NCBI RefSeq assembly: GCF_013343235.1
Contig: NZ_CP040094.1
Location: forward strand, 744,501 to 808,500
Reading direction: 5' to 3'
From: Nostoc sp. TCL240-02
GTDB taxonomy: Bacteria > Cyanobacteriota > Cyanobacteriia > Cyanobacteriales > Nostocaceae
DNA: 64,000 bases
Shown here: piece after piece, positions 1 through 64,000 of the stretch
Layout of the letters: each line of letters opens with the position of its first letter
Position numbering within the stretch: the first letter of the stretch is position 1
Program-made: the position numbers and the translations under genes
The notes under the pieces: generated by a model
What the model saw: the letters and a program-made list of their open reading frames with translations, nothing else
Database searches by the model: none
What the model was told of the DNA's origin: nothing

Positions 1-59
1 CGATCGCTAATTTGCGAAAGCGATCGCACTCAAAGCTGATGTAGAATCTTACAATCTCT

Positions 60-1688
60 TTAAAGGTCAAAAGTAACTTTATATTTCTTACCTGATGGAG
101 GAACGTTGCGATTAACTAAATCTGAGACAGTGTTGGTATTCTGAAGAATTTCCCAACCTACAGGAGAAAAAGTTTCTTTATTGAAGATATTGGGTGATAG
201 TAAAGGATTGGTTAGCGCCTGAGAAAAGGCATCAATCCCAATTAAGCGTGCTACTAAAGCAGGGATAGTTGAATTCTCGCGCCCATCTTCGGCGTAAAGC
301 CCCACAAAGAACTCAATCTTATCAACATGACCATATAATTCTTTGAGTTTTTGTTGAGCAAATTCATTGCCAGTAACTTGTTCAAATCTCGTCACTCTGG
401 GGAAACCGCACAATTCTCGATAATCGTTGTAGCTTGCCAATTGCAGTTGTCGTCCCAGTCTGATTGAGGGTAACTCGGTTAATTCCACCAATATATCAGG
501 GGTGTTAAATAAACCAATTTTTGTACCTGGTTGAGAGCAAGTTTCCTCCATCAATGCCCCTAAACCTTGGTCAATAAACATCTTATTGTTCCAAAGAGAT
601 GCAGCAATATGAGTTGGTTTACCGTTATAGTTAAATGTTTCTGGAATCGCACTATGCCAGCGATAAACAAAGTCAAACTCAATTGCCATATAGTTGGGAC
701 GATGCCAACTTTCTTTGGTAAAAGCTTCTGGATCGGCAAACAACTTAAAGTGATAAGGAGTGATGTGGTTAATGTACTCTTCCATAATGATTTTTAGAAT
801 CATCGCCATAAGAATATTTCTCGATGTTTGGAAGAGGCGTTCATCATCCCAATCTGGATAATTGCTCGCTAATTCATCACAAAGACGATTATGTTCGCGG
901 AGACATAGAGTGTTGAGCATTACATAACCAATTTGTACGTTTGCTCGTTCTACTCCCATTGCAAACATATATTGCTTTTTATCTACAGACTGTCTTTTTT
1001 CATCATTCAGGGGTTCATAAAGACCTTCAAATTCAGGTTTAATTTTATCCAGTGCTGGATCTGCATAATAAAACAAAGGATATTCTTCTTCTACACCATC
1101 TTGGCGTTTGAGTTTCTGAGTCTTTAATTTACCTCCTTGAAAACTTCTTAAAAGATGTGTTTGTTTTCTGGTTAAACCATAAACATTACACAAATCAATT
1201 TCATGGTTGGAAGTATTTTTTAGTTTATTGTAGTGATTAAGGCGAAGAAAGCTATCTGTAAACCATTGCACCCAATAGGGAAACAGCATAGTTGATTTGC
1301 CAGAATAAATAGTTTTACCGTCTCTTTTACGGAATAAAATAGCTAGGTCTTCAACTTTGGGTAGATTACCCTCAGCGTTTAACTTGGGATCGGGTGGTAG
1401 ATGCCTTCCTGTATAAGTGCGATCGTTGAGTGATTCCCAGGAAGTATAAGTATCAGTTTTCTTAGGAATTTTAGTATCAGGAATATGCTCATCCAGAGTC
1501 ATCATGCTGTAGGGATTAGGACGAGTCGGAATTTTATAGATGAGGCTGTTAAGCAGAGTTTTATTAACTTTACGTGCGATAGATTTGTTACTTTGGAGAA
1601 GTTGCCAAATTGGTTTAAAGTGGGTTAACACGTATGTTTGAATTTTGTTATCTAACCCGTCTTTGGATGTATCTCTTTTTCCAGTCAT
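60..1688 (-). CDS. Cyclooxygenase-like haem peroxidase / fatty-acid dioxygenase
   Basis: The 542-residue protein aligns by eye along its length with animal prostaglandin H synthases and belongs to the animal-type haem peroxidase superfamily. The segment REHNRLCDEL...LFQTSRNI matches the family. Tyr342 and His345 in VYRWH correspond to the radical tyrosine and proximal haem ligand of COX (Tyr385/His388). At the distal haem side the match to FAQHFTHQF reads VQWFTDSF: Gln141 is kept, but the distal histidine position is Asp145. There is no signal peptide or EGF domain, so it is probably cytosolic or peripheral. It lies 83 bp downstream of a same-strand DUF2235 hydrolase, which could release its lipid substrate. 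A fatty-acid oxygenase role is inferred from the family; the substrate is unknown. Confidence 0.8.
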   Translation of the reverse strand: MTGKRDTSKDGLDNKIQTYVLTHFKPIWQLLQSNKSIARKVNKTLLNSLIYKIPTRPNPYSMMTLDEHIPDTKIPKKTDTYTSWESLNDRTYTGRHLPPDPKLNAEGNLPKVEDLAILFRKRDGKTIYSGKSTMLFPYWVQWFTDSFLRLNHYNKLKNTSNHEIDLCNVYGLTRKQTHLLRSFQGGKLKTQKLKRQDGVEEEYPLFYYADPALDKIKPEFEGLYEPLNDEKRQSVDKKQYMFAMGVERANVQIGYVMLNTLCLREHNRLCDELASNYPDWDDERLFQTSRNILMAMILKIIMEEYINHITPYHFKLFADPEAFTKESWHRPNYMAIEFDFVYRWHSAIPETFNYNGKPTHIAASLWNNKMFIDQGLGALMEETCSQPGTKIGLFNTPDILVELTELPSIRLGRQLQLASYNDYRELCGFPRVTRFEQVTGNEFAQQKLKELYGHVDKIEFFVGLYAEDGRENSTIPALVARLIGIDAFSQALTNPLLSPNIFNKETFSPVGWEILQNTNTVSDLVNRNVPPSGKKYKVTFDL

Positions 1689-1771
1689 AATTATTTCTAT
1701 TTTCTGTTTTTCAATTTATGTATTCGATGCTGTTTAAAATTATCTACTTTGATTACTCCAATTAGTTCAAA

Positions 1772-2779
1772 TTATTTAAGTTTGGAAATAATCTTTTGTA
1801 GATTTTTCGGTCGATAGTCTTTGCGATTTTTCAAACGGTTAATTGTGCTTTCATGAAGGTCTTCAATGACATCGCTAACCTCACGAAACTTGATTCCTGC
1901 TAATTTAAAGAATCCAGCATCGTTTTTAAAGTTACATTCATAATTGGGGTTAATACCTGTAGGAATCACGCTTGTATCGAAGTCAAGCCCCAATTGCATC
2001 TCACCAATGGAATCAATCATCCACTGTAATGCAGCATCTGATAACCCACTATGTTCTTCAGTTCCACCACCAACGCAGCCGTGTCCACCAGGGAACCACT
2101 TTTGAATCACTCGCTGGTTTTCAGCATCAGGATGCTTTGTCATGGGAGTGACATCAAAGACTTCACGAATTTCGTCGATCGCTACTGCGTGCAATGCATT
2201 CTGAACACATTTGTTTAAAGTAGTGTCATGGAATCTGTAACGCTTATTCAGCTGCTCGCTCAACTTGCTGAAGGCGGGTATCCCAGGAATACCAAGGGCC
2301 CCAACGGTATCAAAGCAACCCAGCAAGGTGATAGGGACGCGATCGCCATAAGCTTGACGGTATTCCACAGCTTCCTGATCTTTTGGTTTAACACCTCGTT
2401 TACGGTAAAGCTCGTAAGCTTCATGGGCTTTGGTGACATGAGGACGGTCTAGAAGACCGGAGCAATAGATCATTCCCGCGAGACTTCTAACTGTATAAGC
2501 ACCACGACTAAAACCAAACAGATAAATTTCGTCGCCAGGAACATAGTTGAGGCTCAGAAATCGGTAGCCATCTTCTATATTTCTATCGATTCCTAGTCCG
2601 GTAGCTCCCCCTAAAACCTTTTGACCCTCAGCTCCAACCCCCTCGTCATAAAATACGATTTGTGCAACCCCGTCACTAGCCATCGGTTTTACCGATTGAG
2701 CTAACTTAACCACATTGCTAGGGTAAGCACTTGTTAATTGTTGCCAGGTTCCATCACAGCATATAACAAGACGTTTCAT
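1772..2779 (-). CDS. DUF2235 alpha/beta-hydrolase (phospholipase-like)
   Basis: A 335-residue protein of the DUF2235 family. It starts with the typical MKRLVICCDGTW strand and has the nucleophile elbow GFSRGA at residues 89-94 (Ser91), followed by YTVRSLAG. DUF2235 includes the Tle1 phospholipase effectors of type VI secretion, but no secretion genes are visible here and there is no signal peptide, so an intracellular esterase or lipase role is more likely. It is upstream of the cyclooxygenase-like gene in the same orientation, and the two probably form an operon. Codon use and base composition resemble the neighbours. The family call is firm; the activity is inferred. Confidence 0.82.
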   Translation of the reverse strand: MKRLVICCDGTWQQLTSAYPSNVVKLAQSVKPMASDGVAQIVFYDEGVGAEGQKVLGGATGLGIDRNIEDGYRFLSLNYVPGDEIYLFGFSRGAYTVRSLAGMIYCSGLLDRPHVTKAHEAYELYRKRGVKPKDQEAVEYRQAYGDRVPITLLGCFDTVGALGIPGIPAFSKLSEQLNKRYRFHDTTLNKCVQNALHAVAIDEIREVFDVTPMTKHPDAENQRVIQKWFPGGHGCVGGGTEEHSGLSDAALQWMIDSIGEMQLGLDFDTSVIPTGINPNYECNFKNDAGFFKLAGIKFREVSDVIEDLHESTINRLKNRKDYRPKNLQKIISKLK

Positions 2780-3312
2780 ATTGTTATTTCAAGGTGTTTG
2801 ATTAATTAGATCAACTTTTTATTAAGATGTGAATTTGGCATATAGTTAGGGCAAAAGCATTTTTGATATTAACTATAATATTTAGTTTTCTAAATGCTTT
2901 AGCGAAATATAGTCTCATTTTTATAATGAGAATGCAAGGACAGTTAAGACAGTTAAGGAGTAAATTTATTAAATAAATATTAAGTAATTATCTGTGCAGC
3001 AAAATCATTAAAAAACTAAAAATATTTAATTGAATTTTAGTTTTTAAAATGAAATCATCAAGGTGCATTAAAGTAAAAAATATTGCTTAAGTAAGTCGGC
3101 GAGAAAAATTCAATGTATATGAATAAATGTAAATTGTCTGTAGGGGAGACATTTGCGTGGGCGGGTCTCCCGACTTGAGCAAAATAGCGTTGTGTTATGC
3201 CATCTTAAATTATTGACGATGCATTGCGCTGCGCGACAACACACCCTACAGTTAAATTTCTTAACATGGCTTGAAATATTAGCGCCGACTTATCCACTCA
3301 CTACGTTTTTCT
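2780..3312. other. Intergenic region with a small inverted-repeat element
   Basis: This AT-rich 533-bp gap separates the divergent DUF2235 and mtnA genes and should carry both promoters. At 3138-3145 and 3244-3251 the octamers CTGTAGGG and CCCTACAG form an inverted pair. Inside it, GGAGAC (3145-3150) and GTCTCC (3165-3170) can form a second hairpin. This looks like one of the small dispersed palindromic repeats common in Nostoc intergenic DNA. The short open frames here have no recognisable product. Confidence 0.5.
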
Positions 3313-4374
3313 ATGACACTTTCTACAAACCACGTTTATCCCGTTATTTGGCACAATGAATCGGTGTCATTAATTGACCAAACGCGCTTACCCAACGAAT
3401 ATACATTTGTGGAAATTCACCGCAGTGAAGATATGGCACGGGCGATTAAAACCATGATTGTTCGAGGTGCGCCTGCAATTGGTGTGGCTGCGGCTTATGG
3501 AATGTATCTTGGCGCAAGGGAAATTGAAACTAGTGATCGCACCGAATTTTTGCAAAACTTAGATAAAGTAGCCCAGTTGTTGCGTTCTACTCGTCCGACG
3601 GCGGTAAATTTATTTTGGGCAATCAGCCGGATGCTGAAAGTTGCCTACGAAACGCTGGGAACGGTAGAAGAGATTAAGCAAACCCTGTTCCAAACAGCCC
3701 AAGCAATTAACGCTGAAGATTTACAAACCTGTCAGGCGATCGGCGACAATGGTTTAGCAGTCTTGCCCACTACCCCAGAAAAGCTGACACTGCTTACTCA
3801 CTGCAACGCTGGGGCGCTAGCTACGGCTGGTTATGGCACTGCTTTGGGTGTGGTGCGTTCTGCTTGGAGAGAAGGACGTTTAGAACGTTTATTTGCCGAC
3901 GAAACCCGTCCCCGCTTGCAAGGCGCAAAACTCACCACTTGGGAATGTGTGCAAGAAGGTATTCCAGTGACATTAATTACTGATAATATGGCAGCCCATT
4001 GCATGAAACAGGGTTTGATTCATGCTGTAGTTGTGGGTGCCGATCGCATTGCTGCTAATGGCGACACTGCTAATAAAATTGGTACATATAGTGTGGCAAT
4101 CGCAGCTAAAGCTCATAATATCCCCTTCTTTGTGGCTGCACCCCTTTCCACCGTTGATTTTGAATTGGCCGATGGCAGCAAAATTCCAATTGAAGAACGC
4201 GATCCAACAGAAATATATCAAGTCGGGGATACTATTCTCACACCTGAAGGTGTCGATTTTTACAACCCAGCTTTTGATGTGACTCCGGCTGAGTTGATTA
4301 CAGCCATCATTACAGAGAATGGAGCGATCGCACCTCATGAATTAGCGAAATCACAGGTAAAGCAATTAGTGTAA
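3313..4374 (+). CDS. mtnA: S-methyl-5-thioribose-1-phosphate isomerase
   Basis: This 353-residue protein converts 5-methylthioribose-1-phosphate to the ribulose form in methionine salvage. It is a cytosolic enzyme of the eIF2B-alpha-like fold. Family signatures are visible: the [15 protein letters not shown] segment (about residues 49-63), the catalytic-cysteine region [10 protein letters not shown], and the catalytic-aspartate segment [20 protein letters not shown]. Length is normal for MtnA. No other methionine-salvage gene is in the window, so it appears to stand alone. The ATG at 3313 gives the expected N-terminus, although no strong ribosome-binding site is seen. Confidence 0.95.
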
Positions 4375-4404
4375 TTGAGTACAAAGAGGATAAAAGTTTT
4401 AAAT

Positions 4405-4590
4405 GTTCATCGACACCACTCGCCAAATCGCCGAAACCCTATATTTTTCGTTGAGTGGTGTCGATTGCTTACTGGGTAAGGATTTGAGATATGCGTGTTG
4501 TTCAATTTCACACAACATATATAATATTTTGTAGAGTGGTGTCGATTTGGTGTCTGAAAGCCTTACGGGGCAAAGGCTCCTGGACGAACT
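4405..4590 (+). promoter_or_regulatory. CRISPR leader with promoter
   Basis: This AT-rich stretch lies directly upstream of the first CRISPR repeat. It holds a near-consensus promoter: TTGTTC at 4498-4503, 16 bp, then TATAAT at 4520-4525. Transcription would start about 60 nt before the first repeat. The 13-mer GAGTGGTGTCGAT occurs at 4453-4465 and 4534-4546, and its reverse complement at 4409-4421. Repeated GTCGA-type boxes and an ACACAACATAT stretch resemble leaders of other cyanobacterial arrays as I remember them. The intact leader supports left-to-right transcription. Confidence 0.7.
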
Positions 4591-4897
4591 CCCTACCGAT
4601 TGGGTTAAATCGGAATTAATGGAAACGAATTGGGAGTCGCCAAACGCTTTTGCACTACCACCCTACCGATTGGGTTAAATCGGAATTAATGGAAACCCTA
4701 TGAACTCCACGTCCATTTCTACTAACCCCTGTACCCTACCGATTGGGTTAAATCGGAATTAATGGAAACTTGGATTGAGAAAGCCCAAGGTTTAGCTGAT
4801 TATTGCCCTACCGATTGGGTTAAATCGGAATTAATGGATAACTTGAGCCGAGTTCTCGATAACTCTAGCGATCGCTCTAAATCCAAATAACGGAAAC
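4591..4897 (+). CRISPR. Short CRISPR array, no cas genes in the window
   Basis: Three identical 36-nt repeats lie at 4591-4626, 4661-4696 and 4734-4769. A fourth at 4806-4841 differs at two 3' positions. Spacers are 34, 37 and 36 nt. Each repeat contains the hairpin CCGATT-GGGTTA-AATCGG and ends in TGGAAAC, a 3' handle like those of type I-D and type III cyanobacterial arrays. A fifth, heavily decayed repeat can be aligned at 4863-4897 (about 26 of 35 positions). Decay at the right end and a leader at the left both fix the orientation as plus. There are no cas genes nearby, so processing must rely on enzymes encoded elsewhere, or the array is an orphan. Confidence 0.92.
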
Positions 4898-4921
4898 TTT
4901 ATAGGGGATTGCACCAAAAAA

Positions 4922-4959
4922 TCTCCGACTTTTTAGAAAAGCCGGGGACTTTGTTTTTT
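4922..4959 (+). terminator. Rho-independent terminator after the CRISPR array
   Basis: An imperfect 12-bp hairpin (TCTCCGACTTTT, loop TAG, AAAAGCCGGGGA) at 4922-4948 is followed by a T-rich run to 4959. It is placed to end the pre-crRNA. Similar hairpins recur widely in cyanobacterial intergenic DNA, so it may also be a dispersed repeat. Confidence 0.55.
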
Positions 4960-5088
4960 GACTACTTTAAAATCTAAGGGATCAAAATTTATCAGCAATT
5001 TTTTCAATAATTTTATCTAAACTTCATATTTTGACTAAATTCAATAAGCAAAATCCGCAATTACTTTCTCAAAAGAAGCTTTGATTTT

Positions 5089-5336
5089 CTCAAACCCCAG
5101 TTTGCTTTCTCATTTTGGTATTTTCCGCAAGTAAAATAAGCTTTGACTTACTCAAACCCAAGTTTACTTTCTCATTTCGGTGTTTTCCGCAAGTGAAATA
5201 AGCTTTTGCTTTCTCAAACCCCAGTTTGCTTTCTCATTTCGGTGTTTTCCGCAAGTGAAATAAGCTTTTGCTTTCTCAAACCCCAGTTTGCTTTCTCATT
5301 TTGGTGTTTTTTGCAAATAAAATGCCATTTCGCTTT
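5089..5336. repeat. 62-bp tandem repeat, four units
   Basis: Units begin with CTCAAACCC at 5089, 5151, 5213 and 5275, giving an exact 62-bp period. Units 2 and 3 are nearly identical; units 1 and 4 are more diverged, and a partial unit can be traced from about 5050. Each unit contains CAGTTTGCTTTCTCATTT, TTTTCCGCAAGT and AATAAGCTTT. No reading frame runs through it and the period is not a multiple of three. Function is unknown. Confidence 0.85.
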
Positions 5337-5421
5337 TTTAAAATGGTTGATTTATCAAAGGATGTCTGAGAAGTATTAAATATTTGTCGATCCCCCTAAC
5401 CCCCCTTAAAAAGCGTGTATA

Positions 5422-5532
5422 CACAAGTCAAATTACCCCCCTTAATCCCCCCTTATAAAGGGGGGAAACAAAAAATCCAGTTCCCTCCCCAATATATATG
5501 GGGAGGGTTAGGGTGGGGTAATTCGACTTGTG
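5422..5532. repeat. MITE-like inverted-repeat element
   Basis: An 18-bp terminal inverted repeat (5422-5439 and 5515-5532, one mismatch; left end CACAAGTCAAATTACCCC) encloses two inner palindromes: CCCCCCTT...AAGGGGGG near 5446-5466 and CCCTCCCC...GGGGAGGG near 5493-5508. There is no coding capacity. It lies 20 bp beyond the stop of icd, so its hairpins may also end icd transcription. Confidence 0.65.
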
Positions 5533-5552
5533 ACTAATTAACCTTAATAGAA

Positions 5553-6974
5553 TTAACCAAAATGCTGAATAATTGCATCGGCAAATTCAGAACATTTTAA
5601 GGGTTCAACTGGCGGTTCTAGCAGTCGGGCTAAATCGTAGGTGACTTGACTATTGGCGATCGCATCGCTTAAACCTTTCTTAACTAGGTCTGCGGCTTCT
5701 TGCCAACCCAAAAATTCCAGCATCATCACACCAGACAAAATCACTGAACCCGGATTAATCCGATCTAAGCCGGCGTGTTTGGGTGCAGTACCGTGGGTAG
5801 CTTCAAATATGGCACTAGAATCACCAATATTTGCCCCTGGCCCCATTCCCAATCCCCCAACAATTGCTGCGGCGGCATCAGACAAGTAATCGCCGTTTAA
5901 GTTCATCGTTGCCAAAATCGAATATTCATCCGGTCTGGTTTGGATTTGTTGAAAAATACTGTCAGCAATCCGGTCATTCACCAAAACTTTCTCTTTCCAT
6001 TTGCCATCGCCGTGGGTTGCCCAAATTGTGTTAAGAACAGTTTCAACTTCCTTGACAACTTGCGCTTTCTTGTCTGGGGTAAGATTATCAAACCCAGGCT
6101 CAATCTGGCGGGCGTTTTCTTCTAAGGAAATATTCGGATTTTTTTCCTTGTTACTCAAAATCCAAGATTCTTGTTCAGTGACAGTTTCTTGGCGGAATTC
6201 ACTAGTTGCTAGTTCATAACCCCAGTCGCGGAAAGCTCCTTCGGTGTACTTCATGATGTTGCCCTTATGCACCAAAGTCACCTGTTGCTTATTTTTGGGC
6301 AATAGCAAAGCGTGTTTGATGGCACGTCTGACTAGGCGCTGAGAACCAGTTTTGCTGATGGGTTTGATGCCAATACCAGAATCAAGAGGAATGCGTTTTT
6401 TCCCATGTTCTGGTGTGGCGGGGATTAGTTCTTCATTGAGAATTTTAATTAAGCGATCGCCGATTTCGCTACCTTGTCGCCACTCAATGCCTAAATAAAT
6501 ATCTTCTGTATTTTCCCGATAAACAATTACATCCAGCTTTTCTGGGTTTTTGTGGGGTGAGGGCGTACCTGCATAGTAACGGCAAGGACGCACGCAAGCA
6601 TACAAGTCAAAAATTTGCCGCAGCGCCACATTTAAAGAACGAATTCCGCCCCCAATGGGAGTAGTCAAAGGCCCTTTAATCGCTACACCATATTCTTCAA
6701 TTGCCGTGAGAGTGTCTTGAGGTAAATACTGATAAGTACCATATAAATCGCAAGCTTCGTCACCAGCGTAAACCTTGAACCAGCTAATTTGACGTTGACC
6801 CTTATATGCTTTGGCTACAGCAGCATCGAGGACTTTTTGGGTAGCAGGCCAGATGTCTATACCTGTACCATCGCCGCGAATAAAGGGGATAATTGGATTG
6901 TCCGGTACGATTGGTTCACCATTTTTGAAGGTGATCTTTGCTCCGGCTGCGGGGGGGGTAATCTTTTCGTACAT
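5553..6974 (-). CDS. icd: NADP-dependent isocitrate dehydrogenase
   Basis: This 473-residue enzyme oxidatively decarboxylates isocitrate to 2-oxoglutarate, the carbon skeleton for ammonium assimilation and the effector sensed by NtcA. Visible signatures include [14 protein letters not shown] near residue 30, the substrate-binding stretch [11 protein letters not shown], the [14 protein letters not shown] segment and the C-terminal [11 protein letters not shown]. The length and an extra internal segment (about residues 265-320, with [14 protein letters not shown]) are usual for cyanobacterial Icd. I could not find a convincing NtcA site upstream, though icd is NtcA-controlled in some cyanobacteria. 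It appears monocistronic. Confidence 0.96.
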
Positions 6975-7362
6975 CGTTCACACACTCCTAATCGATACGC
7001 TGCTAGTCAAAAAATCCTTATGTGGCAGGCTTGTATTTTGGGTACTGGGTATTGGGTACTGGGGATTGGGAAGAGACACGAAGTGATTTTTTCAATAATT
7101 CACCCTTGTCCTCCATGTCCCCTCAGTCGTAGTACCCAGTCCCTAATCCCCAGTCCCCAGTCCCCAGTCCCCAGTTCTTAGTCTCCAGATTTTCCCCCTA
7201 TTCCCCTTGTACATTATTTGGGGATTAAGTGTGAGATTTCAGTGAAGCGATCGCAATTTTGTACGATCAAAAATAGTAAACTACTTTTCGCTATCAATGC
7301 TCCACTTTGGAGAATACCCGATAGCTTACCGCTCTTTCACTGACCGTTAACACAAGAATGGC
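6975..7362. repeat. Intergenic region with short tandem repeats
   Basis: The gap between divergent icd and gun4 holds two degenerate heptanucleotide clusters. TACTGGGTATTGGGTACTGGGGATTGGG-type sequence lies at about 7039-7072, and CCCCAGT units lie at about 7130-7190 in the opposite sense. The two clusters are largely complementary and could pair into a long stem. The promoter of gun4 must lie to the right of them, and that of icd to the left or within. Confidence 0.7.
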
Positions 7363-8091
7363 ATGACAGACCCAATGATTTTATCAGGCCCTGCAAATGA
7401 CATCGACTCCCTCCGACAACCATTAATCGCCGGGTCTGAAAAAGTCCAACAACAGACAATCCCACAGTTAGCTGAGTTGGGTAATGAGGGATTAGACGTG
7501 TTGATGGAATTTTTACTGAAACGACGTGAGAACCCAGCGACTTGGATTGATGGCAAAGCTTACCAAGTCCTTTACAACTCTGATGCACCTCAAGCCAAAG
7601 AATTTCTGCGCTCCTGTTTTCCTGAAGGAATTGTACCTCTAAAATCAGAGTGCGGGATTAACTACAATTCTTTACAACAGCTACTTGCTGCTCAAGACTT
7701 CCAAGCAGCCGATCGCGTCACCATCGAAAAAATGTGTGAACTATCAGGGCCAACGGCTGTACAACGCAAGTGGTTGTACTTTACCGAGGTAGAAAATACC
7801 CCGGCTGTTGACTTACAAACCATTAACAACCTCTGGTTAGTCCACTCCGAAGGTAAATTTGGCTTTTCAGTGCAGCGAGAAATCTGGTTGAGTTTGGGTA
7901 AAAATTGGGAGAATTTCTGGCCGAAAATTGGCTGGAAAGAAGGTAATAATTGGACGCGATACCCTAACAGCTTTACCTGGGATTTGAGTGCGCCTAGAGG
8001 TCACTTACCCCTTTCTAATCAGCTGCGGGGGGTACGAGTGTTTGCTTCTTTACTCTCTCACCCTGCTTGGACAAAGAACTCAGAAAAATAA
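7363..8091 (+). CDS. gun4: GUN4-domain protein, Mg-chelatase activator
   Basis: GUN4 binds protoporphyrin IX and Mg-protoporphyrin and stimulates magnesium chelatase at the entry to chlorophyll synthesis. The 242-residue protein has an N-terminal helical bundle (about residues 1-85, LRQPLIAGSEKVQQQTIPQL) and a C-terminal GUN4 core (about 90-235). The core contains YNSLQQLLAAQDFQAADR, the porphyrin-binding stretch around GKFGFSVQREIW, and GNNWTRYPNSFTWDLSAPRGHLP. Both the two-domain layout and the length are normal for cyanobacterial Gun4. Translation starts at ATG 7363. The gene stands alone. Confidence 0.95.
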   Translation: MTDPMILSGPANDIDSLRQPLIAGSEKVQQQTIPQLAELGNEGLDVLMEFLLKRRENPATWIDGKAYQVLYNSDAPQAKEFLRSCFPEGIVPLKSECGINYNSLQQLLAAQDFQAADRVTIEKMCELSGPTAVQRKWLYFTEVENTPAVDLQTINNLWLVHSEGKFGFSVQREIWLSLGKNWENFWPKIGWKEGNNWTRYPNSFTWDLSAPRGHLPLSNQLRGVRVFASLLSHPAWTKNSEK

Positions 8092-8119
8092 TGATTTTGA
8101 GCTTACGGACAAATGGACT

Positions 8120-8289
8120 ATGATCAATCCCACCAACCGAGAATTATACGTCATCATTGAACGTGATGAAGATGGCACTATGTCGGAGAAGTACCTCAGC
8201 TACAAGCCTGTTACAGTCAAGGAGAAACAATTGATGAGTTGATGGCTAATATTAAAGAAGTAATTGAACTTTGTTTAGAGGATGTGTGA
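8120..8289 (+). pseudogene. Frameshifted HicB-family antitoxin
   Basis: The frame starting at ATG 8120 reads MINPTNRELYVIIERDEDGT. A one-base deletion near 8178 then shifts the continuation into another frame, which reads YVGEVPQLQACYSQGETIDEL followed by MANIKEVIELCLEDV and a stop at 8287-8289. Joined, the two parts make a normal short HicB/UPF0150 antitoxin of about 56 residues. No HicA partner remains next to it. This is best read as a relic of a toxin-antitoxin pair; a sequencing error at this spot is the alternative. Confidence 0.7.
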
Positions 8290-8548
8290 AAAGTCAAAAA
8301 TATCATGCTGTCGTCTGCGATCGGAGTATGACTTAAAGAGTTTAAGGGTCAGAAAGTTCGGCCCGGAACGAAAAAGCTTTGAGAAGACAACAATTCATTT
8401 AGAACCTGATGTTGCAGAGGTTTTTCCCAATGCCGATGCTGTGAATGAGGCTCTAAGATTTCTGATTAGAGTTGTGCAGGACAACCAAGTTTCTGCACTT
8501 ACAAAGCAGTCTCAAAATTCCTCAGATTGGGCACATAAAAGTCCCTAA
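8282..8548 (+). CDS. Small protein, possible ribbon-helix-helix antitoxin
   Basis: This 88-residue hypothetical protein overlaps the end of the broken hicB. The stretch SEYDLKSL...KTTIHLEPDVAEVF followed by AVNEALRFLIRV resembles small cyanobacterial BrnA/CopG-like antitoxins, with a beta strand and then helices. The first dozen residues look unlike the family, so the annotated ATG may not be the original start. No toxin gene is adjacent. It may be the surviving part of a decayed toxin-antitoxin locus. The call is tentative. Confidence 0.35.
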   Translation: MCEKSKISCCRLRSEYDLKSLRVRKFGPERKSFEKTTIHLEPDVAEVFPNADAVNEALRFLIRVVQDNQVSALTKQSQNSSDWAHKSP

Positions 8549-8599
8549 TACTGATTTGAAACTGCCGCAGATCCCAAACTGAAAATATTAAAATGGATA

Positions 8600-9742
8600 A
8601 TGGCAAACGTTCGTCTAGAAGATATTAAGCGTAGATTTAATAATGTCACCGCGATCGAGGATATTACCTTTGAAATTCCTGATGGCGAGTTTTGGGTTTT
8701 AGTGGGACCATCGGGTTGTGGTAAATCGACAATTTTGCGAACGATCGCGGGTTTAGAAACCGCCACATCTGGCAAACTCTTTATTGGCGATCGCTTGGTG
8801 AATAATATCCCAGCCAGACAGCGAGATGTGGCGATGGTGTTCCAAAACTACGCCCTCTATCCTCACATGAGCGTGGCGGAAAATATCGGCTTTGGCTTGC
8901 AAATGCGGAAGGTTGACCGAAAAATCATTCAAGAACGGGTGATGAATGTAGCGCGATCACTTTCTCTGGATCACCTACTGGATCGTAAACCCAAACAACT
9001 TTCTGGGGGACAGCAACAACGAGTAGCATTAGGAAGAGCGATCGCTCGTGAACCCCAAGTTTTTTTACTTGATGAACCTTTATCTAATTTAGATGCCCAA
9101 TTACGCGACGATACAAGGGCGGAATTAAAACAGTTACATCAAGAATTAGGGATTACAACTATTTACGTCACCCACGATCAAGTTGAAGCAATGACTTTGG
9201 CTGATAAAATTGTCGTACTAAATCGCGGGCGAATTCAACAAATCGGCGATCCCCAAACTATTTATGCAAGTCCTGCTAATCAAATGGTGGCAAGTTTTTT
9301 AGGTAGTCCACCAATGAATATCTTACCTGCAATCTATCAAAATAACGGTTTTGATGTGAGTGGGCAGTTATTAACGATTCCAGCAGTTGTGAAAGAAAAA
9401 TTACAGTTGCGTCAGGGGCACAGTTATGATTTGGGGATTCGTCCAGAGCATATTTTTATTAACGTAGACGCTTCTCTACGAGACGCTACGCGAACGGCTT
9501 GCCGCACGCTACCGCCAAATCGCCAAGAAGAAAATGAGAGTCACCTGATTGTAGAAGTGAAATTGGTTGAACCTTTGGGAAGGGAAACTTTGATTCGTGC
9601 TGGCTTACCTGGTTCGGCGGTGGTGTTGAATATTCAGGTAGGTGGGGACGTGCGTCCGCGTCCAGGCGATCGCCTTTCTCTACAACTTGATTTAAATCAC
9701 TTGTTTGTATTTGATCCCAAAACTGGGGACAGGATATTATAA
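8600..9742 (+). CDS. ABC transporter ATPase, MsmK/UgpC sugar-type
   Basis: This 380-residue ATP-binding subunit resembles MalK/UgpC/MsmK proteins, which energise import of sugars or glycerol-3-phosphate. The nucleotide-binding domain (about residues 1-235) has Walker A GPSGCGKST, signature LSGGQQQRVALGRAIA, Walker B FLLDEP and the switch THDQVEA. A C-terminal TOBE/OB domain follows. Within that domain, about residues 289-305 are encoded by a dispersed palindromic repeat that keeps the frame. No permease or binding-protein gene is nearby, as expected for an ATPase shared among several importers. The substrate cannot be stated. Confidence 0.9.
   Translation: MANVRLEDIKRRFNNVTAIEDITFEIPDGEFWVLVGPSGCGKSTILRTIAGLETATSGKLFIGDRLVNNIPARQRDVAMVFQNYALYPHMSVAENIGFGLQMRKVDRKIIQERVMNVARSLSLDHLLDRKPKQLSGGQQQRVALGRAIAREPQVFLLDEPLSNLDAQLRDDTRAELKQLHQELGITTIYVTHDQVEAMTLADKIVVLNRGRIQQIGDPQTIYASPANQMVASFLGSPPMNILPAIYQNNGFDVSGQLLTIPAVVKEKLQLRQGHSYDLGIRPEHIFINVDASLRDATRTACRTLPPNRQEENESHLIVEVKLVEPLGRETLIRAGLPGSAVVLNIQVGGDVRPRPGDRLSLQLDLNHLFVFDPKTGDRIL
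9463..9515 (+). repeat. Dispersed palindromic repeat inserted in frame in an ABC ATPase gene
   Basis: The sequence GTAGACGCTTCTCTACGAG followed by ACGCTACGCGAACGGCTTGCC is typical of the short repeats scattered in Nostoc intergenic DNA. Here it lies inside the C-terminal domain coding region without breaking the frame, adding residues such as ASLRDATRTACRTLP. Confidence 0.7.
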
Positions 9743-9852
9743 ATAGTTTCTTAAACTCCCAGAAATAATCACAATTACCAATTTTTTGTAGCCAAAATCT
9801 AAGAAAATAAAAACTGCAATAGAGACTTAATTGATTAGCTGCAAAAAGTTAT

Positions 9853-10632
9853 ATGGCTATTAATCGACGCAATTTATTGTTTTTACTCATAGCGGGTGCG
9901 GGTGCTTTTGCATTAGATGCTTGTGCATCGGCAGAGAAATCTCCTGATGGAAACGCTGCAACTCCTGAATCAACACCAAACACAAAAGCGAATACAACAC
10001 AAAATAAAACAGGTGCTATTCAACTACCGCCTTTACCTTACGCATACGAAGCACTGGAACCACACATTGATGCTAAAACGATGCAATTCCACCACGATAA
10101 ACACCACGCAACTTATGTAAAAAACCTGAATGCAGCGTTAGATAAACACCCAGAACTCAAAGGAAAAACTATTGAAGAACTGTTGCAGAAACTTGACAGT
10201 GTACCACAAGATATTCGCAAAATAGTACGCAATAATGGCGGCGGTCATGTGAACCACTCAATGTTCTGGGAAATTATGAAGCCAAAAGGTGGAGGAGAAC
10301 CAACAGGAAATATAGCCTCGGCGATTAATCAAAGTTTTGGTAGTTTTGCAGCTTTCAAAAAACAGTTTAATGAAGCAGGTGCTAGTCGTTTTGGTAGTGG
10401 TTGGGTTTGGCTAGTGCGTAATAAAGGTGGCAAGTTGGAAGTGACAACTACTGCTAACCAAGATAGTCCTTTAAGTGCAGGTAAATATCCCATTTTAGGT
10501 AATGACGTATGGGAACATGCATATTATCTCAATTACCAGAATCGCCGCGCCGATTATTTAGATGCTTGGTGGAATGTGGTTAATTGGGATGAGATTAACA
10601 AGCGTTTTGCAGCAGCCAGTAAACTTGCATAA
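9853..10632 (+). CDS. sodA: Superoxide dismutase (Mn type), membrane-anchored
   Basis: Dismutates superoxide to peroxide and oxygen. After a 50-60-residue N-terminal extension, the 259-residue protein has the full Fe/Mn SOD fold. Metal ligands by alignment are His80 (MQFHHDKHH), His135 (NHSMFW), and Asp218 and His222 (DVWEHAYYL). The N-terminus has a positive start, a hydrophobic stretch [14 protein letters not shown] and the lipobox-like LDAC with Cys24, followed by a Ser/Thr/Asn-rich linker. This predicts a lipoprotein or membrane-tethered enzyme facing the periplasm or thylakoid lumen, as in other Nostocales SodA. Mn rather than Fe is inferred from overall similarity. Confidence 0.93.
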
Positions 10633-10726
10633 ACATTGGGATATTGATATTCCACTCCTGTCAAAGTAATTCATAATTACAACCATTGGAAGCTTGCACT
10701 CTTTCTAATTACAAATTACGAATTCG

Positions 10727-11461
10727 TTAAAGAGGCTTTTGAGTAGGTACACCAATAGGACGGGGAAACTGAACTGGTGTGGTGGCTACCTTACGCAAAT
10801 ACACACAGTGCCGGATGCTGTGACTCAAGGGTGTTGTAAATTGTTCGATTGATTCAATAACGCCACCCAACAGCTTCACAGCATTCTGCAAAGCTGTTGT
10901 TTCATCCTTTGTCCAATTACCGCGATAAATTATAGCTAAACCTCCCTGTTTGAGCAGTGGTAAGGTATATTCTGCACAAACAGAAACTGCCCCGACAGCA
11001 CGTATCAGTGCAATATCATAAGCCTTTCGATGCTGAGGATGCTGACCGATTTCCTCAGCTCTACCAACAAGAGTTTTAGCATTAGTAAGGGCAAGTTCAG
11101 ATAATAGATTGTCGAGAAAAGTAATTTTTTTCTGAGTGGAATCCAGAAGAGTAATTGTGCAATTAGTTACTGTCATTGCCACTGGAACACCTGGAAAACC
11201 TGCACCTGTACCAATATCAATGATAGTAGGGGAAGCCGGGGGTAAATTTCCTGATAACAGGGGTAGAATTCCTCGTAGAGAATCCCAGAGATGTTTTTCC
11301 CAAAATTCTTGGGGGTCAGTAATGCGAGTTAAATTTAATTGACGATTACCTTCTAGGATTAACTCATAAAGCCTTTGAAATTGTTCTTGCTGTTGGACAG
11401 TTGGTTGCCAATTCAGAGTTTGCTGCCAGATTTCTGCCATCTCAGGCAATAAGTTTGTCAT
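10727..11461 (-). CDS. rsmG: 16S rRNA (guanine-527-N7)-methyltransferase
   Basis: RsmG (GidB) methylates G527 of 16S rRNA using S-adenosylmethionine. The SAM-binding motif [15 protein letters not shown] and the [21 protein letters not shown] segment are typical. I chose ATG 11461 ([10 protein letters not shown]), giving 244 residues. The open frame continues upstream to 11635, but that extension is encoded by a heptamer tandem repeat and yields an artificial PIPNSQF-periodic peptide. No ribosome-binding site is visible, because the repeat occupies the leader. The upstream neighbour is the ABC ATPase on the same strand. Confidence 0.92.
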
Positions 11462-11464
11462 TAA

Positions 11465-11548
11465 GAATTGGGAATTGGGAATTGGGAATTGGGAATTGGG
11501 AATTGGGAATTGGGAATTGGGAATTGGGAATTGGGAATTGGGAATTGG
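11465..11548. repeat. Heptanucleotide tandem repeat, 12 copies of GAATTGG
   Basis: Twelve perfect 7-bp units abut the start codon of rsmG, three bases from the ATG. The 84-bp length keeps the frame open upstream of rsmG. Purine/pyrimidine-asymmetric heptamers like this are a hallmark of Nostocales genomes. Confidence 0.95.
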
Positions 11549-11631
11549 GGAAAGACTTACTGTAACTTCTCCTCTGCTCCCCCTGCTCCCTGCTCCCCTG
11601 CCTCCCCTGCTCCCCAGTCCCCACTCCCCTT

Positions 11632-12306
11632 TCATACCGATGGTAGAGGTTCTTTGACTTTGGATTCTAAAGTTTTTGGATCTACTGATTGTAGTTCACC
11701 GTGGTTGAGTGTCCAGCAACGATCTGCGATCGCTAACAGATCCCCAGCATCGTGTGTCACTATCAATAGTGTCCAATCTTGTTTGAGTTTCGCTAATAAA
11801 TTTACCAGTTGCCGACGCATTGACCAATCTAACCCAGCGGTCGGTTCATCCAATAACAGTAAATTTGGCTGGCGAATCAATTGCACTGCTAAAGCTAAAC
11901 GTCTCTGTTGACCACCACTCAAAGCATGGGGAGCAGCAGAAAGCGATAAATGCTCTAATCCCACCTCAGTTAGGGTCTGTCTAACTCGTTCTGACCCTAA
12001 CTCAGGATGTCCTAAACGCAATTCTTCTAAAATTGAACCACCACAAAAGTGTCGTTCTGGAAACTGAAATACCAATCCAGCTAATTGTTGTAGCTGTTCG
12101 GCTATAAGTTCTTGTTCCCGCCAGAAGAGTGCGCCAGTAGTGGGTTCGGCTAGTCCTGACAAAATTTCTAATAAAGTACTTTTTCCGGAACCACTAGGGC
12201 CAATAATCAGACCTAGCTGCTGGGGTGCTAATTCCAAGTTGATCGATTTAAGAATCGCTGTTGGACACGCTGTGGGGTGATAATTTACATTTCGGAGATA
12301 GAGCAT
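11632..12306 (-). CDS. ABC transporter ATPase, energy-coupling-factor-like
   Basis: A 224-residue stand-alone ATP-binding protein with Walker [11 protein letters not shown]-loop segment VFQFPERHF, signature [12 protein letters not shown], Walker [12 protein letters not shown] and switch histidine VTHD. The FQFPERHF motif around the Q-loop is characteristic of EcfA-type (cobalt/vitamin) ATPases; related chloroplast ABCI proteins exist in plants. No S-component or EcfT gene is adjacent, so substrate and partner are unknown. It is upstream of rsmG on the same strand, with the repeat cluster between them. Confidence 0.85.
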
Positions 12307-12646
12307 TTGTTAAGATTACCAAAAAGTCAGCAAATTACTGATTAGCTACACTGAGAGTATCTGGAAAATTCTAGAAAAATTTATAGCGTATTACCTGAAT
12401 TAACACCTTAATCTAGCAGCAAGAATCATTGAATTTTCCTCCATTGTGGCAGACTCACCCTGGAACAATGGCTATAAGAAGCTTGGAAACATGGAAAAAT
12501 TACCAAAGTCAACCTTTATATAAAAAATTTTGGTTGAGGCAGAGGCAAGTTAACACTTCGACTTCGCTCAGTATAAAAATTAATCATTTTTTGCATTCTA
12601 AGTAACACATACAACTATTTCAACCGCAATTATTCTGAGGGTTAAA
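12307..12646. other. Divergent intergenic region
   Basis: This 340-bp gap lies between the ABC ATPase (leftward) and the TPR gene (rightward). It holds a fragment of a dispersed repeat (ACTTCGACTTCGCTCAG at about 12557-12573) and the leader of the TPR gene, with GAGGG 5 bases before ATG 12647 as a plausible ribosome-binding site. Nothing else was recognised. Confidence 0.5.
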
Positions 12647-13606
12647 ATGAATAAAAGGTTTTCTTCGCCTCTATTAGTAGTGCCTACCAGACTCACTATC
12701 CTTGCTCAGACTGCTTTTGGTGCTGCGTTCGCCTTTGGCGTTGCCCCTTGGGCAATCGCACTTAATCTGTGGATAAACCCTTCACTAGCTGGCGATCCGT
12801 TTCGCAATAGCGAACCTCATCAAATTGGCGACCAAACAGAAGCAGCTTTTAAAGCGATGTTCCAACAGGGTAACTATCCAGCAGCAGAGCGTTATCTGGA
12901 ACAAGCAATATCCAAAGAGCCAAACGAACCTCTAGCTTATGCGATGAAGGCATCTTTGGCATACGGAAATCAGGATTGGGTTAAATTAGACACCTACAGT
13001 AAAAAAACTCTAGAAACCGGACAAAAACTGATTCCCAACGATCCATTGCGTGGGAATTTATACACTGCTGTTGGTCATTTTTTAGAAGGAGCAGTAATTA
13101 TCACCCGTCAAGGTACTGTCAATGGTGTGCCACAAGCTTTTAGTCGGCTACGGCAAGTTTATGAATATTTAGATAAAGCCGAAGCAATTTCTGCCAACGA
13201 TCCAGAACTGAATTTAATCAAGGGTTATATGGATTTATTGTTGGCGGTTAATTTGCCTTTTGCTAGTCCCGATCAGTCAATTGGACGCTTAGAAAAAAAT
13301 GCTGCTCCTGGGTATCTCGTTGATCGGGGTATTGCTCTTGCTTACCGAGATTTAAAACGGTATCCGCAGGCACTAGAGTATGTCAATCGAGCGATCAAAA
13401 CCACATCCGATAATCCAGAAATTTATTATCTCAAAGCCCAAATACTGAAAGAACTGGGGCAAAAAGAAAAAAGCCAGCAGATGATTAGGGAAGCGATCGC
13501 TAATTTTGACAAAGCGCTGACTAAAAAATCCCAACTCCCAGGCGATTTAGTCAAACAAATTGAACGTGAACGCAAAAATGCTGCTAGCCTAAGTGATGCT
13601 GGGTAA
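12647..13606 (+). CDS. Exported TPR-repeat protein (Sll0314-like)
   Basis: A 319-residue protein with an N-terminal hydrophobic stretch (about residues 18-40, AAFAFGVAPWAIALNLW) ending in a possible cleavage region PSLAG. It is therefore probably exported or membrane-anchored. At least four helical TPR-like units follow: QGNYPAAERYLEQAISKEPNEPLAYA near residues 75-100, YLDKAEAISANDPELN, KRYPQALEYVNRAIKTTSDNPEIYY and GQKEKSQQMIREAIANF. It resembles a conserved cyanobacterial family. A scaffold role is likely, with no defined partner. It is monocistronic. Confidence 0.75.
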   Translation: MNKRFSSPLLVVPTRLTILAQTAFGAAFAFGVAPWAIALNLWINPSLAGDPFRNSEPHQIGDQTEAAFKAMFQQGNYPAAERYLEQAISKEPNEPLAYAMKASLAYGNQDWVKLDTYSKKTLETGQKLIPNDPLRGNLYTAVGHFLEGAVIITRQGTVNGVPQAFSRLRQVYEYLDKAEAISANDPELNLIKGYMDLLLAVNLPFASPDQSIGRLEKNAAPGYLVDRGIALAYRDLKRYPQALEYVNRAIKTTSDNPEIYYLKAQILKELGQKEKSQQMIREAIANFDKALTKKSQLPGDLVKQIERERKNAASLSDAG

Positions 13607-13651
13607 TTGGGCATTGGGAATTGGAAATTGGGAATTGGAAATTGGGCATTG
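13603..13651. repeat. Degenerate heptanucleotide repeat
   Basis: Alternating TGGGCAT, TGGGAAT and TGGAAAT heptamers overlap and follow the stop of the TPR gene. This is the same repeat class as the clusters near rsmG and hisB. Confidence 0.75.
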
Positions 13652-13744
13652 ACAAAGAGGCAGAGGGAAAAACTAATCTCCCATTCCCCATTCCCTACTT
13701 TGATATGCTTATTTCCAGAAGAGTAGTAGAGATATTAGACCAAA

Positions 13745-14197
13745 ATGGAGATTCAGTTCCGCGAGATTAATCCTTTTGATATGTGGATTTGGCTGAAATT
13801 CAGTACAAATCCTTCTGCACGTGAAAAACAGTATGTAGAAGAAGTTTTCAATTCCTGGTTTTATCTGGGTAAATTGGGCGCATTTAACGCAGAGAATCTT
13901 CAGGTGCAGGACACTGGACTCGATATCAGCTACATGAATTATGATGAGCAAGGATATGACAAAAGCTTGCTAGCACTGATGCACAACATTGGTGAGTTTG
14001 AATATGAGGGACAGTGGGGGCGTTGTTGGTTTGACTTAGGAACCAGTGATGCGATCGCTCTCGATATTCTAATCAACGCGCTGACACAGCTAAGTCAGGA
14101 ATATGTGACCATTGAACAATTATACATCGGTGGCGAAAATCCAGATTGGCCTATTGAGGATAGCGAAAGTCGTCCTCAGTCTATTTACGATAATTAG
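13745..14197 (+). CDS. DUF3531 conserved cyanobacterial protein
   Basis: A 150-residue protein of the DUF3531 family, found in cyanobacteria and plant chloroplasts. Recognisable blocks are FREINPFDMWIWLKF at the N-terminus, AREKQYVEEVFNSWFYLGKLG in the middle and WGRCWFDLGTSDAIALDILINAL. There is no signal peptide or membrane segment, so it is soluble. Its biochemical role is unknown. It is followed after 8 bp by a NUDIX gene on the same strand, suggesting co-transcription. Confidence 0.8.
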   Translation: MEIQFREINPFDMWIWLKFSTNPSAREKQYVEEVFNSWFYLGKLGAFNAENLQVQDTGLDISYMNYDEQGYDKSLLALMHNIGEFEYEGQWGRCWFDLGTSDAIALDILINALTQLSQEYVTIEQLYIGGENPDWPIEDSESRPQSIYDN

Positions 14198-14205
14198 TTA
14201 TAAAA

Positions 14206-14637
14206 ATGAATAAAGCAGGCGAAATTCGGGTAATAGCCTTGGGGCTAATTCGAGATGGCGAACGCATATTTGTTTCTGAAGGCTATGATCCCGTAAAGCA
14301 AGAAACATTTTATCGGGCTTTAGGCGGTGGTGTTGATTTTGGCGAAACCAGCCACGCCGCCTTAAAACGAGAGTTTCAAGAGGAAATTCAGGCAGAGTTA
14401 ACGAGTATTAAATATCTAGGTTGTATAGAGAACCTATTTACATTTAATGGTAGGCAAGGTCATGAAATCATTCAGCTTTATCAATGTGACTTTGTTGATT
14501 CAAAATTTTATCAACTGGAAAGTCTAATTTTTTCAGAATCACAACATCATAAACATAAAGCATTATGGATAGATATCTCTCGCTTCAAATCTGATGAATT
14601 ACGATTAGTACCTAAAGTATTTTTTGAATATCTGTAA
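14206..14637 (+). CDS. NUDIX hydrolase
   Basis: This 143-residue hydrolase should cleave a nucleoside-diphosphate-linked compound. The NUDIX box is intact: GGGVDFGETSHAALKREFQEEI fits the pattern G-x5-E-x7-R-E-U-x-E-E. The N-terminal strand RVIALGLIRDGERIFVSEGYD and the C-terminal KALWIDISRF are typical of small NUDIX proteins. The substrate cannot be predicted. It begins 8 bp after the DUF3531 gene. Confidence 0.88.
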   Translation: MNKAGEIRVIALGLIRDGERIFVSEGYDPVKQETFYRALGGGVDFGETSHAALKREFQEEIQAELTSIKYLGCIENLFTFNGRQGHEIIQLYQCDFVDSKFYQLESLIFSESQHHKHKALWIDISRFKSDELRLVPKVFFEYL

Positions 14638-14717
14638 ATTTAAACTGCACGGTTAGCACTCATATTTTGATCCAAATTGGGTATGCGATCGCACTGTGTC
14701 GATTAAGAATTTTGGTT

Positions 14718-15050
14718 ATGAGTTGGAAAAAAATTAAGATCGCGGAGATTCAAGGTATTGAAAAAGTAGTTGCTGAATTTTACGTAAGAAGTATCACATA
14801 CATACCAAACTGCCAGTTTAGGGTAAAAATCACTGAGGATATTAATGGTAAGTATTCAGCACGTGTAAATGTTGCTATTAGAAACTCTAGAGATCGTTCA
14901 CCTGAATGGGTTGGAGGAACAGGAGATTCAATTGATGAAGCGCTAGAAAATTCAATCCAAGAACTTGTCAACTCTATCAAATCCTCTGGGAAAAACATTA
15001 ACCTTCTTCAGGAAGAAGATTTTGAGTGGTCTGATCCTGAAGACTTCTAG
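14718..15050 (+). CDS. Hypothetical small protein
   Basis: A 110-residue protein starting MSWKKIKIAEIQGIEKVVAEFY. I chose ATG 14718; a longer frame begins at TTG 14667 but adds a stretch unlike the rest. It has an alternating strand pattern (CQFRVKITEDINGKYSARVNVAI) and an acidic C-terminus ending in DPEDF, and the DSIDEALENSIQEL helix resembles the HicB-like antitoxin fold. No close family is recognised and no toxin neighbour is seen. Confidence 0.5.
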   Translation: MSWKKIKIAEIQGIEKVVAEFYVRSITYIPNCQFRVKITEDINGKYSARVNVAIRNSRDRSPEWVGGTGDSIDEALENSIQELVNSIKSSGKNINLLQEEDFEWSDPEDF

Positions 15051-15152
15051 CATAATCTACTGTCATAGGCTTCGCGATCGCTCTCAATAGCAGAACTAGT
15101 ATTTGAGACAGTTCTACAATAAAAGCAAAGACGTTGAGGTTGAACTAACCTA

Positions 15153-15656
15153 ATGGGTGTACCTGAAACAAACCCAAAGATACCAATGCTTTCACCAAGC
15201 CTTTACGAAACCGATTTTTACGCTTGGACGCAGGAACAAGTTACTTTACTTCGCAATGAGCAGTGGAGTCAGATTGATCTGCAAAATCTGATTGAGGAGA
15301 TTCAATCTTTGGGTAAACAGCAACGTCAAGAACTACGAAACCGTCTGAGTGTGTTGATTGGACATTTACTAAAGTGGGAGTACCAGTCCCAACGCTGTAG
15401 CCGTAGCTGGTTAGCAACACTTCGTATTCAACGCTTAGATATTGCTGAACTGCTTGAAGACAATCCTAGCCTAAAGCCTTACCTTGAAGAAGCACTTCGC
15501 AAAGCCTACCTTAAAGGTGTCGAATTAGCTGTTGGAGAAACAGATTTGCCCAAGCGCACTTTTTCGGTAGAGTGTCCTTACAGTTTGTCAGAGATTGTGG
15601 ACTATGATTTTTACCCCGGTGAACCAAGCAAGTTAGTGGACGAATTAGAGCAGTAA
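15153..15656 (+). CDS. DUF29 family protein
   Basis: A 167-residue protein with the DUF29 signature: LYETDFYAWTQEQVTLLRN, then IDLQNLIEEIQSLGKQQRQEL, a long helix LSVLIGHLLKWEYQ and the RSWLATLRIQR block. DUF29 is very abundant in cyanobacteria in multi-copy form; its function is unknown. The C-terminus (ECPYSLSEIVDYDFYP) is also typical. It lies next to hicBA, and such genes often sit in mobile or variable segments. Confidence 0.85.
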   Translation: MGVPETNPKIPMLSPSLYETDFYAWTQEQVTLLRNEQWSQIDLQNLIEEIQSLGKQQRQELRNRLSVLIGHLLKWEYQSQRCSRSWLATLRIQRLDIAELLEDNPSLKPYLEEALRKAYLKGVELAVGETDLPKRTFSVECPYSLSEIVDYDFYPGEPSKLVDELEQ

Positions 15657-15663
15657 TTTGAAA

Positions 15664-15870
15664 TTAAAGTAAATCTTCTTCAGATAGCTGGGCTATTTTC
15701 ATCAAGGCTTTCAAGGTTCCAACTTTCAAATCTTGATTGCGGTGAACAGGAATTGACAGGATTTGTACTTCAGGGTTTTCATAAATATGATGACTGCCAG
15801 TAATTCTTTGCAAAACCCAACCTTTTTGCTCCACAAGCCTACAAAGTTGCTTGCCAGAAACCGATTTCAT
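15664..15870 (-). CDS. hicA: HicA-like toxin (mRNA interferase)
   Basis: A 68-residue double-stranded-RNA-binding-fold toxin. The family core GSHHIYENPE contains the catalytic-type histidine, and the N-terminus MKSVSGKQLCRLVEQKGWVLQR is typical. HicA cleaves mRNA when not bound by HicB. The gene overlaps the upstream hicB by 4 bp, so translation is coupled. The order hicB then hicA is the reverse of the E. coli locus but common in cyanobacteria. Confidence 0.88.
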   Translation of the reverse strand: MKSVSGKQLCRLVEQKGWVLQRITGSHHIYENPEVQILSIPVHRNQDLKVGTLKALMKIAQLSEEDLL

Positions 15871-16070
15871 ACAGCAATTTCGACAACTTGATCTGTTGAC
15901 TCAATTGCATTACGACTGTTGGCAACTTCAAGCCAACCTTCAATAGCATCTTTTAAATTAGCCATCACCTCTTCTTTGGTGTCTCCTTCGGTAATACAAC
16001 CGGGAAGCGCGGGAACCTCTGCCCAATAGCCGCCTTCTTCTGCTGGATGAATAATTGCTCTAATTTTCAT
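15867..16070 (-). CDS. hicB: HicB-like antitoxin
   Basis: A 67-residue antitoxin of the short HicB/UPF0150 type. The pattern EEGGYWAEVPALPGCITEGDT-KEEVMANLKDAIEGWLE is diagnostic. It lacks the extra C-terminal DNA-binding domain of longer HicB proteins, so autoregulation may be weak or depend on the complex. It neutralises the downstream hicA, which it overlaps by 4 bp. A broken homologue lies at 8120-8289. Confidence 0.9.
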   Translation of the reverse strand: MKIRAIIHPAEEGGYWAEVPALPGCITEGDTKEEVMANLKDAIEGWLEVANSRNAIESTDQVVEIAV

Positions 16071-16155
16071 AAACCTGTTGAGTTAGTTTGTGAGAATATG
16101 CTAATTACCATATTTGTTGGCTCTTACCTTCGATAGTTTTTTTCATCAACTATTT

Positions 16156-17001
16156 CTAACCGAGTTCCAAACTTGTCACACCAAATACACGATTAATAGG
16201 TAAGCTAGGCATTCCTTTGGTATACATCCGAGCAGTTTGAAAGATTGGCTGTAACCCATAATGTTGAACTAAAGCAATCGCTTGTAAGTTGACATCTGGC
16301 ACATCAATAAAGACTGGAACATCAGGATTTTGTGCAAGCAAGGCGAGAAATAGGGCTTCAGCAATTTTCTCATCATTGGCAAATAACGGCCCAATTCTTA
16401 AACCTGTATAAGCAGGGCGGATAACTCCATAACCAGTAAGATACCCATCTTTGAGAACCCCTAATGCAGCACTTCCTGGTTGCTCAATCCAATATTGCAG
16501 AAACAGCGATCGCTGAGAGGGAAAAAGTTGGCAATCGTAAGCCAGTAATTTCTCAAAAGGTACTGTTCTTAGTTCAACGATACCAGGAGGCACAACACCG
16601 CCGCCAACTCCTTCATAACGAATATGGTTGTAAGCAATTTGGAAACCAGACTTTTTGTAATTATCTTGTTGAGCTATTACGCCATCTAAACCGATGTTAC
16701 GGTCAGTAGATAAATAAGCCATTGCCTGATTCCAAATTTTCATCCCCAATCCCAGCCCACGAAACTGCGGCTTTACAATGTAAAAACCAAGAAAGCCAAA
16801 ATAGCGATCGTAAGCTACAGCAGAAATACATCCCACAGGCTCACCGTTCAACTCACCCAAGAAAAAACCGCGATCGTCAGTTTGATAAAAAGATTCAGCA
16901 TCATACCTGCCTGGATTCCAGCCTTCGGCTGCGGCCCAACTAATCGCCAAGTCCACTTCCGACCTATTCATTGGGCGAAGGATGAAGTTGTCTATGGTCA
17001 T
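16156..17001 (-). CDS. GNAT-family N-acetyltransferase, two-domain
   Basis: A 281-residue acetyltransferase. The N-terminal GNAT domain (about residues 1-135) has the acetyl-CoA pyrophosphate loop QFRGLGLGMKIW and the strand GCISAVAYDRYFGFLGFYIV. The C-terminal half (LRIGPLFANDEKIAEALFLAL...) matches the second domain of YitH-like acetyltransferases. The acceptor substrate is unknown. It is not obviously linked to the neighbouring hicBA or mfd. Confidence 0.85.
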   Translation of the reverse strand: MTIDNFILRPMNRSEVDLAISWAAAEGWNPGRYDAESFYQTDDRGFFLGELNGEPVGCISAVAYDRYFGFLGFYIVKPQFRGLGLGMKIWNQAMAYLSTDRNIGLDGVIAQQDNYKKSGFQIAYNHIRYEGVGGGVVPPGIVELRTVPFEKLLAYDCQLFPSQRSLFLQYWIEQPGSAALGVLKDGYLTGYGVIRPAYTGLRIGPLFANDEKIAEALFLALLAQNPDVPVFIDVPDVNLQAIALVQHYGLQPIFQTARMYTKGMPSLPINRVFGVTSLELG

Positions 17002-17164
17002 AACATATTTTTACTGCTGGGCTGTCAATTATTTAAAGTCGCTTTGGCAAGCATAATGATAACTCTTAACATTTTTATACTTAATAGCTGTATGGTGCTT
17101 GCTTCGTTTATTGCCTCAGTGCTGTTTTTGTATTCAGAAAAAGGAGAAACTTGAGCAAAACGGA

Positions 17165-20100
17165 TCAAACAACAGCCGCCTCTGGAATTGCACCCTGCAT
17201 TCTCCCGAAAGCATCAATCAAATTCTGTAATTGTTGATCTGCTTTAAATACTCCTAACCCGCGCACCGTCACTTTACTAGGGGAATACACAAACCTCGCC
17301 TTGAGATTGTCTGGTAAATTCGCCGCCAATAAATTCCAAGCGGGTTCTTCCATCGGCGTTTCTAAAACAACGTGCTGCTTTTGTTCTGGTTTAATCCGGC
17401 TAAATCCGAGTTTTTTCGCTAGCTGTTTGAGTTCCATGACTCGCAAAAGTTGATTTGCAGGGACAGGTAAAGTACCATAGCGATCGCTCCACTCGGCTGC
17501 AATCTGATTTAATTCTGATTTAGATTTAGCTGTTGCCACCGCCCGATAAGCACTCATCTTTTGATCCAAATCGGTAATGTAATCTGCTGGGATAAATGCC
17601 GTCAGGTTGAGATCGATCTGCGTATCCTCCACTTTCGGAATTTCTTGTCCTCGGATTTCCCGAATTGCTTCTTCCAGCATTTCCATGTATAAATCAAAGC
17701 CGATAGCATCCATTTGACCGGATTGTTCAGCACCTAGCAAGTTACCCACGCCTCTAATTTCCATATCGCGCATCGCTAGCTGATATCCAGAACCTAACTG
17801 AGTAAATTCCTGAATCGCTCTTAAACGTTGCCGGGCCGCATCAGATAACGTCCGTTGCTTCGGATAAAATAACCAAGCATGAGCTTGGATACCCGCGCGT
17901 CCCACACGACCGCGTAATTGATAAAGTTGTGCCAATCCAAAGCGGTGAGCATCTTCAATTAAAATGGTGTTGACTCGTGGAATATCTAAGCCAGATTCAA
18001 TAATTGTCGTACAAACAAGGATGTCTGCGTCACCATTACTGAAGGTAAGCATAGTTGATTCTAACTCGCTTTCATCCATTTGACCGTGAGCGATCGCAAA
18101 TCTAGCTCCCGGTATCACTTCTCGTAAATTGGCTGTGGTTTCTTCAATCCCGTCCACCCGTGGAACAACATAAAATACCTGTCCACCTCTATCTAATTCT
18201 TGACGAATTGCACTGCGGATACTTTCAGAATTTATCGGTGACAGATGGGTTTTAATCGCTCGTCTAGTTGGGGGTGGTGTAGTAATTAAACTCATTTCCC
18301 GAATTCCCGACAAGGACATATACAAAGTCCGGGGAATGGGAGTGGCGGAGAGGGTAAGCACGTCCACTTGAGTTTTCAAGCTTTTAATTTTTTCTTTCTG
18401 GTTTACCCCAAACCGTTGTTCTTCATCCACCACCAACAGTCCTAAATCCCGGAACATCACACCTTTACCCAAAAGTTGCTGTGTACCAACAACTACATCT
18501 AGTTCACCCGTTGCCAATCGCTTTTGAATATCGCGGCGTTCTTCAGCAGACCGGAAACGGTTGAGCAAACCGACATTCACGGGATAAGGTGCAAAACGTT
18601 CTTTGAGTGTATGGTAATGCTGCTGTGTTAAAATTGTCGTTGGCGCAAGGAGTGCCACTTGTTTACCGGCGGTGACTGCTTTGAAAATAGCACGAATCGC
18701 CACTTCCGTCTTTCCAAAACCGACATCGCCACAAACTAAGCGATCCATTGGCCGATCGCTTTCCATGTCTCGTTTCACATCTTGAACAGCTTTGAGTTGA
18801 TCCGTTGTGGGTTGGTAGGGGAAAGAATCTTCCAATTCTTCCTGCCAAGGCATATCACCTGGAAAGCTAAAACCTTGTTGTTGCGATCGCGCTGCATATA
18901 GTTTCAACAAGTCCACCGCCAATTTTTTAATCGCTTTGCGGACTTTATTCTTGGTATTTTCCCAAGCTTTACCGGTCATCCGGTTGAGTTCCGGTGCTTT
19001 ATCGCCTCCGGCGCGGAACCGGGATAAAGCACCTACTTGATCGGCGGCGACTCTGAGTAACCCGTCAGCATACTGCACCACCAAATAATCACGGGTTTCA
19101 TTATTAATCGTCAAACTTTCCAGCTTGACAAATTTGCCAACACCATGATTTCTGTGAACTACATAATCGCCTGGACGCAGCTTATTGGGATCAACTTGCT
19201 TAGAAGTAGCTTTGTGGCGCTTACGGATATAGCCGGGAGTCGCCAAGGAATGCTGTCCAAAAAATTCCCGGTCTGTAACGATTACTATGCGGTATGTTGG
19301 CAGAATAAAACCTTCGAGTTCCGCAAGACCAGAATATTTTAGGGCTATGGGAGTATGGTTAATTTGCAGCTTATCGATCGCTTGGTAGTCGCGGGGATTG
19401 GGGATAAACTGAGCCGGACAATCATGTTCTTGCAATAGCGACACAGAACGCGAAGGTTGAGCAGAAAGCAGCCAGATCGAGAAATTGCGATCGCGTTCTT
19501 GACGGATAGTTTCAGCTAGTTTAGCAAACTGGTGCGGCGTAACTGGCAGCGCTCGACTAGAAAGATTGATCCCGCTATTTTCCTCATACAGTTCCGATAA
19601 ATATAGTGTTTTAAATTTTGCAATGTCAGCCAAACACTCATCAAACGACCGATGAATTTTTGGTACTTGGTTAAATTCTTCCCCAGTCCCCAGTCTCCAT
19701 TGTTCCTGGGCATTTTCTACCCAGCGATCGCTATGAGCATGGCACTGTTCTGGCTCATCAATGGCAATCAGAGTATTTTCTGATAGGTAATTTAGCAGAG
19801 ATGCTGGTTGCTCAAAAGCCAACCCCAAAAAGCGGCGACTACCTTCAATCAGTGATGAGTGCTGAGTGGTGAGTTCTGAGTTAATTTCTGACTCAGCACT
19901 CAGCACTCGAAACTCAGCACTATTCTTGAGTGCTGCCATGACGATAGGAGCAAAGCTAGTGGGGGTAAGAATTAACTGATCAACTTTGTCGAGTGCGGAA
20001 CGTTGGGTTGCTGGGTCAAATTCCCGCATTTGCTCGATTTCATCACCAAACCATTCCAGCCTGACTGGAAACTCAGATGAAACTGGGAAAACATCAACAA

Positions 20101-20698
20101 TATCACCCCGTCGGCTCCATTGTCCTTCCATTTCCACCAGAGGTACTCGTTCATACCCCAGAATAGTGATTTTCTCACTGAAGGCATTTAAGTCTAATTC
20201 CATCCCCCGCTTTAGGGTAAGACAAAATTGCCCAAAAGCTTCTGGTGGTGGCAAATGGGGTTGCAACGCCCCTTGAGTAGCTACAATTGCCATCTTGGGT
20301 AATTGAGAATTAGGAATTGGAAGCTTTTCTTCCCCATTCCCCGTTCCCCATTCCCCATTCCCCATTCCCAAATCTGCCAATACCTGCATTTGTCCCCAAC
20401 TCATCTCAGTTTCCGGGTCAAAAGGTTCGTAGGGTGAAGCCTCGGAGGTGGGATAAAAATGTACTGTTTGCCATCCCATTGCCTCCAGTTGTGCATAAAC
20501 GCGTCCAGCTTCTTCCAAAGTGGCGCAAACTACGAACAAATTCTTACCCTGAGACTGTGCCAATGCCGAAGCGACCAAACCCTTGGGCAATCGAGAAATG
20601 CCATTTAACCGCAATTCTTGTTGTCGGTTTAGCTTAGAAATAAATTCAGTGGTGAGCGGCGATCGCGCTAAGGCACGCACAATAGAAGAAAATGACAT
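17165..20698 (-). CDS. mfd: Transcription-repair coupling factor
   Basis: This 1177-residue Mfd removes RNA polymerase stalled at lesions and recruits UvrA. The order is N-terminal UvrB-like module, RNA-polymerase-interacting CarD-like domain ([14 protein letters not shown]), helicase motifs ([40 protein letters not shown]), RecG-like motifs ([36 protein letters not shown]) and a C-terminal TRCF domain. The protein carries three in-frame stretches from repetitive [24 protein letters not shown] near residue 115, [18 protein letters not shown] near 268, and RLGTGEEFN near 337. They lie in loops of the N-terminal module, so the enzyme is probably active. Confidence 0.96.
19681..19700. repeat. 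CCCCAGT-type repeat within mfd
   Basis: Two to three CCCCAGT units coding for RLGTGE on the minus strand. The same heptamer occurs upstream of gun4 in intergenic DNA. Confidence 0.6.
19855..19920. repeat. AGTGCTGAGT-type palindromic repeat within mfd
   Basis: Inverted copies of ATGAGTGCTGAGTGGTGAGT and ACTCAGCACTCAGCACTC form a hairpin-prone insert that stays in frame with mfd. Such sequences are normally intergenic in Nostoc. Confidence 0.65.
20298..20370. repeat. ATTCCCC heptamer cluster within mfd
   Basis: About five CCCCATT/CCCCGTT heptamers preceded by AATTGAGAATTAGGAATTGG. It codes for the low-complexity [21 protein letters not shown] stretch of Mfd. Confidence 0.75.
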
Positions 20699-20938
20699 AA
20701 GTACAACTAGCGGTGGGAGTCTTTGTGAGTCAGAAAATCTTGAGGCAGTTTATGTCAACTATTTTAAAAGTGTTGACAGCCTTCTTATTCTTTCGATGGA
20801 AGAATAATGCACAGCAACTAATAGACTTAAGAACTATAACTATTACTTTGTGTACAGTAAAAGCATTTATAGAAGCACCTTTAATACTAGATACTAGGTA
20901 TTGAGCTACATTCGCTCTGATAAGCGGCAATTTTAAAC

Positions 20939-22267
20939 ATGTCCCCCATCACTTTTGAAATTTTAATCATTTTGGTGCTAATTATTGCCAATGGCGTGTT
21001 TTCTATGTCTGAGATGGCAATTGTCTCAGCCCGGAAAGTCAGGCTACAACAGCTTGCCAATCAAGGAGATGCCAAGGCAAGGGCAGCATTGAAACTCGCT
21101 GAATCTCCAAATCATTTCCTGTCAACTGTTCAAGTAGGTATTTCCCTAATCGGTATCTTGACTGGTGCTTTTGGAGGAGCAACAATTGCCAGTCGTTTGG
21201 CAGTCTATGTAAAACTTGTGCCTTTGTTAGCACCTTATAGCGAACCGATATCTTTTGGAATAGTCGTTTTGATCATTACCTATTTGTCACTCATTGTTGG
21301 CGAATTGGTACCAAAGCGTCTGGCATTAAATAATCCAGAAAGGATTGCATCGATTGTAGCTATTCCTATGCAAGCCTTGGCAGCGATCGCTTCTCCAGTA
21401 GTCTTTCTATTAAGTGCTTCTACAGATTTAATCCTGCGAGTGCTAGGAATAACAGCTTCTACCGAGCCGCAAGTCACCGAAGAAGAAATAAAAATCTTAA
21501 TTGAGCAAGGCACTGAGGCGGGAACTTTTGAGGAAGCCGAACAGGATATGGTAGAGCGAGTTTTTCGTTTAGGCGATCGCCCCGTCAGCTATTTAATGAC
21601 ACCCCGTCCCGATATCGTCTGGTTAGACTTAGAAGACTCTCCCGAAGAAAATCGCCAAAAAATGGTTGATAGTGCCTATTCTCGATATCCAGTTTGTCAG
21701 GCGGGACTTGATAATGTGCTGGGTGTGATCCCTGTAACCGACTTATTAGCCAGGAGTTTCCGAGGAGAACCGCTAGACTTAACAGTGGGCTTGCGACAGC
21801 CCGTATTTGTGCCAGAAAGCACCCGTGGATTGAAAGTTTTGGAATTGTTCAAGCAAACCATTACTCACATGGCACTAGTAGTGGATGAATACGGCGTAAT
21901 TCAAGGATTAGTTACTCTCAACGACATCATGAGCGAAATCGTAGGTGATGTTCCTTCAACAGATGGGCAGGATCAACCCCAAGCTGTGCAACGCGAAGAT
22001 GGTTCCTGGCTTTTGGATGGGATGTTACCTGTAGAAGAGTTTTTAGAACTTTTTGGTATGGAAGAGTGGGAATCCGAGGAACGCGGCAGTTATCAAACCT
22101 TGGGCGGTTTTGTCATCACCCATTTAGGTCGTATTCCTGCCGCAGCCGATCATTTTGAATGGCAAAGTATGCGAATTGAAGTAATGGATATGGATGGGAA
22201 CCGCGTAGATAAAGTGCTAGTCGTACCGAAGGCAACTAAATCAGCAGATACGAAAAAATCTGACTAG
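20939..22267 (+). CDS. CNNM/CorC-type membrane protein with CBS domains
   Basis: A 442-residue integral membrane protein of the former haemolysin/TlyC group, now linked to Mg/Co homeostasis. Domains in order: DUF21 with about four membrane segments (residues 1-180, starting FEILIILVLIIANGVFSMSEMAIVSARK), a CBS pair (about 215-335, with MTPRPDIVWLDLEDSPEE and MALVVDEYGVIQGLVTL), and a C-terminal CorC_HlyC domain (about 355-430). The short NGVFSMSE motif is conserved in the family. It is monocistronic, and transport is inferred from the family. Confidence 0.9.
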   Translation: MSPITFEILIILVLIIANGVFSMSEMAIVSARKVRLQQLANQGDAKARAALKLAESPNHFLSTVQVGISLIGILTGAFGGATIASRLAVYVKLVPLLAPYSEPISFGIVVLIITYLSLIVGELVPKRLALNNPERIASIVAIPMQALAAIASPVVFLLSASTDLILRVLGITASTEPQVTEEEIKILIEQGTEAGTFEEAEQDMVERVFRLGDRPVSYLMTPRPDIVWLDLEDSPEENRQKMVDSAYSRYPVCQAGLDNVLGVIPVTDLLARSFRGEPLDLTVGLRQPVFVPESTRGLKVLELFKQTITHMALVVDEYGVIQGLVTLNDIMSEIVGDVPSTDGQDQPQAVQREDGSWLLDGMLPVEEFLELFGMEEWESEERGSYQTLGGFVITHLGRIPAAADHFEWQSMRIEVMDMDGNRVDKVLVVPKATKSADTKKSD

Positions 22268-22287
22268 CGATCGCTGAGGAGTTAGGA

Positions 22288-22305
22288 GACGCGATTAATC
22301 GCGTC
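22288..22305. repeat. Perfect 18-bp palindrome in a dispersed repeat
   Basis: GACGCGATTAATCGCGTC lies just after the CNNM gene, flanked by AGGAGTTAGGA-type sequence. A related copy occurs at 49806-49885. It could act as a terminator hairpin, though no T-run follows. Confidence 0.6.
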
Positions 22306-22348
22306 TGTACAATAGTTAGGAGTTATTTCTCGCCCAATTCCCAATTCA

Positions 22349-23530
22349 TCAAGTCTTAGATAGACGTTTAACCGCTTCACCTGCCAACATTTGATGCGCT
22401 TGCTCTAGAACTTGGGGGATTTTATCGGCGTGGGGATTGCGGGCGAGACATTGCTGCAAGTTTAATTCCTCTAGCCGATCTGCTTTATTACCAGGAAACC
22501 AGTGACCGCCATCACCAAGTAGGTTGTAGCGCATTTTGGCATAATCTACCAGATCGTAGGCGATCGCTAAATTCCGTAGCCACAAAATCACCCGAATATT
22601 TACCTCACCAGGGGTTTCCTCGTAAGTTGGTAGATTTGTTTCCCAGGTTTTTACCCAATCTTCTCCCAAAGTAGCGATCGCTTCTGACTCCAACCTTGCT
22701 AAGATGGGCGGCAAAATTTCTGATGCTTGATCTACTAATTCTAAAGTCTTCAGGTGTTCATCAAAATCTTGTGGTTTTGCTGCTCCCACACTCAGAGTAT
22801 GCACCTCTTGATGACTCAAACAAAACAAATCATTAAACACCATTGGACTCAAAGGAGCGCAAAGATTCACTAATTTTTGTGGAGGTTCATACAACAAACC
22901 TCCTTTATTGGATGGACTAATGATAAACACCCCCATATCATGGCGTTTAGCTGCTTCAATTGCCGCCCAATTCCATTGATTAATGTAGTACCAGTGCAGG
23001 TTCATGTAATCAAATAAATTGGTATTAATTGTCTGCACAATTATATCTGTTGATCCGTGTGTGGAAAAACCGATAAATCTAACTTTTCCTTCTGCTTGCA
23101 ACTGCTGTGCTACTTCCAAGCAACCACCAGGACGGATGCTATAGTCTAATGACTCAGTATGGTTGATACCGTGCAATCCCAGTAGATCGACATAATCTAG
23201 CTGGAGATTTTTCAAGGATTGTTCAAATGTGTCGCGGAATTCTTTCGCATCTTCCTTTGGACTGATTTTGGTCTGAACAATCAACTTTTCACGGGGAAAC
23301 TGGGGTAGAACTCTTCCCAATTGCATTTCGGAAGTGCCATAACCACGAGCAGTTTCAATATGATTAATCCCAACCTCTACTGCCCTTCTAATCGTCGCTT
23401 CCAGATTAGCCTGACTATCATCAGGAATTTCATTATTGGGGACATCCTGCCACTTAAACTGATATCTCATGCCACCGCAGGAAAACACTGGCATCTGTAA
23501 TTCTGTGCGTCCAAATCGTCTATATAGCAT
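22349..23530 (-). CDS. Aldo/keto reductase with degenerate Fe-S tail
   Basis: A 393-residue oxidoreductase with an AKR TIM barrel (residues about 1-280) and a C-terminal helical region. N-terminal LYRRFGRTELQMPVFSCGGMRYQ, GINHIETARGYGTSE with the catalytic tyrosine, and DLLGLHGIN are typical of the group that normally carries a C-terminal 4Fe-4S ferredoxin module. Here that module is reduced to LEELNLQQCLARNPHADKIP with a single cysteine, so the cluster is probably lost. NAD(P)H-dependent reduction is expected; the substrate is unknown. Confidence 0.85.
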   Translation of the reverse strand: MLYRRFGRTELQMPVFSCGGMRYQFKWQDVPNNEIPDDSQANLEATIRRAVEVGINHIETARGYGTSEMQLGRVLPQFPREKLIVQTKISPKEDAKEFRDTFEQSLKNLQLDYVDLLGLHGINHTESLDYSIRPGGCLEVAQQLQAEGKVRFIGFSTHGSTDIIVQTINTNLFDYMNLHWYYINQWNWAAIEAAKRHDMGVFIISPSNKGGLLYEPPQKLVNLCAPLSPMVFNDLFCLSHQEVHTLSVGAAKPQDFDEHLKTLELVDQASEILPPILARLESEAIATLGEDWVKTWETNLPTYEETPGEVNIRVILWLRNLAIAYDLVDYAKMRYNLLGDGGHWFPGNKADRLEELNLQQCLARNPHADKIPQVLEQAHQMLAGEAVKRLSKT

Positions 23531-23791
23531 CAGTAGATTGTGGATTGTTTACCAACATATAGTTGTTCTCAGTTGGGTGCAATATATAGCGGTTCTCAAT
23601 TGCCAAGAAGCAAGTGGCGTGAAGGTGAGCGATCGCGGCAGTGGAGTATTTTTGTATCTCACAAACGTGAAATTTGCTCTATAAGTCGAAGAGTTAAGCC
23701 GATTTTGGCACTTGTTTCTTTGATTTTATCTTACCCCAATCCAAAATCCAAAATTACTAGACTTCTCTTGCAAAGGTAGTAGGTTGTCAAA

Positions 23792-26581
23792 TTAATTACT
23801 TGGAGACTGCGCTTGGATTAAGCAATTTCTCAATGTTTCGGCTAACACCTGTACATGCGGTTCATTAAATAGGTTATGGTGAGATCCAGAAATGTAATGG
23901 ATATCTAATCCTCCAGCAACTAGGTCACCCCAGCCGAATTGAGGATCGTATTGTGTCCCTATAGCATCGTCCCGACTCTGATCGTCTGTTCGCAAGAGAA
24001 CAGCTCGACCAAGGTAAGGTGAAAAGATATATTCACTGATAGCTTGAGTGTTAGCATCCATAATCTTTAAGTGGTTGTCATTTGCAGGGAAATCAATTAT
24101 CCCTTGCAAGTAACGCTGATATGTATTTTCGAGACGCTGCGTACCCCAATAAATCCATTTCACAAGTCTTTGCCAAAAGTAGACAGATCCTTGTTGAACT
24201 ATATTATTTAAATGCAAAAAAACTCGCTTCAGAAATGGTGCCCGCCAACTATAACCTGGACGACAACTATCAAGCATAACTAAAATACCAACTTGTTGAC
24301 CTTGCTCCTGGAGTTGCCGAGCCATCTCAAAAGCAACTACACCCCCAAAAGAATAACCTCCCAGAAAATAAGGCCCATTGGGTTGAATGGTCTGGATTTC
24401 TTGAATGTAATGAGTTGCCATGTCTTCTACCCGCGTATACAAGGGCTGTTTTCCATCTAGTCCTTGTGGCTGTAGTCCATAGAATGGTTGGTCTAACCCC
24501 AAATGCAATACTAATTCACGAAAACACAAGACTTCCCCACCGAGTCCGTGAATACAGAAAAAAGGTGGCTTGGAACCATAGGGTTGAATTTCTACCAGGG
24601 ATGACCAGCTAGATTTTGATTTGTCTAAGGTATTTACTGAAGCCAACTTTATTGCTAAATCGTCTTCTTGACAGATTATTTTGGCTAGAGCCTCTACAGT
24701 CCCAGACTGAAAGAGAATAGCAAGAGGAAGATTTTTACTAAATATCTTCTCAATTTGCCAAAATAGTTTTACTGCCAAGATGGAGTTTCCTCCTACCTCA
24801 AAGAAGTTATCCTTTACGCCAATGGGTTGGACACCTAAAATCTGTTCCCAAATCTGTGTTATCTCGCGCTCCACTTCATTACGAGGAGCAACAAAGCTAA
24901 CTTCCGATTCTTGTCTTGATAAATCGGGTGCAGGTAAAGCATGGCGGTCTATTTTGCCATTAGGGTTTAATGGTAGGGTGTCCAAAAATACAAAGTAAGC
25001 AGGCACCATATATTCAGGTAGCTGACTTTGCAAAAAGCGACGTAATTCAACTCGGCTAGGAATTTGCTCTGCATTAGTAACAACATAAGCCACGAGTTGT
25101 TTGTCACCATTAATATCCTCTCTAGCGATGACTAGAGTCTGTGTCAGTGCAGGATGTTGGTCTAATATGGCTTCAATTTCTCCTAATTCAATTCGGAAGC
25201 CACGAATCTTTACTTGGTAGTCAATACGACCAAGAAACTCGATATTCCCATCGCTTAAGTAACGTACTAAGTCGCCAGTTTTGTAAAGACGTGCCCCAGG
25301 TTCAGAGCTAAAAGGATTGAAAATAAACTTATCTATGGTCAATTCTGGACGGTTAAGATAGCCTCGCGCCAAACCAATACCACCAATGTGCAATTCACCT
25401 AATTCACCAGCAGGTACAGGCTGCAAATTTTCATCAAGGATGTGAATCTCTGCATTAGTAATGGGGCGACCTATGGGAGCAATGGTAGAATTAGTGCCGC
25501 GCTGACAAGTCCAGAAAGTCGTATCAATAGAGGCTTCTGTCGGGCCATAGCAATTATGGAGAACATTTTCCAAATCCAGTTTGGCAAAAAAGCGTTCTAT
25601 GAGTTCGCCAGGTAAAGCTTCACCACCACAAGTAATATGCCTCAGAAATGGGCAATTCTCAATTCCCTTTTCTTCTAGTAAAACACGCAGTATAGAAGGT
25701 ACTAAGGCCAAGACAGTGATTTGCTGCTCAATAATGACCTTCACAAGGTATGCAGTGTCTTGATGTCCACCAGGGCGAGCCACGATCAATTGCCCTCCGA
25801 AGCACAATGGCCAGAATATCTGCCACACTGAGGGATCGAAGCTAAAAGAAATAGTCAGTAAAACCTTATCTGCCTGAGTTAATCTAAAGGTTGTTTGCCG
25901 CCAGTAGAGTTGGTTGCAGATACCACGGTGAGGGATCATAACACCCTTGGGCTGTCCTGTCGAACCAGATGTGTAAATTACGTAGATAAGATTATGATCT
26001 GTCGTTTCATTTACAGGATTTTCTTGACTGTTTTGAATATTTCCTTGCCAATTTGAATCGAGACAAACCACATGTGCTTGATGCGGTGGCAAGTTCTTGA
26101 GCAATTTTTCTTGGGTTAACAATACTGGTGTCTGAGTGTCTTCCAATATGAAGGCTAAACGCTCTGAGGGATATGCCGGATCTAAAGGTACGTAAGCACC
26201 TCCGGCTTTGAGAATTCCCAGTAGTCCTACGATCATCTCCAAGGAGCGCTCTAGGCAAATACCCACAAGTACTTCAGGACCAACGCCTAAAGCACGTAGG
26301 TGATGTGCTAGTTGATTAGCCTGCTGATTTAGCTGCCAATAAGTAAGTTGTGTATCTTGAAATACTACAGCAATGGACTGGGGCGATCGCTCAACTTGCA
26401 TCTCAAACATTTGATGGATGCATAAATCCTGATGATGATTTAGTTCAGTATCATTCGATTCCTGTATAACTGCAGTATCGAGGATATTAGTTAAGGTGTT
26501 TAAGGAAATATTTTGCTTATATTCTGAAATTTGCCTATTTATCTGCATTTTGTATGTACCAACTCCATAAGGAGATGCCAT
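23792..26581 (-). CDS. Single-module NRPS: adenylation, carrier, thioesterase
   Basis: A 929-residue A-PCP-TE protein. The adenylation domain (about residues 50-550) has IYTSGSTGQPKGVMI, CYGPTEASID, YKTGDLVRYL and NPNGKIDRHALP. The carrier domain has DNFFEVGGNSILAVKL with the phosphopantetheine serine. The thioesterase (about 680-925) has GGYSFGGVVAFE and a late SGSHHN histidine. By-eye alignment to GrsA gives specificity residues D-P-W-S-I-C-C-I-D-K; Asp235 is kept, so an alpha-amino acid is likely. There is no condensation domain and no partner synthetase in the window. The product is unknown. An N-terminal extension of about 45 residues has no clear domain. Confidence 0.93.
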   Translation of the reverse strand: MASPYGVGTYKMQINRQISEYKQNISLNTLTNILDTAVIQESNDTELNHHQDLCIHQMFEMQVERSPQSIAVVFQDTQLTYWQLNQQANQLAHHLRALGVGPEVLVGICLERSLEMIVGLLGILKAGGAYVPLDPAYPSERLAFILEDTQTPVLLTQEKLLKNLPPHQAHVVCLDSNWQGNIQNSQENPVNETTDHNLIYVIYTSGSTGQPKGVMIPHRGICNQLYWRQTTFRLTQADKVLLTISFSFDPSVWQIFWPLCFGGQLIVARPGGHQDTAYLVKVIIEQQITVLALVPSILRVLLEEKGIENCPFLRHITCGGEALPGELIERFFAKLDLENVLHNCYGPTEASIDTTFWTCQRGTNSTIAPIGRPITNAEIHILDENLQPVPAGELGELHIGGIGLARGYLNRPELTIDKFIFNPFSSEPGARLYKTGDLVRYLSDGNIEFLGRIDYQVKIRGFRIELGEIEAILDQHPALTQTLVIAREDINGDKQLVAYVVTNAEQIPSRVELRRFLQSQLPEYMVPAYFVFLDTLPLNPNGKIDRHALPAPDLSRQESEVSFVAPRNEVEREITQIWEQILGVQPIGVKDNFFEVGGNSILAVKLFWQIEKIFSKNLPLAILFQSGTVEALAKIICQEDDLAIKLASVNTLDKSKSSWSSLVEIQPYGSKPPFFCIHGLGGEVLCFRELVLHLGLDQPFYGLQPQGLDGKQPLYTRVEDMATHYIQEIQTIQPNGPYFLGGYSFGGVVAFEMARQLQEQGQQVGILVMLDSCRPGYSWRAPFLKRVFLHLNNIVQQGSVYFWQRLVKWIYWGTQRLENTYQRYLQGIIDFPANDNHLKIMDANTQAISEYIFSPYLGRAVLLRTDDQSRDDAIGTQYDPQFGWGDLVAGGLDIHYISGSHHNLFNEPHVQVLAETLRNCLIQAQSPSN

Positions 26582-28121
26582 TGTTTTAATTTATTTATCC
26601 TTTATTGTATATGCGTTTATATCAAATCTTATGCGAGACTATACATTAAGTATCTCAGCATAAAGCCCGAGATTGTATAAGCACAACCTAACTTGGTTTC
26701 AGAGGTGAGATCCTGGGTGAACAGTTTCTAGGTTTTCGTACAGAGGCAAATCATATAAATTTTAAATATAAATTATATTTAAAATTGTAGATAATCGATT
26801 TATGTCTAACACAATAATCGCCATTTTTAACAAAGATTTAATTTAAGGTAGTAACTTTTAAATATTAATTAAAATAAAAGCATTCTTATTCATTTTTTTA
26901 GGTGTAGCAGTATACTGGCATTTTTTTACAGCTTTCATTCAAGTTAACAAATTAAACTTTTTGGCTTTATATAGCTATAGACTTACGGAAACTAAATACT
27001 TACAAAAGCTTATCTTTTTTTATAAAAATTTGTTAGAGTAAAAAATAATTATTATCGAATCTTCATTGTGTTTCTCTATATGTAAAAATAGTGTGAAGCC
27101 ATAATTATGATTTGTTTAAATAATTAATTAGGGGTCATGAGCTGCATATACTAAAAACATATCAGAGAAAAACAGATCAGAGAGGAACTAGCGACTCAGG
27201 ACTATAGCAATCTTAGTTTAAGAGTAAGAACATAGGGAGATTAAAAGTACGTGTTTTAAGCTATTTTAGGGATTTCTTTCACACAAAATGGCGTAATATT
27301 TTTTACTTGACGCTACCATTCTCAAATCAGGTCTCCATAAAAACTATCATCGGCATAAAGATAATGTAGGAAAAAAGACTTAGAAGGTGAAACTATCTAT
27401 AAATGCAGATATAACAATACTCACAGATAGATTTTGTTCATTTATTAGAATTATATTGTCGTTAATCTGTTAAAAAATTCTCTAAAGATAACCATGAGAC
27501 TGACACAAGTTCAAGCACGGAATAAATTATGTAAATTTTTGTAACAAAATCCAAACTTTTAATGCGATTCGTTATATGTTATGTATGTAAGTTTTGTTAA
27601 TTAAGTAATTATGCGTAAAAACAGAGAACTTCTAAGCAAAGCTAAATTCATCTAGCCAGATATGCTACAGTAGTTCCCAAAGGAACATAATTGTCTCATA
27701 GAAGTAAAACTCTGCTATTGAACTCTAATAACTCAGTTCAGTTGTTACGCCCTTTTAAAAACCTAATATTTTTACCTGACCTATTTAATTGTTAATGTCA
27801 TGTCAGGAACTTTATTAAATTCTTAAGAAGTTAACTCACCAAAAAAATCATTTTTTTGCGCTCAAACCTTAAAATATCCAGACTAAACTGAATCTTAACC
27901 TGCAACAAAAGCTAAATATCTGGGTAGCAAATTTCCTCAAACCGATCCTGAAATATGCTTTTGATAAAGAAATTCAAGTTACTCCAAACAAAATAGTTAA
28001 TAATATTTAGGCTACAAAGAACGGGTTTCTTTGAAATAAAAATGTGGGATATCTCACTTGTCTTAATATTAAGTTTTGATCAAATTCCATCAATTTTTAA
28101 ATATACCAAGTGTTCCTAAGT
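26582..28121. other. 1.5-kb gene-free region between NRPS and polysaccharide locus
   Basis: No reading frame of convincing quality is seen on either strand. The DNA is distinctly AT-rich. Small features are a short hairpin GTTCC-CAAA-GGAAC at 27674-27687 and scattered AT-rich palindromes. The region must hold the divergent promoters of the NRPS gene and of the first polysaccharide gene. It could also encode regulatory RNA, but I see no defined element. Confidence 0.5.
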
Positions 28122-29564
28122 ATGAGTAATCAAAGCATTACAACAAATAAATTCAGTGAAGTACCTTTGGATTTACGTGCATCTGCATCTGTAAGGGTAC
28201 GCAAAGGTTCATGGTGGTTGAGATTAATAACATTGTTTCTGGTAGACTATACCCTTTTATCCTTAGCTTGGATTTTTGCTGGATACAAATCTTTTTATGA
28301 TAATTTTTCTTGGGATCTACCTAGTCATTACTTACCGATTTTAATAACTATTGGTATTCAAATAGGATCGCTAGCTATAGAAGGTATTTATAGAGAAGGT
28401 CAAAAACGCTATGACTATTTAAACATTATTAAATCGCTAAGTTTTGCTCATGGATTAATAATCTTTGCTTGTTTTTTGTATCAACCAGTTGTTGATATTA
28501 CACGCCCAAAATTAATATTGTTATCTTGGTTTTTAAGTATATTATTTATTTGCATTGGGAGATATAGTGTAAATATTACTTTGGAATATCTCCGTAAGCA
28601 GAAAAAAATAGTTCGTTCTTCTATTTTCATTATTTGTGATCCTCAAGACCATGAGCAGATTGCTAGCTTTATTAAAAAAGAAAAGCATTATATTGTATCT
28701 GGAACTGCTCATGCTAATTCATTAGACAGATATCAGCGTCAAAAAACATTGAATCAACTTAATGAATTAGGTGTAACAGAGGTTTTTATTTCTTGGGATG
28801 CTCTCAAAAATAGAATGTTTTTATGCTGGTTATTTCAAGCATCTGGTATTCAAGTACATATTTTACCGATGGAATTAAAACCAATTTATAAAAACGTAGA
28901 ATTTAATAAAATAGGAGGAATGCCTTGCCTGAGCTTGGATTGCCCGATAATTACAGGTAAAGATTTTTGGATAAAGCGTAGTTGTGATTTCTGTTTCGCG
29001 ACTTTATTTGTAATGTTATCATTCCCTATTTATATAGCTATAGCTATAGCTATCAAACTCGACTCTCCTGGCACTGTATTTTACAGGCAAACCCGTATAG
29101 GTCTACATGGGCAACAATTTAAAGTATGGAAATTCAGAACGATGAGGTCTGATGCAGAAAAATTACAGAAAGAATTAGAAGCTTTAAATGAAACTAAAGA
29201 TGGGATTATCTTTAAAATTAAAGATGACCCTCGTATTACTCGTGTTGGGAAATTTCTTCGACGTTATAGTTTAGATGAATTACCTCAACTTTTTAACGTT
29301 ATCCTTGGAGAAATGAGTATAGTAGGCCCTCGCCCGTTACCTACTAGAGATGTAGATAAGTTTTCTGAACATCATTTTATTCGACATGAAGTTTTGCCTG
29401 GTATTACAGGTCTTTGGCAAGTCTCAGGTCGCTCGGACATTGTAGATTTTGAACAAGTGATAAATCTGGATCTTAACTATATTGAAAATTGGTCTCTTGG
29501 ATTGGACTTTGAAATTTTGATCAAAACAGTTATGGTGGTTTTGAAAAAAGAAGGTGCCTACTAA
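28122..29564 (+). CDS. Polyprenyl-phosphate sugar-phosphate transferase (WbaP/WcaJ-like)
   Basis: A 480-residue initiating enzyme that transfers a sugar phosphate to undecaprenyl phosphate at the cytoplasmic membrane, starting exopolysaccharide repeat-unit synthesis. It has four or five N-terminal membrane segments (about residues 30-170), a central Rossmann-like CoA-binding-type domain, another membrane segment (FATLFVMLSFPIYIAIAIAI), then the catalytic domain. Catalytic motifs are FYRQTRIGLHGQQFKVWKFRTM, DELPQLFNVILGEMSIVGPRP and PGITGLWQVSGRS. ATG 28122 is preferred over an in-frame GTG at 28110. It begins the exopolysaccharide gene series. Confidence 0.93.
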   Translation: MSNQSITTNKFSEVPLDLRASASVRVRKGSWWLRLITLFLVDYTLLSLAWIFAGYKSFYDNFSWDLPSHYLPILITIGIQIGSLAIEGIYREGQKRYDYLNIIKSLSFAHGLIIFACFLYQPVVDITRPKLILLSWFLSILFICIGRYSVNITLEYLRKQKKIVRSSIFIICDPQDHEQIASFIKKEKHYIVSGTAHANSLDRYQRQKTLNQLNELGVTEVFISWDALKNRMFLCWLFQASGIQVHILPMELKPIYKNVEFNKIGGMPCLSLDCPIITGKDFWIKRSCDFCFATLFVMLSFPIYIAIAIAIKLDSPGTVFYRQTRIGLHGQQFKVWKFRTMRSDAEKLQKELEALNETKDGIIFKIKDDPRITRVGKFLRRYSLDELPQLFNVILGEMSIVGPRPLPTRDVDKFSEHHFIRHEVLPGITGLWQVSGRSDIVDFEQVINLDLNYIENWSLGLDFEILIKTVMVVLKKEGAY

Positions 29565-30046
29565 GCTGTAAATTTGCTCGATTTTCTCAATTTTTCTTGA
29601 AGGCATCAATATTCATCGTAAAACCTTAGTGATCCGGCAGTTTTATTTTAATAAAACTCAACGATAAGCCTTAATATGGAAATTTTTTTTGCTACCAAAC
29701 TAGGTTTTTTGCCGGATCAAGAAAACCTAGTTACTAATTGAAAACCTAGTTACTAATTTTGGATAAGTTGAGCTAAGGTCAAACAGAAAAACAAAACTAG
29801 AAAAGACAGTAAGAACTATAATGGTTACGTGTTGATATGATTATTGCAACTTGCAGTGTAATTTTTTGCGGATCAAAGTGAGATTTTTCTAGTTTTGTAA
29901 CAGTCTGAAAGTATAAAAATTTATGCATGGAATCAAGTATAAAAACTTCTGAAGATATATCCATATATATCCAAAAATATCAGTTTATGAAATACATGGG
30001 TATTTAGTGATTTAAAACGAATTAGGCTGAATTAATAATTTTAAGA
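29565..30046. other. Intergenic region with a structured element
   Basis: This 482-bp gap in the polysaccharide locus contains the hairpin-rich element annotated at 29630-29751 and a long AT-rich leader before the flippase gene. The gap is unusually large for same-strand pathway genes, so an internal promoter or regulatory leader is likely. Confidence 0.55.
29630..29751 (+). promoter_or_regulatory. Candidate structured RNA element upstream of the flippase gene
   Basis: TGATCCGGCA (29630-29639) is exactly complementary to TGCCGGATCA (29710-29719). The latter lies in the loop of a second hairpin made by AACTAGGTTTT (29698-29708) and AAAACCTAGTT (29722-29732), so a pseudoknot-like or mutually exclusive pairing is possible. 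A second copy of AAAACCTAGTTACTAATT at 29741-29758 offers an alternative partner. A perfect 7-bp hairpin GTTTTAT-TTTA-ATAAAAC sits at 29640-29657. Known riboswitch cores were not recognised. It could also be a small mobile repeat. Confidence 0.45.
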
Positions 30047-31480
30047 ATGGCAGAAAAGTACAAATTTATAAGTAATTCCTTATCAATGATAGTCAATCGT
30101 TTAGCACAAAGCATTACGGCCTTTGTGTTAACCGCTGCTATTGCTCGAACTTTAGGAGCTGAGGCTTTAGGGCAGTATTTACTAGCCTATAGCTACTATT
30201 TTATCTTTGTGGGCATTGCTTCACAGGGGCTAAAGACATTGTTCACTAGAGAACTAGCACGTGAGCCAGAAAAAACACCAGTTTACTTAATGAGTGGTAC
30301 CTGGTTGCAGTTAATATTTAGTTTCTTCAGTTATGGGGCATTAGTAATTGTAGTTTTTTTACTTCCCTATAGTTCTACAACCTCTACTCTTTGCTACATA
30401 ATGGGTTTAACGATCATTCCCTTTGCACTTTCCAACATAACGGAGGCAGTTTTTCAAGCTCAAGAGAAGATGCATCTTATTGCCATAGCTACAGTTCCAG
30501 TGTATGTAATACGCCTAATAATAATGATTTGGGCGATGCAACTAAAATACGGAATTGGATATTTGGGAGCGATCCTATTTTTTTCAGAAACACTAATTCT
30601 AATAATTGAATGGATTTTTATCAGACGATTAGTCAAAATCCAATTGCAGATTGATGGAAACTTTGTAATTAATACAATCAAAAGTGCGCGTACATTTTTT
30701 GCTATTGAAGCAATATCTGTAGTCACTGGACGAATTCAAATTTTGATTCTTTCATTGTTAGGAAATGAGTTTTTAGTAGGTCTATTTGGTGGAATAGCAC
30801 AATTACTACAACCATTTTCGATTATTGCTAACAGTATGATTTTAGCAATGTTTCCAAGATTTTCAAAGGCAGTAGACCAAGGAAGGGAAAAACAGAAGCA
30901 GACCACAGAAACTATTATTGAAATCCTACTAATTATGGCATTGCCATTATTTTTGGGATTGTTATTTTTTGGCAAAGATTTGCTAATTTTTGTCTATGAT
31001 TCTAGCTTTGCTCAAGCAAATATAGCCCTTCGCCTAAGTGCTATATCACTGGTTTTTTTGCCCTTCATCCGCTCACTTTCATATCTGCTGGTAGCCAATG
31101 GTTTTGAGATAGTTAACCTGCGTGAAGTGGTCATTACTACTATATTCGGAAGCTTGGGAGGTGTTGTATTAGTTTCCCGATATCAGTTACTAGGTGCAGC
31201 TTTAATGGTATTGTTAATGACTATTCTGGGTTTTAGCCAGTATATTTATTTCACCTGTACTCGCTTATTTTCATTAAATTTATGGCGAATTATGCGACGA
31301 CCATTGATAATAAGTATTTTAATGTTACCCATATTTATATTATTGCAAAAAATTAATTTGGACTTTGTATTCACTTTACTTATTGCAACTTTTACCTATG
31401 GTTTATTTGTGATTTACCTAGGTATTCGTGCGTTTGGTGGGTTTCGTTTTTTATGGATGAAACTTTTAGGAGAACATTAA
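30047..31480 (+). CDS. Polysaccharide flippase (Wzx-like, MOP superfamily)
   Basis: A 477-residue polytopic membrane protein with 12-14 predicted segments that would flip the lipid-linked repeat unit to the periplasm. The N-terminus (NSLSMIVNRLAQSITAFVLTAAIARTLGAEALGQYLLAYSYY) is typical of Polysacc_synt proteins, as are the repeated pairs of hydrophobic helices, for example IQILILSLLGNEFLVGLFGG and LLIMALPLFLGLLFFG. It lies between the priming transferase and the first GT4 gene. The substrate is inferred from the locus. Confidence 0.88.
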   Translation: MAEKYKFISNSLSMIVNRLAQSITAFVLTAAIARTLGAEALGQYLLAYSYYFIFVGIASQGLKTLFTRELAREPEKTPVYLMSGTWLQLIFSFFSYGALVIVVFLLPYSSTTSTLCYIMGLTIIPFALSNITEAVFQAQEKMHLIAIATVPVYVIRLIIMIWAMQLKYGIGYLGAILFFSETLILIIEWIFIRRLVKIQLQIDGNFVINTIKSARTFFAIEAISVVTGRIQILILSLLGNEFLVGLFGGIAQLLQPFSIIANSMILAMFPRFSKAVDQGREKQKQTTETIIEILLIMALPLFLGLLFFGKDLLIFVYDSSFAQANIALRLSAISLVFLPFIRSLSYLLVANGFEIVNLREVVITTIFGSLGGVVLVSRYQLLGAALMVLLMTILGFSQYIYFTCTRLFSLNLWRIMRRPLIISILMLPIFILLQKINLDFVFTLLIATFTYGLFVIYLGIRAFGGFRFLWMKLLGEH

Positions 31481-31546
31481 TTGTTTAATCTAAAATTCTA
31501 CAGACAAACAATTCATGGTTTTATAAGGGAGAATATAATTTAAATT

Positions 31547-32644
31547 ATGATTAAAGTTGCCCTATTACATTTTGGCTTTGAAGACTACACCATTGAATTA
31601 GCAAATAGTCTGGCTAAATATGTTGATTTAACGCTAATTCAACCGAAAAAACTCTCAGATGTATGCGGTGATGCGTTTGATCCCAGTATTTGTGTCATTA
31701 GCTTTAACAAACCACGGATTCGCGACCCGCGTAATGTGTTGTCTATGAACGCTATGATGCGTATTATCAAAGATATACAGCCAGATGTTTTACATGTGCA
31801 AGAAACTAACGATCCTTGGTATGATTGGACGTTATTACTCAACAGGATGCCACCACTAGTAACAACCATCCACGATGTATTCCGTCACCCAGGAGATAAG
31901 GTGGCTGTATTTGGTTCAGAGTATACTCGGCGTATTGCCTTCTATCGTTCCCAACAATTGATTGTCCATACTCATCAACTAAAAAACATTTTAATTGAAC
32001 AATTTAATTTACCTGAAGGGCGAGTCAATGTTATCCCACATGGTGAACTTGGCAGTCTGTATCAGCGCCGGAGCAGTCGCAGTAATCAGCCTCGCGATCC
32101 AAATACATTGCTATTTTTTGGACGTATCTGGCCCTATAAAGGATTAAAATATTTGCTTGAGGCTATGCCCTTAATTGCCGACCGTATACCTGAAGTTAAA
32201 CTGATTATTGCTGGAAGGGGAGAAAATATCAAGCAGTATTTCCCTAATGGTTATGATGAGAACCGCTACGAGATTATCAATAGACTAATCCCTCTTGAAG
32301 AAGTAGGGAATCTATTTCAACGCAGCACAGTAACAGTTCTACCATATATCGAAGCATCTCAAAGTGGTGTAGCAGCTTTATCTTATGGAATGGGAACGCT
32401 GGTTGTAGCTTCTGATATAGGTGGATTGAGTGAGATAGTTCAGCATAAAAAAGATGGTTTGTTAGTTCTACCCCGTGATGTTCAAGCCCTAGCTGATACC
32501 ATCATTGGTTTATTAAGCGATCGCGACTTACAACAAAAAATGCGAACTGCGGCACTAGCTCGTTGCCAGCAAGATTTAAATTGGTCAAATATCGCTGCTC
32601 AAACTGTGGAGGTTTATCAAAAAGCCATGAAAACAATAAATTAG
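31547..32644 (+). CDS. Glycosyltransferase family 4
   Basis: A 365-residue GT-B fold glycosyltransferase, probably building the repeat unit on the cytoplasmic face. The C-terminal GT4 domain begins around LLFFGRIWPYKGLKYLLEAM. The donor-binding part contains EASQSGVAALSYGMGTLVVASDIGGLSEIV, where the usual E-x7-E glutamates are partly replaced. The N-terminal domain includes DVLHVQETNDPWYDW and TTIHDVFRHPGD. Sugar specificity cannot be read from the sequence. It is 66 bp after the flippase gene. Confidence 0.88.
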   Translation: MIKVALLHFGFEDYTIELANSLAKYVDLTLIQPKKLSDVCGDAFDPSICVISFNKPRIRDPRNVLSMNAMMRIIKDIQPDVLHVQETNDPWYDWTLLLNRMPPLVTTIHDVFRHPGDKVAVFGSEYTRRIAFYRSQQLIVHTHQLKNILIEQFNLPEGRVNVIPHGELGSLYQRRSSRSNQPRDPNTLLFFGRIWPYKGLKYLLEAMPLIADRIPEVKLIIAGRGENIKQYFPNGYDENRYEIINRLIPLEEVGNLFQRSTVTVLPYIEASQSGVAALSYGMGTLVVASDIGGLSEIVQHKKDGLLVLPRDVQALADTIIGLLSDRDLQQKMRTAALARCQQDLNWSNIAAQTVEVYQKAMKTIN

Positions 32645-32792
32645 TAAAATTCTACTCACTAAATTGGCATTTAACAAACATAATAATGACTCATCTCACA
32701 AACAAAGTATTTGCCCAACTAAACTGAAACTAGCAACTACTAATCTCTAACTTGCTTAATATATTTTCTCTATGCATACATAATTATAAAAA

Positions 32793-34028
32793 ATGAGGAA
32801 ATTTTTAATTTCTGCTGAACAAATATTTACATTTACTTCCTTGATGCTATATTCAGGAACCCCGCTAGATGGTTTTTTGACTGATGGCTTTACTGTAAAA
32901 GAAGGAGATAGAATTATATTTCGATTACTTTATACTCTTACATATATAGTCAGCCTTTCATTGATTGCTCTACGTTGGAAGAAAGTTACTTATGCTTTTA
33001 GCAAAGATAAGTTTATTTGGTTGCTGATTGGAGTTTCTGCACTTTCTATTTTTTGGTCTTTAGATCCAGACATTACCGTACGTCGCGTCATTGGTCTGTC
33101 AGGAACAACTATCTTTGGACTTTATTTAGCTTCACGCTACACCTTAAAACAGCAGCTAAATCTATGTGCATATATGCTTGCCGTCTCAATAGTAATGTGT
33201 TTATTATTTGTTATATTTTTACCACAAATTGGAATCGATCCTGCATTTAATAGTTGGAGAGGAATATTCCCAAGCAAGAATGTTCTGGGCAAGAGATTTG
33301 TACTTAGTGCAGCAATATTTTTATTCCTTGCCATTACTGGTAAAGAAAATCGTTTGGTTTTATGGCTTGGCTATATTACTTCTGGAGTACTTATATTATT
33401 ATCCCAATCAGCAACATCACTATTGAATTTTATAATCATCACAGTAGCTTTTATTGTGTATTGTCGAATTTTACATTTAGAATACAAAGTATTTATACCT
33501 GTTATGACGTTTATATCAACATTGAGTATAGCTTTTTATTACTGGTTCATCTCACAAGGTGATTCGATTTTAGGCTTAGTAGGTAAAGACGCAACACTCA
33601 CCGGACGCGCAGAATTATGGCCTGTTGTATTAGAGATGATTGGAAAAAAACCATGGTTAGGATATGGCTATGGAGTATTCTGGGAGAAGAGTAGTGAATC
33701 TTCTATTGTTTTACAAACGGTACAATGGGACGCTCCTAATGCTCATAATGGATTTCTGGATCTTTGGCTATCATTGGGTCTATTAGGATTCTTGGTTTTT
33801 ATAATTGGGTTCGTTATTAATTTATTTAAAGCGATATATTTAATCCGGCGGAATCAAACATCCGAAAGTATATGGCTCTTAGTTTATCTTACATTTATGA
33901 TTCTTTCAAATCTAACTGAAAGTACATTGCTAGTTCAAAATAGTATGGAATGGGTACTTTATGTAGCAGCGATATTGTCAAGTCAACTTTACTACGCACG
34001 CGAATCTCTAAAACTAGAATCAATATAG
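32793..34028 (+). CDS. O-antigen ligase/polymerase-like membrane protein (Wzy-like)
   Basis: A 411-residue protein with about ten membrane segments and the Wzy_C-type region. A large periplasmic loop begins near GKDATLTGRAELWPVVLEMIGKKPWLGYGYGVFW, and APNAHNGFLDLWLSLGLLGF carries the conserved histidine of the O-antigen ligase family. Its place in a Wzx/Wzc locus points to repeat-unit polymerisation. Ligase or polymerase cannot be separated by sequence alone. Confidence 0.85.
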   Translation: MRKFLISAEQIFTFTSLMLYSGTPLDGFLTDGFTVKEGDRIIFRLLYTLTYIVSLSLIALRWKKVTYAFSKDKFIWLLIGVSALSIFWSLDPDITVRRVIGLSGTTIFGLYLASRYTLKQQLNLCAYMLAVSIVMCLLFVIFLPQIGIDPAFNSWRGIFPSKNVLGKRFVLSAAIFLFLAITGKENRLVLWLGYITSGVLILLSQSATSLLNFIIITVAFIVYCRILHLEYKVFIPVMTFISTLSIAFYYWFISQGDSILGLVGKDATLTGRAELWPVVLEMIGKKPWLGYGYGVFWEKSSESSIVLQTVQWDAPNAHNGFLDLWLSLGLLGFLVFIIGFVINLFKAIYLIRRNQTSESIWLLVYLTFMILSNLTESTLLVQNSMEWVLYVAAILSSQLYYARESLKLESI

Positions 34029-34363
34029 AGTTGTAGAGAAGATGGAGTGATTTAAATATAAATTTCTTGATTAATAAATTTTAACTCAAACAAAATATTT
34101 TTGTAAGTTTTACAAAAATTATGTACAGATAGAGTTAAATTCATAAAGCTGTAAACCAAGATATTTTTACCTCAAATTAACCAAAAAATAATCGTATTTT
34201 TATTGACAATATTTTAGGCGTAGATACTCTACTTACAGATGTACTAATATGTTGAAGTAAGTTAAGCATCGATTTGACTCAGAGAAAACCAAACAATAAA
34301 CTGTGATTATTTCGGTGATATATTAATCAAAGATATACCAAACTTATTTCAAAAGTACAGCCT
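34029..34363. other. AT-rich intergenic gap
   Basis: This 335-bp stretch separates two same-strand polysaccharide genes. It is AT-rich with no open frame. No terminator-like hairpin or known motif was found; a secondary promoter is possible. Confidence 0.4.
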
Positions 34364-35440
34364 ATGTCCCGAACTAATACTCTCAAGATTATCATGTTAG
34401 GTCCTAGTTTACTCCAGCAGGGTGGCATTTCTGGTTATGAGAAGCTTTTTTTAGAATATGCTCCTTCTGAAATTCAAATATGTCATATTATCACTCATGA
34501 GGACGGATCTATAGCACTGAAAACAATGGTGTTTTTGAAAGCTATATGGAAATTTATATGGATATTAAGAGCAGAAGAAGTTGATATTGTTCAACTTGAG
34601 ATTTCACAACGAGGCAGTGTTTTACGACAAGCAATTATGACACTTTTCGCTTGGCTATTTAACAAGCCGATAATTCTACACGCTCATGGTAGTCAATTTC
34701 ATCTTTTCTATGCTGGACTTACTAACTGGATACAGAAATTGCTAAGTTGGGTATTTTGTAAGTGTCAACGCTTAATTGTCTTATCGGAAAGTTGGAAAAG
34801 TTTCTACATAGAAAATCTTGGTCTTAAACCTGAACAAGTTGTAGTTTTTTACAATCCAGTAAAATTTCCTCCTGAAGTTCCATACCGTTCAGTTTCTGCA
34901 AAAGTTAACTTACTTTTTTTAGGACGAATTGGTCAACGGAAAGGAGCATTTGATTTGATCAAAGCTTTTTCTTTTTTGCCTACTGAATATAAAACCAGAT
35001 CAAGTCTGATTATGGCAGGAGATGGAGACATAGAAGAGGCACGCAATTTAATTACGACTTTAAACTTACAAAACTATATACAATTGCCTGGCTGGATAGG
35101 GTCAGATGAACGTGATATTCTTCTAAGTAAGGCAGATGTTTTTGTGTTGCCCTCTTATAACGAAGGTCTCCCACTAGCCATGCTAGAAGCAATGGCTTGG
35201 GAATTACCAGTCATAGTTACACCAGTAGGAGGCATACCTGAGATAGTTACTCAATCTGAAAATGGATTAATTGTTAATCCAGGAAGTGTTGAGCAGCTAT
35301 CAGATGCTATTAGGTCTTTGATTGAAAATGAGGATTTGAGGCTCTCTCTAGGATCTAAAGCGAGAAAAAGTGTTTTTCATCTTGATATCAAAAATCACTG
35401 GATTTCTTTTCTTGATTTATATCGTTCAGTGTTAAGTTGA
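34364..35440 (+). CDS. Glycosyltransferase family 4
   Basis: A 358-residue GT-B glycosyltransferase. The GT4 core is clear: LLFLGRIGQRKGAFDLIKAF, AGDGDIEEARNLI, and the nucleotide-sugar-binding motif SYNEGLPLAMLEAMAWELPVIVTPVGGIPEIV with the E-x7-E pair intact. The N-terminal acceptor domain has the typical IIMLGPSLLQQGGISGYEKLFL start and an ILHAHGSQF stretch. It lacks membrane segments. It is presumably cytoplasmic and adds a sugar of unknown type to the lipid-linked intermediate. Confidence 0.92.
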   Translation: MSRTNTLKIIMLGPSLLQQGGISGYEKLFLEYAPSEIQICHIITHEDGSIALKTMVFLKAIWKFIWILRAEEVDIVQLEISQRGSVLRQAIMTLFAWLFNKPIILHAHGSQFHLFYAGLTNWIQKLLSWVFCKCQRLIVLSESWKSFYIENLGLKPEQVVVFYNPVKFPPEVPYRSVSAKVNLLFLGRIGQRKGAFDLIKAFSFLPTEYKTRSSLIMAGDGDIEEARNLITTLNLQNYIQLPGWIGSDERDILLSKADVFVLPSYNEGLPLAMLEAMAWELPVIVTPVGGIPEIVTQSENGLIVNPGSVEQLSDAIRSLIENEDLRLSLGSKARKSVFHLDIKNHWISFLDLYRSVLS

Positions 35441-35602
35441 AATGATAAATCTAGCAACTGCAAAACAGAAAACTATAAAAATATAGACCTGCAGTTTATT
35501 CAGCCCAATTTCACCAGGTATGACTAAAATTTACCCAAAAAAGGCAGATTTTAGAATTGACAAGTCAGTGTTTTACTAAACTGATTAAGAGTTGAGATTA
35601 TT

Positions 35603-36796
35603 ATGGCATTACCCAAAAAAGTACTAATTATCGTTGAAAATCTGCCAGTTCCCTTTGATCGGCGGGTATGGATGGAAGCAACTACTTTGCAAAAAGCTGG
35701 GTATGAAGTGAGTGTAATTTCACCAACAGGTAATGGGTTTGAGAAATCTTACGAGATTATTGAGAAAATTCACATTTACCGTCATCCTCTACCACCAGAA
35801 GAAAGTTCTGTTCTTGGCTATCTTCGAGAGTATAGTTGGGCGATTAATTGGCAATTCCGTCTAGCTCAACGGGTATGGCGAGAGCGGGGTTTTGATGTTA
35901 TCCATATTTGTAATCCGCCGGATTTACTTTTTTTAGTAGCAGTATGGTTTAAATTATTTCATCGCATCTGGATTATCTTTGATCATCATGACCTTAGTCC
36001 GGAGATGTATGAAGCGAAGTATCAACGGCGGGATATTTTTTATCATGGATTATGCTGGGCTGAACGTTTGACCTATGCTACAGCAGACATAGTAATTTCA
36101 ACGAACGAGTCACACCGAGAGGTAGCTCTTACCCGTGGGCATAAGAAACCGGAGAAGGTCTTTGTAGTTCGTAGTGCGCCCGACCTTTCCCGTTTTCACC
36201 GAATGCCCCCAAATCCGAATTATCGTAGAGGTAAGAAGCACTTGATAGGATACATGGGTGTCATGGGTGAACCAGAGGGAATTGATTATCTTCTGAGAAT
36301 AGTATATTATATTACCCAGAAAAAAAATCGCCAAGATATTCACTTTATGTTAATTGGTAGTGGACCAGCAGCCGAAAAACTTAAAGTTTTATCCAGAGAG
36401 TTAGGAGTGAGTGAGTTTGTAGAATTTACAGGTTTTAAGCAAGGGGAGGAACTTTTAGAACGGCTTTCCAGTTGTGACGTTTGTGTAGAACCCTCCCCAA
36501 CATCTGCTTATAACGAAAACTGCACCATGAATAAAATCCTCGAATACATGGCGATGGGAAAAGCAATTGTCCAGTTTGATTTGCGAGAGGGAAGACGTTC
36601 TGCCCAGGAAGCATCTCTTTATGCCAAGCCTAATGATGAGGTTGAATTTGCAGAGAAAATTCTAGAGCTTCTAGATTTTCCTGAACTTAGAGAAAAGATA
36701 GGAGCCGAGGGACGACTGAGAATGGAGAAGATTCTTGAATGGCAATATCAAGCTCCAAAATTGTTAGAGGCTTATGATAAGATTTGGCAAAGCTAG
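35603..36796 (+). CDS. Glycosyltransferase family 4 (WcaI/WsaF-like)
   Basis: A 397-residue glycosyltransferase. The N-terminus KKVLIIVENLPVPFDRRVWMEATTLQKAGYEVSVISP and the IIFDHHDLSPEMYEAKY stretch identify a GT4 subgroup common in exopolysaccharide loci. The C-terminal domain contains GYMGVMGEPEGIDYLLR and PSPTSAYNENCTMNKILEYMAMGKAIVQFD. It is soluble and probably acts on the growing repeat unit. It is 162 bp downstream of the previous GT4 gene. Confidence 0.9.
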   Translation: MALPKKVLIIVENLPVPFDRRVWMEATTLQKAGYEVSVISPTGNGFEKSYEIIEKIHIYRHPLPPEESSVLGYLREYSWAINWQFRLAQRVWRERGFDVIHICNPPDLLFLVAVWFKLFHRIWIIFDHHDLSPEMYEAKYQRRDIFYHGLCWAERLTYATADIVISTNESHREVALTRGHKKPEKVFVVRSAPDLSRFHRMPPNPNYRRGKKHLIGYMGVMGEPEGIDYLLRIVYYITQKKNRQDIHFMLIGSGPAAEKLKVLSRELGVSEFVEFTGFKQGEELLERLSSCDVCVEPSPTSAYNENCTMNKILEYMAMGKAIVQFDLREGRRSAQEASLYAKPNDEVEFAEKILELLDFPELREKIGAEGRLRMEKILEWQYQAPKLLEAYDKIWQS

Positions 36797-36955
36797 TTGG
36801 CACTATTGTGCGACAATGGGAACTAAATTTATAACTTAGATAGTCTATACTATTGTCATATTGTCAAATCGCATCATTCTTGTCAATTGCAGTGGTTTGT
36901 GCATTCTCTAAGTCTTTTTTAGTTTCTTACTTAATATCTGTATTTGGGAAGATTT

Positions 36956-39202
36956 ATGTCAGAAAAATCTACGGAATCTAGAGAATCTATTGATTTAGAC
37001 CTCAGTCGTTACCTATTCATATTGAAACGATGGTGGTTACCTGCGACTGCGATATTTACAGCTACAGTTATTCTCAGTGTTATAGCTACACAATTTATGA
37101 AGCCATCCTATGAAGCCGAAGGAAAACTATTATTTAGAATTCCTTCTTTTAAAGTAGTAGGATCTAGTCTTTTGCCTAGTAATACAGAAGGAGGAGATGC
37201 AGGGGATTTAAAATCGCTGCTAGCAACTCAAAATCCTATCAACACTCAGATAGAAGTTATTTCTTCCCCTGCTTTATTGCAGAGGACAATAGATAAGCTA
37301 CAACTAAAAGACCAAGAAGGGAAACCTCTAGAAGTAGAAAAGCTGCGGAAATCTTTGACCCTGAAAGTTGTTAGTGCGACAGATGTATTGCGAATTAGCT
37401 ATGCCAGCCCTGACCCGGAGCAATCAGCAGCAGTGGTCAACACAATTATGAGTCTTTATTTGGATAATGATATTCTGACAAATCGCTCTGAGGCGGCAGC
37501 AACTCGTCAATTTATTGCCAAGCAGCTTCCTAAGACTCAAGAAGTTGTTAATAATACAGAAGTAGCACTACGTATATTTAAACAGAAGTATCATATAGCA
37601 GATCTGTCAGAGGAAACAAAGTCAGCTGTTACAACTATTGGAAATCTAGACAATGAGATGAATACTGTTAAGGCTCAGTTGGATGAGGTAAACGCCCAAA
37701 CCAATGAACTGCGCCAGAAAGTAGAGCTAAATTCTCAGGAAGCGATCGCTGTGAGTGCCCTTAGTCAGTCACCGGCAGTGCAGGGAGTTCTTGCACAACT
37801 TCAAGAAACTGACCGACAGCTAGCAATTGAGCGTAGCCGTTTCCTAGATGACAACCCTGTAGTTGTTAACTTAGAAGCAAAGAAAGCTAGCTTAAAATCC
37901 CTTTTACAACAGCAAATTGGTCAGACTGTTGGCAATAAAACAGAAGTTTCACAGAACCTATTACAGATTGGACAACTAAGACAAAACCTGATCCAAAATT
38001 TTCTGCAGTCAGAAATACAGCGCATTGGTTTAGCAAAAAGACTCTCCTCTTTATATAACTCCCGTTCTATATACGAAAATCGCGTTAAACTTATACCCCA
38101 ACTAGCACAAAATCAGAGGGAGTTAGAACGAAAAGTTGAAGTCGCAGAATCAACATATCAAACTCTATTGAAAAAGGTTCAAGAATTACAGTTAGTTGAG
38201 AATACAAATACAGCCAGTTCGCGGATTATTGCTCAAGCTATAGTGCCCGATAAGCCAGTAGAAAGCAAAAAAATTATTGTTTTAGTAATAGGAGTAATGT
38301 TCGGTTTATTCTTGGCTACTACAACAGTTCTTGTTCTAGGTATGAGAGATAGATCTCTGAAAACCCTTCAAGAAATCAGAGATATATTTAGATATACTTT
38401 GTTAGGCGTTGTGCCTTTGTCTGTTAAAAAGATTCGCTCCCGTTATTCAAACGCAGAATCAATAAATCAAACAATTGCTGTCAGAGATACGCCTTACTCT
38501 TTAACTAGCGAAATGTACAGAATGATTCAAGCGAATCTGAAATTCCTGAGTTCAGATAAAGTTCTGAAAACCATCGTGGTAACTAGCGCAGTTCCTAAAG
38601 AAGGCAAGTCTACAGTTTCAGCTAATTTGGCAACAGCGATCGCTCAATTAGGACGTAAAGTTTTACTAATAGATGCAGATATGCGAGTTCCTTCTCAGCA
38701 TCATCTGTGGGAAGTAAGTAATGCAGATGGCTTGAGTGAAGTTCTTATAGGTCAGACTGAATTTGATGTTGCTTTATCTAAAGTAATGGATAATCTTGAT
38801 GTCTTAACTGCTGGCTCTAGACCTCCCAATCCACTTGCTTTGCTTGACTCAAAGCGGATGGCATCGCTAATTGAAAGTTTTTCATCTCAATATAAATATG
38901 ATTTTGTAATTATTGATGCTCCTCCCTTGCTTTTGGCAGCTGATGCTTTGACTATAAGCCAAATGACTGATGGGATTTTGTTAGTAGCTCGACCCGGGGT
39001 AATTGATTCTAACAGTGCATCTGCCGCTCAAGAAATGCTAGAGAGGTCCAGTCACAACGTATTAGGTTTAGTTGTGAATGGTATCATTGATAAAAATGAA
39101 TCTAGTAGTTATTTCAACCATGTTAAACAATACTTTACTCATCAAGATTTGGCAAAAGAGACAAAGCTAAAAAAACGTATTCCAGACAAAACCTCTGTAT
39201 AA
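36956..39202 (+). CDS. Polysaccharide co-polymerase with BY-kinase domain (Wzc-like)
   Basis: A 748-residue inner-membrane protein controlling chain length and export. It has an N-terminal Wzz domain with membrane segment WWLPATAIFTATVILSVIA, a long periplasmic coiled-coil region (about residues 170-430), a second membrane segment IIVLVIGVMFGLFLATTTVLVLG, and a cytoplasmic CpsD/CapB-type kinase. The kinase motifs are Walker A VPKEGKSTVSANLA, A' LLIDADMR and B FVIIDAPP. The C-terminal tyrosine cluster is short (SYFNHVKQYF). ATG 36956 is chosen because GGGAAG stands just upstream; a TTG at 36944 is unlikely. Confidence 0.92.
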   Translation: MSEKSTESRESIDLDLSRYLFILKRWWLPATAIFTATVILSVIATQFMKPSYEAEGKLLFRIPSFKVVGSSLLPSNTEGGDAGDLKSLLATQNPINTQIEVISSPALLQRTIDKLQLKDQEGKPLEVEKLRKSLTLKVVSATDVLRISYASPDPEQSAAVVNTIMSLYLDNDILTNRSEAAATRQFIAKQLPKTQEVVNNTEVALRIFKQKYHIADLSEETKSAVTTIGNLDNEMNTVKAQLDEVNAQTNELRQKVELNSQEAIAVSALSQSPAVQGVLAQLQETDRQLAIERSRFLDDNPVVVNLEAKKASLKSLLQQQIGQTVGNKTEVSQNLLQIGQLRQNLIQNFLQSEIQRIGLAKRLSSLYNSRSIYENRVKLIPQLAQNQRELERKVEVAESTYQTLLKKVQELQLVENTNTASSRIIAQAIVPDKPVESKKIIVLVIGVMFGLFLATTTVLVLGMRDRSLKTLQEIRDIFRYTLLGVVPLSVKKIRSRYSNAESINQTIAVRDTPYSLTSEMYRMIQANLKFLSSDKVLKTIVVTSAVPKEGKSTVSANLATAIAQLGRKVLLIDADMRVPSQHHLWEVSNADGLSEVLIGQTEFDVALSKVMDNLDVLTAGSRPPNPLALLDSKRMASLIESFSSQYKYDFVIIDAPPLLLAADALTISQMTDGILLVARPGVIDSNSASAAQEMLERSSHNVLGLVVNGIIDKNESSSYFNHVKQYFTHQDLAKETKLKKRIPDKTSV

Positions 39203-39380
39203 ATTAAGTTAAATAAATTAGGATTTTGTCTTATCAGTTAATTTAATACCATAACTGGTAAATAATAGTATTGTATTAATTACACAATAAATTGGCTAAA
39301 ATTCTTGCCTAGTAAAAAATCAGTAATTAATTCTGTTGGAATACTTGTATCATATCTATTTAATTATTTAGCCAAAAAAC

Positions 39381-39416
39381 AATAAGCCTACTTTCACAAG
39401 TAGGCTTATTATTTTG
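39381..39416. terminator. Bidirectional Rho-independent terminator
   Basis: A perfect 13-bp stem (AATAAGCCTACTT, loop TCAC, AAGTAGGCTTATT) at 39381-39410 is followed by ATTTTG on the plus strand; the minus strand shows GTTTTTTG after the stem. It lies between the convergent wzc-like and beta-helix genes and should end both transcripts. Confidence 0.85.
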
Positions 39417-39493
39417 TATAACTCTAGACTTCAGCCTGACAGAACTATGTGTTGTAGATTGTTGGGTGTGGATTTCGGGACACAATATTACGG

Positions 39494-40918
39494 TTACTGA
39501 TATTCGTGTGCCCCAATATCATATCCAGCACCGACAGGACGAGGTTTACCAAAATAATCATTTTTCAAATTATTCCACTTAAAACCATTATTGATGGACC
39601 GACTAGTTCCCTTTATTCTAAAGTCACCACCTGAGGTATTTACAAACTGTGGATCTGCCATAATATCGTTAGGTCCCACAGAAACTACACGAGAACCATT
39701 GTTGTTGTATAGGTTATAGTTAAAAGTAGTGTTAGTACTTTTATTATTCGTGCTTATTGGTTTGTTAGGCGCAGAATAAAGGATGTTATTGACAACTTTG
39801 ATATCACCTGAATAATTACTCATGATTTGCCCGTAATTAATTCCCGCAGTCTGGTTATTCAGATAAGCTGTGTTGTGGACAATATCTACATGGTCGCTGT
39901 CATAGGCATGAATGCCCGAACCACCATTTTTATATGAGATATTGTTGGCAATCAAAGTACGTCCTTGATACCCATTATCTCGTGACTTATCAACAATAAT
40001 ACCATTACCGTCTTGGAACTTTCCATTGTAATACCAGGGAACAAACATTTGATTGTTGTAGACTTTGTTTCTGGTAACATACATCTTATAGTTCTGGTTA
40101 TTATCATAATTCCAATTGTTGAGCAGTGAAATGCCACTAGCCCCGTATGGTGAGTACCAGGCATTATTATATACTTCGTTATTGTCGACTGTTACATAGT
40201 CCGATTCAATAACTGAAATACCCCCACCGCCACAATCATGTACCTTGTTGTTGAGAATACGTATGTGGTGGGAACGGCCATTTTTTCGTCCATCTATATT
40301 TATGCAGTTTCCACTCGTCAGTGGGTTGGATTTATTGTATTTCTGACTCAGCGCATAACTCAGGGTTATATTGGTATTGTTCCCTGCAACCTCCAGACCA
40401 TTTATCTCAATATATGAGGCTCCATTCTCAATGGTAATTCCATTCCATCCATTGTGCTGAATTTTTGGCTTGTCTCCAGGATATGCCTTATAGGTAATCC
40501 ATGAATTGGCCGTTCCAGAGCGTTTAATTACTAGTAACGAGCTATTAGAGCTGGCATTTTTGTATACTCCGTCCATAATAAGTACTGTAGTGCCAGGTCC
40601 AGTTAGGTCTGCTGCCCTTTGAATTGTCCTAAAGGCAGATGACGGAGTGAGTCCGCTATTTTTGTCGCTTCCGCTACCACTAACATAGTATGTTGTAGCA
40701 GTTGGAACTTGGCTGATCAGTTTGCGATTCGGAAGTGAAATGTTTTGATCGGTGGATAACTGACGAACATCTTTAACTAAAGACTCTGTTATTCTCTGTC
40801 CTTGAACCAGACCTGTTAATGCCCAGGGAAGTACAAGAGATGCACCTAAACTGAGAAAGCCTAAACCATGAATCATCATAGGGAAAAATAGGGTATATTG
40901 CAAAAACTGAATCGTCAA
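39494..40918 (-). CDS. Exported right-handed beta-helix protein
   Basis: A 474-residue protein with a hydrophobic N-terminal signal or anchor (about residues 15-40, MIHGLGFLSLGASLVLPWALTGL). A parallel beta-helix follows, made of repeated N-rich turns (HIRILNNKVHDCGGGGISV, YVTVDNNEVYNNAWY, DIVHNTAYLNN), ending with the DIGAHEYQ tail of choice-of-anchor-Q proteins. The start YYVSGSGSDKNSGLTPSSAFRTIQ is typical of secreted polysaccharide lyases or binding proteins. It probably trims, epimerises or binds the exported polymer, but catalytic residues cannot be assigned. Confidence 0.85.
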   Translation of the reverse strand: MTIQFLQYTLFFPMMIHGLGFLSLGASLVLPWALTGLVQGQRITESLVKDVRQLSTDQNISLPNRKLISQVPTATTYYVSGSGSDKNSGLTPSSAFRTIQRAADLTGPGTTVLIMDGVYKNASSNSSLLVIKRSGTANSWITYKAYPGDKPKIQHNGWNGITIENGASYIEINGLEVAGNNTNITLSYALSQKYNKSNPLTSGNCINIDGRKNGRSHHIRILNNKVHDCGGGGISVIESDYVTVDNNEVYNNAWYSPYGASGISLLNNWNYDNNQNYKMYVTRNKVYNNQMFVPWYYNGKFQDGNGIIVDKSRDNGYQGRTLIANNISYKNGGSGIHAYDSDHVDIVHNTAYLNNQTAGINYGQIMSNYSGDIKVVNNILYSAPNKPISTNNKSTNTTFNYNLYNNNGSRVVSVGPNDIMADPQFVNTSGGDFRIKGTSRSINNGFKWNNLKNDYFGKPRPVGAGYDIGAHEYQ

Positions 40919-41840
40919 CGGTCAGTAACTCTAGCCTTGGTCAGTAAGTCAGTATTGGATACGGTCGTGTAACTGTCATTTGTAAGTTTATAAACGGTTT
41001 ATCAGGTTTACACCTGAGCATTTCCACGTAAATATCGCTGAAATGTCTTTCTAGTCAGTGTTTCAAAAATGGCAACCATCTGGTAAAAGTACTGAAAATC
41101 CCTCAGTATACAGAGTTATCCCATTAATGAACACTAACCAACCGTACAAATGACATCATTTCCAATTGGACATCATTCTACTGTGTATACGCGGTATCTG
41201 TAGTTAAGATAGTATATCTGTCATTAAACAGTTATTTTACTTAAATAATTCTTATGATAATGATAATTAATAAAAGAAAAAAAGTCTTGCAGAACATGCT
41301 TTCTGCAATTTTTGCCTTTTGAAATATTCTCATTATCATAAAAAATTAGGCTAATTAAAACAAAGTTTTAAAAGGTATATCAATGGCAAATTCAGAAATT
41401 TCAGTGATGGCTTTCGGTTTACGGAATTTAAGGCTCAGTAATAAAACTTAGGATTTTATAAATTTTAGTATAAAATATAAACAATTTAAGAAGCGATCGC
41501 AAAAGGCAAGACAGTTCTGTACCCTAGTATTGTCTTATCCTGTGGTCAAATAGGAGTATCTGGGAAGCGTTGGGGAGAGGTGTATTTCATTTACTGGTAA
41601 GTGCTGTAGTTTAACTAATACTTACGCGTAAGAGATACTCACTTTTTTTTAAGAGGGATCGAGCTTTCTGGTTTTGAGTGCGTAAGTCCAGTTAATAAAA
41701 GAGGTGGTTATGAGAGATGAGTATTGCTCTCTCCCAATGGAATACACCAAGAGCAATCAATCTCTTTGACTACATAGATATTGTAATTTTGGGGACGGAG
41801 AAGTTTAACCAACGCCCCCAATTCACATCTGTATATAAAG
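40919..41840. other. 0.9-kb gene-free region with nested inverted repeats
   Basis: It lies between two leftward genes. A hairpin TTGCAGAA (41287-41294) / TTCTGCAA (41301-41308) has T-runs on both sides and may end the wza-like transcript or an unannotated RNA. It sits inside a wider inverted repeat, TATGATAATGATAAT (41253-41267) with ATTCTCATTATCATA (41328-41342). Two direct copies of GACATCATT occur near 41151 and 41168. No convincing gene is present. Confidence 0.5.
41256..41267. promoter_or_regulatory. Fur-box-like motif
   Basis: GATAATGATAAT matches the first twelve bases of the classical Fur box, with a second inverted CATTATC about 60 bp away. The nearest leftward gene starts about 340 bp away. 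It is a sequence match only. Confidence 0.3.
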
Positions 41841-43310
41841 CTAGAGTCCGAACAAGTTCAGAAGATTAAAGATAACACCGAGAGGGCCAGTTATAGTGTT
41901 TATGGTATCGCCAGTCTTAGCGGAACCCGATCTGTTGACTACCACAACATCATTATTGCGGAGTATGGGATTAGTTTGCTCATTAATGCCAGCAGAAAAA
42001 TCCACTTTCACTATCCGTTTAGTGACAGAACCATTAGGGTTGAGGCGAATCAAATCAACAGCACTGCTGCTAGCTCTGGCATCATTAAATCCGCCAGCTG
42101 CCAGTATAGCTTGATTTAAAGAGCTATTCGGCTGAACATCTGTTAAGCCTGGTTTTTTAACTTCGCCTACCACACCAACTTGAATGCGTGTAGGAGACAA
42201 AGTAGTGGTAGCTAATTGAGTAGCTTCTGCGGGGTTAATCTCAGTTGCCGTCGGAATAACAATTGTATCTCCGTCTTGCACGATGATGTCTTGACTAGCG
42301 TCGCCACTCTGCAATAGTTGCCAAAGATTAATATCTATAGCTTGTTCTGAGCCGGTTCTTGTAAGTCGACGTAGCTTGAGATTACGAACATCAGCCTGTG
42401 CTGTAATTCCCCCAGCTAGTTGAATAACCCGTGTCACGTTTGGTAGACCATTGGGATTAGCAGTACCACTGTTAGTTGCTGCGCCCCCCTGAGCATCTGT
42501 ACTGGCTGGGGTGACAAGATACGAACCGGGACGATTAACTTCACCAATAATTGTTACTGTGCGAGGCGTGGTTTGGCTGGCAGCAAAGTTAGATGCAAAT
42601 ATATTACGAGATTCTGCCACGTTGAAGTTGGTTGCTGTTGGTACAACTATAGTGTCTCCATCACGCAAGGTAATATCTTGTGATAACCTACCTGTTTGGA
42701 TAAGTTCCTTCAAATTGACGCTAACGGTTTGCTCTGAAGAACGTCCTATTTTACGCCGTAATTGAACTTGAGTCACATCGGCAGCCAAGGTTACCCCCTG
42801 TGCTGTTGTCAATGCGGCTAATACAGTGGGATATTGTACACCTGGATTGTTCCCTGCACCTCCGCTCAAACTCAGAGTGTAGGCTCCTGGACGTGTTACC
42901 TCTCCGGCAACAAAAACATTGATGGGGCGAGGCGATAACAGATTGACTGAGATCAAGGGACGTTTCAGGAAGCGGGAATATCTTCTAGCAATTTCATCAG
43001 CAGCCTGTTCCGTTGTTAGACCGAGGACTGACACACTGCCAATTAAAGGTAGGTTGATTGCTCCACCTGGGGGAACTTGGTATTCTCCTGTATATTCAGG
43101 TACTTCAAATACATTTACCCGGATGAGATCGCCGCCTCCTAATGAATAATTAGTATCTAATTGTGTTTGTGTGCTTGGTGTTTGTGTAGTTGGTGGTAAT
43201 GGTTGTCCCTGAGCTAGACTCGCAAATGGCACAGCGACATTGACAGCACTTAACAAAGCCACACCCACAACTGGCTGAGTTAGGAATTTAAACAAACTTG
43301 TGTTAAGCAT
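41841..43310 (-). CDS. Polysaccharide export outer-membrane protein (Wza-like)
   Basis: A 489-residue exported protein. After a signal sequence (about residues 10-34, ending FASLAQG) it has a Poly_export domain (LGGGDLIRVNVFEVPEYTGEYQVPPGGAINLPLIG), then three SLBB-like domains (INVFVAGEVTRPGAYTLS, VTIIGEVNRPGSYLV, VGVVGEVKKPGLTDV). It would form the outer-membrane/periplasmic export channel paired with the Wzc-like protein. No lipobox cysteine is seen, so anchoring may differ from E. coli Wza. It is in opposite orientation to the biosynthesis genes. Confidence 0.9.
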   Translation of the reverse strand: MLNTSLFKFLTQPVVGVALLSAVNVAVPFASLAQGQPLPPTTQTPSTQTQLDTNYSLGGGDLIRVNVFEVPEYTGEYQVPPGGAINLPLIGSVSVLGLTTEQAADEIARRYSRFLKRPLISVNLLSPRPINVFVAGEVTRPGAYTLSLSGGAGNNPGVQYPTVLAALTTAQGVTLAADVTQVQLRRKIGRSSEQTVSVNLKELIQTGRLSQDITLRDGDTIVVPTATNFNVAESRNIFASNFAASQTTPRTVTIIGEVNRPGSYLVTPASTDAQGGAATNSGTANPNGLPNVTRVIQLAGGITAQADVRNLKLRRLTRTGSEQAIDINLWQLLQSGDASQDIIVQDGDTIVIPTATEINPAEATQLATTTLSPTRIQVGVVGEVKKPGLTDVQPNSSLNQAILAAGGFNDARASSSAVDLIRLNPNGSVTKRIVKVDFSAGINEQTNPILRNNDVVVVNRSGSAKTGDTINTITGPLGVIFNLLNLFGL

Positions 43311-43845
43311 ATTTACCTGAGATTCTGAAACTACAATTAATAAAGTACTGTCTAAACATTTTTATTTTGACTATACCTAAGTATTCAAGTTCCCCAACAC
43401 TCTTATTTTCCCCGAAAAGTGTAATTTTCCGGAGGAAATTTGTTTATTGAATTTGAATTTTTAGTGAAGTTAATTTAAAGTTGAGCAAACTTGAATATGG
43501 AGATTATCAAAAAATATGTGACTTACGCAGATAAACGCAGTTTATATAAAAAATTGTCTGTTATGTAAAGAGGTACTTACGAATAACGCATTTCTACCAA
43601 AGTCAATTAAATGACACTTAAACTGTGATTCTAAATATTCTATTATTAGTAATTTTTGCAAAAATTATGAACTTCATTATTGATTAACTACAAATAACCT
43701 TGAAAAAGGTGGAAATTTAGTTGTTTGTGAGTTGGATTGAGCAAAAACAAACTCAAAAAGGCGGAAATTTAAAGTTATTTTGTAAATAGATACCACGTAA
43801 ATACGTTGATTAAACAAATCTAGGATTGAGTATTTGGCAAATCAA
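43311..43845. other. Intergenic region upstream of the export gene
   Basis: This 535-bp AT-rich gap holds the wza-like promoter. A direct repeat AAAAAGGYGGAAATTTA occurs twice about 52 bp apart (near 43704 and 43756). A weak hairpin CCGAAAA / TTTTCCGG lies at about 43413-43433 in the transcribed leader. No coding sequence was seen. Confidence 0.45.
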
Positions 43846-44829
43846 TTAATTAAGTGAGTTATTTTTTCTTTGAATTTGTTGAATAAAAAACTCTTCTAGG
43901 GAGTAACGCGACAAGCTCATGGCAATAATTTTACCTTCCATCAGACGAACACTAGCGAGGAAATCATAGTAATCGTCTTGTAGTGTACCTTGCCAGGAAC
44001 CATCAGGTTCAAATCTGAGAGTGGGTATCCATTTTTTGAGAATTTCCCAGTCACCGCCTTGACCTTTTACATGATATGTGTTGTCTACGCCTAAAAGTTC
44101 ATTAAGGGAACCAGAGCAAATTAGTTCACCTTGAGCAAGGATGGCAATGCGATCGCAAATTTGTTCTACTTCACTAAGAACATGGCTATTGAAAAAAATC
44201 GTCTTCCCAGCAGCTTTTAGCGCCAGAATAATTTCTCGCATTTGGTAGCGTCCTATAGGATCAAGACCAGACATTGGTTCATCGAGAAAAACCAAATCTG
44301 GCTCGTTAATTAGCGCCTGTGCCATACCAACACGCTGTAGCATTCCTTTTGAGTAGCGGCGTAATAGTTTTTTGCAAGCATCAGCTTGGGATAAACCCAC
44401 TAATTCCAGCAGTTGGGGAATGCGTTGGCGTTGGACACTTTGGGGAATTTGGAATAGTCCAGCAGCTAGCTGCAAAAATTCCCAGCCAGTGAGATAGTCA
44501 TACAAATAGGGATTTTCTGGCAAATAGCCGATATGTTGCTTAACACTACGATCGCCTATAGGTTTATCCAATAACAATCCCCGTCCAGAAGTGGGATGAA
44601 TAATTCCCAGCAACAATTTTAAAAGGGTGGTTTTACCAGCACCGTTTGGTCCCAGCAACCCAAAGGTTTCGCCTTTGTAAACTGTTAAAGAACAGTTTTT
44701 GAGAGATACGATTTTTTGATTTAGCCAAAAACCAGTGCGATAGACTTTTCGCAACTCAGAAGTTAGGACTACTGGCGGAGTGTCTGACGTATTAAGTTGA
44801 GAATCAGGGTCATCTGCAACAGACTTCAT
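43846..44829 (-). CDS. ABC transporter ATPase, ABC-2 type
   Basis: A 327-residue nucleotide-binding subunit with Walker A GLLGPNGAGKTTLLKLLLG, signature YSKGMLQRVGMAQAL, Walker B LVFLDEPMSGLDP and switch NSHVLSEVE. A C-terminal DUF4162-like extension of about 90 residues is typical of ABC-2 exporters (CcmA/NatA-like). The permease is not visible; downstream is intergenic DNA. It is unlikely to serve the adjacent Wzx/Wzy-type polysaccharide pathway, which needs no ABC exporter. Confidence 0.88.
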   Translation of the reverse strand: MKSVADDPDSQLNTSDTPPVVLTSELRKVYRTGFWLNQKIVSLKNCSLTVYKGETFGLLGPNGAGKTTLLKLLLGIIHPTSGRGLLLDKPIGDRSVKQHIGYLPENPYLYDYLTGWEFLQLAAGLFQIPQSVQRQRIPQLLELVGLSQADACKKLLRRYSKGMLQRVGMAQALINEPDLVFLDEPMSGLDPIGRYQMREIILALKAAGKTIFFNSHVLSEVEQICDRIAILAQGELICSGSLNELLGVDNTYHVKGQGGDWEILKKWIPTLRFEPDGSWQGTLQDDYYDFLASVRLMEGKIIAMSLSRYSLEEFFIQQIQRKNNSLN

Positions 44830-44980
44830 CTTGGTTCAACCACTAATTACCAGCTTGGTATTAATTACAAGTTACCTAGTAGGCTGATAATAACCATCAC
44901 CAAGCCATGTGTCAATTATTGGGGATTGGGGATTGGGAGAATAATGAATGCACCATACTCAACACCCCATTTGACTCGTT

Positions 44981-45616
44981 TTATAGAACGCCTTTAGAAC
45001 TGGGAATTAAGCCAGCACGACGGGGATCAATTTCCACTGCTAACCGTGCTGCCCTTGCAAAGGCTTTAAATGTCGCCTCTATAATGTGATGGGAATTAAT
45101 GCCATCCAGTTGCCGAATGTGCAGTGTCATTTGGCTATGGTTCACGATCGCCACAAAGAATTCGCGCACGAGTTGGGTGTCATAAGTTCCTACACGCTGG
45201 GTAGGAATTTGCAAGCCGTAGCTGAGGTGAGGCCGTCCAGAAAAGTCTAGCGCTACCTGAACTAAAGCTTCATCCAATGGCGCAAGAAAATTACCAAAGC
45301 GGACAATACCTTTTCTGTCACCTAGTGCTTGGTTGAAAGCTTGACCCAAGGTAATGCCTACATCTTCGTTGGTGTGATGGTCATCAATTTCTAAGTCTCC
45401 CTTGGCTTGGACATCTATATCAATCAGACCGTGGGAGGCAATTTGATGCAACATGTGATCTAAAAACGGAATGCCTGTTGCTGCTGTGCAAGTTCCTCTA
45501 CCATCGAGGTTGATGGTAACTTCCACATCAGTTTCACCAGTGGTACGGCGAACAGTGGCAATCCGAGGGGTTTTTGTTAACTGGTCGTAATTTGAATTAA
45601 CTTTGCTAATTTGCAT
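44981..45616 (-). CDS. hisB: Imidazoleglycerol-phosphate dehydratase
   Basis: A 211-residue HisB catalysing the sixth step of histidine synthesis; it is a manganese enzyme forming 24-mers. Metal-binding motifs are [27 protein letters not shown] and the late [12 protein letters not shown] start it at ATG 45616 (MQISKVNSN). The frame is open to 45748 through a heptamer repeat that gives a PIPHSPF-periodic extension, judged non-native. No ribosome-binding site is visible because the repeat adjoins the ATG. It is downstream of fabI on the same strand. Confidence 0.94.
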
Positions 45617-45700
45617 TGGGAATGGGGAATGGGGAATGGGGAATGGGGAATGGGGAATGGGGAATGGGGAATGGGGAATGGGGAATGGGGAATGGGGAAT
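45617..45700. repeat. Heptanucleotide tandem repeat, about 12 copies of GGGGAAT
   Basis: Near-perfect 7-bp units run directly up to the hisB start codon and occupy the space between fabI and hisB. The arrangement mirrors the repeat in front of rsmG. Confidence 0.95.
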
Positions 45701-45719
45701 TAGCAATGCCCAAATTATC

Positions 45720-46496
45720 TTACATTCCCATAATTTCATATCCTGCATCTACATATAGAACTTGTCCGGTAATACCACTGGACAAATCACTACACAAGAA
45801 AGCGGCAGCGTTGCCGACTTCTAGCTGAGTGACGGTACGGCGTAGGGGAGCTACTTCTTCTACATGATGAATCATATCCAAAATTCCACCCACTGCTGAA
45901 GATGCCAAGGTGCGGATGGGGCCTGCGGAGATGGCATTGACGCGGATATTTTGCGGCCCTAGTTCAGCAGCTAGGTAACGCACACTCATTTCTAATCCTG
46001 CCTTGGCAACTCCCATAACGTTGTAGTTAGGAATTGCTCTAACACCGCCTAAATATGTCAGCGTGACGATACTACCTCCCTCTGTCATTAAAGGTTTAGC
46101 TGCACCACTTAACTGCACCAGCGAGTAGGTACTGATTTCTAAGGCGGTGTTAAAGCCAGAACGAGAGGTTTGGCTAAAATCTCCACTCAAATCGTCTTTG
46201 CTGGCAAAAGCCAAACAATGGATGAGGATATCTAACTTCCCCCATTGCTCGCGGATTGTCTCAAAGGTAGATTGAATCTGTTCCTCATCTTGGACATTAC
46301 AGGGAAGAAATAAGCTTGGATTGAGAGGTTCTACTAACTCCGCGACTTTTTTCTCCATTTTGCCGCGTTCATCCGGCAGATAAGTAATACCCAGGTTTGC
46401 TCCGGCTTTATGCAGCTGTTGGGCGATGCCCCAGGCGATCGAGCGGTTATTGGCAATACCTGTAACAAGAGCATTTTTTCCAGTCAGATTCAGCAT
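45720..46496 (-). CDS. fabI: Enoyl-[acyl-carrier-protein] reductase (NADH)
   Basis: A 258-residue reductase for the last step of each fatty-acid elongation cycle. It has the N-terminal [21 protein letters not shown] dinucleotide-binding site with the FabI-specific SIAWGIA. The catalytic Y-x6-K is present as YNVMGVAK, and [11 protein letters not shown] is the substrate loop. The C-terminus ends [10 protein letters not shown], as in cyanobacterial FabI. hisB follows on the same strand with the heptamer repeat between, so the two may share a transcript. Confidence 0.96.
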
Positions 46497-46876
46497 AGAA
46501 ATTGTTAATGCGATCGATCATTAGGAGCATACTAGAATCTGAGGCACGTTTTGTCTTTGTTTTATACAGGATTTGCAAAAATGAATATTGAGAAGGGTGT
46601 TTGCTGTGACAAAATTCTTGATTTTTCCTAAAGATTTTCTCAAGATATCTTTATTTGTTCTTTAAAAAACCCTTTTTAATACAGCTATTGGAACTACTTA
46701 TCAACAAGTAGTAGCTGAAAGGATCAACAATTATGTATCATTATAAACAAACAGTTATGAAGTGATTTGTTTGAGTATAGGAAAGTACAGAAAGGTTGAC
46801 GGTGCTTTATTCATTTTTCGGGTGTATTCTTAGGTAATCAGTTTTTGTTTTTCCGGCATTGGGTAGGGGAAGGGAG
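46497..46876. other. Divergent fabI-ntcA promoter region
   Basis: This 380-bp non-coding stretch holds both promoters. The NtcA-type site at 46734-46749 is annotated separately. GAGTATAG at 46773-46780 is a possible -10 for ntcA. For fabI no clear box was found. Confidence 0.5.
46734..46749 (+). promoter_or_regulatory. Candidate NtcA-binding site upstream of ntcA
   Basis: TGT-ATCATTATAA-ACA fits the TGT-N10-ACA core of NtcA sites. The inner GTA-N8-AAC differs from GTA-N8-TAC by one base. Its centre lies about 30-35 bp before a possible -10 (GAGTAT/TATAGG, 46773-46781), the usual class-II activator spacing. Autoregulation of ntcA is known in heterocystous cyanobacteria. Confidence 0.55.
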
Positions 46877-47548
46877 ATGATCGTGACACAAGATAAAGCC
46901 CTAGCAAATGTATTTCGTCAGATGGCGACCGGGGCGTTTCCGCCAGTTGTGGAAACGTTTGAACGCAATAAAACGATCTTTTTTCCTGGCGATCCTGCCG
47001 AACGAGTTTATTTTCTTTTGAAAGGTGCTGTTAAACTTTCTAGGGTGTACGAGGCAGGAGAGGAAATAACAGTAGCATTGCTTCGGGAAAATAGTGTTTT
47101 TGGTGTTTTGTCATTGCTGACAGGAAATAAGTCGGATAGGTTTTACCATTCGGTTGCATTTACGCCTGTTGAATTACTGTCAGCCCCAATTGAACAAGTA
47201 GAGCAAGCACTCAAGGAAAATCCAGAATTATCAATGTTAATGCTGCGGGGTCTGTCTTCGCGCATTTTACAAACAGAGATGATGATTGAAACTCTCGCTC
47301 ACCGAGATATGGGTTCCAGGTTGGTGAGTTTTTTGTTAATTCTTTGTCGCGATTTTGGCGTTCCTTGTGCTGATGGGATCACTATCGATCTGAAGTTATC
47401 TCATCAGGCGATCGCAGAAGCAATTGGTTCAACCCGTGTTACCGTTACTAGGCTACTAGGGGATTTGCGTGAGAAAAAGATGATTTCTATCCACAAAAAG
47501 AAGATTACTGTGCATAAACCTGTTACCTTAAGTAGGCAATTCACATAA
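46877..47548 (+). CDS. ntcA: Global nitrogen regulator NtcA
   Basis: A 223-residue CRP-family transcription factor that binds 2-oxoglutarate and activates nitrogen-assimilation and heterocyst genes. The effector domain ([30 protein letters not shown]...) and the C-terminal helix-turn-helix ([24 protein letters not shown]) match NtcA almost residue for residue. ATG 46877 ([10 protein letters not shown]) gives the conserved start; AGGGAG stands immediately before it. An in-frame upstream start at 46859 would add six residues and is not favoured. Confidence 0.98.
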
Positions 47549-47716
47549 AATCAATGGAAGAAAGCGGAATCGGCGCGTGTTTGATTTTGAAAGATGACAC
47601 TAATAGCTAGAGGTAAATCTAAAATTGAGTAATTTCAGCTATTGCCAATTCCCACTTCTTTCCAGACAATGCTTAAAAGTAGTAGGCTGTATCTGGAAGG
47701 ATTTCGGTAGCTAAAG

Positions 47717-49207
47717 ATGACCACCGGATACATCCTCATCGCAGCAATTTTAATTTTGGGAGGCGTAATTGCCACCGTGGGCGATCGCATCGGCACACGA
47801 GTTGGCAAAGCTCGCCTCTCACTTTTTAACCTTCGCCCAAAAAATACTGCTGTCGTGGTAACTATTTTCACGGGCGGTTTGATTTCAGCATCAACGTTAG
47901 GAATTTTATTCGCTGCCGACGAAGGCTTGCGAAAGGGAGTCTTTGAATTAGAAGATATTCAAACAGACCTCAGACAAAAGCGGGAACAGCTAAAAACCGC
48001 AGAAACTCAGAAAAGTCAGGTAGAAAGCGAGCTAAATCAAGCAAGAGTTGCCCAAACAAAAGCACAACAAGACTTGCAAGCAATTAATCAATCTTTACAA
48101 GCGGTCAATGCCAAACAACTCCAAACACAAGCTCAGTTAAACCGCACCATTAGTCAACAAGCCCAAACTCAAACTCAGCTGCAACGCACTCAAGGTCAGC
48201 TAGGACAAGTTGTAACTCAGTACCAAAAAGCTATAAATGAGTTGCAAAGCGTTTCTAATCAGAGAAAAGAGCTACAGGCGGCAGTTGAACTATTGAAGAC
48301 AGAACGACAACGACTGTACGCTGAAGCGAAAAAAGCGATTGACGAAGCCAAAACAGCGATTGAAAAACGCGATCGCGAACTTGCTAACCGTCAAGAAGCC
48401 ATAGAAGTGCGCGATCGCAAAATTGGCCAACTAGATGAACTAATTCAAAAGCGTAACGTAGAAGTTGCAGCACGAGAGCAAGTAATCGCTAAACGGGAAT
48501 CGCGCCTCAAAGAATTGGAAGCACAGCAGGAGCAATTAGAACTCGAAGTTGCAAGGCTGGAAAAATATTATCAGTCCTACCGCGACCTACGTCTAGGTAA
48601 ACTGGCCTTAATTCGCGGTCAAGTTCTGTCTGCTGCTGTAATTCGTGTTAACCAACCTGCTGCTGCTCGTCGGGCAGTGGTACAACTTTTACAAGAAGCC
48701 AATCGCAACGCCAACCTCGGATTAAGTGAGCCTGGGGCGAATCCTGCCAATGTAGAGCTACTGCGTGTGACTCAAGATAGGATTGACCAATTGAGCAAGC
48801 AGATTAGCGATGGTCAAGAATACGTGGTAAGAATTTTCTCGGCTGGTAATTACGTCAGGGGAGAAAAGCAGATAGAGTTTTTCGCCGATACAGCCCGAAA
48901 TCAATTGGTTTTTTCGGGAGGCGCAGTGCTAGCTACAACTAGTGCTGATTCCAAAACCATGACATCTTATCAGTTACAGCAACGGCTGGAAATACTAATT
49001 TCTGCTTCCCAATTTCGGGCTCGTAATGCCGGAATTGTCGAAGATGTGCAAGTAGAGGGAACTTTCTTGCGCTTTGTTGCCCAATTAAGACAGTATAATC
49101 AACCCTTGGAGATCAAAGCGATCGCAGCAGAGGACACTTATACAGCCGGGCCATTGAGAGTAAAATTATTGGCAATAGTTAACGGAAAAATTATTTTTAG
49201 TACTTAA
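47717..49207 (+). CDS. DUF3084 coiled-coil membrane protein
   Basis: A 496-residue protein with two N-terminal membrane segments (about residues 4-22, GYILIAAILILGGVIATVG, and 47-68, VVVTIFTGGLISASTLGILFA). A long coiled coil follows (about 80-290, rich in Q, K, E, A), then a globular C-terminal domain with GQEYVVRIFSAGNYVRGEKQIEFFADTARN. This is the DUF3084 layout, conserved in cyanobacteria. A structural or envelope role is possible, but no function is known. A YqgF-like gene follows on the same strand. Confidence 0.85.
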   Translation: MTTGYILIAAILILGGVIATVGDRIGTRVGKARLSLFNLRPKNTAVVVTIFTGGLISASTLGILFAADEGLRKGVFELEDIQTDLRQKREQLKTAETQKSQVESELNQARVAQTKAQQDLQAINQSLQAVNAKQLQTQAQLNRTISQQAQTQTQLQRTQGQLGQVVTQYQKAINELQSVSNQRKELQAAVELLKTERQRLYAEAKKAIDEAKTAIEKRDRELANRQEAIEVRDRKIGQLDELIQKRNVEVAAREQVIAKRESRLKELEAQQEQLELEVARLEKYYQSYRDLRLGKLALIRGQVLSAAVIRVNQPAAARRAVVQLLQEANRNANLGLSEPGANPANVELLRVTQDRIDQLSKQISDGQEYVVRIFSAGNYVRGEKQIEFFADTARNQLVFSGGAVLATTSADSKTMTSYQLQQRLEILISASQFRARNAGIVEDVQVEGTFLRFVAQLRQYNQPLEIKAIAAEDTYTAGPLRVKLLAIVNGKIIFST

Positions 49208-49322
49208 AATATTATTTGCACACTGTTATTAGTAAGATTTAAACATATTCAACAGCAGTCAAAATAGTTGCTGTGATTGCATTTATTGATTTCTAATTCT
49301 CAATTTTTATTTTTAATTTCTT

Positions 49323-49778
49323 ATGACTTTACGCGAATTTTCACCAACGCAACCAGTCATATTAGGGTTTGATCCAGGTCGAGATAAGTGTGGGTTAGCA
49401 GTGATGGGACTGGATCGGCAATTGTATTATCATCAAGTCGTGCTAGCAAAAGAGGCGATCGCTAACATTGAAATACTGCGTCAAAAGTTTCCGATCTCCT
49501 TGATGGTGATGGGCGACCAAACTACAGCCAAGCAGTGGAGACAAAAATTATATCAAGAATTGACAGAACCTCTGAGTATTATTTTAGTGGATGAGCGGTA
49601 CACAACCTTAGAAGCACGCGATCGCTATTGGCAAATGTTCCCACCCAAAGGGCTAACAAAGCTATTGCCACAAGGTCTACGACAGCCTCCAAGACCGATA
49701 GATGACATTGTTGCCATTCTCTTAATCGAAAGATACTTAAACCGCCTCACAGAATCAACACTCAGCAGTCAAGAGTGA
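49323..49778 (+). CDS. YqgF/RuvX-like RNase H-fold protein
   Basis: A 151-residue protein with the YqgF fold. The N-terminal strand VILGFDPGRDKCGLAVMG holds the first catalytic aspartate. DERYTTLEARDRYW and the C-terminal PIDDIVAILLIERYL carry further acidic residues. The family includes the pre-16S rRNA nuclease YqgF and Holliday-junction-like resolvases. It is shorter and more diverged than canonical YqgF, so it may be a cyanobacterial paralogue with its own RNA or DNA target. Confidence 0.8.
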   Translation: MTLREFSPTQPVILGFDPGRDKCGLAVMGLDRQLYYHQVVLAKEAIANIEILRQKFPISLMVMGDQTTAKQWRQKLYQELTEPLSIILVDERYTTLEARDRYWQMFPPKGLTKLLPQGLRQPPRPIDDIVAILLIERYLNRLTESTLSSQE

Positions 49779-49805
49779 GGAATTACATCGTTACCCCCTA
49801 ACTCC

Positions 49806-49885
49806 TGTACAAACGCGATTAATGAGCCAGCGCGTTGCGGGGGTTCTACCCGTTGTAGCGACTGGCGTCGCGTCTCTCCTAACTC
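49806..49885. repeat. Dispersed repeat of the GACGCGATTAAT family
   Basis: ACGCGATTAATGAGCCAGCG...GACTGGCGTCGCGTCTCTCC is flanked by inverted CTCCTAACTCC-type sequence. It is related to the palindrome at 22288-22305 and fills the gap between two convergent genes. Confidence 0.6.
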
Positions 49886-49892
49886 CTAACTT

Positions 49893-50159
49893 TTAAAGTT
49901 CCGCCCGAATCGTAAAAGCATAATCTCCTCCAGGCTCTAGCTGATAATCTTGTTGCTCCAAAAATCGACCAAGGGGTTCTTTGATTAAAGCGCGGCCCTG
50001 GGAAGGCTTGACGGCAAGTTCTCCCCGGCGAAAATGCCACTGGAAATGCCACTCAAACTCACCTGCACTCACTTCACCCTCAAGGAAGCCGTGTTGCCAA
50101 GATTGGCGAGTGATTCTGACATGGGCAATAGTTTCTGGCAGTCGTCTTTTAGCACTCAC
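49893..50159 (-). CDS. DUF3146 conserved cyanobacterial protein
   Basis: An 88-residue protein. The pattern LPETIAHVRITRQSWQHGFLEGEV, then EWHFQWHFRRGELAVKPSQGRALIKEPLGRFLEQQDY and YAFTIRAEL, matches a small family restricted to cyanobacteria (DUF3146). It is soluble with no recognisable catalytic motif. Function is unknown. Confidence 0.75.
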   Translation of the reverse strand: MSAKRRLPETIAHVRITRQSWQHGFLEGEVSAGEFEWHFQWHFRRGELAVKPSQGRALIKEPLGRFLEQQDYQLEPGGDYAFTIRAEL

Positions 50160-50472
50160 AATGCTTTATGTCAAGTGTAGAATAACAGCCGCTCATATTA
50201 GGCTGGCTTCTTATTTTATGTACCAAACATAGTCTAAATAGACAAACTGACAAAGTGAGTATTTTTAGTTGAGTGAGAATGGTACTCATGGATAATGCTA
50301 GATGTAAAATTTCAGTTGCAAGTCACTCAAACTTCCTTAATCTAAGCGTTTCGTGTCTACATAGCAAATCCTAAATCATTTGTGATAGACAATATCCTCA
50401 GTTTCCTAGATAAGTCAGCGATCTCTGACTTCAGTCTATGGGCACAGTGGTAAATAGTAGGAATAGTTTTTG
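50160..50472. other. Intergenic gap, no recognised elements
   Basis: This 313-bp stretch between two leftward genes includes the promoter of the DUF3146 gene. I see no repeat, hairpin or coding signal of note. Confidence 0.4.
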
Positions 50473-51234
50473 TTAAAGTTTTAGAAATAAGAGTATCCTA
50501 GAAACTGTATATCTAACGCTTCTCTCATCAGTGTATTGTGGATTGATTGGAATTTCTTTGAAAGATTTCAGCATAATTACAGCCCGATAAAGCTTAGAGT
50601 ATTTATATTGCTTTTCTTGGATGTCAAAACGCAGAATATTTTCTAGGGGATGTTCAATAACTTGATTGCCGCGAAGACTTTTACGTTCGATAAAGACCTT
50701 ATCGATGCTTTTATAGAAGGTGCAGGTAGTTACAGGTGATGTTGCAAAAAAAGCAGCGATCGCCATGATAATTAATATAAATAAACTTAAGAAAAATAGA
50801 TAATTTCGCTGATTTTGCTCTACAAATAGAGAAGTTTTACCAGAATTGATAAAATCGTTGCTTTTCAAGGTAAATTCTTGATTTTGTTCATAGCTAAGAT
50901 GGGATAAAAGAGAAAATTCTTTAAATGGAGTCACAATTATCACCTGATAGTTTTTCGACCCTTTGCTGCCAATCTTTGTGAGAATGTATGCTTCGCTGGG
51001 ATCAAATATTCTGAGTTTCTCCATCCTTCCCAGAAAATTAAAGCGTCTCAATTCACAATTAATTTGGTTTGATGAGAGGCGATCGCAATTGAGACTTACT
51101 GAAACAGACTCAAAAAATAAGCAGTAAATCAAGAAGCTTAAACAGACAGTAAAAATGCACCACCCGATGACCCAATATCTGAGTGGTCGATACTTTAGCT
51201 GCAATCTAGTATGGGTTTCCTCTACAATTTTCAT
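50473..51234 (-). CDS. Hypothetical membrane protein
   Basis: A 253-residue protein with two clear membrane segments: YWVIGWCIFTVCLSFLIYCLFF near residues 20-42 and YLFFLSLFILIIMAIAAFFA near 145-165. Between them is an extracytoplasmic domain of about 100 residues; after the second is a cytoplasmic part resembling a PH-like fold (TFYKSIDKVFIERKSLRGNQVIEHPLENILRFDI). I do not recognise the family. It is flanked by unrelated genes. Confidence 0.65.
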   Translation of the reverse strand: MKIVEETHTRLQLKYRPLRYWVIGWCIFTVCLSFLIYCLFFESVSVSLNCDRLSSNQINCELRRFNFLGRMEKLRIFDPSEAYILTKIGSKGSKNYQVIIVTPFKEFSLLSHLSYEQNQEFTLKSNDFINSGKTSLFVEQNQRNYLFFLSLFILIIMAIAAFFATSPVTTCTFYKSIDKVFIERKSLRGNQVIEHPLENILRFDIQEKQYKYSKLYRAVIMLKSFKEIPINPQYTDERSVRYTVSRILLFLKL

Positions 51235-51393
51235 CAGTGTTTGTGTATAGAATACTTAACCCCTGAGTAGAGTATTCCCTTAGTAGCCCATTCACTTATC
51301 ACCAAATCTAAGTACTAGGGAGGATTTATGATAAATCGCTCAAAAAGCTTTGACTAGCTGGGATAATTGGGTCAGAAAGCTATAGCTAGAAGT

Positions 51394-52260
51394 ATGGAAA
51401 CCAAACAGCTAGGAAAAAATGGTGTATTTGTGAGTGCGATTGGTTTGGGTGGTATGCCCATGTCAATCTCTAATCGCCCTTCCGAATCGCAATCAATCGA
51501 AGTTATTCATCGGGCTTTGGATTTGGATATTACATTTATTGACACTGCCGACTCTTACTGCAAAGATGAGTCAGAAAAACACCACAACGAGCGACTAATT
51601 CACAAGGCGCTTACTAGTTACAAAGGCGATGTTAGCCAAGTAATTGTGGCAACTAAAGGCGGTTTGATGCGTCCCGATGGAAACTGGACAAGCAACGGCA
51701 ATCCAGAACATTTGCGCGAAACAATTCGAGTCAGTTTTGAGGCGTTAGGTGGTGCTAAACCGATCGATGTTTGGCAATACCACTCACCCGATAGTAAGTA
51801 CACCATTGAAGAATCCCTTGCGCCAGTGAAAGAAGCAGTGGAGACAGGTTTGATTAGGTTTGTGGGAGTTTCTAACTTTTCCGTTGAACAAATTAAGCGG
51901 GCGCAAGATGTAGTAGATATTGTCTCGGTGCAGAATCAATACAGTCCTTGGCAACGACAGCCAGAAAAGGACGGCGTGTTGAAGTATTGCGAACAGCAAA
52001 AATTGACATTTTTGCCTTGGAGTCCCTTTGGTGGTAGACGTCGCCATCAGGATTTACAAGATATTCCTGCGATCGCTAACTTAGCCAAAGAAAAAGGTGT
52101 GTCAGTATATAATATCGTTCTCGCGTGGTTACGCTCCAAATCGCCCGCTATTTTGCCAATTCCTGGTGCTAGCAAGGTTTCTAGCATTGAAGACTCAGCA
52201 CAAGCTATTAATGTGAAACTATCTGAAGAAGAAGTACAAAAAATTGATCGAGCAACTTAA
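51394..52260 (+). CDS. Aldo/keto reductase
   Basis: A 288-residue single-domain reductase. N-terminal KQLGKNGVFVSAIGLGGMPM, FIDTADSYCKDESEKHHNE with the catalytic tyrosine, FVGVSNFSVEQIKRA and the C-terminal NADPH-binding region LPIPGASKVSSIEDSAQAI are all present. ATG 51394 is preferred; a TTG 27 bases upstream would add nine unrelated residues. Reduction of aldehydes or ketones with NADPH is expected; the physiological substrate is unknown. Confidence 0.9.
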   Translation: METKQLGKNGVFVSAIGLGGMPMSISNRPSESQSIEVIHRALDLDITFIDTADSYCKDESEKHHNERLIHKALTSYKGDVSQVIVATKGGLMRPDGNWTSNGNPEHLRETIRVSFEALGGAKPIDVWQYHSPDSKYTIEESLAPVKEAVETGLIRFVGVSNFSVEQIKRAQDVVDIVSVQNQYSPWQRQPEKDGVLKYCEQQKLTFLPWSPFGGRRRHQDLQDIPAIANLAKEKGVSVYNIVLAWLRSKSPAILPIPGASKVSSIEDSAQAINVKLSEEEVQKIDRAT

Positions 52261-52270
52261 TCATTTCACT

Positions 52271-52440
52271 AGCTAACTTAAGTAAGTGAGCGTAAATAAT
52301 TGTCGTTGGGATAAGGCAATAGGCAATAGGTATAAGGATTTTAGCCTAGTTCATTTCTCTTTACATAGTTTGGTTTTATTGTGCCAACTTACTTAGATTT
52401 AGTAAAAGTTGTCAAAGATTTACGCTCACTTTTAGTTAGT
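52271..52440. repeat. MITE-like element with inverted ends
   Basis: AAGTGAGCGTAAAT at 52284-52297 has an exact inverted copy at 52418-52431, and similarity extends outward to CTAACTTAA / TTAGTTAGT, giving imperfect ends of about 28 bp. The roughly 170-bp core has no coding capacity and includes short direct repeats (CAATAGG). It fills most of the gap between the aldo/keto reductase and PsbP-like genes. Confidence 0.6.
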
Positions 52441-52621
52441 TTAATTACTATTCGGGTATTTGATGAAATAAGGTATTGGTAAAGAAAAAGTCTTTCCAAA
52501 AACAGGCGATCGCTTAAGCAACCCTGAAACGCGTCATCCGAAGCGTCCCGCTTGGTGGGAGAATAAAAACGAGAAATGATGCAAGCCTGGTGTTGTCCCC
52601 AGCCCAAAGGAACTCGTATAA

Positions 52622-53167
52622 ATGTGGAAAAGAATTGTATTAATTTTGCTATTGGTGTTGAGTTTCAGCCTGAGTAATTCTGATATAGCAGCTGCGGCTG
52701 GACTTAAAAGCTTTGTAGACACTAGTGATGGCTATCAGTTTTCATATCCTAATGGTTGGCTACAAGTTAAAGTTGCCAACGGGCCAGATGTGGTTTTCCA
52801 CGATTTGATTGAGGTGTCTGAAAACGTTTCTGTTGTGATTAGCCCAGTTCCGGAAGGCAAAACTTTATCAGAATTGGGAACTCCAACAGAAGTAGGATAT
52901 AAGTTGGGAAAAGCTGCTCTTGCACCTCCTGACTCTGGTCGTTCAGCTGAATTAGTCAATGCCGCAGAGCGAGAAGTAGACGGTAAAACCTACTACCTTT
53001 TAGAGTATGAGGTTAAACTTCCCAATAAACAGCAAAGGCATAACATTGCCAGCGTCGCTGTTAGCCGTGGCAAACTTTTTACCCTCAACGCCTCAATTCC
53101 TGAAAAACGCTGGCAGAGAGTTAAAGGAATGATTGATGAGGTTGTAAATTCATTTTCTGTCTATTAA
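52622..53167 (+). CDS. PsbP-like photosystem II protein (CyanoP)
   Basis: A 181-residue lumenal protein. An N-terminal signal (about residues 1-26, IVLILLLVLSFSLSNSDIAAAAG) precedes a PsbP domain beginning SFVDTSDGYQFSYPNGWLQVKV and containing DVVFHDLIEVSENVSVVISPVPEGKTL. The end KRWQRVKGMIDEVVNSFSVY is typical. CyanoP assists assembly of photosystem II. Unlike many homologues there is no lipobox cysteine, so the mature form should be soluble rather than lipid-anchored. Confidence 0.9.
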   Translation: MWKRIVLILLLVLSFSLSNSDIAAAAGLKSFVDTSDGYQFSYPNGWLQVKVANGPDVVFHDLIEVSENVSVVISPVPEGKTLSELGTPTEVGYKLGKAALAPPDSGRSAELVNAAEREVDGKTYYLLEYEVKLPNKQQRHNIASVAVSRGKLFTLNASIPEKRWQRVKGMIDEVVNSFSVY

Positions 53168-53285
53168 TTGGGGAGTGGGGAGCAGAGAGCAGGGGGCAGG
53201 GAGCAGGGGGTAGAGGAGCAGGGGAACTATTGATTCTTGAGCCATGCCCAATGCCCAATGCCCAATGCCCCATGTCCCATACCCA
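53168..53285. repeat. Short tandem repeats between psbP-like and maf
   Basis: Degenerate GGGGAGCAG-type purine repeats (about 53170-53226) are followed by ATGCCCA heptamers (53243-53275). They overlap the reading frame upstream of maf but are not considered coding. Confidence 0.75.
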
Positions 53286-53309
53286 ATTAACAAGCTTTTT
53301 AGAAATCTC

Positions 53310-53903
53310 ATGAAAATTTCACCCTTTGTACTTGCCTCAGCTTCCCCAGCTCGTCGCCGCTTGCTGCAAACTGTTGGTATTGAACCGATAGTTCGAGCTA
53401 GTGACTTTGACGAGTCACAAATCCAATTAAGTGAACCAGCAGAATTGGTCAAAACTCTTGCCCAATATAAGGCGGAAACTGTAGCCCCGCAGTTTGAATC
53501 AGCTTTGATTATGGGTTGTGATTCAGTTTTGTCCATGAATGGTGAAATTTACGGCAAACCAGCAGATACTTCTGAAGCGATCGCCCGTTGGCAGATAATG
53601 CAAGGTAGCTTTGGCGACTTGTATACAGGCCACGCCTTAATTGACCTTGAGCAAAACCGCACTATAGTCAAGTCTCAAGTTACAAGAGTTTACTTTGCTC
53701 AAATGAGCGATCGCGCCATTCAAGCATATATTGCAACAGGTGAACCACTCAAGTGTGCTGGAGCCTTTGCCATTGAAGGTTTTGGTAGTTTCTTTGTTGA
53801 AAAAATTGAAGGCTGTCACAGCAATGTAATAGGACTAAGTTTACCCCTGCTGCGGCAGATATTAGCGGAATTGGGATACGATGTCACTGATTTCTGGCAA
53901 TAG
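53310..53903 (+). CDS. maf: Maf-family nucleotide pyrophosphatase
   Basis: A 197-residue pyrophosphatase hydrolysing non-canonical or modified nucleoside triphosphates. Family hallmarks are [12 protein letters not shown] at the N-terminus, the SDFDESQ loop, the catalytic-base region [20 protein letters not shown], and the C-terminal [31 protein letters not shown] start it at ATG 53310; upstream in-frame ATGs at 53244 and nearby lie in repeat DNA and would add an unrelated tail. Confidence 0.93.
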
Positions 53904-53925
53904 TTATTGCGCCAATTGTTAATTT

Positions 53926-54573
53926 TCAATTGTCAGTTGTTTGGCCACTTTCCAACACCTCTAACAAACTTTTCAACATTAAATAAGCAGAAGTCCCTCC
54001 TGGATCTTGATGTCCGATACTTCTTTCCCCCAGATAGCTAGCCCGTCCCTTTTTGGCCTGCATAGGTATAGTTTCTTGTAACCCCTTTTGGGCTGTTGCT
54101 ACAGCCTGTTGCATCGCTTCCAGCGTTCCCTTACTTTCTCCTACAGCTTGCCCAAAAGCGACTACAGCCGGAGATAGCACATCCACCATTGTTTTGTCTC
54201 CTATTTGCGCTTTGCCACGTTGCAGCACGCCGTCTAAGCCTGCCTGGAATAGCCTTAACACATCTTGTTCTGTTAATTCTTGCTTATCTACTACTGCTGT
54301 ACTAGCTCGTAAAAACCAGGTTCCATAAAGAGGGCCACTAGCACCGCCAATGGAAGAAATCAAGGTCATACTCACAGCTTTGAGAATGTTGCTGATGTCC
54401 TTGTCTCTAAGAGTTAGTAACTGAGTACTTACCTTTTTAAAGCCGCGATCCATATTTATACCGTGGTCAGCATCTCCGATCGCAGCATCTAATTCTGTCA
54501 AATATGCTTTATTCTGCTCTATCTCGGTTGCATAAGCCTGCAACCATTGTAATATCTGCGCCTGACTCAACAT
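53926..54573 (-). CDS. dhaL: Dihydroxyacetone kinase, ATP/ADP-binding subunit L
   Basis: A 215-residue helical-barrel protein. The Mg-nucleotide-binding aspartates lie in AAIGDADHGINMDRGF, and phosphate contacts in SSIGGASGPLYGTWF. The end (YLGERSIGHQDPGGTSAYLMLKSL) is typical of DhaL. It is 42 bp downstream of dhaK in the same operon. Phosphoryl source is uncertain: in PTS-linked systems DhaM recharges DhaL-ADP, but no dhaM is in the window. Confidence 0.93.
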   Translation of the reverse strand: MLSQAQILQWLQAYATEIEQNKAYLTELDAAIGDADHGINMDRGFKKVSTQLLTLRDKDISNILKAVSMTLISSIGGASGPLYGTWFLRASTAVVDKQELTEQDVLRLFQAGLDGVLQRGKAQIGDKTMVDVLSPAVVAFGQAVGESKGTLEAMQQAVATAQKGLQETIPMQAKKGRASYLGERSIGHQDPGGTSAYLMLKSLLEVLESGQTTDN

Positions 54574-54615
54574 AATTCGTAATTCGTAATGACGCTCGAA
54601 TACTCGCTAATGTAA

Positions 54616-55692
54616 TTATGAAATTCCCCAGCACCAACTTGGTGTTTTGACTGGTGCATCCCATAACCGGATCATTTCATCATCTAATTTCAGCAGGGTG
54701 ATGGAGCAACCTTGCATTTCTAAAGATGTGATATAAGGGCCAATTAAGTTTCGCACAATTTGCAATCCTTGCTGTTCGCAAATTTGGGCAAGTTTGCGGT
54801 AAACAATATACAGTTCAGAAATTGGGGTTCCACCCATACTATTGACAAAAGCTAATAAGCGATCGCCTTTGGCAAATGGGAGATTTATTAGTTCTACATC
54901 TACCCATTTTCCTTTGTCTTCATCCCACTCGCGCAGTGTGCGGCTGTATGCTGCATCTTCAATTAGCGATCGCGTTAAAATTTCAGTAATCTCGTCTACT
55001 GATTTAATGGCTGTGCGTTCTGTTCCTGGCTCACCGTGGATACCGATACCTAATTCGATTTCGCGATCGCTCAATGCAAATGTCGGCGTTCCATTAGCTG
55101 GTACTGTACAAGATGTTAGAGCAATTCCCATACTCCGCCCATTCAGATTTATTCGGCGACATAAACTTGCTATTTGTGGCAAATCATACCCAGCCTCAGC
55201 CGCCGCGCCACAAATTTTTTCCGCTAGGATTGTTGTTCCTACACCCCGCCGCCCTTGAGTATAGAGGCTATCCTTAACTGCTACGTCGTCATCAATTAAA
55301 ATATTTAGCGATCGAATGCCCTCAGCACGGGCTAACTCCGTTGCCATCTCAAAGTTCATGACATCGCCACTGTAATTTTTGACGATATAAAGAATACCAG
55401 AGCCTCCATCTACTCGTTTGGCTGCTTCTAGCATTTGGTCGGGAGTAGGGGAAGTGAAAACCTCACCAGGACAAGCTGCATCAAGCATTCCTTTGCCTAC
55501 GAAGCCAGCGTGCATGGGTTCATGTCCACTGCCACCACCAGAAATAATTGCTACTTTACCCTTTATCGGTGCATCGGCTCGATAGACAAATGCGGGATCG
55601 TAGTTCAGTTTAATTAAATCGGAATGAGCCGCCGCCATACCTTCTAGACTTTCCCGCACAAAGTCTTCTGGCTTATTGATCAGCTTTTTCAT
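54616..55692 (-). CDS. dhaK: Dihydroxyacetone kinase, substrate subunit K
   Basis: A 358-residue subunit that binds dihydroxyacetone covalently as a hemiaminal through the histidine in [13 protein letters not shown]. It has the N-terminal [37 protein letters not shown] region and [12 protein letters not shown], both conserved. It forms a complex with DhaL to make dihydroxyacetone phosphate. Length is normal. Confidence 0.94.
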
Positions 55693-55739
55693 AATCCGTG
55701 TTTGGGTAAAAGGGTGCTAAAACTCAGGTTATAGCGATC

Positions 55740-55858
55740 GCTGGTTTCTATGCAATACAGTCTGACCTCTCTCTAAATCTCTCTCCTAAAAGGAGAGAGA
55801 CTTTGAAATTTCCACCTTCCCGCGTCGGGAAGGGGGTTAGGTTTCTCGTGGGTTTTGC
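55740..55858. repeat. Intergenic hairpin-rich repeat
   Basis: CTCTCTCC-TAAA-AGGAGAGAG (55780-55799) and CCTTCCCGCG-T-CGGGAAGGG (about 55817-55836) form two hairpins between dhaK and the next leftward gene. They belong to a repeat type widespread in Nostoc and may stop read-through. Confidence 0.65.
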
Positions 55859-55888
55859 TATATAATCGAATAATTATAAATTATTTGG

Positions 55889-56764
55889 TCAATTCAAAGA
55901 TTCCATTAACTCAATACACTTGTGCATCTGCTGGCGCATGGTTTCCCGATCTGCATGAAACCTTCGTCCATGACCTGGTAGCACCCATTCAAAAGAGTAA
56001 TTAGCCAAATTACGCATCGATTTAGTCTGTTCTGACCAAGAATACCAGCAGAAATCATGGAATGCAGCCAGCTGGTGCAAGCCTTCTGACCAAGCCAGAT
56101 GATCGCCAGTGAACAGAAACTTATTTTGATAAAGTAGAACAGTTTGCCCTTTGGTGTGACCGGGAACTGGGATAATTAATAAATCTGGAGTCAAGGTAAA
56201 TGGTTCAGAACTAGTTAGCTGTATTTCTACATTGCGAGTATCCGCAGTAATATCATCAGCATGAAGGATGCGATCGCACTGAAAATGCTCGGCAAACTTT
56301 TGATGATCTGCCACATCATCCTTATGAGTTAGATACATATAGCGAATTGGTCCCAGTTCTTCTAAACGCTTGACTAAAGGCGGCGTAAACCGGGGTGAAT
56401 CCACTAAAATGTTACCTTCTGGAAGTTGAATTAAATAGCTAGCAGCACCGTAAGATTTTTCAGAATGATAGCCGCAGTGGTAAACATTTTCTGCTACTAA
56501 TATCGGAAACTGTTGTTGAGCATCTTTAATATCTTTTGGCTTTTCAACTGTGCCAATAGAACTAGTAGGACAAGCTAAAAGTGCTTCAAGCGCTGCTAAT
56601 CTTTCTGTATCATTCGTTGGTTGATGATAAACCGCCGACTGTTCATCTACACGAGAAAACACTTCAGGAGTCATCCAGCGACAGGTATCACAATCAATAC
56701 AGGTAGTATCTACATAAAAATCGCCGTTGACATTTTGGGAGCGACGCTGATTTAAATGAGCCAT
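55889..56764 (-). CDS. Ferredoxin-like/metallo-beta-lactamase fold fusion hydrolase
   Basis: A 291-residue protein with two modules. Residues about 15-75 carry CIDCDTC (Cys22, 25, 28) and a fourth cysteine in ACPTSSIG (Cys65), a single 4Fe-4S ferredoxin-like arrangement. Residues about 85-285 form a metallo-beta-lactamase fold. The metal motif is unusual: THKDDVADH (His147, Asp150, Asp153, His154) replaces HxHxDH, with later PGHTKGQT, FTGDHLAW and LPGHG histidines. A redox-linked hydrolase is plausible; the substrate is unknown. No operon partner is evident. Confidence 0.85.
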   Translation of the reverse strand: MAHLNQRRSQNVNGDFYVDTTCIDCDTCRWMTPEVFSRVDEQSAVYHQPTNDTERLAALEALLACPTSSIGTVEKPKDIKDAQQQFPILVAENVYHCGYHSEKSYGAASYLIQLPEGNILVDSPRFTPPLVKRLEELGPIRYMYLTHKDDVADHQKFAEHFQCDRILHADDITADTRNVEIQLTSSEPFTLTPDLLIIPVPGHTKGQTVLLYQNKFLFTGDHLAWSEGLHQLAAFHDFCWYSWSEQTKSMRNLANYSFEWVLPGHGRRFHADRETMRQQMHKCIELMESLN

Positions 56765-56971
56765 ATTAATCCTTTTGCTTCCAGCCGCTTACTGGAGAGC
56801 AATAAATCCTATATCACTACGCTAGCAAAAGTGACTTGAGATTGTAGATGCCACTAGAAGTAAATCTGCTCAAAAATATAAAGACTCGTGAAACCCAGTA
56901 AGCATAAATATGGTCTTGACTTATGTAAAAATGAACTTGGTCAAAAATCATACTCTGGGCTGATCATCTAA

Positions 56972-57841
56972 ATGAGCAGTAATAGTCAAATCAAAATTCT
57001 GTTTTTAGCAGCAGATCCCAGTAATGCTACACGATTACGCTTGGGGCAAGAGTTACGTGATATTCGTGAGAGGCTGCAATTAGCAAAAGAGCGAGATAGA
57101 TTTATTCTAGACTCGCGTGAATCTGTACGTCCAGGAGATATCAGCCAGGCTATATTCGATGTTGAACCGCAGATTGTGCATTTTTCTGGACATGGAACCA
57201 GTACAGGGGAGCTTTGCTTTGAAGATTTACTCGGAGAATCCCAGCCTGTACAACCGGATGCCCTAGCGGCGTTATTTGAATTGGCAGCCGATCAAATAAA
57301 TTGTGTGGTGTTGAATGCTTGCTATTCCGAAGCTCAAGCAAAAGCTATTGGAGAACATATTCCTTTTGTCATTGGCATGAATAAAGCAATTGGAGATCAA
57401 GTCGCGATCGCTTTTGCTGTTGGTTTTTACAAAGCATTGGCAGCAAGGCGGACAATAGATCAGGCTTACAAGTTCGGTTGTGTCGAAATTAGGTTGCAAG
57501 GCATTGCAGAACATTTAACTCCAGTTCTATACACTAAACAAAACTCAGTGTCTTTAGTCTCAGAGGTACAGCAGATAGCCTCGAACAAATCAACTGGAGT
57601 ACCAAATTCATCGTCGGCTATTTTAAATGCAAGACAAAGGCAGCGATTGCAGCAGCAACTAGACACCCTTCAAGCTGAATGGAATCTCAGGAACAAGAAG
57701 CTTAAGCAGATACAGGAAGCTCTTGCTATTGAGACAAATGTGGCTGTTAAGTTTCAATTAGAACACCAACGTCAAGATGAAGAGGCTCAACTAGAAAGTC
57801 TTGCTAATGAACTAGACAAAATTGAGCAGATATTACAGTAA
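56972..57841 (+). CDS. CHAT-domain (caspase-like) protease with C-terminal adaptor
   Basis: A 289-residue protein. Residues about 6-190 form a CHAT peptidase-like domain: KILFLAADPSNATRLRLGQE, then the catalytic histidine in VHFSGHG (His74) and the catalytic cysteine in VVLNACYSEAQA (Cys117). A linker of about 30 residues leads to a coiled-coil domain (220-289) containing LQAEWNLRNKKLKQIQEALAIE. A homologous segment begins the next protein. It is the first gene of a five-gene operon, 20 bp from the next. In conflict systems such proteases act as effectors; that role is inferred. Confidence 0.87.
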   Translation: MSSNSQIKILFLAADPSNATRLRLGQELRDIRERLQLAKERDRFILDSRESVRPGDISQAIFDVEPQIVHFSGHGTSTGELCFEDLLGESQPVQPDALAALFELAADQINCVVLNACYSEAQAKAIGEHIPFVIGMNKAIGDQVAIAFAVGFYKALAARRTIDQAYKFGCVEIRLQGIAEHLTPVLYTKQNSVSLVSEVQQIASNKSTGVPNSSSAILNARQRQRLQQQLDTLQAEWNLRNKKLKQIQEALAIETNVAVKFQLEHQRQDEEAQLESLANELDKIEQILQ

Positions 57842-57861
57842 ATTAGTCAAAGAATTAGACA

Positions 57862-58953
57862 ATGCCCACCGTTCAACTTTTACTTAATAAGGTCGAGAGG
57901 TTACAAGAAAAATCTGAGGGGTTTCACGAAGAATGGAAACAGCGTAATGATAAGGTAAAGCGACTACGCACAAGTTTAGCAATTGAAACCAGCATATCCG
58001 TAAAGATTCAGTTAGAACAGCAAATTAAGGAAGAGGATGTTCAGCTTAAGAGCTTGGATGAAAAGCTTCAAGAACTGGAAGAGGAGATTGAACAGGCTAA
58101 AAACCTTCTTATTAGAAATAAACAACAGAATGTAGCAAAATCTATTAGTGACGAACTTTTTAAGCGAGAAACACTTTACAAAGTTTTATTAGGACTAGAT
58201 TATATTGACCATGTGCGCTTATTCCGGAGCTTTCTGAAAACAAAACAAGCTGCCGCTTTTGTAATTCATGGCTCTCCAGAAGATACAGAGTATAGTTTAC
58301 AACTACTTTTGAAGCGCCTGCTAGGTGTGATGGAGGGAAAGACAAATTTTCCACTACTAAAAACAAAGTTATCTTGTAGAGTTCGTAAGCGAGATGTCAG
58401 TACGCTATGGCGACAGTTAGCAAGTGAATTTGGTGCTAATTATAATGATTCACCTGATGTAATTGCTGTTAAACTTTGCGAAAGATTGCAAACAGAGCAT
58501 GTTATTTTGCTATTCGACAATATAGAGCTTTTGATTGACATCAATCAATTCATTCAAGATTTATGGCTACCTTTAGTGAAAGTAGTAAAAAAACATCTAT
58601 CTCAGACAAACAGTTGCCAGTTGTTGATGTTTTTAGTTGACTACAACGGTAGTGTTAGCAATTTAACTTTTGAGTGCATCGAGAAATATACTGCAACTTG
58701 GGAACCTCATGTTCCTATTCGATTACCAATGGTGTCCCAATTTTCAGTGGATGTATTAACTGAGTGGGTTAAGTCTTTAGTCGAGGATCTGCCTGATGAA
58801 TTTATTAACCAAGAAGATTATGTGCAATACACAGTTAAGTTTATTTTGCAAAATGGTAATCATGGAGTTCCCGATCTAGTCATGAAACGTATCTGCGACA
58901 TTTGGGGTTGTGATTTGGAAGAAGAGGGAACGAGAAGATGGTTGGAACTCTAG
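57862..58953 (+). CDS. Inactive-STAND-like protein with N-terminal adaptor
   Basis: A 363-residue protein. Residues 10-85 form a coiled coil (EEWKQRNDKVKRLRTSLAIE, KIQLEQQIKEED) homologous to the C-terminus of the preceding CHAT protein. The remainder resembles STAND NTPases with a lost phosphate-binding loop: AAFVIHGSPEDTEYSLQLLL (residues 131-150) lacks GKT, whereas a Walker-B-like strand EHVILLFDNIELLI (212-225) remains. This matches the description of iSTAND proteins, thought to be sensors or scaffolds. It overlaps the AAA+ gene by 16 bp. Confidence 0.7.
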   Translation: MPTVQLLLNKVERLQEKSEGFHEEWKQRNDKVKRLRTSLAIETSISVKIQLEQQIKEEDVQLKSLDEKLQELEEEIEQAKNLLIRNKQQNVAKSISDELFKRETLYKVLLGLDYIDHVRLFRSFLKTKQAAAFVIHGSPEDTEYSLQLLLKRLLGVMEGKTNFPLLKTKLSCRVRKRDVSTLWRQLASEFGANYNDSPDVIAVKLCERLQTEHVILLFDNIELLIDINQFIQDLWLPLVKVVKKHLSQTNSCQLLMFLVDYNGSVSNLTFECIEKYTATWEPHVPIRLPMVSQFSVDVLTEWVKSLVEDLPDEFINQEDYVQYTVKFILQNGNHGVPDLVMKRICDIWGCDLEEEGTRRWLEL

Positions 58954-59894
58954 ACAGAAAACGACTGAAATATACAGGTAAGGTACGGCCCAAGCCAGGA
59001 GAGGAAGACCCAGAGACGGGGCAAATTTTGTATCCCTACCTGCCTAGTGAGAAATTGGTAGAGGCTGTGAATTTAGCGATCGCCCTCGAACGCCCCTTAC
59101 TATTAAAGGGAGAACCAGGATGCGGCAAGACAAAATTGGCTCGTGCAGTGGCTTATGAACTGGGTTTACCTTATGAAGCTTGGTACATTAAATCTACCAG
59201 TCGAGCGCGGGATGGTCTTTATACTTATGATGCCGTTGGCAGGTTGCGGGATGCTCAACTTGCTGCTTCCAAAATAGATGAAGAAGCCGCAGTCAAAGCA
59301 AAAAATGCTGATGCCTATGTAGAGTTGGGTCCGTTAGGACGTGCCTTTCGCAACGAGCAGCCAACTGTGGTTTTGATTGATGAAATGGATAAAGCTGACA
59401 TCGACTTTCCTAACGACCTGCTATTAGAGCTTGATGAGCAAAGGTTTGAAGTCACAGAAGTAAAACAAAACAGTCCGCTCAAGAAAATTCAAGCGAAAGC
59501 GACACCAATTGTTTTTATCACCAGTAACGATGAGAAAGACTTGCCTGATGCTTTCTTACGTCGTTGTTTATTTCACTATGTCAAATTCCCTGAACGTCAG
59601 CAGTTAATCGAGATTGTTAAAACTCGATTTACAGTTTCACCCTTGGAATTAGTGGACGCGATTATTGATCGCTTTTTAGAACTGCGTGAAGAAATGCGAC
59701 GGGACAAGGGCGAAGCAGGCAAAAAGGTCAGTACCAGCGAACTGATGGATTGGGTGCGGATTCTTAGTCATCATCAAGATGATGAAATTCTCAGCAAGTT
59801 AAAAACAGAACTCTTGTATCCTGGGGTGTTGCTGAAGAGTTGGGATGATTATCGCCGTTATGGTGAACAAATCCGTACCCAGCCAGAAGCATGA
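58938..59894 (+). CDS. MoxR-type AAA+ ATPase
   Basis: A 318-residue AAA+ ATPase. Walker A is GEPGCGKT (58-65), Walker B VVLIDEMDKA (144-153), sensor 1 FITSND (193-198), and arginine-finger region DAFLRRC (204-210). MoxR/RavA-type ATPases remodel partner proteins, commonly with a vWA protein, and the next gene encodes one. Its start lies inside the preceding gene and its stop overlaps the vWA start by 4 bp (ATGA), so translation is probably coupled. It is the only protein of this operon with an intact Walker A. Confidence 0.93.
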   Translation: MVGTLDRKRLKYTGKVRPKPGEEDPETGQILYPYLPSEKLVEAVNLAIALERPLLLKGEPGCGKTKLARAVAYELGLPYEAWYIKSTSRARDGLYTYDAVGRLRDAQLAASKIDEEAAVKAKNADAYVELGPLGRAFRNEQPTVVLIDEMDKADIDFPNDLLLELDEQRFEVTEVKQNSPLKKIQAKATPIVFITSNDEKDLPDAFLRRCLFHYVKFPERQQLIEIVKTRFTVSPLELVDAIIDRFLELREEMRRDKGEAGKKVSTSELMDWVRILSHHQDDEILSKLKTELLYPGVLLKSWDDYRRYGEQIRTQPEA

Positions 59895-61033
59895 AGATAG
59901 AAGCTCCCCATGAAGAACTACCACTGCTTGAGCTTTTTACACGACTACGCGAGGCAGGCTTACCCTTGGGGATCGATGAATACCGCCTTGTTTTGAAAGC
60001 TTTACAGGAAGGCTTTGGCACGACTGACCAAGAAGCGTTAGTAGAATTGTGCCGTACCTTGTGGGTAAAATCCCAGGATGAAGAACACCTCTTCAACTAT
60101 CACTTTCAACAGGTAATAACAGAACCTTATCCTCTAAAACCTTCTCTTACAAGGCAAGAAGAGAAAACTACTTTCTCCCCATCTCCCGAAGTACAACAAG
60201 CGTTAGAAAGTCAGGGTAATTATTCACCTGAGCTACCCAATACAACACCTGCCACTGTACCCGTTTCATCGGAATTAATGGAAGTACAGGATGAGATGCA
60301 AGTAGCTGAAGCAGTACAGATTACTACTCAAAACAATGAGGAAATTACTGTTAATCGCTTCACCGAAACTGATGAGTATTTTCCAGTGACGCGGCGGCAG
60401 ATGAAACAAAGCTGGCGGCATTTACGCCGAATGGTACGCCAAGGTTTGCCCACAGAGTTAGACATAGAGGCAACTATTGAGCAAGTGGTACGGCAGGGGG
60501 TTTTGCTAGAGCCTGTACTGATGCCCAGTCGGGTGAATAGAACTGAACTACTATTGCTGATTGACCATAAGGGATCGATGGTTCCCTTTCACGGACTATC
60601 CCAGCGATTAGCCCAGACAGCATTACGAGGCGGACGCTTAGGAAAAGCTAGTATTTACTACTTTCACAATTGCCCAACTAAATATCTTTACCATGACCAG
60701 ACGCGGCAAAAAGCCGAACCTGTCATAGATTTTCTAGCTAAGTTGCGTCCAGAGCGTTCTGCTGTTTTAATTTTTAGTGATGGGGGAGCAGCACGGGGCG
60801 GTTTTAGTCTAGAACGCTTGGAGTTAACCCAAAAATTTTTAGACGAGTTGAAACAGCGATCGCGTTATATTGCATGGCTGAATCCAATGGCAACAGAGCG
60901 CTGGTTTGGCACAACAGCAGGAGAAATTGCCCGTTTAGTGCCGATGTTTGAAGTTAGCCGACAGGGTTTTGATGGTGCGATCGATGTGTTGCGGGGACGA
61001 GCAAGCAAGGCACAATTAAAGTATGGGCTGTAA
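59891..61033 (+). CDS. SAV_2336-type vWA protein
   Basis: A 380-residue protein. The N-terminal domain (about residues 8-75, LLELFTRLREAGLPLGIDEY ... CRTLWVKSQDEEHLF) resembles the SAV_2336 N-terminal region. A variable linker precedes a von Willebrand A domain (about 215-370): LLLLIDHKGSM, IYYFHNCP, AVLIFSDGGAARGG. The metal-site motif is D225-H-K-G-S229 rather than DxSxS, so metal binding may be altered. It is the expected partner of the MoxR-type ATPase, which it overlaps by 4 bp. Confidence 0.85.
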   Translation: MKIEAPHEELPLLELFTRLREAGLPLGIDEYRLVLKALQEGFGTTDQEALVELCRTLWVKSQDEEHLFNYHFQQVITEPYPLKPSLTRQEEKTTFSPSPEVQQALESQGNYSPELPNTTPATVPVSSELMEVQDEMQVAEAVQITTQNNEEITVNRFTETDEYFPVTRRQMKQSWRHLRRMVRQGLPTELDIEATIEQVVRQGVLLEPVLMPSRVNRTELLLLIDHKGSMVPFHGLSQRLAQTALRGGRLGKASIYYFHNCPTKYLYHDQTRQKAEPVIDFLAKLRPERSAVLIFSDGGAARGGFSLERLELTQKFLDELKQRSRYIAWLNPMATERWFGTTAGEIARLVPMFEVSRQGFDGAIDVLRGRASKAQLKYGL

Positions 61034-61067
61034 TTAATCTAACTGGGAGTACTTTAAGGTAGAGAGC

Positions 61068-62789
61068 ATGAAGCCAGAAGTAGCTAGTCGTAGAATTGAG
61101 TCTTTTGGTCAACGCTTCGGGGAAGCACACCTCTATCTGACTTACCATGCAGCCTTTCCGTTAGCCCTCACCCCAGATTTACTTTATCGGCTGTGGGCAA
61201 ATTTCCAACGAGATATTCAGAAGCAAGAGTTGAAAATACCCTGGTTGGCTGTGGCTGATTTACTACTTTCTAGCCTTTGTGATGAGGTAGGTCATGAACT
61301 CTATGAAATGGATACAGCCGTGCGAAATGCCCTGTTGAGAGAGTTGAAAGAGAATCCCCATTTTGGCGAAAAGCGGATTAATGAATTATCTGATTTTTTG
61401 CTTACCTATGTGCGGCAGCAACTTGAGAGCTACGACCCGGATATTCGTGATTTTGCTCAGGCTCAGAGATGGACAGCGTTAGCTTATACGCGACCGAGTC
61501 AGGCGGCGCGTGAATTAGCATTAACTCTTTCCAAGTTGAGATTGGAGGATAAAGCAGAGTGGGTTCGCATGGGATCGCTGATGGAGACTTTTGCAGAGCC
61601 ACTAGCAGAATTTGCGCCCCTAATGACTTATACTCGCGGCATGGTTAGCTTGGCTCGTGGTAATCCTACAAAAGCAGTGGATGAGTTAAGTCAAGTTATT
61701 AGACAGCGACAAAAAATAGAAGTTGCGGGAGTTAACTTACCTGTTCCTAAACTCCTAATTAGACAAGCAGTTGTTCTAGAACTGCCAGAAGGACAAGTGG
61801 ATTTGGCTTCGGCGTTTTATATCGAGCGTCCGCCTATTGAAGCAACCTGTTACAAAAAAATTCTCCAGCCAGGTGCCTTAATTCGGCTCAAAGCACCTCG
61901 GCAGATGGGTCAAACCTCGCTCATGGCGCGCATTCTTCATCAAGCGTCACAACATGATTATCTAACCGTGCTTTTAAGCTTTCAATTGGCAGATGAAAAG
62001 GTTTTTGCAGATTTGGATCAGTTCCTTAAGTGGTTTTGTGCCAGTGTTGGACGGAGGTTAACACTACCCAACAAGTTAGCAGATTACTGGGACGATATTT
62101 TTGGCAGTAAGGATAATTGCACCGTTTATTTCGAGGAGTATCTCTTACCAGAAATCAACCAACCCCTAGCATTGGGATTGGATGAAGTTGATCGTATATT
62201 TCAACATCCGGAAATTGCCGCAGACTTTTTTGGGCTGTTACGCGCTTGGCATGAAGATGCTAAAAACCGGGATATTTGGAAAAAACTGCGGTTGGTAGTA
62301 GTGCATTCTACAGAAGTTTATATTCCAATGAATATCAATCAATCGCCGTTTAATATAGGCTTGCCGATTGAGTTACCAGAATTTAACGCCCAACAGGTTC
62401 TTGATTTGGCACTAAGGCATGGACTCAATTGGAATTTTACCCAAGTTGAACAACTCATGGCGATGGTAGGAGGACATCCCTATCTTGTACGAGTGGCACT
62501 TTATCATATCGCCAGAAAGGATACTACGCTCAATGTGTTTTTGCAAACAGCCCCTACAGAAACTGGCCCTTATAGCGACCATTTACGTCGGCATTTGTGG
62601 AATTTAGAACAGCGTCCAGAATTAGCTGCTGCTATCAAAAAGGTAGTTGCCAATACTAGCCCTGTTCGGTTGGATTCGATACAATGCTTTAAATTACTCA
62701 GCATGGGATTAGTGAAGTTTCAAGACAATGAGGTGATGCCTTTTTGTAACATATACCGTCAGTATTTCTCCGACAGATTTAGAGCTTAA
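61068..62789 (+). CDS. Adaptor fused to degenerate AAA_35-like NTPase
   Basis: A 573-residue protein. Residues 1-235 form a helical adaptor (RRIESFGQRFGEAHLYLTYHAAFPLALTPDLLYRLW..., DLLLSSLCDEVGHELYEMD) found next to MoxR/SAV_2336 genes in cyanobacteria, there fused to different modules. Residues 240-570 match AAA_35-like NTPases: YIERPPIEATCYKKILQPGALIRLKAPRQMGQTSLMARIL, and Walker-B-like LALGLDEVDRIF (367-378). The Walker A lysine is Gln282, so ATP hydrolysis is doubtful. A C-terminal winged-helix-like tail follows. It is the last gene of the operon, 34 bp after the vWA gene. Confidence 0.75.
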   Translation: MKPEVASRRIESFGQRFGEAHLYLTYHAAFPLALTPDLLYRLWANFQRDIQKQELKIPWLAVADLLLSSLCDEVGHELYEMDTAVRNALLRELKENPHFGEKRINELSDFLLTYVRQQLESYDPDIRDFAQAQRWTALAYTRPSQAARELALTLSKLRLEDKAEWVRMGSLMETFAEPLAEFAPLMTYTRGMVSLARGNPTKAVDELSQVIRQRQKIEVAGVNLPVPKLLIRQAVVLELPEGQVDLASAFYIERPPIEATCYKKILQPGALIRLKAPRQMGQTSLMARILHQASQHDYLTVLLSFQLADEKVFADLDQFLKWFCASVGRRLTLPNKLADYWDDIFGSKDNCTVYFEEYLLPEINQPLALGLDEVDRIFQHPEIAADFFGLLRAWHEDAKNRDIWKKLRLVVVHSTEVYIPMNINQSPFNIGLPIELPEFNAQQVLDLALRHGLNWNFTQVEQLMAMVGGHPYLVRVALYHIARKDTTLNVFLQTAPTETGPYSDHLRRHLWNLEQRPELAAAIKKVVANTSPVRLDSIQCFKLLSMGLVKFQDNEVMPFCNIYRQYFSDRFRA

Positions 62790-62905
62790 TTTGTATATTT
62801 GTTTACAAACATATCAAGTTCTAAGTATAATTAATAAAAAATCTTGAATCTTTTAAAATGCGATCGCGCCCCTTTACCAAACGCGATCGCTAAATTTTCC
62901 ATTCC

Positions 62906-63856
62906 CTAACCAATATGCAGATGATTGATCACCGCACTAATTAGATTATGGGTAACAGGAAGACTATCCACGACCATCCCCAGACACAACAGCATCATGT
63001 AGGAAATGGAATAGAGAAACAACTCTTTAGCTACAGCGTGATCCTCTGGGTTATGCAACAACCGCCAAGATTTGTGGATAAATAATCCTCCCAGACTGAC
63101 AGCGATCGCACCATAAAGAATTCCACTTGCACCTAAAGGATAAACCAATAACACGGTTGCAAATACTGTCACCAGCGTATAGTACCAAATCTGCCGTACT
63201 GTTGCTGTGTCACCTTCAATCACAGGTAGCATTGGTATCCCAACCTTCGCGTAATCATCCCGAATCATCAGAGCTAACGCCCAGAAATGGGGTGGTGTCC
63301 ACAAAAAGACGATGCCAAAAAGTAACCATGCTGACCAGCTTAAAGTGCCTGTGACAGCAGCCCAACCCACTAACGCCGGAATTGCCCCAGCTGCTCCACC
63401 AACAACGATATTCTGGGTGGTGTGGCGTTTCAGCCAGTGGGTATAGACCAAAATATAAAAGACGATGCCAGAGAAGGCTAATAGGGCAGCTAACAAATTG
63501 GCAAATACTGCTAGTAATGTAAAGGAAATTGTCGCCAGTGCGATCGCAAAAATTAGAGCATCGCGCGGCTGAACCTTACCGGATGGCATCGGACGATGGC
63601 GCGTCCGCTCCATGTCATAATCAATATCACGATCGTAGATACAGTTAATCGTCTGGGCGCTTGCAGCAGCCAAAGTGCCACCAGTGAGAGTTACTAGCAA
63701 CAGCAATGGGTCAACTTCTCCCTTAGCAGCAATCCACATACTCCCAGCGGTGGTAATCAAAAGCAACGGAATAATCCGAGGCTTCGTTAGCTGGTAATAA
63801 CTTTGAACTACCTGGAAAAATGTTTGGTGGTGGCGAGAGACATTAGTCTCAATCAT
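62906..63856 (-). CDS. ctaB: Protohaem IX farnesyltransferase (haem O synthase)
   Basis: A 316-residue integral membrane prenyltransferase of the UbiA family with about eight membrane segments. It adds a farnesyl group to haem B for cytochrome c oxidase. Active-site motifs are NCIYDRDIDYDMERTRHRPMPSG (with NxxxDxxxD-type acidic residues) and the second aspartate-rich loop MIRDDYAKVGIPMLP. Length is normal. ctaA often precedes ctaB; only 144 bp upstream are available here and no ctaA end could be confirmed. Confidence 0.95.
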   Translation of the reverse strand: MIETNVSRHHQTFFQVVQSYYQLTKPRIIPLLLITTAGSMWIAAKGEVDPLLLLVTLTGGTLAAASAQTINCIYDRDIDYDMERTRHRPMPSGKVQPRDALIFAIALATISFTLLAVFANLLAALLAFSGIVFYILVYTHWLKRHTTQNIVVGGAAGAIPALVGWAAVTGTLSWSAWLLFGIVFLWTPPHFWALALMIRDDYAKVGIPMLPVIEGDTATVRQIWYYTLVTVFATVLLVYPLGASGILYGAIAVSLGGLFIHKSWRLLHNPEDHAVAKELFLYSISYMMLLCLGMVVDSLPVTHNLISAVINHLHIG

Positions 63857-64000
63857 TTTGGCTCTGGTTCCTTATTTTTCAACAACTTATATACAGCTCA
63901 TGCTCAAGCTGGCTCTTTCAGACAAACGAAAACACAGATTTTCTGCACCTGCGTAGGTCGCAATACTCGCCGTTGCGCCCTTTCGTTTAGTTACTGGGGA

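Follow-up and report, generated by a model that had tools for sequence, protein, structure and literature searches.

The operon at 56972..62789 of the window (the whole stretch of 64,000 nucleotides analyzed here, from Nostoc sp. TCL240-02) raises the question of whether a caspase-like protease, a dead NTPase, a MoxR-vWA pair and a fused NTPase make up a new kind of conflict system, and of which end of such a system senses and which end kills, a point disputed between two groups in the relevant passages of their papers on ternary systems (PMC7159879, PMC10907252). All five open reading frames lie on the + strand, and their spacing (in order, a gap of 20, an overlap of 16, an overlap of 4 and a gap of 34 bp) was reproduced from the ORF coordinates as the initial annotation had given it; the CHAT, iSTAND, MoxR, vWA and AAA_35 identities that it had named were borne out by a Pfam search of each protein. 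Gene 1 (56972..57841, 289 aa) encodes a CHAT caspase-like protease with a C-terminal EAD9-like helical hairpin, gene 2 (57862..58953, 363 aa) an EAD9-like N-terminus followed by an iSTAND domain, gene 3 (58938..59894, 318 aa) a MoxR-type AAA+ ATPase, gene 4 (59891..61033, 380 aa) a CoxE-like vWA protein, and gene 5 (61068..62789, 573 aa) a vWA-L linker joined to an AAA_35 module. A comparison of genomes of the genus placed the operon in an interval (56914..62854, no strand assigned) between an MBL-fold/ferredoxin gene and ctaB, and in all 12 genus genomes that were fetched and that lack the operon at this site the interval contains either little DNA or different cargo. Neither an Rfam nor a tRNA scan of the window gave a match, promoter and terminator scans gave no more than shuffle level, and PADLOC assigned gene 1 to a generic CHAT model only, its other output being sub-family noise.

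Rather than founding a new class, the operon falls into one already described in print, whose members are predicted to act as anti-invader switches. Kaur et al. described iSTAND-MoxR-vWA ternary systems with EAD-coupled peptidases in 2020 (PMC7159879, MoxR-vWA subsystem 2), and a vWA-L linker with a variable module on a separate gene is described in the follow-up paper of 2021, the source of the name vWA-L (PMC8195603); here and below, statements taken from cited papers refer to their passages on these systems. The statement that MoxR-vWA ternary systems and EAD-coupled CHAT proteins had already been proposed as conflict modules agrees with the literature (PMC7159879), and the first interpretation as a whole is partly supported. 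Defense against invaders is a prediction in the published papers on the class too.

What places the operon in this class is a MoxR protein with Walker A and B motifs, a CoxE-related vWA protein with metal-site aspartates, an inactive STAND protein and a variable module attached through vWA-L. The iSTAND domain of gene 2 (residues about 105-361, + strand; PF19995, 1.3e-18, 68.3 bits against a cut-off of 24) has a degenerate P-loop without a Walker A motif, GK[ST] occurring in only 1 of 74 aligned relatives, and its earlier description as an NTPase-dead STAND-like protein holds. Gene 3 likewise is the MoxR AAA+ ATPase it was said to be, with intact Walker A (GEPGCGKT) and Walker B (VVLIDE) motifs and a Pfam AAA_5 match (2.1e-10); K64 is present in 73 of 75 aligned relatives, and a MoxR without VMAP-type extensions is a published feature of the iSTAND ternary class (PMC7159879). 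Gene 4 matches VWA_CoxE (Pfam, 6.8e-12, 45.7 bits against a cut-off of 26.4) and its metal-site residues D225, S229 and D297 are each kept in 80/80; in its former label, SAV_2336-type vWA, the SAV_2336 part corresponds only to an NCBIfam match that stays below cut-off (51.7 against 200 bits). A VMAP ternary system was rejected on the Pfam matches of the five proteins, which include no VMAP family at E up to 0.1, and bpMoxR, a marker of the beta-propeller subsystem, stayed below its cut-off for the same proteins. The MAD defense system was rejected as well (NCBIfam MadB 89.6 of 475 bits, MadC 24.9 of 600 bits), and among the papers listed by a literature search for such a kinship none used the term.

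Of the 72 loci that bear all four components, 71 have them on one strand in the order iSTAND-MoxR-vWA-vWA-L, which is more than chance. After removal of two duplicate records, the 72 come from two sets, with 55 of 64 loci in the first (the window plus 63 cyanobacterial genome-contig loci) and 17 of the 18 loci from whole genomes in the second; because all loci were recruited by vWA similarity, the figures describe co-occurrence given a vWA relative. None of 15 non-cyanobacterial loci has all four components together. The vWA-L linker is present in 63 of 64 cyanobacterial loci, and 6 of the 18 loci from whole genomes have it fused to vWA; it had no match in phage records and nine in plasmids, all at less than 60% identity.

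The first two genes both encode an EAD. The CHAT domain of gene 1 (residues about 6-189, + strand; Pfam CHAT, 8.1e-8) has the CHAT fold with the catalytic pair His74 in HFSGHG and Cys117 in LNACYS, in agreement with its annotation as a caspase-like protease; missed at the time was that the C-terminus of gene 1 (residues about 220-288, + strand) and the N-terminus of gene 2 (residues about 12-75, + strand) are homologous (46% over 54 aa). We name these hairpins EAD9-like because gene 1 scores below the PF19962 cut-off (15.8 against 25 bits) and its relative in locus L057 above it (28.6 bits). In 43 of 64 loci iSTAND bears an EAD; another EAD gene lies close by in 30 of these 43 versus 1 of the 21 others. 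Similarity of EADs within a locus exceeds that under permuted pairing (mean score 122.9 versus 98.8, sd 3.5; 29 loci, 0/10,000 permutations), a signal that may still include shared ancestry, and the pairing is imperfect, with a mean rank of 9.7 of 29 and loci L055, L095, L078 and L076 at ranks 21-27. EAD-linked CHAT and caspase domains keep both His and Cys in 23/23 full-length non-redundant cases, a set that leaves out the truncated caspase remnants of L046 and L061, the intact CHAT without EAD of L050, the duplicate record L114 and the trypsin-like N-terminal iSTAND extensions; of 11 such extensions, 4 showed the Ser and His motifs in our own motif search. EAD-linked effectors in other loci include TIR.

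At the other end of the operon, gene order and the existence of split and fused forms point to gene 5 as the published vWA-L protein with a variable module. The putative linker (residues 1-235, 61068..61772, + strand) matches no Pfam family and is modeled confidently, with the AAA_35 half of the same structure model being poor. That half (residues 236-573, 61773..62789, + strand) matches PF14516 over residues 239-568 (Pfam, 2.9e-156). An adaptor fused to an NTPase had been annotated here, correctly as to the fusion, though both the vWA-L nature of residues 1-235 and the replacement of the Walker A lysine by glutamine had been overlooked. The module shares 92.3% DNA identity over 934 nt of the NTPase domain with a free-standing TIR-AAA_35 gene of a sister strain and nests inside the TIR-AAA_35 clade (100/98 support), and was, as this identity and the tree indicate, captured from a TIR-AAA_35 gene. 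Free-standing Nostoc TIR-AAA_35 and CHAT-AAA_35 genes have an intact Walker A motif beside their TIR or CHAT domain, whereas the window module has neither TIR nor the lysine. In the window strain itself, this precise AAA_35 does not exist as a free copy, and the syntenic TIR gene bears a divergent one.

Other strains carry other resident proteins on gene 5, and the host's own proteins found fused comprise, besides the TIR-AAA_35 NTPase domain, a whole CHAT-AAA_35 (in the L044 strain, with an AAA_35 domain 95% DNA-identical to that of a free-standing CHAT-AAA_35 gene) and a whole 434-aa NTPase; near-identical free-standing parents are known for three gene-5 modules. The Walker A lysine is kept in 25 of 27 AAA_35 tree rows, both exceptions being gene-5 modules, and in all 5 free-standing relatives of the window module. 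Of nine peptidase-like domains on gene 5, five are broken (those of L033, L041, L044 and the first of L034 are intact), and the contrast with EAD-linked domains has a p of 0.0006 per domain and of 0.10 once related rows are collapsed. The strain has a second system whose gene-5 CHAT has lost His and Cys, the Cys being kept in all 9 aligned free CHAT paralogues. Since the module of the window operon resembles a portion of another immune-like protein in disarmed form, it may act as bait or sensor; the loss of the lysine may alternatively be decay, and the intact motifs of the L044 CHAT-AAA_35 and the L112 and L149 NTPase modules count against a bait, as does the missing free copy in the window strain.

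Relative to sister strains, the operon is a mosaic, a further point that the initial annotation had overlooked. CHAT and MoxR-vWA-vWA-L share about 91-93% DNA identity with same-site sister strains (CHAT 91-93% with L044, L033 and L149), while the segment 57647..58938 (+ strand), made up of the effector EAD and the whole iSTAND gene, has no blastn match in L033, L034, L044 or L149. By this comparison, effector EAD and iSTAND were replaced jointly, in a cassette exchange.

The direction of the signal, the binding steps, the proteolysis and the immune role we infer as follows, giving the scheme somewhat less than an even chance: gene 5 would sense or bait, MoxR-vWA would switch, iSTAND would scaffold and CHAT would execute. 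The AAA_35 module, a TIR-less and lysine-less copy on the vWA-L arm, would bait or sense a protein of an invader, the binding of which would alter the vWA-L/vWA complex. Using ATP, the MoxR AAA+ ring would remodel this complex, releasing or assembling the iSTAND scaffold, whose EAD would pair with that of the CHAT protein, and the clustered protease would cut cell proteins, leading to growth arrest or death. A MoxR-vWA precedent is NorQ, which exerts force on a linker of NorD (PMC13036017). Against this scheme, L112 has the same cassette without a CHAT domain and L150 (G337) also lacks CHAT.

The polarity could also be reversed, as in the model of Kaur et al. for the class (PMC7159879), with iSTAND sensing, CHAT processing the complex and the gene-5 module being released as effector, here a dead NTPase acting on an invader protein as decoy or as dominant negative. 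Inactive effector domains are indeed called decoys in that paper, and the motifs of some gene-5 modules are those of intact enzymes; however, many others resemble ligand-binding modules or parts of the host (FGE, WD40, sigma region 4, response regulator, pentapeptide), intact EAD-bearing enzymes sit on the iSTAND side, and the opposite polarity was proposed by a separate group for DGR-bearing relatives (PMC10907252). We consider such a release rather unlikely. Another role for the dead AAA_35 would be to co-assemble with the strain's other AAA_35 NTPases, of which the genome has 18 matches (16 over cut-off), and so to couple or restrain TIR/CHAT-AAA_35 systems. Mixed assembly is possible by homology, and a free-standing AAA_35 gene followed by a second one was seen in the loci inspected, but the strain's nearest free copies share only 64% identity with the module and unrelated modules occupy the same place in other strains, making this regulator improbable.

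The remaining alternatives deny a conflict role. MoxR-vWA pairs usually serve assembly (PMC7159879), and with its VWA_CoxE match gene 4 could belong to a CoxD-CoxE-like housekeeping chaperone for cofactor or complex assembly; this is highly improbable given the patchy spread (28 of 292 genomes of the phylum have a vWA relative, and 6 of 53 genomes of the genus have the close MoxR type), the variable modules and the cassette exchange. Least probable, in our estimate, is a decaying or cargo locus without function, its gene-5 modules gained by chance fusion and their motifs lost: the iSTAND frame is split in L044, the MoxR of G329 has an in-frame stop, L112 has lost CHAT and the Hormoscilla loci are fragmented, yet all five window frames are open and dN/dS against L044 is 0.10-0.16 for CHAT, MoxR, vWA and vWA-L.

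Plant immune receptors are known that carry integrated decoys. A bacterial counterpart, which we regard as doubtful, would consist of the cell's own immune-like proteins, some disarmed, fused to a constant vWA-L arm to watch for attackers, with the sensor and EAD-iSTAND ends swapped separately at one site. In its strongest form, part of the same doubtful reading, a STAND receptor would be split over several chains, with iSTAND as the dead NTPase, vWA-L as the arm, the module as the sensor and the ATP step moved to MoxR. That vWA-L is a STAND-type winged-helix/arm (winged helix and HD2 being region names from Apaf-1) is only a lead, and vWA-L gave no match against iSTAND profiles. Among the matches listed in a literature search for bacterial anti-phage integrated decoys, all concern fungal and plant NLRs, and among those listed in a noisy search on AAA_35 and TIR none was on point. 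If the bait idea is true, this would be guard-type immunity that bacteria assemble out of parts of their own immune proteins. The locus provides natural allele sets in one genus, with shared site, CHAT and MoxR-vWA and with swapped EAD-iSTAND cassettes and gene-5 modules; together with the near-identical free parents, they allow a direct test of EAD pairing and of the bait idea.

With the published iSTAND ternary systems (PMC7159879, PMC8195603) the operon shares MoxR, CoxE-type vWA, iSTAND, an EAD-coupled peptidase, a variable C-terminal module attached via vWA-L and a concentration in multicellular cyanobacteria; it adds the capture of a TIR-AAA_35 module and the exchange of the effector EAD together with iSTAND, and AAA_35 has 0 occurrences in the main text of the 2020 paper (PMC7159879). 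SAVED-CHAT (PDB 8tl0) is activated through SAVED filaments, whereas the CHAT protein of the operon would be activated through EAD and iSTAND. VMAP ternary systems with DGR-diversified sensors (PMC10907252) likewise combine a MoxR-vWA switch with a variable C-terminal domain, there proposed as sensor, but have VMAP instead of iSTAND as third component and a retroelement instead of module capture as source of variation. Reverse transcriptases were linked to many such systems by Kaur et al. (PMC7159879); a crude, weak motif scan of neighborhood ORFs gave no DGR reverse transcriptase candidate, which does not imply absence. Nostoc punctiforme Npun_F4885-F4890 (PMC12691664), likened here by description, also has CHAT, MoxR and VWA genes beside variable-module genes, although its variable proteins are DGR targets and the passages concerned name no iSTAND gene; expression of its CHAT, MoxR, VWA and DGR target 2 is reported to be correlated.

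The five open reading frames on the plus strand at 56972-62789 have the gaps and overlaps reported in the initial annotation, and Pfam agrees with its domain calls (CHAT, iSTAND, MoxR-type AAA+, VWA_CoxE and AAA_35); the chromosome carrying them is complete (7.89 Mb). The same annotation held that the five-part combination may be a new variant; the operon belongs to a class already predicted in print, the iSTAND MoxR-vWA ternary systems. Three features are new within the literature searched: an immune-like NTPase domain has been captured and has lost its P-loop lysine, fused and free module copies occur as pairs within single strains, and the iSTAND gene was exchanged, at a fixed site, jointly with the effector's EAD, an adaptor domain on both the CHAT and the iSTAND protein. 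A gene-neighbourhood comparison, as the annotation had proposed, gave the same-strand order iSTAND-MoxR-vWA-vWA-L (vWA-L being the linker of gene 5) in 71 of the 72 loci holding all four genes, locus L121 being the sole exception; at least one of the four was absent from 9/64 loci and from 1/18 whole-genome loci, several of them at contig ends. That genes 4 and 5 act as a unit is supported by the fusion of vWA and vWA-L into a single protein in 6 of the 18 whole-genome loci; the part of the 2021 follow-up that names this linker describes it as separately encoded in a minority of iSTAND systems (PMC8195603). A vWA-L relative on Nostoc carneum plasmid AP018183.1 (hit H1), annotated "response regulator receiver modulated translation initiation factor", suggests a further module type.

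Flanking the operon are an MBL-fold/ferredoxin gene (in 50/53 genus genomes) and ctaB (in 53/53). Close-type MoxR (≥93%) occurs in 6 of the 53, own genome counted: between these two flanks in the window strain (G000), G306, G310, G329 and G337, and adjoining the ctaB side only in G167. Twelve fetched genomes in which this site lacks the operon have 0.2-9.6 kb of other DNA there; their left-hand matches stop at 56768-56913 and their right-hand ones begin at 62840-62915. In comparison with the related loci L044, L033 and L149, DNA identity is 91-93% over the CHAT part (up to 57525-57646) and over the stretch from 58939 to 61597-61766, with no DNA match between the CHAT part and 58939; at the protein level, identity to L033, L034, L035 and L044 is 36-39% for iSTAND and 95-97% for MoxR. 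The exchanged stretch begins at CHAT-protein residue ~225, the start of the EAD, and its right border is the start codon of MoxR, so the adaptor of the effector was replaced along with the iSTAND that also bears one. The window's cassette is shared with L112 (89.6% over 4,079 nt), which has lost the CHAT domain; L150 also has no CHAT. Signs of decay are seen in L112, where the EAD (7078-7368) is the sole remnant of the CHAT gene, and in L044, where iSTAND is broken into two frames (8083-9063). L033 has a partial duplication of the ctaB 3' flank (7790-8087 and 8737-9873), around ~0.65 kb behind gene 5, and L044/L157 carry a duplicate of 160 bp from the upstream MBL gene ahead of CHAT; these duplications are possible marks of insertion via recombination in the flanks.

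Behind vWA-L, gene 5 is highly variable. The 80 C-termini fell into 35 BLAST clusters, and among 39 proteins scanned with Pfam, picked for spread over the clusters rather than at random, 31 had a module above the curated cut-off, in 25 architectures, among them FGE, TIR plus FGE, pentapeptide, C14, GUN4, CHASE2, WD40, GH25, CHAT, FHA, SLH, VanY, KAP-type NTPase, sigma-70 region 4, macro, DUF1257, periplasmic-binding, response regulator, TPR, CAP, TraG-like, PG-binding and AAA_35. Seven of the 39 had no Pfam family, and L113 had a sub-cutoff match only. The window's AAA_35 (61778-62711) matches that of G310's free-standing TIR-AAA_35 gene at 92.3% DNA identity (934 nt) and those of four other free-standing genes, some with an extra trypsin-like domain, at 77-90%. 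AAA_35 was captured onto gene 5 at least twice, since a tree of 27 AAA_35 rows places the window module inside a TIR-AAA_35 clade (support 100/98) and the gene-5 modules of L044 and L034 inside a CHAT-AAA_35 clade. In the L044 strain a fused and a free CHAT-AAA_35 coexist, with 94.8% identity over 1,626 nt. A 434-436-aa NTPase is present in G167 and G306 both fused and free (95.0% and 90.4% DNA identity, motifs intact), probably one capture, as both operons have the same module. At the window strain's syntenic TIR-AAA_35 locus (L166, G000:C1:3405031-3406629), the TIR is 80% identical and the AAA_35 divergent (52%), the DNA match to sister strains stopping within the gene, past the TIR. The sister-type AAA_35 missing there is found in the window's gene 5.

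The captured AAA_35 reads RQMGQTSL at its motif; GKT is kept in 5/5 free-standing relatives, and GK in every other own-genome AAA_35 copy with a visible motif. The iSTAND P-loop position is without GK[ST] in 73/74 aligned rows (two of these 73 having no letters there), and the MoxR P-loop lysine is kept in 73/75 aligned relatives, which together leave MoxR, judged by its motifs, as the operon's only evident working NTPase. Conservation of the vWA metal site is complete, with D225, S229 and D297 present in 80/80 each. His and Cys are present in 23/23 EAD-linked peptidases (16 CHAT and 7 C14), whereas 5/9 peptidase-like domains of gene 5 are broken (L034 second copy, L043, L069, L111 and L035) and the others intact (the first L034 copy, L033, L044 and, in a second frame, L041); Fisher p is 0.0006 by domain and 0.10 with related rows collapsed. 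Within L043, the histidine motif is kept in the iSTAND-fused CHAT but missing from the gene-5 CHAT. L111, a second iSTAND-MoxR-vWA-vWA-L system on the window strain's own chromosome (G000:C1:4453000-4460057), has a gene 5 ending in a TPR-CHAT that has lost both catalytic residues; its nine aligned free CHAT paralogues keep the Cys in 9/9 and a clear His motif in 6/9, the other three being atypical or poorly aligned. CHAT-domain paralogues lie directly upstream of L111, at 4432-4450 kb.

The EAD-iSTAND side holds the active enzymes and the vWA-L side carries captured domains that are diverse and often disarmed, an arrangement that favours an order in which gene 5 senses and CHAT cuts. A ligand would contact gene 5, MoxR would act on the vWA/vWA-L unit, iSTAND would assemble, the EADs would bring CHAT together, and the clustered CHAT would cleave. 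For the MoxR step, NorQD offers a precedent, an AAA+ ring putting strain on the linker of a vWA protein (PMC13036017). Kaur et al. (PMC7159879), in their treatment of these systems, proposed the opposite polarity and already described inactive domains as decoys, and a 2024 DGR paper (PMC10907252), where it deals with VMAP relatives, proposed the sensor polarity for them; both polarities are proposals. In a confident helical model of gene 5 residues 1-240 (vWA-L), the top VIA rows were two STAND proteins, 6mfv and the Apaf-1 apoptosome (3j2t), and Avs3 came ninth; these weak matches would fit the arm of a STAND receptor.

Elsewhere in the window, perfect 7-bp tandem repeats of ~12 copies each lie at 11465-11549 and 45618-45700, within the 5' portions of two minus-strand ORFs (10727-11635 and 44981-45748), where a change in copy number could shift the frame. 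An intergenic tandem array occupies 5071-5323 (62-bp unit, 4.1 copies).
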